Below, piece by piece: positions 1-64,000 of a stretch of DNA of 64,000 nt. The notes beneath the pieces are model-generated. The model did not search any database and was not told where the DNA came from. It saw nothing but the letters and a program-made list of their open reading frames with translations. The stretch comes from Actinotalea caeni (GTDB taxonomy: Bacteria > Actinomycetota > Actinomycetes > Actinomycetales > Beutenbergiaceae). Each line of letters opens with the position of its first letter. Position 1 is the first letter of the stretch. The translations under genes and the position numbers were made by a program. The stretch is taken from contig NZ_WNXX01000002.1 of the NCBI RefSeq assembly GCF_009733795.1, positions 124,001 to 188,000 of the forward strand, read 5' to 3'.

Positions 1-468
1 GGCGACCAGGTCCACCTCGAGCGCGTCGCCGTGCCGGACGGTGGCGTCGAAGGCGCGCAGGTTCACCGCCGCGACCGCCGCGGTCACCTCGTCCTTCTCG
101 ACGCCGAGCACGCGCAGCCCGAGCCCGGCCATCGCCATCGCGTCGCTGCCGATGCCGCAGCCGAGGTCGGCGACGAGCCGTGCGCCGGCGGAGGCGTAGC
201 GCTGCGCGTGCCGCGCCGCGACCGGCAGCCGCGTCGCCTGCTCCAGCCCCTCGGGGGTGAACAGCATCTCGTCGGCGAACGCCCCGAACTTGGCGCGCGC
301 GCGGGTGCGCAAGCGGCTCTGCGTCATCACCGCGGCCACGAGGTCGGGGTCGACGCCGCGCTCGCGCAGCCCGGTCGCGAGCTGCAGCGAGGCGTCCTCG
401 TCGTAGGGCGGCATCCGCGACAGCAGGGTCCAGCCCTCGGGGGTCAGCAGCCGCTCGACGGCGCTCAT
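1..468 (-). CDS. Class I SAM-dependent methyltransferase (THUMP-like family), partial
   Basis: Only the N-terminal 156 residues are present; the gene runs off the left edge. The reading begins at ATG 468 (MSAVERLLTPEGW...). A glycine-rich SAM-binding motif I (VADLGCGIGSDAMAMA) is followed about 20 residues later by an acidic residue (VLGVE) suited to hold the SAM ribose. The helical N-terminus ahead of the Rossmann fold fits the actinobacterial 'THUMP-like domain' methyltransferases. The substrate cannot be told from this part. It is divergent from livK, with a 192-base space between them. Confidence 0.75.
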   Translation of the reverse strand, partial: MSAVERLLTPEGWTLLSRMPPYDEDASLQLATGLRERGVDPDLVAAVMTQSRLRTRARAKFGAFADEMLFTPEGLEQATRLPVAARHAQRYASAGARLVADLGCGIGSDAMAMAGLGLRVLGVEKDEVTAAVAAVNLRAFDATVRHGDALEVDLVA

Positions 469-537
469 GTCCACGGACGTCGATCCTGCCAGGCCGCGTG
501 CCCGGTGACGTCCAGCGCCGGCCGGCGCAGGGCATGC

Positions 538-553
538 GTTACGAGTGGGTAAC
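538..553. promoter_or_regulatory. Inverted repeat GTTAC-N6-GTAAC upstream of livK
   Basis: A five-base perfect dyad with six-base spacer lies in the divergent space between the methyltransferase and the amino-acid transporter operon. It could be an operator for either promoter. No regulator is encoded beside it and the arms are short, so this is tentative. Confidence 0.25.
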
Positions 554-660
554 ACTGCTGCGGGCCGGCCTCGCGGCGACAGGCTGGGTGTTAGGTTTCG
601 GGCCACACCAAACCGCTCGGGAGCCTCGGGTCCCGACTCACCTCCCGTGGAGGACAACGA

Positions 661-1821
661 ATGTCTCGATCCACCACCCTCTGGCGCACCGCGGCTCTGC
701 TCGCGGCGTCGGGGATCGCACTCGCGGCCTGCGGCACCACCGGCGGCGGCGACGACCCCACCGGCAACGGTGACGGCGGGGGCGGCAACGACGCCGGCGG
801 CGACTGCTCGGCGGTCTTCGCCTACGTCGGTCCCCTCACGGGCCCGGCCGCGAACCTCGGCATCAACATCGTCAACGGCTCCACCCTCGCGCTCGAGCAG
901 TTCCTCGAGGCGAACCCCGACTGCGAGGTGACCCTGGAGCGGTTCGACACCCAGGGCGACCCGGCGCAGGCCACCTCGCTGGTGGGCGAGATCGTGGGCA
1001 ACGACGACATCATCGGCGTCGTCGGCCCGACGTTCTCCGGCGAGACCGCGGCCACCGGCGAGGTGTTCGCGCAGGCCGGCCTGGTGACCGTGTCGCCGTC
1101 GGCGACCAACCCGGCGCTGACCACCAACGGCTGGGACACCTTCCACCGCATCATCGGCAACGACGACACCCAGGCGCCCGCGGTGGCGACCTACCTGGAG
1201 AACATCGGCGCCGAGGGCGTGTTCGTCATCGACGACGCGTCCGAGTACGGCGCGGGCCTGGGCGGCGGCGTCGTCGACGCGCTCGGCGACCTCGTCGTCG
1301 GCACCGAGACCATCCAGGTCGGCGACACCGACTTCGGCCCGGCCGTGACCGCCGTCAACGCCTCCGGTGCGGACGCCGTCTACTTCGCGGGCTACTACGC
1401 CGAGGCGGGCGCCCTGGTCAGCCAGCTCCGCTCGGGCGGCTACGACGGTCTGTTCATGTCGGGCGACGGCGCGCTGGACCCCGGCTTCGTCGAGGCCGCG
1501 GGCGCGGCCGCCGACGGCGCCGTGCTCACCTGCCCGTGCGCACCGGCGGACGAGGAGTTCACCGCCGCGTACCAGGAGTCGGCCGGCCAGGAGCCCGGCA
1601 CGTACTCCACGGAGGGCTTCGACGCGCTGAACATCCTCCTGCAGGGTCTGCTCGAGGGGAACACCGACCGGGCCTCGATGCTGGAGTGGGTGAACGGCTA
1701 CGACGCCGAGGGCATCACCAAGCACATCAAGTTCGACGAGTCCGGCGAGGTCGCCGAGGTCGTCGTGTACGCCTACCCGGTCGCGGACGGCGCGATCCAG
1801 CTCGGGGAGCCGATCGAGTAA
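661..1821 (+). CDS. livK: Branched-chain amino acid ABC transporter substrate-binding lipoprotein
   Basis: 386 residues. A basic n-region and hydrophobic segment end in a lipobox (ALAAC, Cys about residue 24) followed by a Gly/Asp-rich linker, so the protein is lipid-anchored outside the membrane. The body is a two-lobed Leu/Ile/Val-binding fold (periplasmic-binding type 1), including SAVFAYVGPLTGPAA and VGPTFSGETAA in lobe 1. ATG 661 has a GGAGGA ribosome site at 649-654. It heads a five-gene operon with livH, livM, livG and livF. The exact ligand (branched-chain amino acids, an amide or urea) cannot be fixed from sequence. Confidence 0.9.
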   Translation: MSRSTTLWRTAALLAASGIALAACGTTGGGDDPTGNGDGGGGNDAGGDCSAVFAYVGPLTGPAANLGINIVNGSTLALEQFLEANPDCEVTLERFDTQGDPAQATSLVGEIVGNDDIIGVVGPTFSGETAATGEVFAQAGLVTVSPSATNPALTTNGWDTFHRIIGNDDTQAPAVATYLENIGAEGVFVIDDASEYGAGLGGGVVDALGDLVVGTETIQVGDTDFGPAVTAVNASGADAVYFAGYYAEAGALVSQLRSGGYDGLFMSGDGALDPGFVEAAGAAADGAVLTCPCAPADEEFTAAYQESAGQEPGTYSTEGFDALNILLQGLLEGNTDRASMLEWVNGYDAEGITKHIKFDESGEVAEVVVYAYPVADGAIQLGEPIE

Positions 1822-1930
1822 GGCACCACGCGGGGCCGGGCCCAGCCCGGCCCCGCGTCGTGTCCCCGTCAGTCGGTCGGAGGACGGCGTGGTCCTCCGG
1901 TCGCCCCCTCACGTCTGAGGAGCTCCGCCG

Positions 1931-2926
1931 GTGGCATTCCAGTACGTCCTCGACCAGTTCGTGAGCCTCTTCGTCGGAGGCCTCGTGTTCGGCTCCGTCT
2001 ACGCGCTCATCGCGCTGGGCTACACGATGGTCTACGGCGTCCTCCAGCTCATCAACTTCGCCCACTCCGAGGTGTTCATGTTCGGCACCTTCGCGACCGT
2101 GTGGGCGCTGTGGCTCGTCGGAGCCGACGCGACGACGGCGGGCGTCGCCCTCGTGGCCTCGCTCGCGGTCGCGATGCTCATCGCGATGATCACCTCCGGT
2201 GGCGTCGCGCTGCTGCTGGAGCGCGTCGCCTACCGGCCGCTGCTCAACCGCGGCGCGCCACGGCTGATCGCGCTGATCTCGGCGATCGGCGCGTCCTTCG
2301 TGCTGTCCGAGCTCATGGGTCTGCGCGGCGCGCTGGCCTCGGCGCTGGGCGTCGACGACGTCCTCGGCCGCTACGTGGCCCGCTCCCGGGAGAACCTCGG
2401 GCTCCCGACCGACCGCACCTTCACGGTGCAGTTCGAGGTGCTCGGCTACGGCGTCACGAACAAGGACATCATCATCGTGCTGGCCGCGCTGCTCATGATG
2501 ATCGCGGCCGACCAGTTCATCCGCCGCACCCGGCTCGGCCGCGGCATCCGCGCGGTGGCGCAGGACCCGGAGTCGGCCTCGCTCATGGGTGTCAACAGCA
2601 CCCGCGTCATCCAGCTGACGTTCCTCATCGGCGGCCTGCTCGCGGGCGCGGCCGCCACCCTCTACATGCTGCAGGTCGGCCTCACCCGCTACAACGCCGG
2701 CTTCCTCCTCGGCGTCAAGGCGTTCACGGCGGCCGTGCTCGGCGGCATCGGCAACCTGCGCGGCGCGCTGGTCGGCGGTCTCGTGCTCGGCGTCGCCGAG
2801 AGCCTCGGCTCCGGGCTGTTCGGCAGCGAGTGGCGCCACGTCGTCGCGTTCGTGCTGCTCGTGGTCATCCTGCTGTTCAGACCGACCGGCCTGCTGGGCG
2901 AGTCGCTCGGGAAGGCACGCGCATGA
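1931..2926 (+). CDS. livH: Branched-chain amino acid ABC transporter permease LivH
   Basis: 331 residues, GTG start with GAGGAG at 1917-1922. Multiple membrane segments in the LivH pattern: the N-terminal GLVFGSVYALIALGYTMVYG typical of the family, and a later cytoplasmic loop (IRAVAQDPESASLMGVN) that docks on the ATPases. It pairs with LivM to form the membrane channel. Its stop overlaps the livM start by four bases (ATGA), implying translational coupling. Confidence 0.93.
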   Translation: MAFQYVLDQFVSLFVGGLVFGSVYALIALGYTMVYGVLQLINFAHSEVFMFGTFATVWALWLVGADATTAGVALVASLAVAMLIAMITSGGVALLLERVAYRPLLNRGAPRLIALISAIGASFVLSELMGLRGALASALGVDDVLGRYVARSRENLGLPTDRTFTVQFEVLGYGVTNKDIIIVLAALLMMIAADQFIRRTRLGRGIRAVAQDPESASLMGVNSTRVIQLTFLIGGLLAGAAATLYMLQVGLTRYNAGFLLGVKAFTAAVLGGIGNLRGALVGGLVLGVAESLGSGLFGSEWRHVVAFVLLVVILLFRPTGLLGESLGKARA

Positions 2927-4149
2927 GCCAGACGACGTCCGCACCGCCGCGCCGCTCCCGGCGCGACCTGCTCGGCGGCCTGCGCCGGCGGCTGTCGGGG
3001 ATGCCCCGGTGGGCGCAGTTCCTGCTCATGGTCGCGATCGCGCTGCTGTGCTACGTGCTGCCGCTGCTGGAGCCCCCGATCATCTCGACGCCGGGCACCG
3101 ACTTCGGCGGCGTGCTGTTCACGGTCTCGGTCTACGTGCTCGTGGCCGTCGGCCTCAACATCGTGGTCGGCTACGCCGGTCTGCTCGACCTCGGCTACGT
3201 CGGCTTCTACGCGATCGGGGCCTACACGGTCGGCGTGCTCACCGCCCAGCACGCCACGTGGCCCTGGCTGCTGAGCCTGCCGGTCGCGCTCGTGGTCACG
3301 ATGGTCTCGGGCGTGCTGCTCGGCTGGCCCACGCTGCGGGTGCGCGGCGACTACCTGGCGATCGTCACGCTCGGGTTCGGTGAGATCGTGCGGCTCACGC
3401 TGATCAACAGCGAGTGGCTCGGCGCCGCGCGCGGCATCCGGCCGATCCCGTCGCCGCCGAGCCTGCCGCTGTTCGAGGTGCCGCACCTCGACTGGAGCAC
3501 CGGCGTGCCGCTCGTCGACTTCTCCGACACGACGACGTTCATCGAGTTCGGGGTCACCGACCCGATCCCGTTCTACTGGCTGGCGCTCACGCTCATCATC
3601 CTCGTGCTGCTGGCCGACAAGCGGATCAAGGACTCGCGCGTCGGCCGCGCCTGGGAGGCGACCCGGGAGGACGAGGACGCCGCCGAGCTCATGGGCGTGC
3701 CGACGTTCCGGTTCAAGCTGCTCGCGTTCGCGATCGGCGCGTTCGTCGGCGGCATCGCGGGCTCGCTGTTCGCCACCCGGCAGACGTTCATCAACCCCGA
3801 GTCGTTCACGCTGCTGATCTCGATCCTGTTCCTCTCGGCGGTCGTCGTCGGCGGCCAGGGCAACCGCTGGGGCGCCGTCATCGGCGCCGTCGTGGTCGCC
3901 TACCTGCCGGAGCGGTTCCGCGGGTTCGAGCAGTGGCGGGTGCTCGTGTTCGGGCTCGCGCTCATGCTGCTGGCGATCTACCGGCCGCAGGGTCTGCTGC
4001 CGCCGCGCCGCACCGTCCGCGCGCAGCGGATGGAGGCGGAGACCGAGGCGCTGGAGGTCGGCGAGGAGCCGGAGGACGCCGTCATCGCCGCGGGCGGTCC
4101 GACGCCCGACGACGCAGCACCGACCGATGAGGGGAGCAGCCGTGGCTGA
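2923..4149 (+). CDS. livM: Branched-chain amino acid ABC transporter permease LivM
   Basis: 408 residues from ATG 2923, which overlaps the livH stop. Family marks include LNIVVGYAGLLDLGYVGFYAIGAY and the coupling loop WEATREDEDAAELMGVPTF. An Arg-rich N-terminal tail of about 25 residues and a long acidic C-terminal tail (from about residue 365) flank the membrane core. The same frame stays open upstream to 2101, but that stretch lies inside livH and is not used. It overlaps livG by eight bases. Confidence 0.93.
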   Translation: MSQTTSAPPRRSRRDLLGGLRRRLSGMPRWAQFLLMVAIALLCYVLPLLEPPIISTPGTDFGGVLFTVSVYVLVAVGLNIVVGYAGLLDLGYVGFYAIGAYTVGVLTAQHATWPWLLSLPVALVVTMVSGVLLGWPTLRVRGDYLAIVTLGFGEIVRLTLINSEWLGAARGIRPIPSPPSLPLFEVPHLDWSTGVPLVDFSDTTTFIEFGVTDPIPFYWLALTLIILVLLADKRIKDSRVGRAWEATREDEDAAELMGVPTFRFKLLAFAIGAFVGGIAGSLFATRQTFINPESFTLLISILFLSAVVVGGQGNRWGAVIGAVVVAYLPERFRGFEQWRVLVFGLALMLLAIYRPQGLLPPRRTVRAQRMEAETEALEVGEEPEDAVIAAGGPTPDDAAPTDEGSSRG

Positions 4150-4958
4150 GACCGTCCAGCAGCCCACGCCGGTGACCACGGGCGACACCCTGCTCTCGCT
4201 CGACGACGTCACGCTCAAGTTCGGCGGCGTGACCGCCCTCAACGGGGTCAGCTTCCACATCGACCGCGGCGAGATCCTCGGGCTGATCGGCCCGAACGGC
4301 GCGGGCAAGACGACCGCGTTCAACGTCGTCACCGGCATCTACCGCCCCACCTCCGGCGGCGTCACGTTCGACGGCGAGCAGATCACCGGGCTGAAGCGCT
4401 ACCGGATCGCCAAGCGCGGCATCGCGCGGACCTTCCAGAACATCCGCCTGTTCCGCGCGATGACCGCGCTCGAGAACGTCATGGTCGGGGCCGACGCCCG
4501 GCACACGACCGGCCCGATCTCGGCGCTCCTCGGGCTGCCGCGGCACCGGCGCGAGGAGGCCGCGGGCCGCGAGCTCGCGCTCGAGCTGCTCGACTTCGTC
4601 GGGGTCGGCGGCCGCGCCGACGAGCTGGCGGGCAACCTCTCCTACGGCGACCAGCGCCGGCTGGAGATCGCGCGCGCGATGGCGACCCAGCCGAAGCTGC
4701 TCTGCCTGGACGAGCCCGCCGCGGGCTTCAACCCGTCGGAGAAGCAGGCGCTCATGGAGCTGATCCGCAAGATCCGCGACCGCGGGCTGACGGTGCTGCT
4801 CATCGAGCACGACATGCGGCTGGTGATGGGCGTCGTCGACCGGGTGGTCGTGCTCGAGTTCGGGACCAAGATCGCCGACGCCAGCCCGACCGAGGTGCAG
4901 AACGACCCGGCGGTGATCGCCGCCTACCTGGGCGTCGCGGAGGACGAGGTGGTGACCG

Positions 4959-4966
<8 letters not shown>
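4142..4966 (+). CDS. livG: Branched-chain amino acid ABC transporter ATP-binding protein LivG
   Basis: 274 residues from GTG 4142, chosen because GAGGGGA lies about eight bases upstream; ATG 4127 is a possible earlier start. Walker A GPNGAGKTT at about residues 50-58, ABC signature LSYGDQRR (Tyr replaces the first Gly of LSGGQ, as is normal in LivG), Walker B LLCLDEPAAG and H-loop IEHDM. The insert before the signature and C-terminal IAAYLG are typical of LivG. Works with LivF to drive LivHM. Confidence 0.93.
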
Positions 4967-5687
<721 letters not shown>

Positions 5688-5696
5688 CCGGTCGCG

Positions 5697-5739
5697 ACGG
5701 CCCGGGCCGGCGGCGCGCACCGGTCCCGGGCCGGGCCGT
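5697..5739. terminator. Hairpin between convergent livF and ABC-2 permease
   Basis: Perfect nine-base arms ACGGCCCGG (5697-5705) and CCGGGCCGT (5731-5739) enclose a GC-rich loop with further internal pairing. The 57-base space between two convergent stop codons suggests a bidirectional terminator. There is no U tract, as is common in this GC range. Confidence 0.5.
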
Positions 5740-5744
5740 GCGGG

Positions 5745-6536
5745 TCAGCGGCGCAGCCGCCGCGGGAAGGTGAGGGCGACCAGGAGCCCCGCGACCAGCA
5801 CGACGCCGACGCACCACACCAGCGCGAGCGGCCCCGCGGTGCCGATCTCGGTGCCGGTGAGCAGCCCGCGGATCGTCTCGATGACCGGCGTGATCGGCTG
5901 GTGCTCGGAGAACCCGCGCAGCCACGACGGCATCGTCTCCACCGGCACGAACGCGCTCGAGGCGTAGGGCAGGAACAGCAGCAGGAACCCGTAGCCGTTC
6001 GCGCTCTCGGGGCTGCCGGCGACCAGGCCGATGAAGGCGAACAGCGCGGTGATCGCCAGGATGTAGAGACCGACGACGCCCACCGCGCCGACCCACTCCA
6101 GCGGCGTGGCGTCCGGGCGGAAGCCGAGCGCCACCCCGACCCCGATGACGAGGCCGGTCGCCACGAGGTTGCGCAGCAGGCTCGCGACCACGTGCCCGAC
6201 GAGCACGGTGGCGCCCGCGATCGGCATCGTGCGGAACCGGTTGATCGCACCGGTCGTCACGTCCCGGTTGACCGACACCGCCACGCCCGAGGCGCCGAAG
6301 CCCGCGCAGGTGAGGATGATGCCGGGCACCACGTAGCTGAGGTAGGCGCCGGTCGGGTCGATCGCGCCGCCGAAGACGTAGGTGAACACGAGCATGAGCA
6401 GCACCGGCAGCAGCACGGCCATGAGCAGCGCCTCGCCGTCGCGCAGGTTCTGGCGCAGGCTGCGCTCGACGAACACGCCGGCGGCACGCAGGGCGCCCGC
6501 GCCGCGGCGGGCCGGGGGAGCGGTGAGCGTGGTCAT
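5745..6536 (-). CDS. ABC-2 type (DrrB-like) exporter permease
   Basis: 263 residues with six predicted membrane spans in the ABC-2 arrangement. Family marks include FVERSLRQNLRD near the N-terminus, INRFRTMPIAGATVLVG, and LLLFLPYASSAFVPVETMP before the last spans. It overlaps the upstream ATPase gene by four bases. With that ATPase it should form a daunorubicin-resistance-like exporter for a drug or lipid; the cargo is unknown. The divergent TetR gene is the likely local regulator. Confidence 0.88.
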   Translation of the reverse strand: MTTLTAPPARRGAGALRAAGVFVERSLRQNLRDGEALLMAVLLPVLLMLVFTYVFGGAIDPTGAYLSYVVPGIILTCAGFGASGVAVSVNRDVTTGAINRFRTMPIAGATVLVGHVVASLLRNLVATGLVIGVGVALGFRPDATPLEWVGAVGVVGLYILAITALFAFIGLVAGSPESANGYGFLLLFLPYASSAFVPVETMPSWLRGFSEHQPITPVIETIRGLLTGTEIGTAGPLALVWCVGVVLVAGLLVALTFPRRLRR

Positions 6537-7420
6537 GCGGCGACCTCCTTCTCGGTCGAGGTGGTGCGGTGCTGGGTGAGGGCGGTGAAGGCGTCCTCGA
6601 GGGTGGGCCTGCGCAGCTGCACGTGCAGGGCCGCGGTGTCGGGCTCGAGCCGGTCGAGGGCCGCGGCGAGCCCGGCGACCGTGCCGTCGGTCGTCAGCGT
6701 GCGGACCTCGGTCCCGTCGGCCTCGGTCAGCACGACCTCCTCGCCGCCGACGACGGCGGTCAGCTCGGCGGCCGTGCCCTCGGCGACGATCCGACCGCCT
6801 GCGAGCACGCCGATCCGGTCGGCCAGCGCCTCGGCCTCCTCGAGGTACTGGGTGGTGAGCAGGACGGTGGTGCCGGCTGTCGCCAGCTCGCGGACGTCGG
6901 CCCACAGCCGCCGCCGGCTCGCGGGGTCGAGGCCGGTCGTCGGCTCGTCGAGGAACAGCACGGCCGGCCGCTGGACGAGGCTCATCGCGAGGTCGACCCG
7001 GCGTGCGGTGCCGCCGGAGAGGGTGCGCACCAGCGTGTGCGCGACCGCACCGAGGTCGAAGGCCTCGACCAGCTCGGCCGCCCGGGACCGTGCGCGGGCG
7101 GCGTCGAGACCCAGCAGGCGTGCGACCACGACGAGGTTCTCGGTGACGGTGAGCAGCTCGTCCACCGCGGCGAACTGGCCGGTGACGCTGATGAGCCGGC
7201 GCACCGTGCGGCGCTGCGACAGCGGGACGCCGCAGATCCGGGCGGTGCCTCCGTCGGGTCGCAGCAGCGTCGTGAGGACGTTGACGAACGTCGTCTTCCC
7301 GGCGCCGTTCGGACCCAGCAGCGCGTAGACGCCGCTCGGGACGGTGAGGGACACGCCGTCGAGCACGACGGCGGATGCGTAGCTCTTGCGGATCGAGTCC
7401 ACCTCGATGGCGGGGGTCAT
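6533..7420 (-). CDS. ABC transporter ATP-binding protein (DrrA-like)
   Basis: 295 residues. Walker A GPNGAGKTT, Q-loop ISVTGQFAAVDE (the DrrA/CcmA pattern), signature LSGGTARR, Walker B VLFLDEPTTGLDP and H-loop replaced by Gln (LTTQYLEEAE), as is usual in this subfamily. A DrrA-type C-terminal extension follows (about residues 215-295). The start codon lies next to the operator region at 7433-7499 shared with the divergent TetR gene. Confidence 0.9.
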   Translation of the reverse strand: MTPAIEVDSIRKSYASAVVLDGVSLTVPSGVYALLGPNGAGKTTFVNVLTTLLRPDGGTARICGVPLSQRRTVRRLISVTGQFAAVDELLTVTENLVVVARLLGLDAARARSRAAELVEAFDLGAVAHTLVRTLSGGTARRVDLAMSLVQRPAVLFLDEPTTGLDPASRRRLWADVRELATAGTTVLLTTQYLEEAEALADRIGVLAGGRIVAEGTAAELTAVVGGEEVVLTEADGTEVRTLTTDGTVAGLAAALDRLEPDTAALHVQLRRPTLEDAFTALTQHRTTSTEKEVAA

Positions 7421-7432
7421 GCCGGCTCCGTT

Positions 7433-7499
7433 CTGTGTACAGGACTATCTGTTTATGGCACACACTGAGTATGGCATACACAGCGTGCGCTGTATACAG
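7433..7499. promoter_or_regulatory. Divergent promoter region with two CTGTRTACAG operators
   Basis: Two copies of a ten-base palindrome lie 57 bases apart: CTGTGTACAG at 7433-7442 and the perfect CTGTATACAG at 7490-7499. Between them is a direct repeat TATGGCAYACAC at 7454-7465 and 7470-7481, spaced 16 bases. The region is AT-richer than its surroundings and sits between the exporter genes and the TetR gene, the classic site for autoregulation and exporter repression. Confidence 0.7.
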
Positions 7500-7521
7500 T
7501 GATTGGGTGACCGAGGACGGG

Positions 7522-8460
7522 ATGCCGCGGACCGTCGCCGTGGCCTGGGGTGTGGCCGAGTTCCCGCAGCGCGGCCCGAAGCGCGAGCTGAGCCACGAGG
7601 GCATCGTCGACGCGGCGATCGAGATCGCCGACGCCGAGGGCCTCGACGCCGTGACGATGCAGCGCGTCGCCGCCTCGTTCGGCTTCACGACGATGGCGCT
7701 GTACCGCTACATCGCCAGCAAGGACGAGCTGCACCGGCTGATGCTCGACGCGGCGCTGCGCACCGAGGACGTCGGGGGAGTGCCCGACGACGACTGGCGC
7801 GCGGGCCTGCTCGCCTGGGCCGGCCTGCTGGCGGGCTGCTACCGCCGCCACCCGTGGGTGCTCGAGCTGCCGGTCGACTCCGACCTGCTGATCATGCCCA
7901 ACAACATGCGGGTCGTCGACGCGGGGCTGCGGGCGCTGCGCACGCTCCCGACGTCGCCGGAGGAGAAGCTGGGCGTCATCGTCGGCTGCACGGTGCTCGT
8001 GCGCGGCTTCGCGGGCGTGATGGACGAGATCACCGGCTACTCCAGCGCCACGGTCGCGGCGATCCGAGAGGTCGCCACCGCGGCGCGCTTCCCGCACCTG
8101 GCCCCGCTCGTCGCCTCCGGCGCCTACTTCGGCGCACCGCAGGAGGCGGCGCCCGACGACGACCTCGGCCCCGACCTGCGCTTCGCGCTCGAGACGTTCC
8201 TCGACGGCGTCGCGGCTCGTGCCGCGGCCGGCCCGCCGCCGGTGGCCGTGGACGCCGCGCCGGCCTCGCCGCGCGAGGCCTACGAGCGGGCCGAGGGCGC
8301 CTGGCGCGACGCCGTCGCGACCCGCAAGGCGACCGAGCAGCGGGTCAAGGAGCTCCACCGGCGCGAGGCGGAGGCGCAGCGTGCGCGCGACGCCGCCAAG
8401 GAGCTGATGAGGGCGGCCGAGAAGCTGGAGCGGCAGCGCGCCCGCGAGCAGGGCGGCTGA
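7522..8460 (+). CDS. TetR/AcrR family transcriptional regulator
   Basis: 312 residues from ATG 7522 (GAGGA at 7513-7517). Earlier in-frame starts (ATG 7471, GTG 7507) would place operator DNA inside the coding region, so 7522 is preferred but not certain. The N-terminal helix-turn-helix (VTMQRVAASFGFTTMALYRYI) is typical. The middle is the all-alpha ligand domain. The last 60 residues are rich in Arg, Glu and Ala and predict a coiled coil, an unusual C-terminal extension for TetR. Probable repressor of the divergent ABC-2 exporter. Confidence 0.88.
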   Translation: MPRTVAVAWGVAEFPQRGPKRELSHEGIVDAAIEIADAEGLDAVTMQRVAASFGFTTMALYRYIASKDELHRLMLDAALRTEDVGGVPDDDWRAGLLAWAGLLAGCYRRHPWVLELPVDSDLLIMPNNMRVVDAGLRALRTLPTSPEEKLGVIVGCTVLVRGFAGVMDEITGYSSATVAAIREVATAARFPHLAPLVASGAYFGAPQEAAPDDDLGPDLRFALETFLDGVAARAAAGPPPVAVDAAPASPREAYERAEGAWRDAVATRKATEQRVKELHRREAEAQRARDAAKELMRAAEKLERQRAREQGG

Positions 8461-8518
8461 GCGCCACCGGGTAGTCGTCCCCCTGCCTGCCGCTCACCCG
8501 GGCCGCTACCGTGCTCCG

Positions 8519-9976
8519 GTGACGTCACCCGAGCCCGCGCCGCAGCCTGCGCGCTACGCTGCCCCGTCGGGGGCGCCCCAGCCCGGCCCTGCGCCCGCCC
8601 CGACGCCGGCCCAGCCCGGCTACGGCGCACCCCAGCCCGGGTACGCCGCGCAGCCCGGCTACGGAGCGCAGCCCGCGCAGCCCGGCTACGGAGCGCAGCC
8701 CGGGTACGCCGCGCAGCCCGGCTACGGAGCGCAGCCCGCGCAGCCCGGCTACGGAGCGCAGCCCGGGTACACCGCGCAGCCCGGCTACGGTGCCCAGCCC
8801 GCCTACGCCGCCCAGCCGCCGCACCCGGTCGCGCCGAGCCCGGCCATGGCGCCGCCGGGCGCGGTCCCGTGGGCGACCCAGCGCAAGCGGCCGATCGTCC
8901 TCGAGATCGTGCTCGTGGTCCTCGGCGGCCTGCTCGCCTCGGCGTTCGTCGTCCTGATGGCGCTGGTGACGAGCGGGACCACCGTCGGGGTCGCCGTCGT
9001 GCTCGCGCTCGTGCCGCTGGTCACGATCGGCGCGCTCATCATGTGGGTCGACCGGTGGGAGCCCGAGCCGCGGTTCCTGCTCGTCGGGGCGTTCCTGTGG
9101 GGCGGCGGTGTCGCCGTCGCGGTCGCGAGCCTGCTCAACTCCGTCGTCGGGCCGGCGCTCGCCGGTGCGCTCGGCACCGGTCTCGACCCGGGCACCGCCT
9201 CGGCCGTGCTCGGCGCCCCGATCGTCGAGGAGGCGATGAAGGGCCTCGGGATCCTGCTGATCTTCCTCGTGCGGCGGCGCGAGTTCAACGGACCGCTCGA
9301 CGGCGCCGTCTACGGCGCGGTGGTGGCGCTCGGCTTCTCGGTCGTCGAGGACGTGCAGTACTTCGCGCTCAACGCCGAGGACATGGGCATGATCTTCGTG
9401 ATGCGGGCGCTGCTCAGCCCGTTCGGCCACCTCGTCTACTCGGTGCCGATGGGCATCGCGCTCGGCATCGCCTCGCGTCGGCGGTCCAAGGCCGCCTGGC
9501 TCTGGCTGTTCCCGCTCGGCTACCTCGCGGCGGTCGCGCTGCACATGGGCTGGAACGGCAGCCTCAGCTTCGCGTCCTCGTTCACCGACCTCGTCGCGAT
9601 CTTCGTGCTGCTCAACTGGCTCCCGCTCGCGCTGCTCGCGGGCATCGCGATCTGGCTGCGCCAGCGCGAGCAGCACGTCGTGGGGCGCCGGCTGCGCGAC
9701 TACGTACCGAGCGGCTGGCTCAGCGAGGCCGAGGTGCAGGCGCTGTCGTCGATGCAGGCCTGCCGCGCCGCGCGCCGGTGGGCGGCGGGCGTGGGCGCCA
9801 AGCCCGCGATGCGCGCCTACCAGCGCACCGCCGCACGGCTCGCCTACGCGCGCCAGGACCTCTACACCGGTCACGTCGCACGGCGCGCGCGGCAGGACGA
9901 GGCGCACCTGCTCGAGGAGCTGGCCCGCGCACGCGCCGAGGTGATGGCGCGCGCCACCCCGCGGCACGGCTACTGA
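8519..9976 (+). CDS. PrsW family glutamic-type intramembrane protease
   Basis: 485 residues, GTG start. A Pro/Gly/Tyr/Gln-rich N-terminal tail (about residues 10-105) precedes a multi-span membrane domain. PrsW motifs are present: EEAMKG (the EExxK pair), GFSVVEDVQYF, FGHLVYS and HMGWN, giving the conserved Glu, Glu-Asp and two His residues. PrsW family proteins cleave membrane-bound regulators such as anti-sigma factors; the target here is unknown. A TACCGT box at 8507-8512 sits exactly six bases before the GTG, so the mRNA is probably leaderless. Confidence 0.85.
   Translation: MTSPEPAPQPARYAAPSGAPQPGPAPAPTPAQPGYGAPQPGYAAQPGYGAQPAQPGYGAQPGYAAQPGYGAQPAQPGYGAQPGYTAQPGYGAQPAYAAQPPHPVAPSPAMAPPGAVPWATQRKRPIVLEIVLVVLGGLLASAFVVLMALVTSGTTVGVAVVLALVPLVTIGALIMWVDRWEPEPRFLLVGAFLWGGGVAVAVASLLNSVVGPALAGALGTGLDPGTASAVLGAPIVEEAMKGLGILLIFLVRRREFNGPLDGAVYGAVVALGFSVVEDVQYFALNAEDMGMIFVMRALLSPFGHLVYSVPMGIALGIASRRRSKAAWLWLFPLGYLAAVALHMGWNGSLSFASSFTDLVAIFVLLNWLPLALLAGIAIWLRQREQHVVGRRLRDYVPSGWLSEAEVQALSSMQACRAARRWAAGVGAKPAMRAYQRTAARLAYARQDLYTGHVARRARQDEAHLLEELARARAEVMARATPRHGY
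8641..8766 (+). repeat. Two identical 63-bp tandem repeats inside the PrsW-like gene
   Basis: Positions 8641-8703 and 8704-8766 are base-for-base identical, and a third diverged copy begins at 8767. Each unit encodes 21 residues built from QPGYGAQP/QPGYAAQP blocks. The frame is kept, so copy-number change would only lengthen or shorten the cytoplasmic tail. Confidence 0.9.
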
Positions 9977-9996
9977 GCACGCTCCTCGCGAAACTC

Positions 9997-10023
9997 TTAG
10001 CACTCGCCTTGACCGAGTGCTAA
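9997..10023. promoter_or_regulatory. CIRCE element (HrcA operator) of groES
   Basis: TTAGCACTC at 9997-10005, a nine-base spacer, and GAGTGCTAA at 10015-10023 match the CIRCE consensus perfectly. HrcA is the known repressor of such sites. The spacer itself contains the -35 box TTGACC (10009-10014), so HrcA binding would block RNA polymerase directly. Confidence 0.97.
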
Positions 10024-10037
10024 CGCGAGCCTAGATT
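10009..10037 (+). promoter_or_regulatory. groES promoter (-35 TTGACC, -10 TAGATT)
   Basis: -35 TTGACC at 10009-10014 and -10 TAGATT at 10032-10037 are separated by 17 bases. The -35 lies inside the CIRCE spacer. Transcription should start near 10044, leaving an untranslated leader of about 130 bases before groES, in contrast to the leaderless genes around it. Confidence 0.85.
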
Positions 10038-10175
10038 GTGACCCGAGGCTCCTACCCAGGAGCGTTCGACCGTGCCTCGGCACGGGATGTCGACCCCCGC
10101 GACGGCGACGACCCGTGCTGCCCCGGTGCGGTCCCATTGTCCTGAACAGTTGCTACGCGAAAGGGGAGGTCCGCA

Positions 10176-10472
10176 GTGTCGGTCTCCATCAAGCCGCTCG
10201 AGGACCGGATCGTCGTCAAGGCGAGCGACGGCGAGCAGACCACGGCCTCTGGCCTCGTCATCCCGGACACCGCGAAGGAGAAGCCCCAGGAGGGCGAGGT
10301 CCTCGCCGTCGGGCCCGGTCGGGTCGACGACAACGGGAACCGGGTGCCGGTCGACGTCGCTGTCGGCGACGTGGTCATCTACAGCAAGTACGGCGGCACC
10401 GAGGTGAAGTACGCCGGTGAGGAGTACCTCATCCTCTCCGCGCGCGACGTCCTCGCCGTCGTCGAGAAGTGA
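10176..10472 (+). CDS. groES: Co-chaperonin GroES
   Basis: 98 residues, full length for the family. GTG 10176 follows AAGGGGAGG at about 10160-10168. The GroES signature [11 protein letters not shown] near the N-terminus and the mobile loop ([16 protein letters not shown], about residues 16-31) are present. GroES caps the GroEL folding chamber in the cytoplasm. Unusually, no groEL follows: a strong hairpin comes after the stop and the next gene is guaB. The partner chaperonin must be encoded elsewhere. Confidence 0.97.
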
Positions 10473-10500
10473 GCTGACGCCCCGCGCGTCCGCTCCGCGC

Positions 10501-10531
10501 AGGCCCCGGTGACCCACGGTCGCCGGGGCCT
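10501..10531 (+). terminator. Rho-independent-like hairpin after groES
   Basis: A 14-base stem (10501-10514 with 10518-10531, one G-T mismatch) closed by a three-base loop lies 28 bases after the groES stop. It separates groES from guaB, supporting a monocistronic groES. Confidence 0.75.
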
Positions 10532-10636
10532 TCGCACGTCCGGGGCAGCCCGGCGCCGACGCCGCGGCGGCCGCGGGTGAGGGACGTCACGGATCGGCTG
10601 CCGGACCGGGGGTCGAGACGCCGTCGAGCACCTGCC

Positions 10637-12160
<1,524 letters not shown>

Positions 12161-12163
12161 CGC

Positions 12164-12216
12164 TTCCAACCCACGTCCGCCCCCGGGCAGGGTTTCAACC
12201 CACTTCTGCCCCTGGC
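12164..12216 (+). repeat. Two units of the 29-bp intergenic repeat
   Basis: Between guaB and guaB3 are two copies of the core CAACCCACKTCYGCCCC, with equivalent bases 29 apart (12167 and 12196). The second copy, TTTCAACCCACTTCTGCCCC, is identical to the core at 33747-33766. This locus is a small member of the same family as the large array at 33.7-34.1 kb. Confidence 0.85.
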
Positions 12217-12286
12217 GTCCCCGGACACCGGCGGGTGCGTGCTCCACGGTGGAACCGGGTGGGGTGCGGGCCGGTAGCCTTGCCGG

Positions 12287-13411
12287 GTGACCTACGAGAT
12301 CGAGATCGGCCGCGGCAAGCGGGGGCGCCGCGCGTACTCCTTCGACGACATCGCGGTCGTGCCGTCGCGCCGCACGCGTGACCCCGAGGACGTCTCGGTG
12401 ACGTGGCAGATCGACGCCTACCACGTGGAGCTGCCGGTCCTCGCGGCACCGATGGACTCGGTCATGAGCCCGGCCACCGCCGTGCGGCTCGGCCAGCTCG
12501 GCGGCATCGGAGTGCTCGACCTCGAGGGCCTGTGGACCCGGTACTCCGACCCGGAGCCGCTGCTCGCTGAGATCGCCGAGCTCCCCGAGGACCGCGCGAC
12601 CGCACGCATGCAGGAGATCTACTCGGCGCCGATCATCCCCGAGCTCATCACCGAGCGGCTCGGCGAGATCCGCAAGGCCGGCGTCACCGTCGCCGGCGCG
12701 CTCTCGCCGCAGCGCACGCAGGAGCACTGGCGCACCGTCGTCGGCGCGGGCGTCGACCTGTTCGTCATCCGCGGCACCACGGTCTCGGCCGAGCACGTCT
12801 CCTCCAACGCGGAGCCGCTCAACCTCAAGCGGTTCATCTACGAGCTCGACGTGCCGGTCATCGTCGGCGGCGCCTCGACCTACACCGCGGCTCTGCACCT
12901 CATGCGCACCGGTGCGGCCGGCGTGCTCGTCGGGTTCGGCGGCGGCGCGGCGCACACCACGCGCACGACGCTCGGCATCCACGCCCCGATGGCCTCCGCC
13001 GTCGCCGACGTGGCCGCGGCCCGCCGCGACTACCTCGACGAGTCCGGCGGCCGGTACGTCCACATCATCGCCGACGGCGGGGTCGGGCTCTCGGGCGACC
13101 TCGTCAAGGCCGTCGCGTGCGGCGCCGACGCCGTCATGCTGGGCGCCGCGCTCGCGCGCGCTCAGGAGGCGCCGGGCCGCGGCTGGCACTGGGGTCCGGA
13201 GGCGCACCACCCGCAGCTGCCGCGCGGCGAGCGGGTGCGCGTCGGCACCGTCGGCACGCTCCAGCAGATCCTGCTCGGCCCGGGCAGCCAGGCCGACGGC
13301 ACGCTCAACCTCATCGGCGCGCTGCGCCGCGCGATGGCGACCACGGGCTACTCCGACCTCAAGGAGTTCCAGCGCGTCGAGGTCGTCGTCTCGCCGTACC
13401 GCCCCCGCTGA
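12287..13411 (+). CDS. GuaB3 family IMP dehydrogenase-related protein
   Basis: 374 residues, GTG start with TAGCCT at 12275-12280 and a six-base gap (leaderless pattern). It is an IMPDH-like barrel without CBS domains. Marks of the actinobacterial GuaB3 group: the opening EIGRGKRGRRAYSFDDIAVVPSRR-type segment, TWQIDAYHVELPVLAAPMD and the late IIADGGVGLSGDLVKAVACGADAVM. I do not see the usual IMPDH Cys loop (GSICTT), so the classical reaction is doubtful; GuaB3 members elsewhere are linked to purine interconversion. Confidence 0.9.
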   Translation: MTYEIEIGRGKRGRRAYSFDDIAVVPSRRTRDPEDVSVTWQIDAYHVELPVLAAPMDSVMSPATAVRLGQLGGIGVLDLEGLWTRYSDPEPLLAEIAELPEDRATARMQEIYSAPIIPELITERLGEIRKAGVTVAGALSPQRTQEHWRTVVGAGVDLFVIRGTTVSAEHVSSNAEPLNLKRFIYELDVPVIVGGASTYTAALHLMRTGAAGVLVGFGGGAAHTTRTTLGIHAPMASAVADVAAARRDYLDESGGRYVHIIADGGVGLSGDLVKAVACGADAVMLGAALARAQEAPGRGWHWGPEAHHPQLPRGERVRVGTVGTLQQILLGPGSQADGTLNLIGALRRAMATTGYSDLKEFQRVEVVVSPYRPR

Positions 13412-13435
13412 CGATCGACCTGCTCGGCCGGAGGT

Positions 13436-14134
13436 TCAGCGGTCGACGGCGTCGAGCAGCACGTACTCCTGCTCGCCGTGCCGGTCGCGCACGAACGCAC
13501 CGGCCTCACCGAGCTCCAGGCGCAGCGCACGAGCCCGGGCGTCGTCGCCCGCGGCCAGTGCCGCGGCTCGCTCGGTCAGCAGGTCCGTGACCGGCGCACC
13601 CGGGTCGTCGCGTCCCTCGACGAACACGCGGAACGCGCTCTCGCGAGGGTGGCCGGTGCCCGACCAGGGGTAGCCCGCGGACGTGAACGCGCGTCCAAGC
13701 CGTCGCACGCCGACGCCGGCGACGGCACCGACGGCGAGCGGGCGGCCGCGCGGGTCGGCGAGCACGAGCTCCTCGCCGTCGACGAACACCTGTGCCACCG
13801 CGCTGCGCGGCACCCAGCCCGAGCGCTTGTGGAGGCGGGTGCGGACGCCCTCCGGGTCGAGCGTGCACACGAGGGTCTCCTCCTTCCACCGACCGGCGAA
13901 CCACAGGCCGACGAGGAGGCCCGCGGCGGCGAGCACGGCGACAGCGACACCGGTCGGCAGCGCGGCTGCGACCCGCACGGGGGCGGGCGCGCTGTCGAAC
14001 GTGCCCTCGAACCACGCCAGCAGCGCGTCGGAGCCGATCCCGAGCCCGGCCCCGAGCGCGAAGCCCGCCGCGCACACCCCGGCGGTTACGGCGGGGTGCA
14101 GCCCGATCGTCGTCCCGTCACGTCGGTCGGTCAT
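13436..14134 (-). CDS. YqeB-like membrane protein with PH-type domain
   Basis: 232 residues. Two N-terminal membrane segments (about residues 13-40 and 52-80) are followed by a soluble beta-rich domain (ETLVCTLDPEGVRTRLHKRSGWVPRSAVAQVFVDGEELVL) that resembles bacterial PH domains, then a charged C-terminus. This order fits the actinobacterial YqeB-type family of unknown function. It overlaps the upstream TetR gene by 17 bases and is probably co-transcribed. Family assignment is from pattern recall, so moderate. Confidence 0.6.
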   Translation of the reverse strand: MTDRRDGTTIGLHPAVTAGVCAAGFALGAGLGIGSDALLAWFEGTFDSAPAPVRVAAALPTGVAVAVLAAAGLLVGLWFAGRWKEETLVCTLDPEGVRTRLHKRSGWVPRSAVAQVFVDGEELVLADPRGRPLAVGAVAGVGVRRLGRAFTSAGYPWSGTGHPRESAFRVFVEGRDDPGAPVTDLLTERAAALAAGDDARARALRLELGEAGAFVRDRHGEQEYVLLDAVDR

Positions 14135-14735
14135 CGTCCTCCTCGGTCATGTCCGGCGAGCGGAGATAGGCGGCGACGGCGCGACGCAGCGCCGGCCGCA
14201 GGTCGTGCTCGGGGTCGGCGCCCAGGTAGAGGCCGTCGACCATCGCGAGGACCAGCCCGGCCGCGGTGGGCGGGTCGAGCGTCGGGTCGAACCGCCCTGT
14301 CCGGACGCCCCGCTCGATCGTCTCGGCGAGTGCCCCACGCGTGATCCTGTCCGTCTCGGCGACGACGCGGGCCAGCTCGGGGTCGACGCCGACGCGGCGG
14401 ACCAGCTCCGCCGCGAGGACCGGTGCGCCGGGTACGAGCACGTCCGCGGCCAGCCCGTCCACGAGGTGCAGGGCGGCGTTCACAGGGTCGTCCAGACGTC
14501 GTGCCTCCTCCGCCAGCCCGCGTGCGCGGGGGAGGTCGTCGGCGAACACCTCGCGAAACAGGGTCGCCTTGTCGCCGAAGTGGTAGAAGACCGTGCCCGA
14601 CGCCACGCCGGCCCGACGGGCCACGTCGGCGGCCCGGGTGGCGTCGTACCCGCGCACGGCGAACTCCAGCGCCGCCGCCTCGAGGATCGCGGCGCGGCGG
14701 TCGGCCCGGCGTGCGAGATCGGAGGGTGGCGTCAC
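14118..14735 (-). CDS. TetR family transcriptional regulator
   Basis: 205 residues, GTG 14735. HTH at about residues 32-55 (RAADVARRAGVASGTVFYHFGDK). The rest is an alpha-helical ligand domain. The -10 TAGTCT sits six bases before the GTG, so the transcript is probably leaderless, and a TGACTGAYCGRTCAGTCA palindrome covers the promoter. That layout indicates autorepression together with the following membrane protein gene. Confidence 0.9.
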   Translation of the reverse strand: MTPPSDLARRADRRAAILEAAALEFAVRGYDATRAADVARRAGVASGTVFYHFGDKATLFREVFADDLPRARGLAEEARRLDDPVNAALHLVDGLAADVLVPGAPVLAAELVRRVGVDPELARVVAETDRITRGALAETIERGVRTGRFDPTLDPPTAAGLVLAMVDGLYLGADPEHDLRPALRRAVAAYLRSPDMTEEDDDRPT

Positions 14736-14741
14736 GTCCCG

Positions 14742-14770
14742 AGACTAGGGCTGACTGATCGGTCAGTCAA
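14742..14770 (-). promoter_or_regulatory. Autoregulated promoter: -35 TTGACT, -10 TAGTCT, TetR palindrome
   Basis: On the minus strand, TTGACT (14770-14765) and TAGTCT (14747-14742) are 17 bases apart, and the GTG start follows after six bases. The near-perfect 18-base palindrome TGACTGATCGGTCAGTCA (14752-14769) fills the spacer and overlaps the -35. One central mismatch pair breaks the symmetry. Confidence 0.85.
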
Positions 14771-14912
14771 ACTTGACCCGCCGCCCCCGTCGACGGCGAC
14801 GTCACGGGGCGGGGTGTGGTGGGACGCGGGCGCGCCGCGGCCTCCCGTGCGCCCGGGTGGTCGCGGACGCCGGGCGGCGCGGTGTGCCCGCTGCCGCCCG
14901 GGGGCGTTCGCG

Positions 14913-15524
14913 TCAGAGCGCGGCGAGCACGTCCTGGGACGTCACCGGTGTCGAGAACATCGGGTAGTCGAACCGCAGCGCGTTGTCGTGCTCCTCCTGC
15001 GAGGTGGCGGCGGTGCAGTCGGTCAGCGTGATGACGCGGAACCCGTTCTCGTAGCCGGTGCGCATCGTCGACTCGACGCAGCAGTTCGTCAGGAACCCGC
15101 CGAGGACGATCGTGTCGATCCCCTTGCTGCGCAGGATGAAGTCGAGGTTCGTGCTCGCGAACGTGTCCAGCCCGCGCTTGCCCTCGATGACGATGTCGCC
15201 CTCGCTCGGCGCCAGGTCGTCGACGATCTCCGCGCCCCAGGTGCCCTTGACGAAGGCGTTGCCGTCGACCACGCCCTTGAGGATCCCGTAGGGGTGGCGG
15301 GTGAGCTCGCCGTAGCCGGGGGCGAACGTGATCGGCGCATGCATGATCGTCACCCCGGCCGCCCGTGCCTTCTCGACGAGCTCGACGGTGTTGTCGAGCA
15401 TGCGGGTCGACTCCATCACCGGCGCGACGGCGTCGTGCAGCACCCCGCCGGGGGAGGTGAACTCGTTCTGGTACTCGATGAGCACGAGCGCGGTGCGGGC
15501 GGGGTCGATGGTCAGCTCTGACAT
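14913..15524 (-). CDS. Isochorismatase-like cysteine hydrolase
   Basis: 203 residues from ATG 15524 with CAGGAGG just upstream. The family triad is visible: Asp in TIDPARTALVLIEYQNEF (the family's usual D in the LxxDxQ motif appears as Glu here, ALVLIEYQ), Lys in VIEGKRGLDTFA and Cys in GGFLTNCCVEST. The Asp-to-Glu change at the first position is worth noting. Members hydrolyse amides or vinyl ethers (nicotinamide, biuret, isochorismate and others); the substrate here is not evident. Divergent from the nucleoside operon. Confidence 0.85.
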   Translation of the reverse strand: MSELTIDPARTALVLIEYQNEFTSPGGVLHDAVAPVMESTRMLDNTVELVEKARAAGVTIMHAPITFAPGYGELTRHPYGILKGVVDGNAFVKGTWGAEIVDDLAPSEGDIVIEGKRGLDTFASTNLDFILRSKGIDTIVLGGFLTNCCVESTMRTGYENGFRVITLTDCTAATSQEEHDNALRFDYPMFSTPVTSQDVLAAL

Positions 15525-15735
15525 GGGTCCTCCTGTGGTCGGCGTCGCGCGGCGCGACAGCTGCATGATGCCGCCGGAGGTGCCCCGCCGTCCGGCGATC
15601 GGCGTCCGCGAACGGCGCGGCTGCGCCGTCGGGGCGCCCGAGGGCGACGTCGCTGTCCGGTGGGCCCCCGACGCGGTCCTCGCGGTGGCCGCCAACGCGT
15701 GACGAGGCCAGCATCTCGGAGGGCGGACACTGCGT

Positions 15736-15784
15736 TTGACGCGCGTTCAACACGTGTCACACTGCCGGTCAACACGGGTTGAAC
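15736..15784. promoter_or_regulatory. Operator pair and promoter of the nucleoside uptake operon
   Basis: Two imperfect dyads with TTGAC/TTCAA arms lie just before the nucleoside hydrolase: TTGACGCGCGTTCAA (15736-15750) and GTCAACACGGGTTGAAC (15768-15784). The first contains a -35-like TTGACG, with CACACT at 15758-15763 as a possible -10 (16-base spacer). They look like sites for the LacI regulator encoded at the operon's end (20998-22050). The assignment is inferred from position. Confidence 0.5.
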
Positions 15785-15796
15785 AATGGAGTGAAC

Positions 15797-16747
15797 ATGC
15801 GCGTGATCCTCGACACCGACATGGGTATGGGTGTCCCCGGGACCGAGATCGACGACGGCTTCGCGCTCGCGCTGCTGCTGTCGGAGAGCGACACGATGAC
15901 GACCGAGCTCGTCACGTCGGTCAACGGCAACATCGACGTGGAGAGCGGGACGTACCTGAGCCTGGAGCTGCTGCAGCGGCTGGGCCGGCCCGAGATCCCG
16001 GTCGTGCGCGGTGCGGCAGCGCCGCTCGTGGAGCCGGAGAAGGTCCGGGGCGCCCCGGAGGCCGTGCGCCGCGAGTTCGGGCACCACACGCCCGCGCCGG
16101 GCTACGCCGCCGCCGAGATCGCGCGCCGCGTCGTCGAGTCGCCGGGCGAGATCACGATCATCGCGATCGGCCCCCTGACCAACGTCGCCGCCGCCATCGC
16201 GCTCGACGAGCGGGTGGCGAGCAGCGTCAAGGAGATCGTCGTCATGGGCGGCGTCTTCCTCGGCCGGCCGCCGTCGCTGGCGATGCCGGGCGAGTTCAAC
16301 TGGTGGGTCGACCCGCACGCCGCACGCGCCGTCGTCCGCAGCGGCGCGCCGCTGCGCCTCGTCGGGCTCGACGTCACGCTGCAGGTCCGCCTCACCCGCG
16401 AGCACGCGGCCGCGATGGCCGCCGGCACCGGCGCATTCGGCCCGTTCGCGGGCGAGTGCACGATCGCCTGGCTCGACAAGCTCGGGCGCGAGAACCCGGG
16501 CGACCCCGAGGCCGGCGAGGCCTGCGCGATGCACGACTCGCTCGCCGTCGCCGCGCTGTCGCGCCCCGACCTGCTGACCTGGGCGCCCGCCCACGTCGAC
16601 GTCGTCACCGACGAGGTCGGTCGCGGTGTCGCGATCACGGACCTGCTCACCCGCAGCGACGCGCCCGCGCCGAACGCCCAGATCGCCGTCGACGTCGACG
16701 TCGAGGGCTTCACGTCCTACTTCCTCGAGCGCATCACCGCGCTCTGA
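15797..16747 (+). CDS. Inosine/uridine-preferring nucleoside hydrolase
   Basis: 316 residues from ATG 15797 (GGAG at 15788-15791). Splits ribonucleosides to base and ribose. The N-terminal calcium-binding Asp cluster appears as ILDTDMGMGVPGTEIDDGFAL, an expanded version of the usual DxDxxxDD. Downstream are ITIIAIGPLTNVAAAI, GGVFLGRP and the conserved FNWWVDPHAA (family: N..xDPxAA). Placed first in an operon with a sugar-type ABC importer and a ribokinase, it fits nucleoside salvage. Confidence 0.9.
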   Translation: MRVILDTDMGMGVPGTEIDDGFALALLLSESDTMTTELVTSVNGNIDVESGTYLSLELLQRLGRPEIPVVRGAAAPLVEPEKVRGAPEAVRREFGHHTPAPGYAAAEIARRVVESPGEITIIAIGPLTNVAAAIALDERVASSVKEIVVMGGVFLGRPPSLAMPGEFNWWVDPHAARAVVRSGAPLRLVGLDVTLQVRLTREHAAAMAAGTGAFGPFAGECTIAWLDKLGRENPGDPEAGEACAMHDSLAVAALSRPDLLTWAPAHVDVVTDEVGRGVAITDLLTRSDAPAPNAQIAVDVDVEGFTSYFLERITAL

Positions 16748-16812
16748 GACCGATCGGGGCCGCAGGAGGCCCAGCGGCACCGCCGCCGCACGCACCACAT
16801 CGAGAGGAAATC

Positions 16813-18132
16813 ATGAACAGACGACACGTCCTCGCCGCAGCATCGGGCATCGCCGCACTCGCCCTCGTCGGCGCGTGCTCCTCCGGGGGCTCGGGCGACA
16901 GCGGCGACTCCGGCGACGCCGACTGGTCGATCCCGGACACCGACCCGACCGCGACGATCCAGGTCCTCGGCCACCAGGACGCCGACGGCATCCAGGAGGT
17001 CATCGACGCCTTCAACGAGGACCACCCGACGATCACCGTCGAGTACGAGTCGGTGCCCTTCGACCAGCTCAACTCGGTCCTCGACGCGCGCATCGGCAAC
17101 CAGGACGGCAACCCGGACGTGTTCTGGGCCGACCAGCCCCGCATCCCGGCGCTCGCCGCGCGCGGCTACATGACCGACATCACCGACCAGTTCGCCGCCG
17201 ACACCGGCGTGTGGGACCCGGCGCCGCTGGCGTCCGGCCAGTACGACGGGCGCATGTGGGCGGTCCCGATCGCGAACTCCACCCAGCTGCTCTACTACAA
17301 CGTCGAGCTCGTCGAGGCCGCGGGCGACCCGCTGCCGTCGGCTGCCATCGAGGACCGCATGACCTGGGAGGAGGTCACCGAGCGGGCGGCCAACGCCGTC
17401 GAGGCCGGTGCCACCAACGGGCTGCTGTTCGGCCAGGTGAACCGCTACTACCAGCTGCAGCCGCTGCCGATGTCGCTCGGCGGCTCCGCGGGCGGCACGG
17501 GCGACGACCTGCTGACGCCGGACGTCACCAGCGAGCCCTGGGTGCAGGCGATGGAGTGGTACGGCGAGCTCTTCGCCGAGGGCCTCTCACCGCTGGGCGT
17601 GACGCCGGAGCAGTCCGACGCCGAGTTCCTCACCGGCAACACCGCCTACATGGTGCAGGGGCCGTGGCTGCTGCCGAAGCTCACCGACGCCGAGTTCGAG
17701 TGGGGCGTCGCGCCGCACCCGTACTTCGAGGGCGGTGAGGTCGTGACGCCGACCGGCTCCTGGTCGCTCGCGATGAGCGCGTTCTCCGACGAGCGGGAGG
17801 CCGCCGCGATCTTCATGCGCTGGATGTCGGTCGAGCACGGCGGCGGCTACGCGGCCAACTACGCCTCGCCCGAGCTGCCCGCCAGCCCCGAGGGCAAGGA
17901 GCAGTACTTCCAGCGCGACGTGTTCGACTCCGACGCAGGCCGGCTCGCCGCCGAGATCATCGACTTCGAGACCTCCAACACCGCCGTCCCGCGTCTGCAG
18001 ACGGTCGGCTTCGTGGAGTTCGAGGAGATCATCGGCCGCGCCTTCTCCGACGTCGCCAACGGTGCCGACCCGGCAGCCGCGCTCGAGTCCGCGTCGTCGG
18101 AGCTCGAGACGGCCTGGGCCCAGTACCGCTGA
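16813..18132 (+). CDS. Sugar/nucleoside ABC transporter substrate-binding lipoprotein
   Basis: 439 residues, ATG with GAGAGGAAA upstream. Signal peptide ends in lipobox LVGAC (Cys about residue 23), then a Ser/Gly/Asp linker. The body is the family 1 extracellular solute-binding fold: NEDHPTITVEYESVPFDQL, NPDVFWADQPRIPALAARG, MWAVPIANSTQLLYYN. It probably delivers a nucleoside or ribose to the two permeases that follow, as judged from the hydrolase and kinase in the operon. Confidence 0.9.
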   Translation: MNRRHVLAAASGIAALALVGACSSGGSGDSGDSGDADWSIPDTDPTATIQVLGHQDADGIQEVIDAFNEDHPTITVEYESVPFDQLNSVLDARIGNQDGNPDVFWADQPRIPALAARGYMTDITDQFAADTGVWDPAPLASGQYDGRMWAVPIANSTQLLYYNVELVEAAGDPLPSAAIEDRMTWEEVTERAANAVEAGATNGLLFGQVNRYYQLQPLPMSLGGSAGGTGDDLLTPDVTSEPWVQAMEWYGELFAEGLSPLGVTPEQSDAEFLTGNTAYMVQGPWLLPKLTDAEFEWGVAPHPYFEGGEVVTPTGSWSLAMSAFSDEREAAAIFMRWMSVEHGGGYAANYASPELPASPEGKEQYFQRDVFDSDAGRLAAEIIDFETSNTAVPRLQTVGFVEFEEIIGRAFSDVANGADPAAALESASSELETAWAQYR

Positions 18133-18152
18133 CGCCTGACGCCACCGCACTG

Positions 18153-19124
18153 ATGAGTCGTTCGTCGTCCGCCGTCAGCGCGGCTCCCTCCGGGGCGCAG
18201 CGGCGCCTGGGTGCCTCACCGGCACCCAGGCGCCAGCTCCGCCGCCGCAAGGAGCTGTTCTGGGCCGTCGTGTTCCTCGCGCCGGCTCTCGTCGCCATCG
18301 GGTCGCTCCGGATCGCCCCGACCATCAGTGCGGTGGTGTCCAGCCTGTACTCCGGGTTCCCGGGCGGCGTCCGCCCGCCGGTGTTCAGCGGGTTCGACAA
18401 CTACCTGGACCTCTGGGGGAACGAGGCCTTCCGCGAGACGGTGCTGCGCACCGTCGTGTTCAACGTGATCATCAACCCGCTGCAGGTCGCCATCGCGCTG
18501 CTCGTGGCGGTGCTGATGACGCGCAGGATCGCCGCGCCCGGGCTGTGGCGCACGCTGGTGTTCATCCCGGCTGTCGTCCCGATCGTCGGTTCGAGCATCG
18601 TGTGGTCGATCGCGCTGCGGCCCGACGGGCCGGTCAACGCGATCATCACCGCGCTCGGCGGGCGGCCCCAGCCGTTCCTCACCTCGCCCGACCAGGCGCT
18701 CGCCTCGATCATGCTGATCGCCTCGTGGATCGGCATCGGCTACTGGATGATCTTCCTGATCTCCGGGCTGCGCGCGATCCCGAGCGAGTACTACGAGGCC
18801 GCGAAGCTCGACCGCGCCGGTCCGATCCGCACGTTCTTCCAGATCACGATCCCGCTGCTGAAGCGGCCGCTGCTGTTCGTGCTGGTCGCGGACACCGTCG
18901 CCAACTTCGTGCTGTTCGTGCCGATCCAGATGCTCACCAACGGCGGCCCCCAGAACAGCACCACGATGCAGATGTTCAACGCCTACCGCACGACCTACAC
19001 GTACTCGAGCAAGAACCTCGGGGCGGCGGAGGTCGTCATCCTCACGATCATCATGCTCGTCTTCGTCGCGCTGCAGTTCCGGCTGCTCCGCGACGACGAC
19101 CGGGCGGCGAAGGGGACGTCATGA
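18153..19124 (+). CDS. Sugar ABC transporter permease (MalF/UgpA type)
   Basis: 323 residues. Six membrane segments after a basic 35-residue tail. The coupling-helix motif is EYYEAAKLDRAGPIRTFFQITIPLLKRP (EAA-x3-G, about residue 215). It forms a heterodimer with the next gene product, whose start overlaps its stop by four bases. There is no ATPase gene in the operon, so a shared MsiK-like ATPase encoded elsewhere is expected. Confidence 0.92.
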   Translation: MSRSSSAVSAAPSGAQRRLGASPAPRRQLRRRKELFWAVVFLAPALVAIGSLRIAPTISAVVSSLYSGFPGGVRPPVFSGFDNYLDLWGNEAFRETVLRTVVFNVIINPLQVAIALLVAVLMTRRIAAPGLWRTLVFIPAVVPIVGSSIVWSIALRPDGPVNAIITALGGRPQPFLTSPDQALASIMLIASWIGIGYWMIFLISGLRAIPSEYYEAAKLDRAGPIRTFFQITIPLLKRPLLFVLVADTVANFVLFVPIQMLTNGGPQNSTTMQMFNAYRTTYTYSSKNLGAAEVVILTIIMLVFVALQFRLLRDDDRAAKGTS

Positions 19125-19972
19125 CGGCGGTGCGTCGGCGCACGCGCTCGGAGCGTCGCTCGATCCTGCTGACCGCGCTCGCGGTCGTGGTCGCGGCCCT
19201 GTTCATCCTCCCGGCGCTGTGGCTGCTGTCGGGTTCGCTGCGGCCCAGCAACGAGATCTTCGGGACGCTGTCGCCGGTCACGTGGCGCACCCTGGTGCCC
19301 AGCGAGGTCAGCCTCGGCAACTACCTGGCGCTGCTCTCGGGGCCGTTCGGGCGGTCGATCCTCATCTCGTTCGCGGTCTGCTTCCTCACCGTGGCGATCG
19401 GGCTGGTGGTCTCGGCGCTGGCCGCCTACGCGCTGTCGGTGCTGCGGTTCCGCGGCCGCGGCGCGGTGTTCGCGTTCGTCGTCATCAGCTTCATGGTGCC
19501 GTTCGAGGCGATCGCGATCCCGCTGTCGCAGCTGTTCAGCGGGTGGGGGCTCACCAACACCCTCCTCGGGCTGGTGCTGCCGGGCATCGGCAACGGGCTG
19601 GCGATCTTCAACCTGCGCCAGCACTTCCTGTCGATCCCCACCTCCTACCGGGAGGCGGCCACGGTCGACGGCGCGGCCGAGCCGCGCGTGCTGTGGTCGG
19701 TCTACCTGCCGCTCGGTGGTGCGGCGCTGGCCAACTCGGCGCTGCTGATCTTCCTCGGCCAGTGGTCGGCCTACCTGTGGCCGCTGCTCGTCGTGTCCGA
19801 CTCCAGCCTCCAGGTCGCCCCGGTGGCCCTCGCGCGTACCTTCGGGGAGTACACCTTCGACTTCGGCCAGAACTTCGCCGGTGCGATCGTGCTGTCGGTC
19901 GTGCCCGCCCTGATGATGTTCGTCCTGCAGCGCTTCTTCGGAGGCCTCGAGATCGCGAGTGGAGAGAAGTGA
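19121..19972 (+). CDS. Sugar ABC transporter permease (MalG/UgpE type)
   Basis: 283 residues. Six membrane segments and the coupling motif SYREAATVDGAAEPRVLWSVYLPL. Starts at ATG 19121, overlapping the previous stop (ATGA), and ends overlapping the GTG of the ribokinase gene (GTGA), so the three genes are translationally coupled. Confidence 0.92.
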   Translation: MTAVRRRTRSERRSILLTALAVVVAALFILPALWLLSGSLRPSNEIFGTLSPVTWRTLVPSEVSLGNYLALLSGPFGRSILISFAVCFLTVAIGLVVSALAAYALSVLRFRGRGAVFAFVVISFMVPFEAIAIPLSQLFSGWGLTNTLLGLVLPGIGNGLAIFNLRQHFLSIPTSYREAATVDGAAEPRVLWSVYLPLGGAALANSALLIFLGQWSAYLWPLLVVSDSSLQVAPVALARTFGEYTFDFGQNFAGAIVLSVVPALMMFVLQRFFGGLEIASGEK

Positions 19973-20898
19973 GCGGGTCGAGCAGCGCGCCCATCGTCGT
20001 CGTCGGGTCCGCCAACCAGGACTACCTGGTGCGGGTGCCGGCCGTGCCCACGGCGGGCGAGACGACGCTGGCGCACACGATGCGCCGCAGCCCCGGCGGC
20101 AAGGGCGCGAACCAGGCGGTGGCCGCCGCGCGCCTGGGTGCCGAGGTGCGGTTCGTCGGGTGCGTCGGCGACGACGACGACGGCGCGCTGCTGCTGCGCG
20201 AGCTACGGGCCGAGGGGGTCACCACCACCGACGTCGAGATCATCGGGCGCGAGCCCACCGGCATCGCGCTGGTGCTCGTCGACGACTCCGGCGAGAACTC
20301 GATCGTCGTCGTCCCGGGTGCGAACTTCGCGCTCTCCGAGTCGCGCGTGCGGCGCGTCCTCGGCCGGCAGCCGGAGGGCGCCGTCGTCGTCACGCAGGGG
20401 GAGGTGCGCTCGGAGATCGTCGCCGCCACAGCCCAGGGCGCCCACGACGCGGGCGTGCGTCTCGTGCTCAACCTGGCGCCGTACGTCCCGCTGCCCGACG
20501 AGGTGCTCGCACCGTGCGACCCGCTGGTCGTCAACGAGTCGGAGGCGGCGGCGCTGACCGGCCGCGAGGTCTCGGCGACGAGCGAGGCCCTGGAGACGGC
20601 GCGCGACCTGCTCGGCAGGTGCCGCTCGGTGGTCATCACGCTGGGTGCCCGCGGTGCGGTCTGGGCCGACGAGACCGGGTCGGGCCACGTCGCCGCGCCC
20701 GCCGTCGCGGACATCGTCGACACCACCGGCGCCGGCGACGCCTTCACGGGCGCGCTCGCGGTCCGGCTCGCCGCGGGCGCCACGCTGCCCGAGGCCGTGG
20801 AGCTGGGCGTGCGCGCGGGCTCGTTCGCGGTGACCGGGTCCGGTGCGCAGACCTCCTACCCCCGTGACACCGATCTCGAGGCCGCGCACCGGCGATGA
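19969..20898 (+). CDS. rbsK: Ribokinase (PfkB family)
   Basis: 309 residues, GTG start. Phosphorylates ribose (or a related pentose) with ATP. PfkB signature 1 RSPGGKGANQAVAAARLG near residue 45 and signature 2 DTTGAGDAFTGALAV near residue 253, whose GAGD holds the catalytic Asp; NLAPY and VNESEAAALTG are ribokinase-like. It would trap the ribose released by the nucleoside hydrolase at the head of this operon. Confidence 0.88.
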   Translation: MSGSSSAPIVVVGSANQDYLVRVPAVPTAGETTLAHTMRRSPGGKGANQAVAAARLGAEVRFVGCVGDDDDGALLLRELRAEGVTTTDVEIIGREPTGIALVLVDDSGENSIVVVPGANFALSESRVRRVLGRQPEGAVVVTQGEVRSEIVAATAQGAHDAGVRLVLNLAPYVPLPDEVLAPCDPLVVNESEAAALTGREVSATSEALETARDLLGRCRSVVITLGARGAVWADETGSGHVAAPAVADIVDTTGAGDAFTGALAVRLAAGATLPEAVELGVRAGSFAVTGSGAQTSYPRDTDLEAAHRR

Positions 20899-20997
20899 GC
20901 CGCCGACGATGAGCACGGCCCGCGTGGGCCGGTCTTGCTACGGTCGGCACGTGGTGGTCGCCGCCACGGCACGAGCGGCGTTGTCTGGAGGTGCGAC

Positions 20998-22050
20998 GTG
21001 GCGGTGACGAGGGCGGACGTGGCGCGCCGCGCCGGCGTCTCGCCCGCGCTCGTCTCCTACGTCATCAACGGCGGCCCGCGGCCGGTCTCCGAGCAGGCAC
21101 GACGCCGGATCGAGGCGGCGATCGAGGCGCTCGGGTACCGCCCGAACGCGATCGCCTCGGCGCTGCGCGGCGGCATGACCCGCACGATCGGGCTGCTCAT
21201 CCCCAGCCCCGCGAACCCGTTCTTCGCCGAGATGGCCGAGGGGTTCGTCGTCGAGCTCTCCCGCCGGGGCAACACGCTCTCGATCGGCATCACCGACGAC
21301 AACCCCGACCGCGAGGCGCTGTACGTGCGGTCGTTCATCGACCGCCGGGTGGACGGCCTCGTCACCGCGTCGTCGCGGGTGGCCCGTACCGTCGAGCGCA
21401 CCGCGACCGACACGCTGCCGATGGTCGTCGTCGACCGCGTGGAGGAGCGGCTCACCGAGCGGCTGTCGAGCGTGCACATGGACAACCCGCGGATGGCGAT
21501 GCTCGCCGTCGAGCACCTGCAGGCGCACGGCCACACGCGGATCGGGTGCATCGCCGGGCCGTGGCCGCTCGTGGTCTCCGACGACCGTGTCGCGGGCTGG
21601 CGGGCGCAGCAGCAGCAGGTGGGCGCCGATGCCGGCGACGCCTGGGTCGAGCACGCCGAGTTCACCGCGGCCGGCGGCCGCGACGCCGCCTACGCGATGC
21701 TCGGTCCGCGGGCGCGCCGGGGCCGGCAGCGCCCGACGGCGCTGCTCGTCACCTCCGACGTGCAGGCGATCGGCGTCCTGACGGCGTGCGCCGAGCTGGG
21801 GCTGCGCGTCCCCGACGACGTCGCGATCGTCGCCGTCGACGGCACCGCCGCGGCCCGCTACACGCAGCCGCCGCTCACGACGATCCGGCAGCCGCTGACC
21901 GAGATGGTGCGGACCGCCGTCGGGCACCTGCTCGACACGATCGCCGACCCGAGCAGCGAGCCCGCGCACACCGTGCTCGAGGGCAACCTCGTGATCGGGT
22001 CCTCGTGCGGGTGCGCGGTGGGCGGCGGTCAGCCCAGCAGCTCGCGGTAG
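20998..22050 (+). CDS. LacI family transcriptional regulator (nucleoside operon)
   Basis: 350 residues from GTG 20998, with GGAGG at 20987-20991. N-terminal HTH VTRADVARRAGVSPALVSYVINGGPRPVSEQ and hinge helix, then a periplasmic-binding-like sensor domain (TIGLLIPSPANPFFAEMAEGF). A TACGGT box at 20937-20942 could drive its own transcript. Probable ribose- or nucleoside-responsive repressor of the operon ahead of it. Its 3' end overlaps the convergent glycosyltransferase gene by 22 bases. Confidence 0.9.
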   Translation: MAVTRADVARRAGVSPALVSYVINGGPRPVSEQARRRIEAAIEALGYRPNAIASALRGGMTRTIGLLIPSPANPFFAEMAEGFVVELSRRGNTLSIGITDDNPDREALYVRSFIDRRVDGLVTASSRVARTVERTATDTLPMVVVDRVEERLTERLSSVHMDNPRMAMLAVEHLQAHGHTRIGCIAGPWPLVVSDDRVAGWRAQQQQVGADAGDAWVEHAEFTAAGGRDAAYAMLGPRARRGRQRPTALLVTSDVQAIGVLTACAELGLRVPDDVAIVAVDGTAAARYTQPPLTTIRQPLTEMVRTAVGHLLDTIADPSSEPAHTVLEGNLVIGSSCGCAVGGGQPSSSR

Positions 22051-23207
22051 CAGGCGAGGGTCGCCTCGGCGACGTCGGCCCACCGGTGCCGTAGCGCGTG
22101 CGCGCGGCCGCCCTCGCCGAGCCGTGCCACGAGGTCGGGGTCGGCGAGCAGACCGGCCACCGCGTCCACCCAGGTGGCGGTCTCCCAGTCGGGCAGCAGC
22201 AGCCCGGTGACGTCGTCGACCACCGACTCCTCGAGCCCGCCCGCCCGGGTGGCGACGACCGGGACACCGCTCGCGGCGGCCTCGAGCGCGACGAGCCCGT
22301 AGGTCTCCGAGTGCGACGGCACCAGCACCAGCGTGGCCGACCGCATCAGCGCCGCGAGCTGCTCGCGCCCCTGCGGGCCGAGGAACGTCACGTCGCACGC
22401 GACGCCGAGGTCGGCCGCGAGCGCGGCCAGCTCGCGCGGGTAGGACTCGTCGCTGGTCGCACCGCCCGCGACCACCAGCCTCGGCCGGGGCTCGCCGTCC
22501 CGCTCGACGACGCCCGCGAGGGTCCGGATCGCCAGGTCGATCGCCTTCAGGGGCTCCAGCCGGGCGGCCGCCAGCAGCGTCGGGCGCGCCGAGCCCTCGC
22601 CGGGGTGGAACATCTCGCTGTCGACGCCGGGGTGCACGACCCGCACGGCCTCGGGCGCCGCGCCGAGGCGGTCGACGACCGTGCGCGCCTCCGCCGCCGA
22701 GACCGCGACCACGAGGTCGGTGCGGCGCGCGAGCAGCGTCTCGCCGTCCAGCCGGGCGGGGGACTCCGGTGGCTCGCCCGCCGTCAACGGCTGGTCCGGC
22801 GGGGCGGCGACGCTGTGGAAGGACTGCACGTGCGGGACGCCGCGCTCGCGCGCGACCTCCAGCGCCGCCATCCCGGAGAACCAGTGGTGGGAGTGCAGCA
22901 GGTCGACCGGCGGCTCCTCGCGCAGGAGCCTCCCGAACGGCTCGACGAGGTCGTCGTGGGCGGACTTGAGCAGCGTCGTGGCGGGGCCGGCGGGCAGCCG
23001 GCGCAGCAGCACGCCGTCGATCGTCTCGGTCGTCGGTGCCGTCGCGCTGGCGAGCCGCGTCCACACCGTCACCTCGTGCCCCGCCGCCGCCATCGCGACG
23101 GCGGTGCTGCGCACGACGACGTTCATGCCCCCGACGTCGCCCGAGCCCGGAGGGGCGAAGGGATCGGTGTGCAGGCACACCACGCCGATGCGCAGCGGGC
23201 GGGTCAT
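22029..23207 (-). CDS. Family 4 glycosyltransferase, MshA-like
   Basis: 392 residues. The N-terminal RIGVVCLHTDPFAPPGSGDVGGMNV closely follows the MshA pattern (HTSPLxxPGxGDxGGMNVYV). C-terminal nucleotide-sugar site: SHSETYGLVALEAAASGVPVVAT (E-x7-E). MshA starts mycothiol synthesis by adding GlcNAc to inositol-3-phosphate, but this protein lacks several MshA segments and may be a paralogue. On the minus strand GAGAAT, six bases, then ATG gives a leaderless pattern. Confidence 0.8.
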   Translation of the reverse strand: MTRPLRIGVVCLHTDPFAPPGSGDVGGMNVVVRSTAVAMAAAGHEVTVWTRLASATAPTTETIDGVLLRRLPAGPATTLLKSAHDDLVEPFGRLLREEPPVDLLHSHHWFSGMAALEVARERGVPHVQSFHSVAAPPDQPLTAGEPPESPARLDGETLLARRTDLVVAVSAAEARTVVDRLGAAPEAVRVVHPGVDSEMFHPGEGSARPTLLAAARLEPLKAIDLAIRTLAGVVERDGEPRPRLVVAGGATSDESYPRELAALAADLGVACDVTFLGPQGREQLAALMRSATLVLVPSHSETYGLVALEAAASGVPVVATRAGGLEESVVDDVTGLLLPDWETATWVDAVAGLLADPDLVARLGEGGRAHALRHRWADVAEATLACYRELLG

Positions 23208-23276
23208 GGTGGCATTCTCCCGCGCCGCGGACGTCGGTGTGGACGCGGGTCGAGGGTCGGGCGAGCGGCGCCCGGC

Positions 23277-23780
23277 TCAGGCGGTGCCGAACAGCGCCAC
23301 GAACGCCGCGCCGGCGATCGCGACACCGACCCAGGGGCCGACGACCCCGAGCAGCACGGCGCCGATGCCCTGCGGCCGACCCCGGCCCTGCGCGATCGCG
23401 ACGCCGCCCTGGATGATCGCCCACAGGCCGAACCCGAACCACAGCAGCAGGCCGTTGGCGAGACCCAGGGACATGAGCATCGCGACGTTCCCGCTGTCCG
23501 GGCCGTCGAACGCGGCCGGCGTGAGCAGCGAGGCGATGACGAGCCCGTTGACGAGCGACCCGACGAGAGCCACGATCCCGGCGACGAGCGCGACCCAGCC
23601 CAGCGTCGGGGTCGTCGGGCGCGGTGGCGGCGCGTAGCCGCCGTAGGCGCCCGGCGCGGCGTACGCGACAGGCTGCCCGCCGGCGTACGGGCCGGCGGCG
23701 TCGTCCACCTGGCCGTAGGCGGTCTGCGGGGCCGGCGGGGGCGCCGGGTCGCCCCACGGTGCGGATGGCGGCTGCGTCAC
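23277..23780 (-). CDS. Small membrane protein with Pro/Tyr/Gly-rich cytoplasmic tail
   Basis: 167 residues from GTG 23780 (VTQPPSAPWGDP). The first 60 residues are a proline/alanine/glycine/tyrosine-rich tail. Three or four membrane segments follow (LGWVALVAGIVALVGSLVNG; LGLANGLLLWFGFGLWAII; GAVLLGVVGPWVGVAIAGAAF). This resembles actinobacterial DUF4190-type proteins in layout; no function can be given. GACGAT six bases before the GTG suggests a leaderless mRNA. The start lies 107 bases from divergent fumC. Confidence 0.65.
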   Translation of the reverse strand: MTQPPSAPWGDPAPPPAPQTAYGQVDDAAGPYAGGQPVAYAAPGAYGGYAPPPRPTTPTLGWVALVAGIVALVGSLVNGLVIASLLTPAAFDGPDSGNVAMLMSLGLANGLLLWFGFGLWAIIQGGVAIAQGRGRPQGIGAVLLGVVGPWVGVAIAGAAFVALFGTA

Positions 23781-23886
23781 GTGACCATCGTCGCAGACGG
23801 CGCCGCCGTCGTCCCGCTCCGGCGGCCGGCAGAGGTCCCCGTCGGTGGGATACTCGCAGACGGCAGAGACGACCCCGACGGAGCGG

Positions 23887-25293
23887 ATGATGACCGACAC
23901 GAGCGGCGACGCGCAGGACTACCGGATCGAGCACGACACGATGGGGGAGGTCCGCGTCCCCAGGGCGGCGAAGTACCGCGCGCAGACGCAGCGCGCCGTC
24001 GAGAACTTCGCGATCTCCGGCGTCGGGCTCTCGCGGCACCACATCGCCGCGCTCGCGCAGATCAAGCGCGCCGCGGCCATCGCCAACGCCGAGCTCGGGG
24101 TCATCGACCAGGCCAAGGCCGAGGCGATCGTCGCCGCCGCGGACCGCGTGATCGTCGGCGAGCTGGACGACCACTTCCCGGTCGACGTGTTCCAGACCGG
24201 CTCCGGCACGTCGTCGAACATGAACACCAACGAGGTGATCGCGACGCTGGCGACCGAGGCCGGCACCGAGGTGCACCCCAACGACCACGTCAACGCCAGC
24301 CAGTCGAGCAACGACGTGTTCCCGGCGTCGATCCACATCGCGGCGACCGAGGCGGTCATCCGCGAGCTGCTGCCCGGCCTGGAGACGCTCGCGGCGTCGC
24401 TGGAGGCGAAGCGGGACGAGTTCGCCGACGTCGTCAAGGCCGGCCGCACCCACCTCATGGACGCCACGCCCGTCACCCTGGGCCAGGAGTTCGGCGGCTA
24501 CGCCCAGCAGGTCCGCAACGGCATCGCGCGCGTGCAGGCGGCGCTGCCGCGCCTCGCGGAGCTGCCGCTGGGCGGCACCGCGGTCGGCACCGGGATCAAC
24601 ACCCCGCCGGGGTTCCCGCAGCGGGTGATCGCGCTGGTCGCGGAGAACACCGGGCTGCCGGTGACCGAGGCGCCGAACCACTTCGAGGCGCAGGGTGCGC
24701 AGGACTCGCTGGTCGAGGCCAGCGGCGCGCTGCGCACCGTCGCGGTGTCGCTGGTGAAGATCTGCAACGACCTGCGCTGGATGGGCTCGGGCCCGCGCAC
24801 GGGCCTCGGCGAGATCGCGCTCCCCGACCTGCAGCCCGGCTCCTCGATCATGCCGGGCAAGGTCAACCCGGTCATGCCCGAGGCCACGCTGATGGTGTGC
24901 GCCCAGGTGATCGGCAACGACGCGACGATCGCGTTCGCGGGTGCCTCCGGCTCGTTCGAGCTCAACGTCATGCTGCCGGTGATGGCCCGGAACCTGCTGG
25001 AGTCGATCACCCTGATCGCCAACGCCTCCCGCGCGCTCGCGGGCAGGTGCGTCGACGGCATCACCGCCAACGTCGAGCGCGCCCGCCAGCTGGCGGAGTC
25101 CTCGCCGTCGATCGTCACCCCGCTCAACCGCGTGATCGGGTACGAGGCGGCCGCGAAGATCGCCAAGCACTCGGTCGCGAAGAACATCACGATCCGCGAG
25201 GCGGTGCTCGACCTCGGCTACGTCGAGCGCGGCGAGATCACGACCGAGCAGCTGGACGCGGCGCTCGACGTGATGTCGATGACGCACCCGTAG
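23887..25293 (+). CDS. fumC: Class II fumarate hydratase
   Basis: 468 residues (ATG 23887; the second ATG 23890 is equally possible). Interconverts fumarate and malate in the TCA cycle; iron-independent homotetramer. Conserved regions: [46 protein letters not shown] and the superfamily signature [11 protein letters not shown]. Length and ends are normal. It stands alone, divergent from a small membrane protein and convergent with a LacI gene only ten bases away. Confidence 0.95.
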
Positions 25294-25303
25294 GGGCGGC
25301 GCC

Positions 25304-26323
25304 TCAGGGCGTCGGCGTCGAGCGCAGCGACGACCCGCGCACGCGCAGCTCGAAGTCGGCCACGAGCAGGCGGGGCGGCTGGTCGTCGCCGCCGATCCGT
25401 TCGACCAGCATGCGCACGGCCTCGCGCGCGATCTGGGCCGTGCCCGGTGCGATCGAGGACAGCGCGGGCTCGTGGAACCGCGCGTCCTCGACGTCGTCGA
25501 ACCCGACGACCGCGACCTCCGACGGCACGGCGATCCTGCGGATGTACAGCTCGTGCAGGGCGCCGAAGGCCAGCGAGTCGTTCATCGCGAAGACGCCGTC
25601 GAAGTCCACGCCCGCGTCCAGCAGCTGGGCGATCCCGTCCTCGCCCTTCTGGCGCGACCACGGGTTCTCCTCGACCACGAGGCCCGGGTCGAAGGGGATC
25701 CCGGCCTCCTCGAGGCCCTCGGTGTACCCCTGGAGCCGCAGCGTCGGCGAGCCCATGCCCTCGTCGAGCCGTGCGCCGAGCGCCACGATCCGGCGGCACC
25801 CCTGCTCGGCGAGGTGGACCGTCGCGGCGCGCGCACCCTCCACGTTCGCCATCGTCACGTGGTCCACGGGCGCGCCGAAGATCCGCTCCCCGAGGAGCAC
25901 CAGCGGGTAGTCGACGGCGAGCAGGTCGCCCTCGTCCGGCTCGAGACCCAGCGGGAAGAAGAGCAGCCCGTCGGTGATGCGGCGCTGGAGGCTGTCGAGC
26001 GACGTCAGCGCGCCCTCGCGGGTCGCGCCCGTGCGCTCGATCAGGACACGCAGGCCGACCTTCTCCGCCTCGGAGACGATGACGTCGGCGAACTCGGCGA
26101 AGTACGGGTGCGCCAGCTCCGGGACGGCGAGCCCGATCATCCCCGTCCGCCCCTTGCGCAGGTGGCTGGCGGAGACGTTCAACCGGTAGCCGAGCTCGGC
26201 GATCGCGGCCTCGACGCGCTCGCGCGTCTCCGGGCGCAGGTAGCGGTAGCCGTTGAGCACGTTCGAGACGGTCTTGACCGACACACCTGCTCGGTCGGCG
26301 ACGTCGCGCATGGTGACCGCCAC
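25304..26323 (-). CDS. LacI family transcriptional regulator (orphaned sugar operon)
   Basis: 339 residues from GTG 26323, preceded by AAGGAAGG at good spacing; GTG 26329 and ATG 26311 are alternatives. HTH VTMRDVADRAGVSVKTVSNVLNGYRYLRPE, hinge, then sensor domain (MIGLAVPELAHPYFAEFADV). It lies downstream of the remains of a sugar ABC transporter on the same strand, which it presumably regulated through the operator at 27470-27490. It appears intact although its target genes are not. Confidence 0.9.
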   Translation of the reverse strand: MAVTMRDVADRAGVSVKTVSNVLNGYRYLRPETRERVEAAIAELGYRLNVSASHLRKGRTGMIGLAVPELAHPYFAEFADVIVSEAEKVGLRVLIERTGATREGALTSLDSLQRRITDGLLFFPLGLEPDEGDLLAVDYPLVLLGERIFGAPVDHVTMANVEGARAATVHLAEQGCRRIVALGARLDEGMGSPTLRLQGYTEGLEEAGIPFDPGLVVEENPWSRQKGEDGIAQLLDAGVDFDGVFAMNDSLAFGALHELYIRRIAVPSEVAVVGFDDVEDARFHEPALSSIAPGTAQIAREAVRMLVERIGGDDQPPRLLVADFELRVRGSSLRSTPTP

Positions 26324-26356
26324 GAGCACATCCTTCCTTACGCGTGGGACCGCGTC

Positions 26357-26388
26357 GGGCCGGGACCGCGGGATCGCGGTCCCGGCCC
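26357..26388 (-). terminator. Strong hairpin between the binding-protein remnant and lacI
   Basis: A perfect 14-base stem (26357-26370 with 26375-26388) closed by GGAT. It lies 30 bases beyond the stop of the binding-protein fragment (minus strand) and before the LacI gene, so it would have ended the transporter transcript. Confidence 0.75.
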
Positions 26389-26418
26389 TGCCCGCCGGCG
26401 CCGGCGGCCGCGGTGCGA

Positions 26419-26553
26419 CTACCTCTCGAAGTCCCGCTCGGCCTGCGCCTGCGCCTCCGCGAGGGCCGTGGCCGAGCGGCGCGACGCAGCGCCGGGGCGG
26501 CCGCAGGGTGAACACCGCCTCGAAGGGCACCATGAGGCCGCCGATCGCTGTGG
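26419..26553 (-). pseudogene. C-terminal remnant of a sugar-binding protein
   Basis: The minus strand reads IGGLMVPFEAVFT and, one frame over, RRSATALAEAQAQAERDFER followed by TAG (26421-26419). Together these match the usual end of family 1 extracellular solute-binding proteins (VPxFxAVF... LAEAQAQAE). The two halves need a frameshift near 26490-26505, and everything upstream of about 26553 is lost. This is a decayed stub of a former carbohydrate-binding protein gene. Confidence 0.6.
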
Positions 26554-27171
26554 TGTCGTCGCGCTCGCGGCGGTGCTGGGCTTCCACCCGGGCCCGGACG
26601 GGATCTGGTACGACCGGCTGTTCTGGGAGTCGCTGACCCACACGCTCCAGTTCACCCTCATGTCGACGCCGCTCATCATCGGGCTCGGGCTGGCGATGGC
26701 GCTCGCCGTCAACAACCCGCGGCACCGCGGCGGGAAGATCTACCAGGTCGCCTTCTTCGTCCCCTACGTGCTGCCGATCTCGGTCGCCACGCTCATCTGG
26801 ACGAACGTGCTCAGCCCGGGTCGCGGCATCCTCGCCGAGATGCTCGTGCGGTTCGGGGTCGAGCCGATCTCGTGGCTGGGCGACCAGCGGTACGCGATGA
26901 TCGCGATCGTCGTGATGACGGCGTGGTGGACCGTCGGCTTCAACCTCGTGATGTTCTCGGCGGGGCTGCAGGACATCGACCCCACGCTCTACGAGGCGGC
27001 GATGCTGGACGGTGCCGGTGCGCGGCAGCGCTTCCTGCACGTGACGCTCCCAGGTCTGCGGCACGTCATGGCCCTGGTCCTGGTCATGCAGGTGATCGCC
27101 GGCTTCACCGTCTTCGGCCAGGTCAACATCATGACGAGCGGCGGCCCCGGCAACGCCACCCGCACGCTCGC
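26551..27171 (+). pseudogene. Inverted middle segment of a sugar ABC permease gene
   Basis: About 206 residues read on the plus strand, from VVALAAVLGFHPGPDG to GGPGNATRTLA. They are the central and late part of a MalF-type permease, with the coupling motif LYEAAMLDGAGARQRFLHVTLPGL. There is no start codon context and no proper C-terminus. The matching N-terminal 98 or so residues are on the opposite strand, beginning at 27457. The segment therefore seems to have been inverted within the gene, and the final 40 or so residues are gone. Confidence 0.8.
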
Positions 27172-27457
27172 GCAGCGCGCGGTAGGCGACGAGGGCGGAG
27201 ACCACGACGACGGCCGCGCGCAGCTGCCACAGGTGGTCGAGCCCCCACTCCATGTCCGTGCCCCACAGCATCCGGACGTAGTTCTCGATCCCGACCCACT
27301 CGGGGGCGAGACCCAGCAGGTCCCAGTCGTGGAGGCTCATCCACACGGCCTGGACGAGGGGGTAGAGCAGGAAGAGGGCGTACACCGCGAGGAAGGGGGC
27401 GACGAACGACATGCTGATGCCCGGTCCCGCGCGACCGACGGGGCGGGTACGCCGCAT
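27165..27457 (-). pseudogene. N-terminal fragment of the same sugar ABC permease
   Basis: From ATG 27457 (GGAGGG at 27463-27468) the minus strand encodes a normal MalF-type N-terminus: MRRTRPVGRAGPG, a first membrane segment APFLAVYALFLLYPLVQAVW, SLHDWDLLG, VGIENYVRML, and a second segment VVVVSALVAYRAL. Homology stops near 27165, where the antisense middle segment begins. Start, ribosome site and promoter look intact, so a truncated product may still be made. Confidence 0.8.
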
Positions 27458-27469
27458 TGCGCCCTCCAA

Positions 27470-27529
27470 CAGTTCATCGATGTACTACTGGAATGGCGGG
27501 AAAGTATCCCTCCCGGACGGCGGTGTCAA
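27470..27529 (-). promoter_or_regulatory. Promoter (TTGACA-17-TACTTT) and LacI-type operator of the broken permease gene
   Basis: On the minus strand -35 TTGACA (27529-27524) and -10 TACTTT (27506-27501) are 17 bases apart. Just downstream, 27470-27490 is a partial dyad with CAGT/ACTG ends and a CATCGATG centre, placed as a LacI-family operator would be. This is one of the best consensus promoters in the window, yet it drives a disrupted gene. Confidence 0.75.
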
Positions 27530-27775
27530 TCGTCCGGGGCGGACGGCGCCCGGACCGTCACCGGTCCCCGGCGGGGACATCCGTCGGGCTGATGACCAGC
27601 GATGTCGCCCGGGTGGCGCGGTGCGCGTGGTCGCGCCGTCGAGCAGGCGTCGTCGCCACCACCGGCCGCGCCCGTGCGCAGACGCGTGCGGTGGCTCGTG
27701 CCCGTGCGCTCGCGACAGCCTGCGAGCCGGCGACGAAGGACCCCGGCCGGGGCGACGCTGGCCCGACCCGGGTCG
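27530..27775. other. Non-coding stretch, no recognisable feature
   Basis: Between the sugar transporter promoter and the stop of the TIM-barrel isomerase gene I see no convincing gene, dyad or RNA. Base composition is as GC-rich as the surroundings. It may be debris from the adjacent rearrangement. Confidence 0.4.
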
Positions 27776-28633
27776 TCAGGCGCGGGTCAGCAGGTCGCCG
27801 AAGCCCAGCTCGGTCAGGTGGCGGTAGGAGAGGGCGACGGCGTCGAACTCGTCGCGCTCGTACGTCGCGTCCTGCTCGACGAAGCAGTGCGCGGCGCCGA
27901 TCTCGACGGCGGTGCGCACGACGTCGGCCATCGCGAGCGAGCCCTCGCCGACCTCGGCGAACTGCGGGGTGAACAGCGCCTCGCGCACCGGACCGGGGTC
28001 ACCCGCGCGGAGCTTCTCGTAGGCCTGCGCCGACGGCAGCGCGACCCGGTAGTCCTTGAGGTGCACGAGCGCGACGCGGTCGCCGTAGTGGCGCAGCGTC
28101 GTCACCGGGTCTAGCCCGCCGCGGAAGATCCAGTGCACGTCGAGCTCCAGCCGCAGCGAGGGCGCGGTCTCGAGGATGAGGTCGAGCACACGGGTGCCGT
28201 CGACGCGCGCGAACTCGATCGCGTGGTTGTGGAAGCACAGCGTGACGCCGCGGTCGGCCAGCACCGGCGCAGCCGCCTCGGCGCGCCGCGCCGCCTCTCG
28301 CAGGGTGTCGGCGTTCTCGTACGCCTCCGGCCCGAACATCCCGATCCGCACGAACTCCGCGCCCAGCGTGACGGCCGCCTGCGCCACGCCCTCGGGGTCC
28401 TGCGTGAGCGCGTGGCCGTCCGGTGCGGTGAGACCGGCGGTGGTCGCGTCCACCGCGACCCCGTGCTCGGCCGACGCGGCCGCGATCTCGGCGACGTTCT
28501 CCGCCGTCATCGGCACCGCGGAGATCTCGATCGAGCGGTAGCCGATCGCGGCCACCCGCCGGAACGTCTCGGTGATGCCGAGCTCCGCGAAGCGGTTGCG
28601 CAGCGTGTAGCCCTGGACCCCGATGCTCGTCAT
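27776..28633 (-). CDS. Sugar phosphate isomerase/epimerase (xylose isomerase-like TIM barrel)
   Basis: 285 residues from ATG 28633. AP-endonuclease-2-type TIM barrel with metal-binding residues in CFHNHAIEF, LRLELDVHWIF, VHLKDYR and CFVEQDATY (His, Glu/Asp, His, Glu). Such enzymes act on sugars or inositols; the reaction here is unknown. It begins right of the broken sugar transporter and may once have worked with it. A TAGCGT box seven bases before the ATG suggests a leaderless mRNA. Confidence 0.85.
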   Translation of the reverse strand: MTSIGVQGYTLRNRFAELGITETFRRVAAIGYRSIEISAVPMTAENVAEIAAASAEHGVAVDATTAGLTAPDGHALTQDPEGVAQAAVTLGAEFVRIGMFGPEAYENADTLREAARRAEAAAPVLADRGVTLCFHNHAIEFARVDGTRVLDLILETAPSLRLELDVHWIFRGGLDPVTTLRHYGDRVALVHLKDYRVALPSAQAYEKLRAGDPGPVREALFTPQFAEVGEGSLAMADVVRTAVEIGAAHCFVEQDATYERDEFDAVALSYRHLTELGFGDLLTRA

Positions 28634-28710
28634 GTCCGGCACGCTACGGCCGGTCGGCCGGCGGTGCACGTGCTTGCCTCCGGTTGCAGGGCTTGCCGGA
28701 CCCGCTGGGC

Positions 28711-29265
28711 TCAGTGCCTGCTCGCGGGCTCGTCGGCGCCGCCCGCGGCGCGCCGCGCCAGCACGAACAGCAGGTCGGAGAGCCGGTTGAGGTAGCGCCG
28801 CACGTCGTCGCTCACGAACGCGCCGCGCTCGGCGGCGCCGACGACGAGCCGCTCCGCCCGCCGGGCGACCGTGCGGGCGAGGTCGAGCGCCGCCTCCGTC
28901 GGCGTCGACCCGGGGACGAGGAACACCGGTCGCAGCGGCCGCACCTCCAGCTCGGCGTCGATCAGCCGCTCCAGCCGCGTGACCATGCCGGCGTCGACCC
29001 GGGAGGTCCCGGCCTCGAGCCGGTCGCGGCGCTCGGGGTGGGTGGCGAGGTCGGCGCCGACGACGAACAGCTCGCGCTGCAGGTCCAGGATCGTCGTCGC
29101 CAGGTCGGCGTCGTCGCAGCCGGCGCGCGCGACGCCGAGCGCGGCGGTCAGCTCGTCGACGGCCCCGTAGGCGTCGACGACCGCGTCCGCCTTGCTCACG
29201 CGGCCGCCGTGGAACAGGCCGGTCGTGCCGTCGTCGCCGGTCGTCGTGTAGATCCTGCTGGCCAT
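28711..29265 (-). CDS. Cob(I)alamin adenosyltransferase, PduO type
   Basis: 184 residues. Makes adenosylcobalamin from ATP and cob(I)alamin. The N-terminal ATP loop IYTTTGDDGTTGLFHGGRVSK, the DAYGAVDELTAALG segment, and RRAERLVVGAAERG with RYLNRLSDLLFVLAR near the C-terminus are PduO hallmarks. CATGCT lies six bases before the ATG. It is divergent from the B12-riboswitch operon, and its product is the cofactor of IcmF encoded 5 kb away. Confidence 0.93.
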   Translation of the reverse strand: MASRIYTTTGDDGTTGLFHGGRVSKADAVVDAYGAVDELTAALGVARAGCDDADLATTILDLQRELFVVGADLATHPERRDRLEAGTSRVDAGMVTRLERLIDAELEVRPLRPVFLVPGSTPTEAALDLARTVARRAERLVVGAAERGAFVSDDVRRYLNRLSDLLFVLARRAAGGADEPASRH

Positions 29266-29329
29266 GCCTCGAGCATGGCAGCCGCGGCGACCCGCAGCCA
29301 CCCGCGACGAGGCACAATGGGTGCACAAC

Positions 29330-29475
29330 TGCACACGCACCCCGGAGCCAGGGGAAGTCGGTCGAAACCCGACGCTGACCCGCAACCGTGGATCGCGCCG
29401 ACGCGCGATGAGCCGGATCGCCTGACCGGGGTGGGAGGACACCACCGCCGAGGTCTGCGGCCGGGCCCGACCAGC
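29330..29475 (+). promoter_or_regulatory. Cobalamin (B12) riboswitch
   Basis: The leader contains the conserved cobalamin-riboswitch core: GCCAGGGGAAGTCGGT from 29347, AAACCCGACGC, and GCTGACCCGCAACCGT ending at 29389, then the B12 box AGCCGGATCGCCTG at 29411-29424. A short CCCGCGGG/CCCGCGGG hairpin follows at 29477-29497 before the first gene and could be the expression platform. CACAAT at 29313-29318 is a plausible -10. It should shut off the downstream operon when B12 is plentiful. The exact ends are approximate. Confidence 0.93.
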
Positions 29476-29537
29476 ACCCGCGGGCGACGCCCGCGGGAGC
29501 AGGCTGCGCCGTCGACCCGTACCAGGAAGAGGTCGAC

Positions 29538-30254
29538 ATGACGACAGCCCGACGCGCGAGCCGCGCTCTCGCCCTGCTGGGCGCAGCCGCGCTGCTGACG
29601 ACGGCGGTCCCCACCGCTGCGGCACCGGCCGCCGCGACCACCGAGTGCGACGGCGTCTACGTCGTCGTCGACTTCACCGACCTCGGCGGCGACGTCGAGA
29701 CCGGGTGCGCCGAGGGCGACCCGGAGTCCGGCCGCGACGCGCTGGAGTCGGCGGGTTTCGCCCCCGAGGACTCCACGCCCGGTCTCGTGTGCACGATCGA
29801 CGGCCTGCCCGACCCGTGCCCCACCGAGTTCACCGGCAGCTACTGGGCGTACTGGCAGATGTCCGACGGCGAGTGGGTCTCCTCCTCGGTCGGCTTCGAC
29901 GAGGCGGACCCGACGCCCGGCGGTGTCGAGGGCTGGCGCTACAACGACGGCTCCGAGCCGCCCGGTGTCACGGCCGAGGACCTGCCCGGTGCGGTCGCTG
30001 CGGGCAGCGGCGAGGGTACCGAGGGCACCGACGACGCCGAGGACGGCGCGACCGATGCCACCGACGACGCGGGCGCGGACGGCACGGCCGACGACGAGGC
30101 CGGTGACGACAGCACCGACGAGGCCACCGATGCGACGAGCGCCGACGCCGGCTCGGGCGGCGGCGTGGGCCCGGCGCTGTGGGCGGTCATCGGGGTCGTG
30201 GTGGTCGCGCTCGTGCTCGGCGTCGTGATCCGGCGCTCCCGCGCGCGCTCGTGA
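29538..30254 (+). CDS. Secreted, membrane-anchored SCO2322/DUF4430-like protein
   Basis: 238 residues. Signal peptide with AAPAAA near residues 30-34; a mature domain of about 100 residues with three or four Cys (CDGVYVVVDF, ETGCAEGD, LVCTIDG, DPCP) and the DUF4430-like YWAYWQMSDGEW; then an acidic Asp/Thr/Ala linker and a C-terminal membrane anchor followed by basic residues. DUF4430 corresponds to the C-terminal domain of transcobalamin. First gene under the B12 riboswitch, it is probably a surface cobalamin-binding helper of the ECF transporter. Confidence 0.75.
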   Translation: MTTARRASRALALLGAAALLTTAVPTAAAPAAATTECDGVYVVVDFTDLGGDVETGCAEGDPESGRDALESAGFAPEDSTPGLVCTIDGLPDPCPTEFTGSYWAYWQMSDGEWVSSSVGFDEADPTPGGVEGWRYNDGSEPPGVTAEDLPGAVAAGSGEGTEGTDDAEDGATDATDDAGADGTADDEAGDDSTDEATDATSADAGSGGGVGPALWAVIGVVVVALVLGVVIRRSRARS

Positions 30255-30258
30255 CGAC

Positions 30259-31338
30259 GTGACGACGACCGCCGAGCGCGTCGCGCCGGCCGCGGTGCTC
30301 CGGCCGGGGCGCGCGCTGCACCCGCTCGCGTGGTGGGCGTGGGCGCTCGCGCTCGCGGCCGCGCTCAGCCGCGTCACGAACCCGGTCGGGGTGCTGCTGC
30401 TCGCCGCCGCGGTCGTCGTCGTGGTGCTCGCCTGCCGTGGCGACGACCGGTGGGGCCGCGCGTTCCGCGGCTACCTCGTGCTCGCCGGCGTCGTCGTGGC
30501 GGTCCGGGTCGTGTTCCACGCGCTCGTCGGGCTCGACGGCGGCGGACCGGTCCTGCTCGACCTGCCGGGCGTGGCGCTGCCCACGTGGGCCGGTGGCATC
30601 GACCTGCTGGGGCCGGTGCGGCTGACCGGGCTGCTGCACGCGCTGTACGGCGGCCTCGCGCTCGGCACGCTGCTGCTGTGCTTCGGTGCGGCGAACTCCC
30701 TCTCCGACCCGGTGCGGGCGCTGCGGGCGCTGCCCGCCGCGCTGCACCCCCTCGGCACCGCCGTGGTCGTCGCGGTCACGGTCGCGCCCCGGCTGGTCAC
30801 CTCGTTCGCGCGGGTGCGACGCGCGCAGCGGCTGCGCGGCGTCGCGCCCACGGGCCGACGCGGCGTGCAGGCCACCGTGGTGCCGGTGCTGGGCGACGCG
30901 CTCGACCACGCGCTCGCGCTCGCGGCGTCGATGGACTCCCGTGGCTACGCCCGCTCCGACCGGCCCAGCCGCGGCGTGGGGGCCGCGCTCACGGTCGCGC
31001 TGCTCGCGGCCGTCGTGGGCACCTACGGGTTGCTCGACGCGCAGGCGCCGTCCTGGCTGGGTGCGCCGATGCTCGTCGGGGGCGCGGTCGTGGCGGTGGC
31101 GGCCGGCGCCGCGGCAGGCCGCCGGTCGCGGCGGACGCGGTACCGCCCGGACCCGTGGGGGTGGCGCGAGACCGCCGTCGCCGTCTGCGGCGTGCTCGCC
31201 GCGGTGCTGGCGCTCACCGACCCGGTGCTGCGTCAGACCGGGCTGCCGGGTCCGCCGCCGCTGTCGTGGCAGGCGCTGGCCGCCGCGGTCGTGGCGGCGG
31301 TGCCCGCGCTGCTCCGCGTGAGGTCGGGGGAGCGATGA
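30259..31338 (+). CDS. Energy-coupling factor transmembrane protein EcfT (CbiQ family)
   Basis: 359 residues, GTG start four bases after the previous stop. Membrane segments surround a cytoplasmic coupling region that holds the EcfT marks RAQRLRGVAPTG and later SMDSRGYARSD (A-R-G type motifs). It couples the ATPase to the S subunit. Extra C-terminal membrane segments make it longer than a minimal EcfT. Overlaps ecfA (ATGA). Confidence 0.88.
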   Translation: MTTTAERVAPAAVLRPGRALHPLAWWAWALALAAALSRVTNPVGVLLLAAAVVVVVLACRGDDRWGRAFRGYLVLAGVVVAVRVVFHALVGLDGGGPVLLDLPGVALPTWAGGIDLLGPVRLTGLLHALYGGLALGTLLLCFGAANSLSDPVRALRALPAALHPLGTAVVVAVTVAPRLVTSFARVRRAQRLRGVAPTGRRGVQATVVPVLGDALDHALALAASMDSRGYARSDRPSRGVGAALTVALLAAVVGTYGLLDAQAPSWLGAPMLVGGAVVAVAAGAAAGRRSRRTRYRPDPWGWRETAVAVCGVLAAVLALTDPVLRQTGLPGPPPLSWQALAAAVVAAVPALLRVRSGER

Positions 31339-32936
31339 TCGAGCTGAGCGGGGTCACGGCGACCTATCCGGGTGCGTCGGCACCCGTGCTGCGCGACGTC
31401 GACCTCACGGTCGAGCGCGGCGAGCTGCTGCTCGTCGTGGGGGCGACGGGCTCCGGCAAGTCGACCCTGCTCGCGACCCTGACGGGCCGGTTCCCGCACA
31501 CCACCGGCGGTGAGCTGCGCGGTTCCGTCCGGGTCGCCGGGCGGGACACCCGCACGCACCGCCCGCGTGACCTGGCCGACGTCGTCGGCGTCGTCGGCCA
31601 GGACCCGGAGGCGACGTTCGTCACCGGCACCGTGGAGGAGGAGCTCGCCTACACGCTCGAGCAGCTCGGCGTGCCCTCGACAGCGATGCGCACCCGGGTG
31701 GAGGCGGTGCTCGACCAGCTCGGGCTCGCGCGGCTGCGCGCGACCCCGCTCGACGCGCTCTCGGGCGGCGAGCAGCAGCGCGTCGCGATCGGTGCGGTGC
31801 TCACGGCCCACCCGCAGGTGCTCGTCATGGACGAGCCGACGTCCGCGCTCGACCCGGCGGCCGCCGAGGACGTGCTCGCCGCCGTGCACCGGCTCGTGCA
31901 CGACCTCGGGCTCACGGTCGTGCTCGCCGAGCACCGCATCGAGCGGGTCGCCGGCCTCGCCGACCGGGTCGCACTCGTCGAGGGCGGCACGGTCCGGGTG
32001 GGTACCCCGGCCGAGGTGCTGCCCGGGTACCGCGGGGCGCCGCCGGTCGTGCGGCTCGGCGAGCTCGCGGGCTGGTCGCCGGTCCCGGTGACCGTGCGCG
32101 AGGCGCGCCGTCAGGCGCCCGACCTGGTGGCGCGGCTCGGTCCGGCGCCCGCGCGGGTGACCCACGCCGGCGAGCAGGTGCTGACCGCGAGCCGGCTGTC
32201 GGTGCGGCACGGCGCGGTCGAGGCGGTGCGCTCGGTCGACCTCTCGCTGCGTCGCGGCGAGGTGGTGGCGCTCATGGGGCGCAACGGGGCGGGCAAGTCC
32301 TCGCTGATGTGGGCGCTGCAGGGCACCGGGCGTCGCCACGGCGGCCGGGTGCGGCTGCTCCCCGACGGCGTCGACCCCGCCGGGCTCTCACCCGCAGCGG
32401 CGCGCGCTCGGCTCGCGCTGCTGCCGCAGCCGGCGAGCGACCTGCTGTACCTGCCCGACGTCGCGGCCGAGTGCCGTGCCGCCGACGACGGCGTCGCGCG
32501 TGGCCGTACGCGTGCCGAGCTCGACGCGCTGGTCCCCGGCGTGCCCGACGACGCGCACCCGCGCGACCTCTCCGAGGGGCAGCGGCTCGCGCTCGCGCTC
32601 GCCGTGCAGCTCGCTGCGGAGCCGGGGATCGCGCTGCTCGACGAGCCCACGCGAGGGCTCGACGCCGACGCGAAGACCGCCCTCGCCGCACGGCTGCGCG
32701 GGATCGCGGAGGAGTCGCGCACGGTCGTCGTCGCCACCCACGACGTCGAGTTCGCCGCCGTGGTCGCCGACCGGGTGCTGCTCATGGCCGACGGCGAGGT
32801 CGTCGCCGACGGCGCCGCCCACGAGGTCCTGACGTCGACGCCGCTGCTCGCGCCGCAGGTGGCGACGGTGCTGCCTGGCAGCGGCGCGCTCACGGTCGCC
32901 GACGTCGCCGAGCGCCTCGCGGAGGTGGCGCCGTGA
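31335..32936 (+). CDS. ECF transporter ATPase with two fused ATP-binding domains
   Basis: 533 residues from ATG 31335. Domain 1: Walker A GATGSGKST, Q-loop VVGQDPEATFVTGTVEEE, signature LSGGEQQR, LVMDEPTSALDP, AEHR. Domain 2 from about residue 275: GRNGAGKSS, signature LSEGQRLALA, ALLDEPTRGLDA, ATHDVEF. This is a single-chain form of EcfA1-EcfA2, powering vitamin uptake with EcfT and EcfS. The start overlaps the ecfT stop and the end overlaps ecfS. Confidence 0.93.
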   Translation: MIELSGVTATYPGASAPVLRDVDLTVERGELLLVVGATGSGKSTLLATLTGRFPHTTGGELRGSVRVAGRDTRTHRPRDLADVVGVVGQDPEATFVTGTVEEELAYTLEQLGVPSTAMRTRVEAVLDQLGLARLRATPLDALSGGEQQRVAIGAVLTAHPQVLVMDEPTSALDPAAAEDVLAAVHRLVHDLGLTVVLAEHRIERVAGLADRVALVEGGTVRVGTPAEVLPGYRGAPPVVRLGELAGWSPVPVTVREARRQAPDLVARLGPAPARVTHAGEQVLTASRLSVRHGAVEAVRSVDLSLRRGEVVALMGRNGAGKSSLMWALQGTGRRHGGRVRLLPDGVDPAGLSPAAARARLALLPQPASDLLYLPDVAAECRAADDGVARGRTRAELDALVPGVPDDAHPRDLSEGQRLALALAVQLAAEPGIALLDEPTRGLDADAKTALAARLRGIAEESRTVVVATHDVEFAAVVADRVLLMADGEVVADGAAHEVLTSTPLLAPQVATVLPGSGALTVADVAERLAEVAP

Positions 32937-33742
32937 CCGCGCCGGTGCGCGGGGCGAGCACGCCGCGGACGGACGCGATCCCGCTCGGGGCGCGCTCCGC
33001 CGTCGTGCTGGCGCTGGCGAGCGTCGTCGGCGTCCTCGCGTTCTGCTGGCCGCTGCTGGTCGACCCGGGGGCGTCGCTCGACGACGCCACGGTCGCGCCG
33101 CTCGTCCTCGGCGTCGTGCTGCTGGGCGTGCTGGCCGCCGTGCTCGTCGCGTTCGGCGAGGGCGGGCTCGACGTGCGCGCGGTCGCGATGCTCGGGCTGC
33201 TCGCCGCGGTCGGCGCGGTGCTGCGGCCGATCTCCGCGGGGTCGGCAGGCATCGAGACCGTGTTCGTGCTGCTCGTGCTGGGCGGCCGGGTGTTCGGCGC
33301 CGGCTTCGGGTTCGTGCTCGGGGCGACGACCCTGCTCGCCTCGGCGCTGCTGACCGGTGGCGTCGGGCCGTGGCTGCCGTTCCAGATGCTCGCCGCGTCC
33401 TGGGTGGGGCTCGGTGCCGGGCTGCTGCCGCCGGTGCGCCGCGGCTGGCGCGAGAGCGCGCTGCTCGGCGGCTACGGGGCGCTGGCAGCCCTGCTGTTCG
33501 GGGTGGCGATGAACATGTCGTTCTGGCCCTTCACGCTCGGCGTCGGCAGCGAGCTGTCCTACGTCGCTGGTGCGCCGGTGGCGGTGAACCTCGCGCGGTT
33601 CGTCGCGTTCAGCGCCGCGACCTCGCTCGGCTGGGACGTGGGCCGGGCCGTGACGACCGTGCTGGGGATCGTCGTCGTCGGGCCGGTCGTGCTGCCGCTG
33701 CTGCGCCGCGCCGCCACCCGCGCCCGGTTCACCACCTCGTAG
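32933..33742 (+). CDS. ECF transporter substrate-binding (S) component, probably for cobalamin
   Basis: 269 residues, GTG start overlapping ecfA by four bases. Six or more membrane segments, with the S-component-like AAVGAVLRPISAGSAGIETVFVL and GAGFGFVLGATTLLASALLTGGVGPWLPFQMLA. Specificity for B12 is inferred from the riboswitch that heads the operon and from the neighbouring PduO and IcmF genes, not from binding residues. Its stop is followed five bases later by the 29-bp repeat array. Confidence 0.85.
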   Translation: MTAPVRGASTPRTDAIPLGARSAVVLALASVVGVLAFCWPLLVDPGASLDDATVAPLVLGVVLLGVLAAVLVAFGEGGLDVRAVAMLGLLAAVGAVLRPISAGSAGIETVFVLLVLGGRVFGAGFGFVLGATTLLASALLTGGVGPWLPFQMLAASWVGLGAGLLPPVRRGWRESALLGGYGALAALLFGVAMNMSFWPFTLGVGSELSYVAGAPVAVNLARFVAFSAATSLGWDVGRAVTTVLGIVVVGPVVLPLLRRAATRARFTTS

Positions 33743-33746
33743 CCCT

Positions 33747-34098
33747 TTCAACCCACTTCTGCCCCCTCCCGAGGTTTCAACCCATTTCCGCCCCCCCGAA
33801 GTCTTAACCCACTTCCGCCCCTAGGAACGGTTTCAACTGCCCCTCCACGAGGTTGCAGCCACGCCTACCGCGGGCTGGACGCGCGTCCTGCCGTGACGTG
33901 GGGCAGAAGTGGGTTGAAAGCCTCAGAGGGGGCAGGAGTGGGTTGAAACCGTCAGTGGGGGCAGGAGTGGGTTGAAACCGTCAGTGGGGGCAGGAGTGGG
34001 TTGAAACCGTCAGTGGGGGCGGACGTGGGTTGACACCTCGGGAGGGGGCGGACGTGGGTTGACACCTCGGGAGGGGGCGGAAGTGGGTTGAGAGCTAG
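33747..34098. repeat. 29-bp repeat array in two opposed blocks
   Basis: Between convergent ecfS and icmF. Left block (33747-33850): TTTCAACCCACTTCTGCCCC and three more degraded copies in the same direction. Right block (33903-34098): six complete 29-bp units plus a partial seventh in the opposite direction, starting at 33903, 33932, 33961, 33990, 34019, 34048 and 34077. The shared core is GCRGRAGTGGGTTGAAA or GCGGACGTGGGTTGACA. Units 2-4 are identical; units 5 and 6 are identical. The last unit runs to the icmF stop codon. About 50 unrelated bases separate the blocks. Confidence 0.92.
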
Positions 34099-37000
34099 AC
34101 GTTGCGGCGGTACCGGCCGCCGACGTCGAACAGGGTCTGGGTGATCTGGCCGAGGCTCGCGACGCGCACGGTGTCCATGAGGACGTCGAAGACGTTCTCG
34201 CCCGCCAGCGCGGCCTGCCGCAGCCGCTCCAGCGCGGCCGGGGCCTCGTCGGCGTGGCGGGCGTGGAACTCCCGCAGCCGCCGCACCTGCCCCTGCTTCT
34301 CCTCCTCCGAGGAGCGGCGCAGCTCCACCGGGGCGTCGTGCTCCTCGCCCTGCGGTGCGCGGAAGGTGTTGACGCCGATGATCGGCAGCGAGCCGTCGTG
34401 CTTGCGCATCTCGTAGACCATCGACTCGTCCTGGATGCGGCCGCGCTGGTAGCCGGTCTCCATCGCGCCCAGCACGCCGCCCCGCGCCGAGATCTGCTCC
34501 AGCTCGGCCAGCACGGCCTCCTCGACCAGGTCGGTGAGCTCGCGCAGCACGAACGAGCCCTGGTTGGGGTTCTCGTTGAGGCTGAGCCCCCACTCGGACC
34601 CGATGATCATCTGGATCGCCAGCGCGCGCCGCACCGACTCCTCGGTCGGGGTGGTGATCGCCTCGTCGTAGGCGTTGGTGTGCAGGCTGTTCGCGGAGTC
34701 GTACAGCGCGATCAGTGCCTGCAGCGTGGTGCGGATGTCGTTGAAGGCGATCTCCTGCGCGTGCAGGCTCCGGCCCGACGTCTGGATGTGGTACTTCAGC
34801 CTCTGCGACCGCTCACCTGCGCCGTAGCGCTCCTTCATCGCGATCGCCCAGATGCGGCGCGCCACCCGGCCCAGCACCGCGTACTCCGGGTCCATCCCGT
34901 TGCTGAAGAAGAACGAGAGGTTCGGCGCGAAGTCGTCGATCGCCATGCCACGCGCCAGGTATGCCTCGACGTAGGTGAAGCCGTTCGCGAGCGTGAAGGC
35001 GAGCTGGCTGATCGGGTTCGCCCCGGCCTCGGCGATGTGGTAGCCGCTGATCGAGACCGAGTAGAAGTTCCTCACCTCGTGCTCGACGAACCACTCCTGG
35101 ATGTCCGCCATCACGCCGAGCGAGAAGTCGGTCGAGAAGATGCAGGTGTTCTGCCCCTGGTCCTCCTTGAGGATGTCGGCCTGCACGGTGCCGCGCACCC
35201 GCCGCAGCGCGTCGGCGCGCACCTGCGCCGCCTCCTCGGCCGACGGCGGCCTGCCGTGCTCGGCCTCGAAGCGCTCGAGCTGCTGGTCGATCGCGGTGGT
35301 GAGGAACATCGCCAGGATCGTCGGCGCCGGTCCGTTGATCGTCATCGACACCGACGTCGACGGCGCGCACAGGTCGAAGCCCGCGTAGAGCGCCTTCATG
35401 TCGTCGAGCGTCGCGACCGAGACGCCGGAGTTGCCGACCTTGCCGTAGACGTCGGGCCGCTCCGCGGGGTCGTGCCCGTACAGCGTGACGGAGTCGAACG
35501 CCGTCGACAGCCGGGTGGCGGGCTGGCCCTCGGCGAGGAGGTGGAAGCGGCGGTTGGTGCGGGCCGGGTCGCCCTCGCCGGCGAACATGCGGGCGGGATG
35601 CTCGTCGGTGCGGCGGCGGGCGAACACGCCCGCGGTGAACGGGAACGACCCGGGCAGGTTCTCGCCGCGCAGCCAGGTGAGCAGGTCGCCGTCGTCGTGC
35701 AGCCGCGGCAGTGCTGTCCGCGGCACCCGGGTCCCCGCGAGCGACACGCCCGGCTCGGCCGCGGCCGCCTGCGCCGCGCGCTCGGGCCACGCCTCGAGCA
35801 GCTCGCGCGCCCAGGGCTCGACGTCGCGCGAGACGGCGTCCGCCACCTCGGCGAGCGCGTCGGCGGCCGGCTCGGCGTCGTGCGCACGGAGCAGCGCGCG
35901 CGCACCCCGCAGGTGCTGCGCGCGGCGGACCGCCTCCGCCTGCTCGGCCGTGCGCCGGTGGTAGGCGCGGACGGTCGCGGCCGTCTCCGCCAGGTGCTGC
36001 ACGCGCGCCGCCGGGATCAGCGGGGAGACCTGCGTCGACACCCGGGTGCCCGCCTCGCCCAGTCGTGCGCCGCTGGTGTCGAGGCCGTGGCCCTCCAGCT
36101 CCTCCCGCAGGAAGGTCCACAGGCCCGTGACGCCGTCGTCGTTGAACCGCGAGGCGACCGTGCCGAAGACCGGCAGCTCCTCGTGCGGCGTGGTCCACGC
36201 CTGCCGCGACCGCGCGACCTGCCGGCGCACGTGCCGCAGCGCGTCGGGCGCCCCCGCGCGGTCGTACTTGTTGACGACGACGGCGTGCGCCAGGTCGATC
36301 ATGTCGATCTTCTCGAGCTGCATCGCCGCGCCGAACTCCGGCGTCATCACGTAGACCGGGACGTCGACGTGGTCGACGACGTCGGCGTCGCCCTGCCCGA
36401 TGCCCGGTGTCTCCACGACCACGAGCCCGGCGCCCCACGCCTTCGCGGCGGCGATCACGTCGTCGAGCCGCTCCGGCAGCCCCGACCCCGGCGTGCGGGT
36501 GGCGAGCGAGCGGAAGAACACCGAGTCGGCGTCGATCGCGTTCATGCGGATCCGGTCGCCGAGCAGCGCGCCGCCGCGGCGGCGCGAGGGGTCGACGGCC
36601 AGCACCACGACCCGGACGGCGTCGCCGAGGTCCAGCCGCAGCCGGCGCAGCAGCTCGTCGGTCAGCGAGGACTTGCCGGCGCCGCCGGTGCCCGTGACGC
36701 CGAGGACCGGCACCGGTCGTGCGGCGGCCCGGCTGCGCAGCTGCTCGACCAGCGGCTCGGCGAGCGCGTCGACCTCGAGCGCGGTGATCGTGCGGGCGAG
36801 CGCGCGCCGGTCGCCCGCGAGCAGCCGCTCGAGCGAGGTGACCGGTTCCGGCGTCGTGGCGGGGTCGACGTCGCCCGCCTGCACGACGACGTTGACCATG
36901 CCGGGCAGACCGAGCCGCTGACCGTCCTCCGGGGAGAAGATCTTGGCGACGCCGCGCGACTCCAGCAGCGCGATCTCGTCGGCGACGATGACGCCGCCGC

Positions 37001-37346
37001 CGCCGCCGAACACCGGCACGTGACCGCAGCCCGCCTCCTCCAGCGACTCCAGCAGGTGCGTGAAGTACTCGACGTGCCCGCCCTGGTAGGAGGAGATCGC
37101 CACCGCCTGCGCGTCCTCGTCGGCGACCGCGCGCACCACCTCCGCGACCGAGCGGTCGTGGCCCAGGTGGATCACCTCGCAGCCCTGCTGCTGCAAGATG
37201 CGCCGGATGATCGTGATCGCGGCGTCGTGGCCGTCGAACAGGCTCGCGGCGGTGACCACCCGCACCGGGTGGACCGGCTCGTGCAGCGGCGCAGGTCCCT
37301 CGGCCGCGCCGGCGTCGACGTCGTCGTCGAGATCGGCGGCGGTCAT
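34095..37346 (-). CDS. icmF: Fused isobutyryl-CoA mutase IcmF
   Basis: 1083 residues. Order of domains: B12-binding domain (about 25-160) with the base-off His motif SLFDGHDAAI; MeaI-type G-protein chaperone (about 205-450) with P-loop GTGGAGKSS, VVVETPGIGQGDADVV and NKYDRAG; a linker; and the acyl-CoA mutase barrel (about 560-1083) with STSVSMTINGPAPTILAM and FNDIRTTLQAL. It rearranges isobutyryl-CoA to n-butyryl-CoA, or a related branched acyl-CoA. The cofactor would come from the adjacent B12 uptake operon and PduO. A GNAT gene sits three bases upstream. Confidence 0.95.
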   Translation of the reverse strand: MTAADLDDDVDAGAAEGPAPLHEPVHPVRVVTAASLFDGHDAAITIIRRILQQQGCEVIHLGHDRSVAEVVRAVADEDAQAVAISSYQGGHVEYFTHLLESLEEAGCGHVPVFGGGGGVIVADEIALLESRGVAKIFSPEDGQRLGLPGMVNVVVQAGDVDPATTPEPVTSLERLLAGDRRALARTITALEVDALAEPLVEQLRSRAAARPVPVLGVTGTGGAGKSSLTDELLRRLRLDLGDAVRVVVLAVDPSRRRGGALLGDRIRMNAIDADSVFFRSLATRTPGSGLPERLDDVIAAAKAWGAGLVVVETPGIGQGDADVVDHVDVPVYVMTPEFGAAMQLEKIDMIDLAHAVVVNKYDRAGAPDALRHVRRQVARSRQAWTTPHEELPVFGTVASRFNDDGVTGLWTFLREELEGHGLDTSGARLGEAGTRVSTQVSPLIPAARVQHLAETAATVRAYHRRTAEQAEAVRRAQHLRGARALLRAHDAEPAADALAEVADAVSRDVEPWARELLEAWPERAAQAAAAEPGVSLAGTRVPRTALPRLHDDGDLLTWLRGENLPGSFPFTAGVFARRRTDEHPARMFAGEGDPARTNRRFHLLAEGQPATRLSTAFDSVTLYGHDPAERPDVYGKVGNSGVSVATLDDMKALYAGFDLCAPSTSVSMTINGPAPTILAMFLTTAIDQQLERFEAEHGRPPSAEEAAQVRADALRRVRGTVQADILKEDQGQNTCIFSTDFSLGVMADIQEWFVEHEVRNFYSVSISGYHIAEAGANPISQLAFTLANGFTYVEAYLARGMAIDDFAPNLSFFFSNGMDPEYAVLGRVARRIWAIAMKERYGAGERSQRLKYHIQTSGRSLHAQEIAFNDIRTTLQALIALYDSANSLHTNAYDEAITTPTEESVRRALAIQMIIGSEWGLSLNENPNQGSFVLRELTDLVEEAVLAELEQISARGGVLGAMETGYQRGRIQDESMVYEMRKHDGSLPIIGVNTFRAPQGEEHDAPVELRRSSEEEKQGQVRRLREFHARHADEAPAALERLRQAALAGENVFDVLMDTVRVASLGQITQTLFDVGGRYRRNV

Positions 37347-37349
37347 CGG

Positions 37350-37850
37350 TCAGCCGAGCCGCAGGATGATGTCGTCGAGCATCCTCGCGCGCATCGCGTC
37401 GTAGCCGGTGTCCTGCCCCACGAGCTTGAACCCGTTGCGCTTGAGCACGACCAGCGAGGCCTCGTTGCTGCGGTGCTGACGGGCGAAGATCGGCCGCTCG
37501 GTCACGACCTCGGACAGGAACCGGCGCAGCGCGTTGGTGCCGATGCCGCGGCCCCAGTACTCGCGGTCGATCCAGTAGCGCACGTAGGGGCGGCCCTCGT
37601 CCTCGTACTTCTCGATGTGCCCCAGCACGCCGTGCTCGGGGTCGTCGGCGAGGGCGATCGTGCGCGTGACGGCGGTGGGGGAGCGGCGCAGCCTCGCCCA
37701 GTAGGCGTCGAACGCCTGCGGGTCGCTGCCGTCCTCCACCGACGACGACGCCATCGCCTGCGCCCGCGGGTCCTGCAGGTAGGAGTAGAACGCGTGGAGG
37801 TCGGCGTCCTCGACCTCCCGGAGCACGAAGTCCACGGCGGCGTCGCTCAT
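37350..37850 (-). CDS. GNAT family N-acetyltransferase (RimJ/RimL-like)
   Basis: 166 residues from ATG 37850, with GAGG four bases upstream; GTG 37853 is an alternative. The acetyl-CoA-binding region VRYWIDREYWGRGIGTNALRRFL and the later EASLVVLKRNGFKLVG follow the GNAT_3 pattern. Ends three bases before icmF on the same strand, so they are likely co-transcribed. The substrate is unknown. Confidence 0.85.
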   Translation of the reverse strand: MSDAAVDFVLREVEDADLHAFYSYLQDPRAQAMASSSVEDGSDPQAFDAYWARLRRSPTAVTRTIALADDPEHGVLGHIEKYEDEGRPYVRYWIDREYWGRGIGTNALRRFLSEVVTERPIFARQHRSNEASLVVLKRNGFKLVGQDTGYDAMRARMLDDIILRLG

Positions 37851-37972
37851 CACACCTCACCCTGTGTCGGGGACGACCGGTCGTGTGCATCGTAGGCCGG
37901 GACCGGCCGGGCCGGGCCGGGAACCGGCTCGCCGCGGCCCGCGGCGGTGCCGCGGCCCACCCCCGTGACGCT

Positions 37973-38009
37973 GCGTGGCGACGGCCCCGGGCTCGGGCCG
38001 TCGCCACGC
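37973..38009 (-). terminator. Strong hairpin downstream of the PadR-linked exporter operon
   Basis: A perfect 15-base stem (37973-37987 with 37995-38009) with a seven-base loop, placed about 70 bases after the permease stop on the minus strand and ahead of the GNAT gene. The rest of the 224-base gap is low-complexity GC-rich sequence (repeated GGCCGG). Confidence 0.8.
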
Positions 38010-38077
38010 GTTCGCCCAGGTCACGGCGCCGCCCGACGGCGTCGGGCACCGGGTGCGCGACGCCGTCCGGGCGCGTC

Positions 38078-38857
38078 TCAGACCGACTTCTGCCGTGCGC
38101 GGAACGCCCGCGTGGCGACCCACGCCATGACGACGGTGGCGGCCGCCAGCAGCGCCGCGGGACCCCAGATCTCCGACGCCGGGGCGGACCCGTCGAGCGC
38201 GGCGCGGCCCAGCCGGACCGCCCAGTCGAACGGGTTGTACCGGGCGACCTCCGCCACCCAGGCCGGCGACAGCCGCGGGTCCATGATCGCCGAGCTGAGG
38301 AACATTAGCGGCAGCGTGATCATCTGCGACAGCCCGATGAGCGCCTCCTGCTGCCCGGTGAGCAGCGCGAACGCGTTCGACAGCGCCGAGAAGATCGCCG
38401 TCAGCAGGACCACCCCGAGCAGGAGCAGCCCCACGCCGCCCAGGCCGCCGTCGAACCGCGCGCCGCACAGCCAGGCGACGCCGAGCACGACGAGCGCCTG
38501 CGCCAGCGCGATCACCGCCTGGCAGGCCATCGAGGCCACCATGAGGGCGCCGCGGGACGTCGGCGACGCCAGGAAGCGGTCCATGACGCCGCGCTCCATG
38601 TCCTGCACGAACGTGGTGCCCGCCCACGCGGCCCCGAACATCGCCGTCATCATGACGATGCCCGGCGTGATGAACTCCAGGTAGGTGCCGTCCGAGCCGA
38701 AGCCCGGGATCTCGACGACGGAGCGGAACAACGCCCCGAACAGCAGCAGCCACAGCATCGGCTGCACCAGGTTCATCACCATGAACACCGGCACCCGCGA
38801 GACCGAGCGCAGGGCGCGCGCGGTCAGCAGGGCGGTGTGCTGGGTCGCGGTCCTCAT
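38078..38857 (-). CDS. ABC-2 type exporter permease
   Basis: 259 residues, six membrane spans. Marks: QPMLWLLLFGALFRSVV, ERGVMDRFLASPTSRGALM and LPLMFLSSAIMDPRLSPAWVAEVARYNPFDWAV (the ABC-2 C-terminal signature region). Starts four bases inside the end of the ATPase gene. It forms a drug or lipid exporter with that ATPase and is probably controlled by the upstream PadR. Confidence 0.9.
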   Translation of the reverse strand: MRTATQHTALLTARALRSVSRVPVFMVMNLVQPMLWLLLFGALFRSVVEIPGFGSDGTYLEFITPGIVMMTAMFGAAWAGTTFVQDMERGVMDRFLASPTSRGALMVASMACQAVIALAQALVVLGVAWLCGARFDGGLGGVGLLLLGVVLLTAIFSALSNAFALLTGQQEALIGLSQMITLPLMFLSSAIMDPRLSPAWVAEVARYNPFDWAVRLGRAALDGSAPASEIWGPAALLAAATVVMAWVATRAFRARQKSV

Positions 38858-39855
38858 GCCGCCACCTCCTCGGTCTCCGCGGCCGCGCCCGCCTCGAAGG
38901 CGCGCCCGGTGATGCTCAGGTAGACGTCGTCGAGGCTCGGTCGGGCGAGCGTCGCGCTCGCGACCCCGACGTCGGCGGCGTCGAGCGCCGCCAGCAGCGC
39001 GGGCAGCACGACCGCCGAGGAGGCGGAGGTGCGAGCCCGCACGGTGCGGCCGTCGGTCGTCACCTCGCGCAGCCCCGTGACGCGCGAGGCGACCTCGCCG
39101 GCACGGGCCGTGGCGCCGTCGTCGGCGACCTCCACCACGACGGTGTCGCCGCGCAGGGCGTCCTTGAGGTCCGACGGCGCGCCACCGGCGACCACGCGCC
39201 CGTGGTCGACGATCACCAGGTGCGCCGCGAGCCGGTCGGCCTCCTCGAGGTAGTGCGTGGTCAGCACGACGGTCATCCGCTCCTCGTGCGTCATCCGCTC
39301 GATCTCCGCCCACATCTCGGCCCGCGCGTGCGGGTCGAGACCGGTGGTCGGCTCGTCGAGGAACAGCACCTCGGGCCGGTGCGCCAGCCCGACGGCGACG
39401 TCCAGCTTGCGCGCCATGCCGCCCGAGTAGGTCCGCACGAGGCGGTCGGCGGCGGCGCCGAGGTCGAACCGCTCCAGCAGCTCGTCGGCGCGGGCACGGG
39501 CCGCGCGCGCACCCAGGCCCTGCAGCCGGCCCGCGAGCACGAGGTTCTCGCGCCCGGTGTCCATCGGGTCGGTCACCGGCCGCTGCGCGACGTAGCCGAT
39601 GCGGCGCCGGACCTCGGCGGGCCGGGCGACGACGTCCACGCCCGCGACCCGCGCGGAGCCGGCGTCGGGACGGGTGAGGGTGGTGAGGATCTTCAGCGTC
39701 GTCGACTTGCCGGCGCCGTTCGGGCCGAGCAGCCCGAGGACGGCGCCGGACGGGGCGTCGAACGACACGCCGTCGAGCGCGCGGACCGGCGGGCGGCCGC
39801 GCACGGCGTAGGTCTTCACGAGGTCCTGGACCTCGATCGCAGATGGTGCGGTCAT
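38854..39855 (-). CDS. ABC transporter ATP-binding protein (DrrA-like)
   Basis: 333 residues from ATG 39855, chosen for the GGAGGAACCC just before it; the frame stays open further upstream. Walker A GPNGAGKST, Q-loop YVAQRPVTDPMDTGREN, signature YSGGMARK, Walker B VLFLDEPTTGLDP and H-loop LTTHYLEEADRL, followed by the C-terminal domain of DrrA-type exporters. It is a parallel to the exporter at 5.7-7.4 kb but carries a normal H-loop His. Confidence 0.92.
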   Translation of the reverse strand: MTAPSAIEVQDLVKTYAVRGRPPVRALDGVSFDAPSGAVLGLLGPNGAGKSTTLKILTTLTRPDAGSARVAGVDVVARPAEVRRRIGYVAQRPVTDPMDTGRENLVLAGRLQGLGARAARARADELLERFDLGAAADRLVRTYSGGMARKLDVAVGLAHRPEVLFLDEPTTGLDPHARAEMWAEIERMTHEERMTVVLTTHYLEEADRLAAHLVIVDHGRVVAGGAPSDLKDALRGDTVVVEVADDGATARAGEVASRVTGLREVTTDGRTVRARTSASSAVVLPALLAALDAADVGVASATLARPSLDDVYLSITGRAFEAGAAAETEEVAA

Positions 39856-39967
39856 GGGTTCCTCCGATAGGTCGGAGTCGCCCCGAGGTGCCCACGGGCG
39901 GCGCGTAGCATGGCGCTGCCCGGACTGTTGGCTGACAGGGTTCCTCAGGGAACGACTCGGGTTCAGG

Positions 39968-39995
39968 CGGCCCGGATGTTGGCGCATCCGGGCCG
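39968..39995 (-). terminator. Hairpin between padR and the exporter genes
   Basis: A perfect 11-base stem (39968-39978 with 39985-39995) and six-base loop in the 171-base space after the padR stop. It may end or attenuate the padR transcript, letting the exporter have its own promoter. Confidence 0.6.
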
Positions 39996-40026
39996 TCGCT
40001 CGTGCCAGGGGCACAGGGTCACGCGG

Positions 40027-40722
40027 TCACGTCGGTGCGCCACCTCCTCCCTCGACGGTGCCGCCGCGGAACGGCGCGGGAAGCGCCTCGCGCACGGCCG
40101 CCTCGATCTCCTCGGGGTCGGCGCCGGCCAGCCGGCGGCGGTGCATCTCCTGCCACATCGCCTGGCCGCCGACCTCGTCGCGCTCGAGCCGCTCGACGAG
40201 CGTGCGCACCCAGGCGAGCTCGGCGGCCAGCATCGCGACGCGGTAGTCGGACTCGACCGAGAAGACCTCCGGCAGGCCGAGGTCGGTCACCTGCGCGAGC
40301 TCGCCGCGCCGCCGCTCCACCTCGGCCTCGAGAGCCGAGATGCGGGCGCGCAGCAGGTCGGTGACCTCCTCGGGGGAGAGCATGCCGATGAGCGACAGGC
40401 CGGCCTCGATGTCGGGGTACTCCTTGGTGGGCACCGCGAGGATCTCGCGCAGCCACCGCTCCGCCTCGGCACGGCCGGCATCGGTGATCTCGTAGACCTG
40501 GCGCTCGGGGCGGTTGCCCTCGCGCTCGGCGCGCGCCTCGGCGATCAGGCCGTTCTTCTCGAGCGACTTGATGATCGAGTACAGCGACCCGAAGTTGAGC
40601 CGGATCGAGTCCTCCTTGCCGCGCTCGCGCAGCGTGGTGGTGATCTCGTACGGGTACATCGGCCGCTCGTACAGGCACGACAGCACGGCCAGCGCCAGCG
40701 GGTTGGTCGGGCGTCGTGCCAC
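40027..40722 (-). CDS. PadR family transcriptional regulator
   Basis: 231 residues, GTG start with AGGAGGAGAC upstream. N-terminal winged helix in the PadR pattern (LAVLSCLYERPMYPYEITTTLRERG, NFGSLYSIIKSLEKNGLI, RQVYEITDAGRAEAERWL), then a C-terminal helical dimerisation domain rich in Glu and Arg (about residues 115-200). PadR proteins often repress drug exporters, and the ABC-2 genes follow on the same strand. Confidence 0.92.
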   Translation of the reverse strand: MARRPTNPLALAVLSCLYERPMYPYEITTTLRERGKEDSIRLNFGSLYSIIKSLEKNGLIAEARAEREGNRPERQVYEITDAGRAEAERWLREILAVPTKEYPDIEAGLSLIGMLSPEEVTDLLRARISALEAEVERRRGELAQVTDLGLPEVFSVESDYRVAMLAAELAWVRTLVERLERDEVGGQAMWQEMHRRRLAGADPEEIEAAVREALPAPFRGGTVEGGGGAPT

Positions 40723-40757
40723 GTCTCCTCCTGTGCTCGATCTCGATTACTTGATCC

Positions 40758-40785
40758 AGAGTACTCGGAACGGAGTGCTTGTCAA
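40758..40785 (-). promoter_or_regulatory. padR promoter with an inverted repeat filling the spacer
   Basis: Minus strand -35 TTGACA (40785-40780) and -10 TACTCT (40763-40758) are 16 bases apart. The dyad AGYACTC-N6-GAGTRCT (40760-40779) fills the spacer and enters the -10, so a bound dimer would exclude RNA polymerase. This indicates autoregulation by PadR. Confidence 0.75.
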
Positions 40786-40835
40786 GAGGCGATCGGCTGT
40801 CCTGTCCAGCCCTCTGCGGGCACGACCCTCCTGCG

Positions 40836-41091
40836 CCGAGTTCGTGCCCTCGTGCCGAGTTCGTGCCGTGCCCGGCACCAACTCGGGAGGACGGCACGAA
40901 CTCGGGAGGACGGCACGAGCTGGGCAGGGGTGCTCGTGCACGGCGGCGAGCCGCAGCCCTGCGCGCAACGCCCGCCACCGCCCCGCGGTCGACCGTTCCG
41001 CCGGGCAGGAACCCTCCTGCGCCGACGTCGTGCGTTCGTGCCGAGGTCGTGCCGTGCCCGGCACGAAGTCGGGAGGACGGCACGAAGTCGG
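40836..41091. repeat. Two modules of a 19-bp palindromic repeat
   Basis: Module 1: CCGAGTTCGTGCC at 40836 and 40855, then its inverse GGCACSAACTCGG at 40874 and 40893 and a degraded copy at 40912; all steps are 19 bases. Module 2: CCGACGTCGTGCG at 41022 and CCGAGGTCGTGCC at 41041, then GGCACGAAGTCGG at 41060 and 41079, again every 19 bases. Module 1 mostly carries AACTCGG and module 2 AAGTCGG. The modules lie in the 420-base gap between padR and ackA; the rest holds nothing I recognise. Confidence 0.9.
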
Positions 41092-41142
41092 AAGGGTGCG
41101 GTGGACCGCACGGGCCCGGCGGCCCGGCGGCCCGCGGGGCTC

Positions 41143-42339
41143 TCAGCCGCCGATGACCTCGATCGACTGGCGGGCGATCTCGAGCTCCTCGTTCGTGGGG
41201 ACGACGAGGACGCGCACCCGGCTGCCCGGCGTCGCGATGTCGCGCGCCTCACGGGAGCGAGCCTCGTTGGCGGCGTCGTCGAGCTCGATCCCGAGCACGT
41301 CCAGACCGGCGAGCGCGCCGGCGCGGACCTCGGGCGAGTTCTCGCCGATGCCGGCGGTGAACACGATCGCGTCGACGCGGCCGAGCGCGGCCGTGTAGGC
41401 GCCGACGTACTTGCGCAGCCGGTAGCAGTAGATCTCGAGCGCGAGCGAGGCGGCCTCGTCACCGGCCTGCGCGGCCTCGACGAGGTCGCGCATGTCCTGC
41501 CGCCCGGACAGACCGAGCACGCCGGACCGCTTGTTGAGCAGGTCGTCGATCTCGTCGGTGCTCATGCCCGCGGTGCGGGACAGGTGGAACACGACCGCCG
41601 GGTCGATGTCGCCGCTGCGGGTGCCCATGACCAGGCCCTCCAGCGGCGTCAGGCCCATCGAGGTGTCGACCGAGATGCCGCCCCGCACCGCGCACGCCGA
41701 CGCCCCGTTGCCCAGGTGCATGACGATGACGTTGACGTCCTCGGGCGCCTTCCCGAGCATGCGCGCCGCCTCGCGCGAGACGTAGGCGTGGGAGGTGCCG
41801 TGGAAGCCGTAGCGGCGGATGCGGTGCTGCTCGGCCACCTCCCGGTCGATCGCGTAGGTGTGCGCCACCTCGGGCATCGTCAGGTGGAACGCGGTGTCGA
41901 ACACCGCGACGTGCGGCAGGTCGGGGAACTGCTCGCGCGCCACCCGGATGCCGGCCGCGTTCGCAGGGTTGTGCAGGGGTGCGAGGTCGGAGAGCTCCTC
42001 GATGATCGCGAGCGCATCGTCGTCGATCTCGACCGAGTGCCCGAACCGCGCCCCGCCCTGCACCACGCGGTGCCCGACGGCGACCAGCCCGACGGCGTCG
42101 AGGTCCGGCCCGTGCTCGGCGAACGCCGCGGTCATGGCGGCCATCGCGGCGCCGTGGTCGGGGACGTCGACGTCGCTGCGGTGCGCCTCGCCGTCGACCG
42201 TGTGCGTGATCCGGCCGCCGCCCGCGCCGCCGATGCGCTCGACGAGCCCGACGGCGAGCGCGGTTCCGTCGGCGGCGTCGATCACCTGGTACTTGAGCGA
42301 GGAGGAGCCGGAGTTGACGACCAGCACGCGCCCGCTCAC
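41143..42339 (-). CDS. ackA: Acetate kinase
   Basis: 398 residues, GTG 42339 overlapping the pta stop (GTGA). Interconverts acetyl phosphate plus ADP and acetate plus ATP. Signatures: VLVVNSGSSSLKYQV at the N-terminus, RRYGFHGTSHAYVS, MHLGNGASACAV, DTSMGLTPLEGLVMGTRSGDIDP and FTAGIGENSPEVR. Last gene of a pta-ackA pair, with phosphoketolase just upstream on the same strand. Confidence 0.96.
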   Translation of the reverse strand: MSGRVLVVNSGSSSLKYQVIDAADGTALAVGLVERIGGAGGGRITHTVDGEAHRSDVDVPDHGAAMAAMTAAFAEHGPDLDAVGLVAVGHRVVQGGARFGHSVEIDDDALAIIEELSDLAPLHNPANAAGIRVAREQFPDLPHVAVFDTAFHLTMPEVAHTYAIDREVAEQHRIRRYGFHGTSHAYVSREAARMLGKAPEDVNVIVMHLGNGASACAVRGGISVDTSMGLTPLEGLVMGTRSGDIDPAVVFHLSRTAGMSTDEIDDLLNKRSGVLGLSGRQDMRDLVEAAQAGDEAASLALEIYCYRLRKYVGAYTAALGRVDAIVFTAGIGENSPEVRAGALAGLDVLGIELDDAANEARSREARDIATPGSRVRVLVVPTNEELEIARQSIEVIGG

Positions 42340-44414
42340 GCCGACGCCTCCTGCCCCGCGACGGCCTGCGCCTGGATCGCGGTGATCGCGACCGTGTTGA
42401 CGATGTCCTGCACGAGCGCTCCCCGGGAGAGGTCGTTGACGGGTCGGCGCAGGCCCTGCAGCACCGGGCCGACGGCGACCGCCCCCGCCGAGCGCTGCAC
42501 CGCCTTGTAGGTGTTGTTGCCGGTGTTGAGGTCGGGGAAGACCAGCACGGTCGCGCGGCCGGCGACCTCCGAGTCCGGCATCTTGGTCGCCGCGACCGAG
42601 GCGTCGACGGCGGCGTCGTACTGGATCGGGCCCTCGACGACGAGCTCGGGTGCGCGCTCGCGCACGAGCTCGGTCGCGGTGCGGACCTTGTCGACGTCGG
42701 CGCCCGAGCCGGACTCGCCCGTCGAGTACGACAGCATCGCGACCCGCGGCGAGACCCCGAACTGCGCGGCGGTGGCGGCCGAGGAGATCGCGATGTCGGC
42801 GAGCTGCTCCGCCGTCGGGTCGGGGTTGACCGCGCAGTCGCCGTAGACGAGCACCCGGTCCTCGAGGCACATGAAGAACACCGAGGACACGATCGAGACG
42901 CCCTCGACGGTCTTGATGATCTCGAAGGCCGGCTTGATCGTGTGCGCGGTCGTGTGCTGGGCGCCGGAGACCATGCCGTCGGCGAGCCCCAGGTGCACCA
43001 TGAGGGTGCCGAAGTAGGAGACGTCGACGACGATCTCGCGCGCCCGGTCCACCGTCATGCCCTTGTGCGCGCGGAGCTCGGCGTAGGTGGTCGCGAAGCG
43101 GTCGCGCAGCTCGGGGTCGGTGGGGGAGACGACGCTCGCGCCGGACAGGTCGAGGCCCAGCTCGCTGCCGCGCGCCCGGATCGCCGCCTCGTCGCCGAGG
43201 ATCGTGAGGTCGGCGACGTCGCGGGCGAGCAGCGTGCTGGCCGCTCGGAGGATGCGGTCGTCGCCGCCCTCGGGCAGCACGACGTGCTTGCGGTCGGCGC
43301 GCGCCCGCTCGATGAGGTCGTACTCGAACATCAGCGGCGTGACGACCTCCGAGCGCGGCAGGTCGACCGCCTTGAGCAGGGCCGCGCCGTCGACGTGGGT
43401 GGTGAAGGTGGCGCGCGCGGTGTCGAGCTTGCGCTGCGAGCCGGTCGAGAGCAGCCCGCGGGTCTCGGCGACCCGGCGCGTGGTCTCGAAGGTGCCGAGC
43501 GTCGTCGCGACCATCGGCAGCCGCTGCGGCAGCCCCGCGACGAGCCGGGACACCTGCTCCGAGGGCAGGAAGCCGCCGTTGAGGATCATCCCTGCGAGTG
43601 AGGGGAAGTTGTCCGAGGCGTGCGCCGCGACCATCGCGAGCACGACCTCGGAGCGGTCGCCCGGCACGATGACGACACCGCCGTCGACCAGCCGGTCGAG
43701 GATGTGGTCCATCGTCATGCCGCCGACGATCAGCGCCTCGGCCTCGCGGTCGAGCAGCTCCTCGTCGCCGGCCACGAGGCGGCCCTCGACGGCGGCCATG
43801 AGGTCGGCGACCGTCGGGGCCGACAGCAGCGGCACGTCGGGCATCACCCACGTGGGGACCGGCTCGTCGGCGAGCGCCGTGCGGACCTGGTCGATCTTCT
43901 CGGGGTCCGCCCGGTTGGCGACGACGGCGACGACCTCGGTGTGGCCGGCGGCGAGCTCGGCCTTGGCGACGTCGACCATCTGCCGCACGTCGTCGGCGTC
44001 GCGGTGCAGGGCCGAGACCACCAGCACGACGGCGGAGCCCAGGTTGGCCGCGATCCGCGCGTTGTAAGCGAGCTCGGTGGGCCCGGCGACGTCGGTGTAG
44101 TCCGACCCGACGATCACCACGACGTCGCACAGCCCCTCCATCTGCCGGTAGCGGCGGATGATCTCGGCCAGCGCGGCGTCCGGGTCGGCGTGCACGTCGT
44201 CGTAGGTGACGCCGATGCACTGCTCGTAGTCGAGGTCGACGCCGTCGTGGCGCAGCAGCAGCTCGAGGACCGAGTCCGGCCCCTCGTCCGCCCGGGCGAT
44301 CGGGCGGAACACGCCCACCCGCACCTGCGCCGAGAACAGCTCGAGCAGCCCGAGCGCGATCGACGACTTGCCGGTGTGTCCCTCGGGGGAGGTGACGTAG
44401 ACGCTGCGTGCCAT
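42336..44414 (-). CDS. pta: Phosphate acetyltransferase
   Basis: 692 residues from ATG 44414; the frame continues upstream but the similarity starts at MARSVYVTSPEGHTGKSS. Three parts: an N-terminal BioD-like P-loop domain (EGHTGKSS, residues about 10-200), a DRTGG domain (about 210-320), and the catalytic PTA_PTB domain (about 370-690) with VLPEGGDDRIL, ADGMVSGAQHTTAHT and PDLNTGNNTYKAVQR. Interconverts acetyl-CoA and acetyl phosphate. This is the long enterobacterial-type enzyme. Confidence 0.95.
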   Translation of the reverse strand: MARSVYVTSPEGHTGKSSIALGLLELFSAQVRVGVFRPIARADEGPDSVLELLLRHDGVDLDYEQCIGVTYDDVHADPDAALAEIIRRYRQMEGLCDVVVIVGSDYTDVAGPTELAYNARIAANLGSAVVLVVSALHRDADDVRQMVDVAKAELAAGHTEVVAVVANRADPEKIDQVRTALADEPVPTWVMPDVPLLSAPTVADLMAAVEGRLVAGDEELLDREAEALIVGGMTMDHILDRLVDGGVVIVPGDRSEVVLAMVAAHASDNFPSLAGMILNGGFLPSEQVSRLVAGLPQRLPMVATTLGTFETTRRVAETRGLLSTGSQRKLDTARATFTTHVDGAALLKAVDLPRSEVVTPLMFEYDLIERARADRKHVVLPEGGDDRILRAASTLLARDVADLTILGDEAAIRARGSELGLDLSGASVVSPTDPELRDRFATTYAELRAHKGMTVDRAREIVVDVSYFGTLMVHLGLADGMVSGAQHTTAHTIKPAFEIIKTVEGVSIVSSVFFMCLEDRVLVYGDCAVNPDPTAEQLADIAISSAATAAQFGVSPRVAMLSYSTGESGSGADVDKVRTATELVRERAPELVVEGPIQYDAAVDASVAATKMPDSEVAGRATVLVFPDLNTGNNTYKAVQRSAGAVAVGPVLQGLRRPVNDLSRGALVQDIVNTVAITAIQAQAVAGQEASA

Positions 44415-44633
44415 GGCGCGGCTCCTGCTGGTCGGGGGCTGGGCGGGATGCGCTCCCGCGTGCGATTCTGCCCTCTCCACGCACGGCCGGGCGCCCGGCG
44501 GGGCGGCTCCAGCCCGGCCGCCCGGCGTCGCGGCGCCGTCACCGCTCGGGGTCGGATCGGCGGCAAGGGACCAACGGCCCGGCAGCGACGTGACCGTCGT
44601 CTCGCCCGGCCGCCGACCGGTCCTCGATCCCGC

Positions 44634-47108
44634 CTACTCGTTGTCCCCGCCGGTGTCGGTGGTGCCCTGCACGCCCGCGGTGTCGACCTGGTCGCCGGCG
44701 TCGGGCCACACCCAGTCACGGACCTCGGGGATGTCCTCGCCGTGCTCGCGCGTCCAGCGGCGAGCGGCGAGGCGGGCGTCGGCCATCTGCTGCCGCAGCC
44801 CGGCGGCGCGTGCCCCGAGCGAGGGCACCCGGTCGATGACGTCCATGACCAGGTGGTAGCGGTCGAGGTCGTTGAGCATCACCATGTCGAACGGTGTCGT
44901 GGTGGTGCCCTCCTCCTTGTACCCGCGCACGTGCAGGTTCGCGTGACCGTGCCGGCGATAGGTGAGCCGGTGGATGAGCCACGGGTAGCCGTGGAACGCG
45001 AAGATGATCGGCGAGCCGGTCGTGAAGATCGTGTCGAAGTCGCGGTCGGACAGGCCGTGCGGGTGCTCGCCCTCGTTCTGCAGCCGCATGAGGTCGACGA
45101 CGTTGACCACCCGCACCTTGAGGTCGGGCAGGTGCCGCCGCAGCAGGTCGGCCGCCGCCAGCGTCTCCAGCGTCGGGATGTCGCCCGCGCACGCGAGCAC
45201 GACGTCGGGCTCCTCGCCCTCGACCTCGCTGCCGGCCCACTCCCAGATGCCGAGGCCGCGGGTGCAGTGGGCGATGGCGGCGTCGATGTCGAGGAACTGC
45301 GGTCCGGGCTGCTTCCCCGCGACGACGACGTTGACGTAGTTGCGGCTGCGCAGGCAGTGGTCGTAGGTCGACAGCAGCGTGTTGGCGTCCGGCGGCAGGT
45401 ACACCCGCACGACCTCGGGCTTCTTGTTGAGCACGTGGTCGAGGAAGCCGGGGTCCTGGTGGCTGAAGCCGTTGTGGTCCTGCCGCCACACGTGCGAGGA
45501 CAGCAGGTAGTTGAGGCTCGCGATCGGGCGCCGCCACGGGATCTCGCGCGTGACGTCCAGCCACTTGGCGTGCTGGTTGAACATCGAGTCGATGATGTGG
45601 ATGAACGCCTCGTAGCAGTTGAACAGGCCGTGCCGCCCGGTGAGCAGGTAGCCCTCCAGCCAGCCCTGGCACTGGTGCTCGCTGAGCACCTCGACCACGC
45701 GCCCCTCGGGAGCCAGGTGGTCGTCGTCGTCCTCGGGGAGGATCTGCGCGTTCCACTGCTTGGAGGTCGCCTCGTACACGGCCTGCAAGCGGTTCGACGC
45801 CGTCTCGTCGGGCCCGAAGATGCGGAAGTTGTCCGGGTTGCGGCGGATCACCTCCGCCAGCCAGGTCCCGAGCACCTTGGTCGACTCGGCGATCGCGCCC
45901 GCGGGCGTGGGGACGTCGACGGCGAACTCGCGGAAGTCCGGCATCCGCAGGTCGCGCAGCAGCAGCCCGCCGTTGGCGTGCGGGTTCGCGCTCATGCGCA
46001 GGTCGCCGCGCGGCGCGAGCGCAGCGAGGTCGGGGCGCAGCGCACCGCCGTCGTCGAAGAGCTCCTCGGGGCGGTAGGAGCGCAGCCAGTCCGCGAGCAC
46101 CTGCAGGTGCTCGGGGGTGTCGCGGGCGTTGGCGAGCGGCACCTGGTGGGAGCGCCACGAGCCCTCGGTGCGGTGGCCGTCGATCTCGTCGGGGCACGTC
46201 CACCCCTTGGGGGTGCGGAAGACGATCATCGGCCACAGCGGGCGCTCGCTGCCGCCGTCGGCCGCGGCGGCCTTGATCCGGGCGATGTGGTCGAGCACGT
46301 CGTCGAGCAGCTGCGCGAACCGGCGGTGGATGTCGCGCACGGGCTCGTCGTCGAACCCCGCGGTGAACAGGTACGGCGTGTGCCCGTACCCGCGCATGAG
46401 CTCGGCCAGCTCCTCCTCGGGGATCCGCGCGAGCAGCGTGGGGTTGGCGATCTTGTACCCGTTGAGGTGCAGGATCGGCAGCACGACGCCGTCGGTCGCG
46501 GGGTTGAGCAGCTTGTTGCCGTGCCAGCCGGTGGCGAGCGGGCCGGTCTCGGCCTCGCCGTCGCCGACGACGCACGCGACCAGCAGGTCCGGGTTGTCGA
46601 ACGCGGCGCCGTAGGCGTGCGACAGCGAGTAGCCGAGCTCGCCGCCCTCGTGGATCGACCCGGGCGTCTCCGGCGCGACGTGGCTGGGGATGCCGCCGGG
46701 GAAGGAGAACTGCCGGAACAGCTTCCGCATGCCCTCCTCGTCGCCGGTGATGTCGGGGTAGGTCTCGGTGTAGGTGCCCTCGAGGTAGGCGCTCGCGACC
46801 AGCCCGGGGCCGCCGTGGCCGGGTCCGGTGATGTAGATCGTGCTGGTCTCGCGCTCGGCGATCGCGCGGTTGAGGTGGGCGTAGAGGAAGGTCAGCCCGG
46901 GCGTGGTGCCCCAGTGGCCGAGCAGCCGCGGCTTGATGTCGTCGCGCGTGAGCTCGCGCCGCAGCAGCGGGTTGTCCAGCAGGTAGATCTGGCCGACCGA
47001 CAGGTAGTTGGCGGCGCGCCACCACGCGTCGATGCGGTCGAGGGTCTCGTCGTCGAGGTCGCGCGCGGGTCGCGCGGGCCAGGCGGTGGTCTCCTGCGTA
47101 GTGGTCAT
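44634..47108 (-). CDS. xfp: Xylulose-5-phosphate/fructose-6-phosphate phosphoketolase
   Basis: 824 residues, near the family's usual 790-825. Thiamine diphosphate enzyme cleaving xylulose-5-P or fructose-6-P to acetyl phosphate and an aldose phosphate. Conserved: [24 protein letters not shown], the TPP motif [42 protein letters not shown] and [13 protein letters not shown]. Followed after about 220 bases by pta-ackA, which use the acetyl phosphate. Confidence 0.96.
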
Positions 47109-47254
47109 GGACGCCTCCTCGTGTCGTCGTGCCCATCCAAGCCGACACGGGCCGATCTGTCCTCGCGACCTCGGTCCCGATCAGCGTGCGCCGGTCCGTC
47201 GCCGGCGCGGCCTCGTCGGTCGGGGCCGCCGTCGGCGGCACCTACCCTGGAGGG

Positions 47255-48061
47255 GTGCGTGACTGGCTCCGGGCGGCGACCACCCCTCGCATGCTCGGCA
47301 TCTTCGCCCTGCTGCTGGTGGGGGCGGTCGTCTGCGTGCGGCTCGGGGCCTGGCAGATCGACCGCGCGGTCGGTGCCGCGGAGCGGCAGGCGGCCATCGA
47401 GCAGGCCGCGCGCGAGCAGGCGCCGCCGGTCCCGATGGCCGACGTCGTCGCGCCGCAGACGTCCTTCACGCAGGCGATGGTCGGCACCCGTGTCGAGGTG
47501 GTCGGGCACTGGGAGCCGGAGCTCGCCTTCTGGGTGCCCGACCGCGACCTCGCAGGCGAGACCGGGTACGTGCTGCTGACGGCGTTCCGCGAGGAGGCGA
47601 CCGGTGCGCTGCTGCCGGTCGTGCGCGGCTGGGTGCCGGAGAGGTCGGAGGCGTACCTCGAGCTGCCGACGGGGACCGTGACCGTGCTGGGGTTCGTCGA
47701 CGGCTCCGAGGCCACCGAGTCCGGCAGCCCCGACGGCGACGAGATCGAGGCCGTCAGCAGCGGCGCGCTCGTGAACCTGTGGGGCGGCCCGATCTACGCC
47801 GGCAACATCATCCTCGTCTCCGCCGACCCTGCGCTCGGAGCCCCCGGCACCGCGCCCGACGGCGTCGCCCCGATCGAGGCGCTGCCGCCGCCGGAGCTGC
47901 CGACCGGTGGGCTCAACCTCCGCAACCTGCTCTACGCCGTCGAGTGGTTCGTCTTCGGCGGCTTCGCGCTGTTCCTGTGGTGGCGCATGGTCCGCGACGA
48001 GGTCGTCGTGCAGCGTGCCGAGCGCGCCCCGACCCCGGCCGCACCGACGCCGGCCGCCTGA
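47255..48061 (+). CDS. SURF1 family cytochrome oxidase assembly protein
   Basis: 268 residues from GTG 47255; TACCCT at 47243-47248 is exactly six bases upstream (leaderless pattern). Two membrane segments bracket an external domain: LGIFALLLVGAVVCVRLGAWQIDR at the N-terminus, with the GxWQ motif, and NLLYAVEWFVFGGFALFLWWR at the C-terminus, with the family Y..EWF motif. Helps haem insertion into cytochrome c oxidase. It stands alone, divergent from xfp. Confidence 0.9.
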   Translation: MRDWLRAATTPRMLGIFALLLVGAVVCVRLGAWQIDRAVGAAERQAAIEQAAREQAPPVPMADVVAPQTSFTQAMVGTRVEVVGHWEPELAFWVPDRDLAGETGYVLLTAFREEATGALLPVVRGWVPERSEAYLELPTGTVTVLGFVDGSEATESGSPDGDEIEAVSSGALVNLWGGPIYAGNIILVSADPALGAPGTAPDGVAPIEALPPPELPTGGLNLRNLLYAVEWFVFGGFALFLWWRMVRDEVVVQRAERAPTPAAPTPAA

Positions 48062-48078
48062 GCCGACCGCCCTTCTGG

Positions 48079-48129
48079 CCGAGCTCGCACCGTCCCGCCG
48101 ACTTCGCACGGTGCGCGGTGCGAGCTCGG
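48079..48129. repeat. Perfect 14-bp inverted repeat related to the 19-bp family
   Basis: CCGAGCTCGCACCG (48079-48092) and CGGTGCGAGCTCGG (48116-48129) are perfect inverses flanking a 23-base loop that itself carries CCGACTTCGCAC. The related GGGAACTCGGGG follows at about 48139-48150. The TGCGAxCTCGG core resembles the modules at 40.8-41.1 kb. It lies between surf1 and the next gene's promoter and could double as a terminator. Confidence 0.75.
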
Positions 48130-48187
48130 CGGGAAGGCGGGAACTCGGGGTCCCTGCGTGCGCGGTGGCGGGCGCTAGCCTGCGGCG

Positions 48188-48610
48188 GTGACGTGGCGCA
48201 TCCGGCCCTTCGAGGCGACCGACCGCGACGCCGTCGTGCGGCTGTGGCAGCGCTGCGGGCTGACCCGGCCGTGGAACGACCCGGGGCGCGACATCGACCG
48301 CAAGCTCACGGTGCAGCGCGAGCTGTTCGTCGTGGGGGAGGTCGACGGCGTCGTCGTCGCCTCGGTGATGGCGGGCTTCGACGGTCACCGCGGCTGGCTG
48401 AACTACCTGGCCGTCGACCCCGACCACCGCGGCCGCGGCCACGGCCGTGCGCTGGTCGAGCACGTCGAGCGTGCCCTGGAGGCCCTCGGCTGCCCCAAGG
48501 TCAACCTGCAGGTCCGCACGGGCAACGCCGAGGCGCTCGCTTTCTACGCCGCGCTCGGCTACGGCACCGACGACGTCGTCAGCCTCGGCAAGGGCCTGGC
48601 CGCGGACTGA
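48188..48610 (+). CDS. GNAT family acetyltransferase, YpeA-like
   Basis: 140 residues. Acetyl-CoA loop NYLAVDPDHRGRGHGRALVEHVERAL with the R-G-x-G-x-A/G motif, and the NAEALAFYAALGYGTDDVVSLGKGL C-terminus. Preceding PWNDPGRDIDRKLTVQRELFVVGE matches the YpeA subgroup. GTG start six bases after TAGCCT (48176-48181). Function unknown beyond acetyl transfer. Confidence 0.88.
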   Translation: MTWRIRPFEATDRDAVVRLWQRCGLTRPWNDPGRDIDRKLTVQRELFVVGEVDGVVVASVMAGFDGHRGWLNYLAVDPDHRGRGHGRALVEHVERALEALGCPKVNLQVRTGNAEALAFYAALGYGTDDVVSLGKGLAAD

Positions 48611-48649
48611 GCGCCTGCTCCTCGCCGAGGTGGGCGAGGGGAGCGGGCG

Positions 48650-50383
48650 CTACTCCTGCTGCCAGGAGTGCCAGAGGGCGGCGTAGGACCCCTCGGCGGC
48701 GACGAGGTCGTCGTGGGGGCCGATCTCGCTGATGCGGCCGTCGGCGACCACGGCGACGCGGTCGGCGTCGTGCGCGGTGTGCAGCCGGTGCGCGATCGCG
48801 ACCACGGTGCGGCCCGACAGCACGGCGGACAGCGACCGCTCCAGGTGCCGCGCGGCCCGCGGGTCGAGCAGCGAGGTCGCCTCGTCGAGCACGAGCGTGT
48901 GCGGGTCGAGCAGCACGAGCCGCGCGAGCGCCACCTGCTGCGCCTGCGCAGGCGTGAGCGTGACGCCGCCCGAGCCGACCTCGGTCGCCAGCCCGTGCTC
49001 GAGCGCGGACACCCAGCCCCACGCGTCGACGGCGCGCAGCGCGTCGGCGAGCTCGGCGTCGGTCGCGTCGCTCTTGGCCAGCCGTAGGTTCTGCGCGATC
49101 GTGCCCACGAACACGTGGTGCTCCTGGGTGACCAGCGCGACCTGGCCCCGCAGCTCCTCCAGCTCGAGGTCGACGAGCGGCACGTCGCCGACCGTGACCC
49201 GGCCGCCGGTGGGCGGGTGGATGCCCGCGAGCATCCGCCCCAGCGTCGACTTGCCCGCGCCCGACGGCCCGACGATCGCGAGCCGCTCGCCCGGCCGCAG
49301 GTCGAGGTCGATGCCGTGCAGCACGTCGTGGCCCTCGCGGTAGGCGTAGCGCAGGTCGCGGGCGTGGATGTCGTCCGCGGTCGCCGTGGCACCGGTCGCC
49401 TCGCGGTCGGGCGCCACCAGCGACACCCCGAAGATCCGCGACAGCCGCGCCGTGCCCACCTGGATCTCGTCCAGCCAGAAGATCAGCTCGTCGACCGGCC
49501 CGATGACCTGGACGGCGTAGAGCACCACGGTGGTCACCGCGCCGACCGTCGCCTGCCCGCTGCCGGCGAGGTAGGCGCCCCACGCCAGCACCGCCACGAT
49601 CGGGAGGATGAACGCGCCGTCCAGCCCGGGGAACAGCCACGACCGCAGCCACAGCGTGTAGCGCTCGGCCTCGAACGCCTCGCGGACGTCGGCGTCGATG
49701 CGCGCCCGGCGCCGGGCGCCGAGACCGAGCGCGTCGACCGTGCGCGCGCCCTCGACCGACTCGGTGAGCGAACCGTTGATCGTGGCGTAGGCGGCCGACT
49801 CCCGCAGGTAGCCCGGTGCCGCGCGCTCGAGGTACCAGCGGCACACCACGAGCAGCAGCGGTACCCCGACGAACATGCCGAGCGCCACGAGCCCGTTGGT
49901 GAGCACCGCGGCGAGCACCGTCAGCAGGATGCTCGCGACCGACACCAGCACGCGCGGCACGCCGAAGCGCACCGTGAAGTTGATGCGGTCGACGTCGTTG
50001 GTCGTGCGTGCCACGAGGTCGCCGGTGCCGGCGCGCTCGACGGTCGACAGCGGCAGCGAGGTGACGGTGTCGACGAGCTCCTCGCGCATCTCGGCGAAGA
50101 CCTGCTCGCCGAGCACGATCGAGGCGCGCTGCGCGAACCGCACGAGCACGGTCTGCAGCAGCACCGCCACGGCGAGCGTGGCGGCGAGCGTGTTGAGCGC
50201 CGACGCCGTCGTGCCCCGTGAGACGTCGTCGATGATCCGACCGAGCAGCCAGGGCCCGGCGAGGCCCGCGACCGCGGCACCGGTGTGCAGCGCGACGACG
50301 CCGGCCAGCGCGCCGCGGTGGCGCACGAGCAGCTCGGCGGTGCGGGCGCGCAGCACCGCGCCGTCGGCGATAGGCAGCTTCAT
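48650..50383 (-). CDS. ABC exporter half-transporter with intact Walker A and lost signature motif
   Basis: 577 residues: a six-span exporter membrane domain (about 1-310), then an ATP-binding domain. Walker [11 protein letters not shown]-loop [12 protein letters not shown], Walker [14 protein letters not shown] and H-loop AIAHRLHT are intact, but the LSGGQ signature is replaced by LTPAQAQQ. Its partner, encoded immediately upstream with a four-base overlap, has the reverse pattern, so the two would make one composite ATP site. Cargo unknown. Confidence 0.92.
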
Positions 50384-52155
50384 CGTGCCCCCTCCTCGGC
50401 CATGGCCTCGCGGGCCCCGTCGCCGTCGTCGGCCGCCGCGCGGCTGACCACGCGGCGGTAGCGCGACGCCCACTGCTCGCCCTCGGCGGCCCGGTCCAGC
50501 AGGTCGCGGTGCGTGCCGCGCGCGACGACCCTGCCGTCGACGACGAACGCGACGTCGTCGACCTGGTCGAGCACGAGCGGGCTCGCCGAGACGACCGCGG
50601 TCGTGCGGCCCGCGCGGGCCGCGCGCAGGTTGGCCGCGATCCGCGCCTCGGTGTGGGCGTCGACGGCGGAGGTCGGCTCGATCAGCAGCAGCACCTCGGC
50701 GTCGGTGAGCAGCGCGCGGGCGAGCGCGACGCGCTGCCGCTGCCCGCCGGAGAGCGAGCGGCCCTTCTCGGTGAGCTCGCCCTGCAGCCCGTCGGGCATC
50801 GAGTCGAGGACGTCCTGGGCGTCGGCGACGCGGATCGCCTCGAGCAGCTGCTCGGTGGTCGCGTGGCCGCGGACGTCGAGCTCGGCCGCGAGCGTGCCGG
50901 TGAACAGCGCGGGCGTGGACTCCGAGAGGACGATCCGCTCCCGGACCGCCGCGAGCGGGAAGGCCGTGAGCGGGACGCCGTCCCACGTGACCTCGGCGGC
51001 AGAGGCATCGAAGCGGGCCATCCGGGTGAGGATCGCGGCGCTGCCGTCGGGGTCCGGGCTGACGACGGCCACGAGCTGCCCGGGCCGCAGCTCCAGACCC
51101 GAGCGCTCGTCGCGCAGGGGCGCGCCGGGCGCGGGCGGGGTGTCGGTGCCGGTGTCGGCCACGTCGTGCCGGGTGCGCAGCACCCCGATGATCTTGCGGG
51201 CCGCGACGACCGCGCGGGTGCCGTTCTGCACCGCCTGCGTGGCGGCGCGCAGCGGCTGGGTGAGGAACGTCGCGTAGCCGTAGAAGGTGACGAGCTGACC
51301 GGTCGAGATCTCGCCCCGCAGCGCCAGCTGGGCGCCGAACCAGACGACCCCGGTGAGGAACAGGCCTGGCAGGAGCACCTGCAGCGCGTCGAGCGTCGAC
51401 TGCGTGCGGGCGACGTCGACGCCGGCCTGCCGCACCCGCTGCGACTGCTCGGCGTAGCGCCGTGAGAACGCCTCCTCGCCGCCGATGCCGCGCAGGATCC
51501 GCAGCCCGGCGACCGTGTCGGTGCCGATCGTGGTCAGCCGGCCGGACTCCTCGCGCTGCCTGGCCTGCTTGGCCTGCAGCGGCTTGACCAGCAGCCCGAG
51601 GATCGCGGCGACGACGGGCAGCCCCACGAGCACGGCGACGCCGAGCGGCACCGAGCTGCCCATGAGCACGAACCCGACGACGACGTAGGTGACGACACCG
51701 CCGAGGAACCGCGCGGAGTGCGCGAACACCTCACCGAGCCGCAGCGCGTCCGACGCCACGGTCGCCACGACCTCGCCGGTCGGCAGCTCCTTGGTGATCG
51801 CCGACCCGGTCCGGGTGACGTGGTGCCCGACCATCTGGGAGGCGTTGAGCGAGGCGCGCAGCCAGTTCTGCACGTCGAAGCGGTGCCCGACCGAGCCAGC
51901 GACGACCGTGACCGCACCCACGCCGAGCAGCACGAGGCACCAGCGCAGCAGCGGCCAGGTCAGGCCGTGCTCGAGCCCGTCGTCGACGGCGCGGCCGAGC
52001 ACGTAGGGCAGCGCGGCCTGACAGATCGCGCCCAGGATGCCGAAGACGACACCGGCCGCGAGCACGCCGGCCTGACGCCGCGCCTGCCAGGTGAGGAAGG
52101 CGAGCGGCGTCGTCAGCGGGGGAGTGCCCGGATCGGCCTCGGGGAGTGGGCGCAC
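50380..52155 (-). CDS. ABC exporter half-transporter with degenerate Walker motifs
   Basis: 591 residues from GTG 52155, eight bases after TACCGT; GTG 52182 is an alternative giving nine more residues. Exporter-type membrane domain, then an ATP-binding domain in which Walker A is gone ([15 protein letters not shown] where GxxGxGKST is expected), Walker B has Ile for Asp ([11 protein letters not shown]) and the H-loop His is Ser (VVSASPLVL). The signature LSGGQRQR is perfect. It must act as the non-hydrolysing half of a heterodimer. Confidence 0.9.
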
Positions 52156-52229
52156 GACGAGCAACGGTAGGCCCGCGCGCACGCGCGAGACGACGTGTTA
52201 TCGCTCGCCGCGGCCGGTGGTGACGAGCG

Positions 52230-53225
52230 TCACCCCGCCAGCATCTCCAGCACGGCCCGCTCGAGGGCGCGCCGGCGGCTCTCGGGGGTGCGGTGCCGCT
52301 TCCGGGCGGCCTCGCCGATCGTCGTGCCGTTGCTGTACAGGTCGATCACGCGCGGGTCGATGTAGGAGCTGCGCGCCACGGTCGGGGTGTTGCCCAGGTA
52401 GTCGGCGACCTGCTGGACGGCGGCGCGCACGGCCCGCTTGCGCGACGCCTCGGACGTGCCGGGCTCGTCGGTGAGCGCGAGCTCGGTCGCCGCCAGCACG
52501 GTCCCGTGCCACGTGCGGAAGTCCTTGGCGGTGAGGTCGCCGTCGAAGAGGTCGCGCAGGTAGCCGTTGACGTCGTCGGCGACGAGGTCCAGCCAGCGGC
52601 GACGCTGCTGGTAGGCCAGCAGCCGCTCCCCGCTGCGGCGCCGGCGCATCGCCCGCAGCGCCTCGGAGACCTCCGGGTCGGCGATCTCGATCGTGTGCTC
52701 GATGCCGGACTTGCCGGTGAAGGAGAACACCAGCACGCCGTTGCGCTGGCGCACGTGCCGGCGTTCCAGCGTCGTCAGGCCGAAGCTGCCCGCCTCGGCG
52801 TAGACGTCGTTGCCGATGCGGAAGGCACCGACGTCGAGCAGCCGTGCCGCGACCGCCGTCGAGCGCTCCAGCGGCATGCCCGAGAGCGCGAGGTCGGCCG
52901 TGATGCGCCGTCGCGCCTTCTCCATCCGCTCGGCGGCGGCGAGCACCCGGTCGAACTTCATCCGGTCCCGCTTGAGCCGCCACTGCGGGTGGTAGAGGTA
53001 CTGCCGCCGCCCGGCGTCGTCGGTGCCGACCGCCTGCAGGTGGCCGTGGGGGAACGGGCAGATCCACACGTCGCGCCAGGCCGGCGGGATGACGAGCGCA
53101 CGGATGCGCTCGACGTCCTCCGGCGGCAGCGGGCGACCGTCGGCGCCGAGGTAGGCGAACCCGCGGCCCTGACGGCGTCGGGTCCAGCCCGGCATGCTCG
53201 GCGAGACGGTGCGGAGGCGGACCAT
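52230..53225 (-). CDS. Type IB DNA topoisomerase
   Basis: 331 residues from ATG 53225; CATGAT lies six bases upstream, another leaderless arrangement. N-terminal poxvirus/bacterial-type domain (GFAYLGADGRPLPPEDVERIRALVIPPAWRDVWI) and catalytic domain with VFSFTGKSGIEHTIE, DFRTWHGTV and the active-site Tyr in ARSSYIDPRVIDLY. It nicks and reseals one strand to relax supercoils without ATP. Stands alone. Confidence 0.93.
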   Translation of the reverse strand: MVRLRTVSPSMPGWTRRRQGRGFAYLGADGRPLPPEDVERIRALVIPPAWRDVWICPFPHGHLQAVGTDDAGRRQYLYHPQWRLKRDRMKFDRVLAAAERMEKARRRITADLALSGMPLERSTAVAARLLDVGAFRIGNDVYAEAGSFGLTTLERRHVRQRNGVLVFSFTGKSGIEHTIEIADPEVSEALRAMRRRRSGERLLAYQQRRRWLDLVADDVNGYLRDLFDGDLTAKDFRTWHGTVLAATELALTDEPGTSEASRKRAVRAAVQQVADYLGNTPTVARSSYIDPRVIDLYSNGTTIGEAARKRHRTPESRRRALERAVLEMLAG

Positions 53226-53283
53226 GACGCCATCATGAGGCCTCGTCGGCGAGCCAGGGGTCGGACCGGGGGACAATGGCGGC

Positions 53284-53703
53284 GTGAGCACCGCGCCCGG
53301 ACCCGAGCAGACCACCCAGCCCGCCGCCCCGACCCTCGACGTGCCCCGCGCGCGGACGGCGTTCGGCCGCTACCGGGTGATGGCGTTCGTCACCGGGTCG
53401 TTCCTGCTGCTGCTGTGCGTGGAGATGCTGCTCAAGTACGTGCTGCAGGTGAACGGCGTCGACGCCTCGGGCGAGCCGCGCGGCGTCATCGGGTCGTGGA
53501 TCGCGATCGTGCACGGCTGGATCTACGTGATCTACGCGGTCACGGTGTTCGACCTCTGGTCGCGCATGCGCTGGTCCTTCGGGCGCATCCTCGCGCTCAT
53601 CGCGGGGGGCGTCGTGCCGGTGCTGTCGTTCGTCATGGAGCGGCGGGCGCACCGGTGGTTCGAGGACCGCGTCGCGCAGGTCGAGGCCGCGCGGGCCGGC
53701 TGA
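53284..53703 (+). CDS. DUF3817 membrane protein
   Basis: 139 residues, GTG start six bases after GACAAT (53272-53277). A disordered 25-residue N-terminus, then three membrane segments: RVMAFVTGSFLLLLCVEMLLKYV, IAIVHGWIYVIYAVTVFDLW and FGRILALIAGGVVPVLSFVMERR. This is the DUF3817 domain; such genes commonly sit beside guaA in actinobacteria. Function unknown. Confidence 0.88.
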   Translation: MSTAPGPEQTTQPAAPTLDVPRARTAFGRYRVMAFVTGSFLLLLCVEMLLKYVLQVNGVDASGEPRGVIGSWIAIVHGWIYVIYAVTVFDLWSRMRWSFGRILALIAGGVVPVLSFVMERRAHRWFEDRVAQVEAARAG

Positions 53704-53771
53704 GCGGCCCGGACGAGGCGGGCGTCACGTCGCGCGGCCGCGGGTGAGGCCGGGACCTCTATCCTGACGGG

Positions 53772-55355
53772 GTGACGTCGCCCGCCGAGCTGCACCGCCC
53801 CGTCCTCGTCGTCGACTTCGGCGCCCAGTACGCCCAGCTGATCGCCCGCCGGGTGCGGGAGGCGAAGGTGTACTCCGAGATCGTCCCGCACTCGATGCCG
53901 GTCGCGGACATGCTCGCCAAGGAGCCGGCGGCGATCATCCTCTCGGGCGGGCCGTCGTCGGTCTACGCCGAGGGTGCGCCGCGCGTCGACCCCGCGCTGT
54001 TCGAGGCCGGGGTGCCGGTGCTGGGCATCTGCTACGGCTTCCAGGCGATGGCCGACGCGCTCGGCGGCACGGTCGCGCAGACCGGCACCCGCGAGTACGG
54101 CGGCACCGAGGTCGAGGTCGCCGCGGAGGGTGTGCTGCTCAAGGGCTCGCCGCCGGACCAGACGACCTGGATGTCCCACGGCGACGCGGTGCAGGCCGCG
54201 CCCGAGGGGTTCGAGGTGCTCGCAACCTCGCCCGGCTCGCCGGTGGCGGCGTTCGAGGACCGCAACCGACGGCTGTTCGGGATCCAGTGGCACCCCGAGG
54301 TCAAGCACTCCGCGCTGGGTCAGGACACGCTGACGAACTTCCTGTACGACGGCGCCGGGCTCACCCCGGACTGGACGCCCGGGAACGTCATCGCCGAGCA
54401 GGTCGAGGCGATCCGCGCCCAGGTGGGCGACGCCCGCGTCATCTGCGGCCTCTCCGGCGGCGTCGACTCCTCGGTGGCCGCCGCGCTGGTGCACCGCGCC
54501 GTCGGCGACCAGCTGACCTGCGTGTTCGTCGACCACGGGCTGCTGCGCGAGGGCGAGGCGGAGCAGGTCGAGGTCGACTTCGTGGCATCGACCGGCGTCA
54601 CCCTCAAGGTCGTCGACGCGCGCGAGCGGTTCCTCAGCGCGCTCGCGGGCGTGACCGACCCCGAGACCAAGCGCAAGATCATCGGTCGCGAGTTCATCCG
54701 CGTCTTCGAGCAGGCCGCGCGCGAGGTCGTGGCCGAGGCGCACGAGGGCGCGGGCTCCGGCGAGGTGCGGTTCCTCGTGCAGGGCACTCTCTACCCCGAC
54801 GTGGTGGAGTCCGGCGGCGGCGAGGGCGCGGCGAACATCAAGTCCCACCACAACGTCGGCGGCCTCCCGGACGACCTGCAGTTCGAGCTCGTCGAGCCGC
54901 TGCGCACGCTGTTCAAGGACGAGGTGCGGGCGGTCGGGCTCGAGCTCGGCGTGCCCGAGGCGATCGTGTGGCGGCAGCCGTTCCCCGGCCCAGGGCTGGG
55001 CATCCGGATCGTCGGCGAGGTGACGGCGGAGCGCCTGGAGACCCTGCGCGCCGCCGACGCGATCGCCCGCCACGAGCTCACGGCCGCCGGCCTGGACCGC
55101 GACATCTGGCAGTGCCCCGTGGTGCTGCTCGCGGACGTGCGCTCGGTCGGCGTGCAGGGCGACGGCCGCACCTACGGCCACCCGATCGTGCTGCGGCCGG
55201 TCTCCAGCGAGGACGCGATGACCGCCGACTGGACCCGGCTGCCGTACGAGGTGCTTGCCCGGATCTCGACCCGCATCACCAACGAGGTCCCCGACGTCAA
55301 CCGCGTCGTCCTCGACGTGACGAGCAAGCCGCCGGGCACGATCGAGTGGGAGTGA
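53772..55355 (+). CDS. guaA: GMP synthase (glutamine-hydrolysing)
   Basis: 527 residues. N-terminal class I glutaminase with catalytic Cys in [11 protein letters not shown] and [10 protein letters not shown] pyrophosphatase domain with the PP-loop [12 protein letters not shown] at about residue 230; C-terminal dimerisation domain ending KPPGTIEWE. Makes GMP from XMP, continuing from GuaB. TATCCT (53760-53765) is six bases before the GTG, so the mRNA is probably leaderless. Confidence 0.97.
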
Positions 55356-55399
55356 CGGCCACGCCGTCGGTCCCGGGGCGCTGACGTAGGCTTCGGGCC

Positions 55400-56569
55400 G
55401 TGCGGATCGTCCACGTCTCCGACTGCTACGCGCCGCGGGTCGGGGGCATCGAGAGCCAGGTGCAGGACCTGGCGACGCACCAGGCCCGCCGGGGCGACGC
55501 CGTCCACGTGCTCACCGCGACCGCGCTCGAGCGCGGCGCGCAGATGCAGGGCCGCAGCCGCTACCGCGCGAGCACGACCGACGCCCCCGGGCTGCGCGTG
55601 CACCGGCTCGCCTCCCGCACGACCTTCGGGCTCCCGGTGCACCCGCGCGGCCTGTGGCTGGTGCGGCGCGCCCTCAAGCTGCTCAAGCCCGACGTCGTGC
55701 ACGTGCACGCCGGGGTCGTCTCGCCGTTCGCGTACGACGGCGCCCGCGCGGCCCGGTCGCTCGGGCTGCCGCTCGCGATCACCTGGCACTGCATGCTCGA
55801 CGGCGTCGAGAGCCTCGTCGCGGCCGGGGCCCGCGCCACCGGGTGGGACGACGCGCCGTTCGCGCCGAGTGCCGTCAGCACCGTCGCCGCCGAGCGGGTC
55901 GCGGACGCGCTGGGCCGCGGCGACGTGTCGGTGCTGCCCAACGGGCTGGACCTCGAGCCCTGGCGTGCCGCGGCCGCGCACCCGGTCGAGCGGTCGCACC
56001 CCGGCACGCTGCGCGTGGTCGCGACGCAGCGGCTGGCCCCGCGCAAGCGCACGACGCCGCTGATCTCCGCGGTGGCGCGCGCGAGCGAGCGGCTGGGGCG
56101 CAACCCCGACGGCACGCCGCGGGTCGCGTTGACGCTCGTCGGCGGCGGCCCGAGCGAGTCGCAGGTCCGCGCCGACGTCGCCGCGCGCCGGCTCGACGAC
56201 GTCGTGACGATCGTCGGCAAGGTGCCCCGGGCGGTGCTGCCGACGCTCTACCGCGACCAGGACGTGTTCGTCGCGCCCGCGGTGCTGGAGGCCTTCGGGA
56301 TCGCCGCGCTCGAGGCGCGTGCCGCCGGGCTGGTCGTCGTGGGCCGGTCCGGCACCGGGCTGAGCGAGTTCGTCGAGGACGGCGTCAACGGGTTCCTCGT
56401 GCCGTCCGACGCCGGCATCACCGACGCGCTCGTGCGCCTCGCGTCGGAGCCCGACCTGCTCGCGAGCACCCGCCGCACCAACGCAGGCGTCGCGCCCGCC
56501 GTCGCGTGGCCCGACGTGCTGCAGGTGGCCGACGACCTCTACGAGCGCGCGGTGGTCGCTCGCTCCTAG
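55400..56569 (+). CDS. Family 4 glycosyltransferase
   Basis: 389 residues, GTG start seven bases after TAGGCT. GT-B fold: N-terminal MRIVHVSDCYAPRVGGIESQV, DVVHVHAGVVSPFAYDGA, and C-terminal nucleotide-sugar site PAVLEAFGIAALEARAAGLVVVG (E-x7-E). Probably makes a cell-envelope glycolipid or polysaccharide. Follows guaA by 44 bases but has its own promoter-like box. Confidence 0.88.
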   Translation: MRIVHVSDCYAPRVGGIESQVQDLATHQARRGDAVHVLTATALERGAQMQGRSRYRASTTDAPGLRVHRLASRTTFGLPVHPRGLWLVRRALKLLKPDVVHVHAGVVSPFAYDGARAARSLGLPLAITWHCMLDGVESLVAAGARATGWDDAPFAPSAVSTVAAERVADALGRGDVSVLPNGLDLEPWRAAAAHPVERSHPGTLRVVATQRLAPRKRTTPLISAVARASERLGRNPDGTPRVALTLVGGGPSESQVRADVAARRLDDVVTIVGKVPRAVLPTLYRDQDVFVAPAVLEAFGIAALEARAAGLVVVGRSGTGLSEFVEDGVNGFLVPSDAGITDALVRLASEPDLLASTRRTNAGVAPAVAWPDVLQVADDLYERAVVARS

Positions 56570-56677
56570 CGCCGCCCCGCGTGTATCAGGACGTCGCCGC
56601 GCGGTGTCCTCACCGATGAGACCGACGCTCGCCGGCCTCCGGCGCCGGGCGACTCCGGCACGACTCGAGGAGTGGGT

Positions 56678-56938
56678 ATGGGCGAGGACATGCACGACAG
56701 GATCGCCGAGCGGTTCGTGGGCTCCGGCGCGGTGGACTTCGAGGCGGCCGGGAAGTTCCTGGCCGAGATCGGTCCCGAGCTCACGCTGCGCGACACGGGC
56801 CTGCACGGGTTCGCGTTCGGGAAGTTCAACATGCTCGCGTGCTTCCTCCGCGCGGACGACCTGGGTCGGGTCTTCAAGAACCTGGGCGACATGGCGGCGC
56901 TGAACGACGCCGTCGACGTCCCGCGGTCGTCGGCGTAG
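56678..56938 (+). CDS. Small acidic protein of unknown function, first gene of a two-gene cassette
   Basis: 86 residues from ATG 56678, with GAGGAG at 56667-56672. No family recognised. It begins with an acidic MGEDMHDRIAERFV, has mixed hydrophobic helices (FEAAGKFLAEIGPEL, FAFGKFNMLACFLRADDLG), one Cys, and no signal peptide or membrane span. The gene after it starts 23 bases later on the same strand. Size and place could fit a precursor peptide or a small partner of the next protein; nothing in the sequence proves either. Confidence 0.6.
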   Translation: MGEDMHDRIAERFVGSGAVDFEAAGKFLAEIGPELTLRDTGLHGFAFGKFNMLACFLRADDLGRVFKNLGDMAALNDAVDVPRSSA

Positions 56939-56961
56939 GCCGTCGGCACACGGCAGGGCTC

Positions 56962-58329
56962 GTGACCACGACGCCACGGCCCGGCACGGATCGGGGAGGC
57001 GCCGGTCGGCTCGCGCACGCGCCGGGCCGGCCGGTGTCCCCGGACGGCGGGGCCTGGGAGATCCGCGGACCGGTCGGGCGGCTCGTCGGCGCGCTCGAGC
57101 TCGCGTGCGTGGTCGTCGACGACTTCGGCGACGACGGCTACGAGGACGGCGAGCGTCCGGTGCTCTCGTTCGGCCCGGAGAAGGTCGTGGCCGAGGCGGC
57201 GATGCTCGCCCACGTCGCGCACGGCCTCGCACCGGGGGCGGACGCCGCGGTGCGCGGGCTCGTCGACCGCCTCGCGCCGCGGGCGCGCTCGCGGCGCGCG
57301 CTGGCCGACATGGCGCTGCGGCCCGAGATGGTCGTCAAGCGGGCCGTGCCGCACGTGCTGCTGGAGCGGCTCGGCAGCCACGACGGCGCCGTCGACGACC
57401 TCGCCGCCCAGCGGTGCGCCGCCGTCCTGCGGCACGCGGTCGACCAGCCGGCCACGGTGCTCGCCGAGCGTCGGTGGCTGTGCTCGCTGTGGCCGCGGCT
57501 GCGTGCGGCCGGGCCGCCGCAGCTGCGCGGCTCCACCCTCGAGCGGCCGCTCGACCTGCGCTCGGAGTCGCGCGAGGACGCCTACGGGCTGACCCACATG
57601 CTCTTCTACGTCACCGATCTCGGCCGCCGGCCGCCCGACGCCGCGCTGCTGCGCGACCCGCGATCGGTGCTCGCCGACGTCGAGGGGCTCCTCGCCCGCT
57701 ACCTCGACCACGGCGACTACGACCTCGTCGGCGAGCTGCTGATGGCGTGGCCGCTGCTGCGGGTCCCGTGGAGCCCGGCGGCCGCGTTCGCGTTCCGGCT
57801 GCTCGCCGACGTCGAGGACGAGGTCGGGCTGCTGCCGTGCGGCAACGTCGACCCGGAGCGGCTCGCACGCCTCGACGGTGCCGAGCGCACCCGCTACGCG
57901 CGGGCGATGTCCTACCACACGGCCCTCGTCATGGGCTTCCTGTGCGCGGCCGCGCTGCGCGCCGACCTGCCGGCGGCGGTTCCGGCCGCCACGGTCCCGC
58001 GTGGCTGGCACCGGTTCCGCGCGCTCGTCGACGACGACACCAGCCACTGGCTGCCGGCCTTCGACGCCGCGGCGGAGCCGGACAAGGAGCGGCTCACGCC
58101 ACTGGTGCGCGACCTCGCGCTCACGCAGGCGATGCGGCACCAGGACCTGGCGCGGGCGGGGGAGGCGCTGGCGCTGTCCGCGGCGCTCGCCCTGCCGCCC
58201 AGCGCGTCGACGCGCGCGGTCTCCGACCGCCTGCACGCGCTCGACCACGCGCGCCGGGTCGCGGGACGGCGGGTCCCGACCGCGAACGACGGCGCGAATG
58301 ATTCGCGACAGGCTGTCGGGAAGCGGTAA
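56962..58329 (+). CDS. Large helical protein of unknown function, second gene of the cassette
   Basis: 455 residues from GTG 56962. No membrane span or signal. Predicted mostly alpha-helical, with conserved-looking blocks EDAYGLTHMLFYVTDLGRRP, YLDHGDYDLVGELLMAWPLL and ARAMSYHTALVMGFLCAAALRA. The YGLTHMLFYVTDLG / DYDLVGELL pattern is vaguely like actinobacterial DUF6895-type proteins, but I cannot confirm this. Coding bias is normal for the window. It probably works with the small protein encoded just upstream. Confidence 0.7.
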   Translation: MTTTPRPGTDRGGAGRLAHAPGRPVSPDGGAWEIRGPVGRLVGALELACVVVDDFGDDGYEDGERPVLSFGPEKVVAEAAMLAHVAHGLAPGADAAVRGLVDRLAPRARSRRALADMALRPEMVVKRAVPHVLLERLGSHDGAVDDLAAQRCAAVLRHAVDQPATVLAERRWLCSLWPRLRAAGPPQLRGSTLERPLDLRSESREDAYGLTHMLFYVTDLGRRPPDAALLRDPRSVLADVEGLLARYLDHGDYDLVGELLMAWPLLRVPWSPAAAFAFRLLADVEDEVGLLPCGNVDPERLARLDGAERTRYARAMSYHTALVMGFLCAAALRADLPAAVPAATVPRGWHRFRALVDDDTSHWLPAFDAAAEPDKERLTPLVRDLALTQAMRHQDLARAGEALALSAALALPPSASTRAVSDRLHALDHARRVAGRRVPTANDGANDSRQAVGKR

Positions 58330-58339
58330 CGTCTCGGTC

Positions 58340-58678
58340 ATGGAGATCGTTCACGGTGTTCTGCTGGTCCTGCACCTCATCGGCTGGGCGATCGTGCTCG
58401 GCGGCGTGGTCGCCTCGATGCGCAGCCGGACGGTGCCGGCCGGTGCCTGGCACGGGATCCTGACCGCGCTCGTCACGGGCGTGCTCATGGTCGGCGTGCT
58501 GGAGATGGGCGACGACCACGTCAACAACGTGAAGATCGGCGTCAAGCTCCTCGTCGCGATCGTGGTCGCCGTCCTCGTGTGGCGCGGCCGCAAGCAGGAG
58601 GAGGTCACCAACGGCTACCTCGGCGCGATCGCGGGCCTGGTGGCGCTCAACGTCGCGCTCGCGGTGCTCTGGCGCTGA
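58340..58678 (+). CDS. Small four-span membrane protein
   Basis: 112 residues from ATG 58340. Four hydrophobic segments (VLLVLHLIGWAIVLGGVVASM; GILTALVTGVLMVGVLEMG; VKLLVAIVVAVLVWRG; GAIAGLVALNVALAVLW) and a short charged loop (DDHVNNVK). Its TAACGT -10-like box (58327-58332) overlaps the stop codon of the preceding gene and lies seven bases before the ATG. It is widespread-looking but I cannot name a family. Confidence 0.75.
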   Translation: MEIVHGVLLVLHLIGWAIVLGGVVASMRSRTVPAGAWHGILTALVTGVLMVGVLEMGDDHVNNVKIGVKLLVAIVVAVLVWRGRKQEEVTNGYLGAIAGLVALNVALAVLWR

Positions 58679-58749
58679 CCCGCTGACCCGGACCCGCGGG
58701 GACGCGGCGTCGCGCCCCGCGCGGTCGTGCCGCGCGGCACACTGAGCCC

Positions 58750-59229
58750 GTGACGGCGTTCGAGCTGCTGTGCGCGGCGATCATGCTCGTCGGCCTGGTC
58801 GGGGTCGTCGTGCAGGTGCTGCCCGGCACCCTGCTCGTGCTCGCCGGCGTGCTGCTGTGGGCCACCGAGACCCAGACCGGGGTCGCGTGGCTCGTGCTCG
58901 CGGTGGCCGTCGTCGCCGTCGCCCTCGCCTGGGTGGGCAAGTACGTGCTCGCCGGCCGCGGTCTCAAGCGGGCCGCCGTGCCCAACCGCACGCTCGTCGT
59001 CGGCGGTGCGCTCGGCGTCGTCGGGTTCTTCCTCCTCCCGGTCGTCGGGCTGCCGCTGCTGTTCGTGCTCGGCGTCTACCTCGCCGAGCAGCTGCGGCTG
59101 CACGACCGCAGGAAGGCGTGGGCCTCGACCAAGGCCGCGATCCGCGCGACCGGCGTGACGATCCTCGTCGAGCTGGCGGGCGCGATGGTCGCGGTGGGCG
59201 CCTGGGTGCTCGCGGTGCTGCTGACCTGA
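58750..59229 (+). CDS. DUF456 domain membrane protein
   Basis: 159 residues, GTG start six bases after CACACT. Membrane segments with glycine zippers (LVGVVVQVLPGTLLVLAGVLLWA; GGALGVVGFFLLPVVGLPLLFVLGVYLAE), then a polar RLHDRRKAWASTKAAIRATG segment and a final hydrophobic helix. This matches DUF456, whose function is unknown. Convergent with the response regulator gene. Confidence 0.85.
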   Translation: MTAFELLCAAIMLVGLVGVVVQVLPGTLLVLAGVLLWATETQTGVAWLVLAVAVVAVALAWVGKYVLAGRGLKRAAVPNRTLVVGGALGVVGFFLLPVVGLPLLFVLGVYLAEQLRLHDRRKAWASTKAAIRATGVTILVELAGAMVAVGAWVLAVLLT

Positions 59230-59253
59230 TCGCCGGGCGGCCACGCCGACGGC

Positions 59254-59871
59254 TCAGATCTCCCGCGCCGGGTCCAGCAGCCCCGCGCGGTACCCGGCCG
59301 CGACCGCCGAGGCGCGGTCGAGGGCGCCGAGCTTGGCGCACACGTGCTGGAGGTGGGTCTTGACCGTCGCCTCGCCCAGGCGCAGCCGGGTGGCGATCTG
59401 CCGGTTGGTCAGCCCGGCGGCGACCAGCCGCAGCACCTCCAGCTCGCGCGGGCTCGGCGCCGCAGGCCCGGCGCCGGGGTCCGGCACCGACCGCCCGAGC
59501 AGCCGGCCGCCGTGACGGGCCGTGCGCACGGCGTCGAGCAGCTCGGCACGCCCGGTGTCCTTGACGAGGTAGCCGTCGGCGCCGGCGTCGAGCGCGGTGC
59601 GGACGTCGGCGGGCGTCGCGTAGGTGCTGAGCACGAGCACCACGAGATCGGGGTGCTCGGCACGCGCCCGCCGCACCAGGGTCCCGGGCTCGGCGTCGGG
59701 CAGGCGCAGGTCGGCGAGCAGCACGTCGCACGGCGTGGCCGCCAGCACGGCGAGCGCCTCGGAGGTCGACGCCGCCTCGCCCACGACCTCGACGTCCGCG
59801 GCGACCGCGAGCTGGCCGCGCACGCCGTCGCGCACCACCGGGTGGTCGTCGACGACCACGACCCGGATCAC
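59254..59871 (-). CDS. NarL/LuxR-type two-component response regulator
   Basis: 205 residues, GTG 59871 overlapping the kinase stop (GTGA). Receiver domain with acidic pair VVDDHP, phospho-acceptor Asp in LLADLRLPD and Lys in YLVKDTG; then a LuxR HTH: SPRELEVLRLVAAGLTNRQIATRLRLGEATVKTHLQHVCAKLG. Partner of the following kinase; target genes unknown, perhaps the DUF418 gene in the same operon. Confidence 0.94.
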   Translation of the reverse strand: MIRVVVVDDHPVVRDGVRGQLAVAADVEVVGEAASTSEALAVLAATPCDVLLADLRLPDAEPGTLVRRARAEHPDLVVLVLSTYATPADVRTALDAGADGYLVKDTGRAELLDAVRTARHGGRLLGRSVPDPGAGPAAPSPRELEVLRLVAAGLTNRQIATRLRLGEATVKTHLQHVCAKLGALDRASAVAAGYRAGLLDPAREI

Positions 59872-61073
59872 GAGATCGCCCCGGGCTCGGTCGGGGCGAG
59901 CATCGTCACCGTCGCGCCGCGGCCCGGGGCGGCGGCGATCTCCAGGCGCCCGCCGACGGCGTCCATCCGCTCGGCCATGATCGCCAGGCCGCTGCCGCCG
60001 TGGGCGGCGTCGGGGTCGAAGCCCCGCCCGTCGTCGACGACGTCGACGCACACCGCCTCGCCGAGGAACGACAGCGTCACCGTGACCGTGCAGGCGTCGG
60101 CGTGCCGCAGCGCGTTGCGCACCGCCTCGCCCGCGACGCGCAGCAGCGCGTCGGCGGTCGTGTCCGGGAGCGCGCTCACCTCGCCGTCGACGACGAGGCG
60201 CAGCCGTGCGTCGGCGGTCGCCGCGTGCTGTCGCACCAGCCGGTCGAGCGCCTCGGCGAGACCGTCGCCAGGGGTGAGGGCTCGCATGCTCGTCACCGAC
60301 GTCCGTGCCTGCCGGAGCGCGGAACGGGCGAGCGCGAGGCTCCGCTCGACCCGGTCGGTGACCGTGCCGCCCGGCCCTGCCTCGGCGAGCAGGGCCTCGA
60401 GCTGGGCGACGACGCCCGCGAGGTCGGCCGCGAGCGTGTCGTGGATCTCGGCGGCGATCCGGGTCCGCTCGCGCGCGACCCCGCGCTGGTGGGCGTTCTC
60501 GACGAGCTCCGCCTGCAGGTCGGCGTTGCGGCGCAGCGCACGCTCGAGGTCGGCGTTGGTGCGCGCGAGCTCGGCGAGCGCGGCCCGCCTGCCCGCCGAC
60601 TCGTCCTCGACCGCGCGGATCGACCAGCCGGCGACGGCGGCGACGACACCACCCGCGAGCGTGACGACGACGTTCTCGACGGCCGGTGTGAGCAGTCCGG
60701 GGATCCCGAGCATCGCCGCCGCGGTCAGCGCCACCCCGAGGTAGGCCCAGCCGCCGGGCAGCGCGACGAACGCCAGCGCGAAGCAGACCAGGTAGACGAG
60801 CAGGAACGTGAACGACAGCCTGAACAGCGCCGCCGAGGCGGCGACCAGACCGACGAAGTACACGAGCATCGGGACCGTCCGGCTCTCCAGCCAGCCCGGG
60901 TGCAGCACCGCCCACCAGGTGTGCCACGCCAGCAGCGCCGCGCACAGCCCGAGCAGCAGCGGCAGCCGCGGCTGCTCGCGCACCGCGACCAGGGTCGCCG
61001 ACGCCACCACCAGCACGTAGGGCAGCGCCAGCCACATCCGGGTGACGGGCGCCGACGCCTCGTGCGAGGTCAT
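59868..61073 (-). CDS. Sensor histidine kinase (HisKA_3 / NarX-like)
   Basis: 401 residues from ATG 61073. Five or six N-terminal membrane segments with almost no external loop (intramembrane-sensing type), a short coiled coil (ELARTNADLERALRRNADLQ), a HisKA_3 dimerisation box with the phospho-His in ERTRIAAEIHDTLAADLAG, and an HATPase domain (EAVRNALRHADA, DVVDDGRGFDPD, GGSGLAIMAERM). Overlaps the DUF418 gene upstream and the regulator downstream by four bases each. Confidence 0.93.
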   Translation of the reverse strand: MTSHEASAPVTRMWLALPYVLVVASATLVAVREQPRLPLLLGLCAALLAWHTWWAVLHPGWLESRTVPMLVYFVGLVAASAALFRLSFTFLLVYLVCFALAFVALPGGWAYLGVALTAAAMLGIPGLLTPAVENVVVTLAGGVVAAVAGWSIRAVEDESAGRRAALAELARTNADLERALRRNADLQAELVENAHQRGVARERTRIAAEIHDTLAADLAGVVAQLEALLAEAGPGGTVTDRVERSLALARSALRQARTSVTSMRALTPGDGLAEALDRLVRQHAATADARLRLVVDGEVSALPDTTADALLRVAGEAVRNALRHADACTVTVTLSFLGEAVCVDVVDDGRGFDPDAAHGGSGLAIMAERMDAVGGRLEIAAAPGRGATVTMLAPTEPGAIS

Positions 61074-62251
61074 GGTCCGATCGTGGCAGCCTGCGGCCGG
61101 GCGAACCAGCGCAGCAGCCGCTCCGCCGGTCCGGATCGTCCGGCGCGCTCCAGCGCGACCGCGAGCACCACGGTCGCCACCCACGTGAGGGCCGCGACCC
61201 CGGCGGCGGCCGCGGTGCCGAGCCGGGCGCCCAGCCCGAGCGCCCAGGCCGACAGCAGCGGGGCCAGCACCACGCTCTGGGCGAGGTAGCACGTGAGCGA
61301 GCGCGCGCCGGTCGCGCGCAGCGCCCGCCCCGCCCAGGACCGCACGAGGCGGCCGTGCGTGCACAGCCACCCGGCCAGCGCCGCGTAGCCGAGCCCGCAC
61401 GCCACGCCGCTGAGGACGTGCAGCCCGGAGAACCACGCCTCGCTCCCGGCCGGCAGCGCGACCGCACCACCGGTCGCGAGCGCCATCGGCAGACCGCCCA
61501 GCCAGCCCACGGCCACACCGACGACCGCGGCGGCGAGGAGGGGGCGCCGTCGGGACGCGACGTCGCCGAGGAGGTCGCGCCGTCCGGCGACGACGCCGAC
61601 CAGCAGCGCTGGCACGACGGCGAGGAGGCCGAACGGGGTCATCAGCCACTCGACGCCGCGCCACAGCAGCGCCTCCAGCGGCTCCTCGATCGCCATCGAC
61701 CAGAACAGCTCGCGCTCGGTGCGCACCCGCGGGTCGGCGTAGACGATGCCCTGCACGACCACGGCCACGGGCAGGGTCGCCGCCGCCACGACGAGCAGCC
61801 GTCGGTCGGACCAACGCGCCGACGCACCCGCGAGCAGCACCCCGAGCAGCCCGTACCAGCCGAGGATGTCGCCGGAGAACGCCAGGGCGGCGTGCAGCGC
61901 GCCGAGCAGCACCAGGCCGAGCCCTCGGCGCCGCAGGTAGCCGCGCACGCCCGCCTCCGACCAGCCACGCTCCCGCCGCGTCGCCACGATCCGCGCCAGC
62001 CCGTACCCGTACAGCGCGGCGAACATCGGGTAGGCGCGGGCGTCGACGGTCGCGGTCAGCAGCCCGGTGACCAGCGGATCCAGCGCACCGTCGGTGACGA
62101 CGTGGTGCCGCAGCCCGTAGGGGTGGTCGTAGAGGTAGATCATCACGTTGGCGAGCGCGATGGCCAGCAGCATCGCGCCTCTCGCCAGGTCGGGGGCCGG
62201 GTCGCGCCGCGCACGCGTGCGGGTGGGCGCCGAGCTGCTCGTCGTGGTCAT
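61070..62251 (-). CDS. DUF418 family membrane protein
   Basis: 393 residues, ten or so membrane segments. The opening DLARGAMLLAIALANVMIYL, the PMFAALYGYGLARI block, GLVLLGALHAALAFSGDILGWYGLLG and the late LRATGARSLTCYLAQSV are typical of the DUF418/acyltransferase-like YeiB group. Function unknown. It is translationally coupled to the two-component genes, an uncommon pairing that suggests a common stimulus. Confidence 0.9.
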   Translation of the reverse strand: MTTTSSSAPTRTRARRDPAPDLARGAMLLAIALANVMIYLYDHPYGLRHHVVTDGALDPLVTGLLTATVDARAYPMFAALYGYGLARIVATRRERGWSEAGVRGYLRRRGLGLVLLGALHAALAFSGDILGWYGLLGVLLAGASARWSDRRLLVVAAATLPVAVVVQGIVYADPRVRTERELFWSMAIEEPLEALLWRGVEWLMTPFGLLAVVPALLVGVVAGRRDLLGDVASRRRPLLAAAVVGVAVGWLGGLPMALATGGAVALPAGSEAWFSGLHVLSGVACGLGYAALAGWLCTHGRLVRSWAGRALRATGARSLTCYLAQSVVLAPLLSAWALGLGARLGTAAAAGVAALTWVATVVLAVALERAGRSGPAERLLRWFARPQAATIGP

Positions 62252-62384
62252 GCTCGTGACGCTAGGAGCGGCCCGCGAGGTGCGGCATCCCCGGATCGGT
62301 GGATGCTCCCGACCCCCGCCGACCCCCTCGTGCCCGTGCGCGCTCGCCCCCTACGGTGGGAGCACCCACACGCAAGGAGGAGCC

Positions 62385-63155
62385 ATGGAGGGCAAGGTCG
62401 CGCTGGTGACGGGCGCAGGGTCCGGCATCGGGAAGGCCTCGGCGCTGCTGCTCGCCGAGCGCGGTGCTGCGGTGACGCTCGTGGGCCGCACGGCCGACCA
62501 GCTCGAGGAGGTGGCCCAGAGCATCCGCGACGCGGGTGGGACGGCGATCACCGCCGTGGCGGATGTCGCCGAGGAGGGGGCCGTCAACGAGGCCGTGCGC
62601 GTGACGGTCGAGCAGCTCGGCGGGCTCGACGTCGTCGTCGCCAACGCGGGCGTCAACGGCACCTGGGCAGGCATCGACGAGCTCACGGTCGACGACTTCC
62701 GCTCCACGATCGAGATCAACCTGGTGGGCACGTTCGTGACGATCAAGGCGGCGGTGCCGCACATGCGGCGCGGCGGCTCGGTCGTGGTGACGTCCTCGGT
62801 CAACGGGTCGAGGATCTTCTCCAACAGCGGCGCGACGGCGTACTCGGCCTCGAAGGCCGGCCAGATCGCGATCGCGAAGATGCTCGCGGTCGAGCTGGGG
62901 CCGCGGGGGATCCGCGTCAACGTCATCTGCCCGGGCGCGATCGACACCGAGATCTCCGACAACACCGACGCCCGCAACGAGGACGTCAAGATCCCGGTCG
63001 AGTTCCCGCGCGGCCCGATCCCGCTCACCGGGAAGAAGCCGGGCACCTCGGAGCAGGTCGGCGAGCTGGTGGCGTTCCTCGCCTCCGACGCCGCCAGCCA
63101 CATCAGCGGCACCGAGGTGTGGATCGACGGCGCGCAGTCGTTGCTGCAGGGCTGA
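62385..63155 (+). CDS. SDR family NAD(P)-dependent oxidoreductase
   Basis: 256 residues from ATG 62385 with AAGGAGGAG upstream. Classical SDR: cofactor motif TGAGSGIG (residues about 10-17), NAG in VVANAGVNG, catalytic Ser in VVTSSVNG, Tyr and Lys in AYSASKAG, and PG in VNVICPGAIDTEI. An Asn also appears at the fourth catalytic position (EINLVGTF). Substrate unknown. Divergent from the DUF418 operon. Confidence 0.93.
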   Translation: MEGKVALVTGAGSGIGKASALLLAERGAAVTLVGRTADQLEEVAQSIRDAGGTAITAVADVAEEGAVNEAVRVTVEQLGGLDVVVANAGVNGTWAGIDELTVDDFRSTIEINLVGTFVTIKAAVPHMRRGGSVVVTSSVNGSRIFSNSGATAYSASKAGQIAIAKMLAVELGPRGIRVNVICPGAIDTEISDNTDARNEDVKIPVEFPRGPIPLTGKKPGTSEQVGELVAFLASDAASHISGTEVWIDGAQSLLQG

Positions 63156-63203
63156 GCGCGGCCGGGGCTAGCGTCGCCGCCAGCGCCTAGGCTGGGCGGC
63201 GCG

Positions 63204-64000
63204 ATGACCTCTCTCTTCAGCGACCTCCCGCTCCCTGGTCTCGAGTCCGGCCCGCGGCCCGACGTCGAGTCCCACCTGCCGCGCGTCGTGCCGCCCCGCG
63301 AGGGTGGTGACGACGGCACCGACGGTACGGACGGTGCCGATTCCCGCCGCGGCGGCTCGCTGGTCGCCGAGGCGCTGCTGGAGGGTCTCAACCCGCCCCA
63401 GAAGCAGGCGGTCACCCACGAGGGCGGGCAGCTGCTGATCATCGCGGGCGCCGGCTCCGGCAAGACCCGGGTGCTCACGCACCGCATCGCCTACCTGCTC
63501 GCGACCGGGCGCGCGAAGCCCGGCGAGGTGCTGGCGATCACGTTCACCAACAAGGCCGCGGCCGAGATGCGCGAACGGGTCGAGGAGCTGGTGGGGCCGC
63601 GCGCCCGCAGCATGTGGGTCTCGACGTTCCACTCGGCATGCGTGCGGATCCTGCGCCGGGAGGCGAAGACGATCGGGCTGCGCTCGAGCTTCTCGATCTA
63701 CGACGCCGCGGACTCCCAGCGCCTGATGACGCTGGTGTGCCGCGAGCTCGACCTCGACCCCAAGCGCTACCCGCCCAAGGCGTTCAGCCATCGGGTCTCC
63801 GACCTCAAGAACGAGCTGGTCGACGCCGACGCCTACGCAGCGACGGTCGGCAGCAACCCGTTCGAGCAGAACCTCGCGGCGGCCTACAAGCGCTACAGCG
63901 AGCGGCTGCGGCAGGCGCACGCGCTCGACTTCGACGACCTCATCATGACGACGGTGCACATGCTCCAGGCGTTCCCGGACGTCGCGGAGCACTACCGGCG
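63204..64000 (+). CDS. pcrA: ATP-dependent DNA helicase PcrA/UvrD, partial
   Basis: First 265 residues; continues beyond the right edge. A 60-residue poorly conserved N-terminal tail precedes the UvrD motifs: LNPPQKQAVTHEGGQLLIIAGAGSGKTRVL (Q motif and Walker A), AITFTNKAAAEMRERV (Ia), VSTFHSACVRILR (Ib) and ALDFDDLI (start of motif II region). TAGGCT at 63188-63193 predicts a leader of only a few bases. It is often found near guaA in related genomes. Confidence 0.93.
   Translation, partial: MTSLFSDLPLPGLESGPRPDVESHLPRVVPPREGGDDGTDGTDGADSRRGGSLVAEALLEGLNPPQKQAVTHEGGQLLIIAGAGSGKTRVLTHRIAYLLATGRAKPGEVLAITFTNKAAAEMRERVEELVGPRARSMWVSTFHSACVRILRREAKTIGLRSSFSIYDAADSQRLMTLVCRELDLDPKRYPPKAFSHRVSDLKNELVDADAYAATVGSNPFEQNLAAAYKRYSERLRQAHALDFDDLIMTTVHMLQAFPDVAEHYR

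Follow-up and report, generated by a model that had tools for sequence, protein, structure and literature searches.

Remains of a LacI-linked carbohydrate ABC importer cassette, probably dismantled by deletion and inversion, in Actinotalea caeni

In a 64,000-nucleotide stretch of the Actinotalea caeni genome, which is the window analysed here and to whose numbering all coordinates refer unless a relative's locus is named, an intact LacI-type regulator is followed by pieces of sugar importer genes that lie in conflicting orientations. This raises the question whether the locus is a damaged operon, a functional rearrangement or an artefact of assembly. A previous sequence-only reading had proposed that a sugar ABC importer operon with a LacI regulator was broken by an internal inversion and by deletions, with the start of a permease on the minus strand set against the middle of the same permease on the plus strand, and then a stub of the binding protein on the minus strand. 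Our analysis very probably identifies the locus as a dead carbohydrate ABC importer cassette, presumably acquired horizontally, which was wrecked by deletion and inversion and left an orphan LacI behind.

The structure was defined by a blastn comparison of the window with the intact cassette of Cellulomonas alba MW4 (locus L078), which yielded four aligned blocks in the broken region and bore out the arrangement of permease start, permease middle and stub; four further short C. alba matches (33-108 bp) fall elsewhere in the window. The first block (25309-26458, corresponding to L078 10256-9067 with 82% identity) covers the LacI gene and the C-terminus of the binding protein. The LacI-family regulator is intact on the minus strand (25304-26329, exact start codon uncertain, Pfam domains LacI and Peripla_BP_3), and the C-terminal stub of the sugar-binding protein, also on the minus strand (26419-26458), has kept its own TAG stop. 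The second block is a sliver of permease 2 on the minus strand (26503-26544, encoding GGLMVPFEAVF), which matches L078 7181-7140 with 86% identity over 42 bp (E 7e-7). The middle of permease 1 follows on the plus strand (26563-27170, possibly extending to about 26545) and matches L078 5991-6598 with 84% identity in the opposite relative orientation; it carries a BPD_transp_1 match (Pfam, E 3.2e-15, profile positions 2-140 of 184). The last block (27186-27485, L078 5930-5632, 79%) comprises the start of permease 1 and the promoter region. Within it, this blastn block together with a protein alignment defines an N-terminal fragment of permease 1 on the minus strand (27186-27457, ATG start at 27457), for which Pfam reports no permease family. 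Where a complete importer would have two whole permeases and a whole binding protein, the locus holds fragments of each, and, if the reversed orientation of the middle piece is taken into account, their order is colinear with the intact operon of the relatives, as in a remnant of that operon.

Since the 42-bp sliver of permease 2 separates the inverted piece from the stub, three new joints have to be assumed rather than two. They are located by the edges of the blastn blocks between the inverted middle and the sliver (J1, 26545-26562), between the sliver and the binding-protein stub (J2, 26459-26502), and between the N-terminus of permease 1 and the far end of the inverted middle (J3, 27171-27185, position ambiguous within 15 bp). 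A divergence of 14-21% from C. alba across the surviving pieces blurs the joints, and the unaligned stretches of 44, 18 and 15 bp are too short for an insertion sequence. Without a counterpart here are L078 6599-7139 (541 bp), L078 7182-9066 (1885 bp) and, at the resolution of blastn, up to 60 bp at L078 5931-5990, so that about 2.5 kb has been lost from permease 1 (C-terminus), permease 2 and the binding protein. The sequence-only reading was thus correct in regarding the C-terminus of the permease and most of the binding protein as gone, but permease 2, which it had counted as missing, is not wholly absent.

The proposed inversion and deletions are supported by the layout in relatives that have kept the operon. 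Four relatives were examined closely, namely those with the three best of at least 80 loci found and G021. The closest intact relative among the matches listed is C. alba MW4, in which residues 8-205 of the permease middle are matched with 89% identity, and it contains the whole cassette in unbroken order, with permease 1 at 5659-6729, permease 2 at 6716-7639, the binding protein at 7694-9106 and LacI at 9224-10282 of L078, LacI being followed by a GH51-like arabinofuranosidase gene (product names read from the translations). Permease 1 is continuous in all four relatives, as an open reading frame in C. alba, G021 (L029) and Timonella senegalensis (L079) and as one tblastn match in Tessaracoccus sp. 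OS52 (L080). The four share the order permease 1, permease 2 and binding protein with LacI adjoining, which in G021 reads as LacI, binding protein, permease 2, permease 1, whereas in T. senegalensis and Tessaracoccus sp. OS52 LacI lies on the other side and on the other strand. Where both the N-terminal and the middle part of the permease were matched, which applies to five of eight loci, each pair lies on the same strand and in order; two of the remaining three have no permease match and one no N-terminal match. The unbroken gene order therefore appears to be ancestral, judged by these sequence comparisons. The surviving pieces resemble C. alba with 79-86% nucleotide identity, but the operon is intact in the relatives, whereas here it shows three joints, one inversion and a loss of about 2.5 kb. 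The homologous importers of T. senegalensis (L079, 9157-11895) and G021 (L029, 5647-7539) lie beside glycoside hydrolases other than GH51, read as beta-galactosidase or glucuronidase-like, and the sugar taken up may therefore not be the same in all hosts.

The broken arrangement itself was found in no other genome searched. In a family search of 24 genomes including the own genome (E up to 1e-15), 16 were matched and, the own genome aside, no match listed extends past the permease middle into another piece. A query spanning J3 matched seven of 396 genomes of the order, the own genome included, and the own genome was the only one of the 396 found to have permease sequence that is continuous through this joint. 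C. alba, which is taken to be identical with one genome of that set (G382) and is not counted as a second intact relative, matched the two halves on opposite strands and some 0.6 kb from each other, as expected for the intact layout. By tblastn, three other J3-matching loci (L187, L188, L189) encode both parts on one strand and one (L186) the middle only. A candidate carrier of the joint, G323, shows a 69-bp match of 79% identity that crosses J3 by nine bases; its locus encodes neither permease part (tblastn), and the match is therefore taken as a chance similarity of GC-rich DNA.

The draft state of the 4.0-Mb genome (49 contigs) and the finding of the joints in no other genome searched speak for an assembly error, in which fragments of an operon still intact on the chromosome were wrongly joined. 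Against this stands that three separate false joints would be required, that the locus sits within a contig of 303 kb (C22), and that the missing 2.5 kb did not turn up elsewhere in the assembly (completeness 99.99), with the best 40 candidates scored per search. The search for the missing permease and binding-protein parts, which had been suggested earlier, gave nothing beyond short paralogue-like matches of 70-86% identity among the best 40 candidates scored, namely two for the lost part of permease 2 and the binding protein (at most 95 bp) and three for the other lost part (at most 92 bp); likewise, with L078 3500-12100 as query and again the best 40 candidates scored, the own genome yielded the pieces already described here besides matches at the level of paralogues. 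The region as a whole has seven short or weak matches elsewhere in the genome (27-166 bp, 68-96%, best 40 candidates scored), so that there is no long repeat at the joints to explain a misjoin. Taken together, the three joints, the loss that is not found elsewhere and the lack of such a repeat make a misassembly unlikely. A reversible switch within the permease gene, that is, phase variation by an intragenic inverton, is a further explanation to be weighed, as such elements reportedly occur (Chanin et al., 2024, cited in PMC11892184) and the locus resembles them in having an inversion inside a coding sequence, here an internal gene segment inverted according to blastn. However, flipping the segment back would not restore permease 1, because its C-terminus is missing. 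Invertons are defined in PMC11892184 by flanking inverted repeats of 10-40 nt, and such repeats are not found at the breakpoints: the two regions have in common no exact inverted word longer than 7 nt, a length reached or surpassed in 800 of 2000 equally spaced random pairs, and none of 13 pairs of inverted-repeat arms lies at both breakpoints. In the nearest pair (I5, 21 nt, 76%) the second arm occupies 27126-27146, at least 24 bp inside the inverted piece. With no inverted repeat linking the breakpoints, a phase-variation switch is very improbable.

It would also be conceivable that the rearrangement created a new gene, in which the permease start, a translated antisense stretch and LacI are read in one frame as a membrane-tethered LacI under its own operator. 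The minus-strand frame from 27457 to 25304 is indeed open over 717 residues, and the permease 1 start, the permease 2 sliver and LacI are each in their native frame. However, long antisense frames are common at the GC content of this DNA (73.6% in the window), the antisense strand of the intact permease 1 of C. alba also contains an open reading frame of 402 amino acids, a strong hairpin precedes LacI, and the joint was found in no other genome searched, all of which makes a fusion gene very improbable. The open frame is nevertheless of practical importance, since gene callers may wrongly lengthen LacI on account of it; in annotation, no transporter should be named here and the LacI gene should not be extended.

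Returning to the dead cassette, the age of the break was assessed from the differences to C. alba. The inverted middle shows 95 differences in 202 codons, distributed over the three codon positions as 16/10/69, and no stop, compared with 156 differences in 339 codons for LacI (36/28/92, no stop, amino acid different in 60 of the 339 aligned codons) and 62 differences in 90 codons for the N-terminal fragment (18/12/32). Positions 1 and 2 together thus account for 26 of 95 differences in the middle, 64 of 156 in LacI and 30 of 62 in the N-terminal fragment. With L079, L080 and L029 used in turn as outgroups, the amino-acid changes unique to the window as opposed to C. alba number 2 v 7, 4 v 4 and 6 v 4 in the middle piece, 4 v 3, 6 v 6 and 1 v 7 in the N-terminal fragment, and 10 v 7, 10 v 11 and 9 v 10 in LacI. 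The inverted middle therefore has no excess of amino-acid change and no visible decay, in a test that is weak for few neutral changes. Measured against the divergence of the two lineages, that of the window and that of C. alba, the break thus seems to be young, most clearly from the inverted piece, and the earlier suggestion of a recent event agrees with the third-position bias of the differences in this piece. The flatter codon-position pattern of the N-terminal fragment, in which nine of 14 window-specific changes fall at positions 1 and 2 with outgroup L079, does not by itself indicate recency and could reflect either poor conservation of the region or some decay.

The regulatory parts had been described as still sharp, which holds for some of them. 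LacI is intact, and the near-palindrome AGTTCATCGATGTACT at 27471-27486, an operator-like element of the LacI-family type, has no second exact copy in the own genome; at the corresponding position of C. alba there is a version with three mismatches (chance expectation mean 0.02). Elsewhere in the genome there is one site with two mismatches, on contig C33; it lies within a response-regulator-like reading frame and was rejected as a second LacI target. Between the stub and LacI, a strong GC-rich hairpin with a 14-bp stem is present on the minus strand (26357-26388, z -4.3), with a similar hairpin before LacI in C. alba (z -4.5), but it is without a T tail, and the scan for T-tailed terminators found none. 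Nor does the promoter pass the consensus scan, which found no full promoter; by eye, the promoter region of the lost operon (27457-27540, minus strand) offers a perfect TTGACA (27524-27529) at a spacing of 15 nt from a weak -10 element, GATACT, of which the TTGACA and the GATA core are common to C. alba. LacI would accordingly be an orphan regulator here, controlling, together with the operator and the promoter region, no working transporter.

The cassette lies at a variable site (25291-27789) between fumC and a gene that reads as a TIM-barrel sugar isomerase/epimerase-like protein, where the two congeners compared have quite different gene sets, one a different LacI with an NMT1-like ABC cluster (G002), the other a dehydrogenase and a glucoamylase-like gene (G001). 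C. alba belongs to another family of the same order in the genome set used, and to the Cellulomonadaceae in NCBI. The two large cassette blocks are 82-84% identical to C. alba, the N-terminal block 79%, which is close to the 78% of fumC, and fumC is 87% identical to that of a congener. The higher identity of the cassette than of fumC, the other genes in the congeners and the lower GC content of the broken region (70.3% vs 73.6% in the window) favour horizontal acquisition at this variable site, which we regard as probable on the basis of identity, site occupancy and GC rather than a tree. In the same window, the plus strand at 15779-22050 holds a cluster that looks intact and comprises genes for a nucleoside hydrolase, a binding protein, two permeases, a ribokinase and a LacI (translations read).

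The following course of events would be the simplest way to account for the present structure. The cassette would have arrived horizontally beside fumC, two or three double-strand breaks would have occurred inside it, and these would have been sealed by end joining, with the 0.6-kb piece of permease 1 religated in reverse and about 2.5 kb lost. A deletion would also have brought the sliver of permease 2 up against the stub of the binding protein, and one or more events may have been involved. In bacteria, non-homologous end joining is carried out by Ku and LigD (PMC5124664). The joints without long repeats and the losses at the joints resemble what this pathway would leave, and the presence of a Ku gene on contig C45 (one match, E 6.4e-53) fits end joining. 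A 37-bp match of 89% to contig C23 was considered as the filler source for J2; it is GC-rich and was taken as chance.

The imported sugar was possibly an arabino-oligosaccharide, as the GH51-like gene beside LacI in C. alba suggests. On contig C19 of the own genome, genes for LacI, a binding protein, two permeases and GH51 form a cluster that looks intact, and contig C47 has a GH51-like gene adjoining GH27-like and GH3-like genes; given these clusters, the cell may have redundant capacity. The locus offers a clean and young example of the death of a probably horizontally gained uptake cassette, in which the structural genes appear to have been destroyed in a single step or a small number of steps and the regulator, the operator and the promoter region remain; it fits ordinary recent gene loss and alters no general picture. 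No title among the literature matches listed deals with this locus, which is not to claim that it is absent from print. Further along the window, 29352-29443 on the plus strand gives a cobalamin-riboswitch-like match of 28.5 bits, just below the Rfam gathering score of 31.5, upstream of genes that read as a secreted protein and an ABC/ECF-type transporter.
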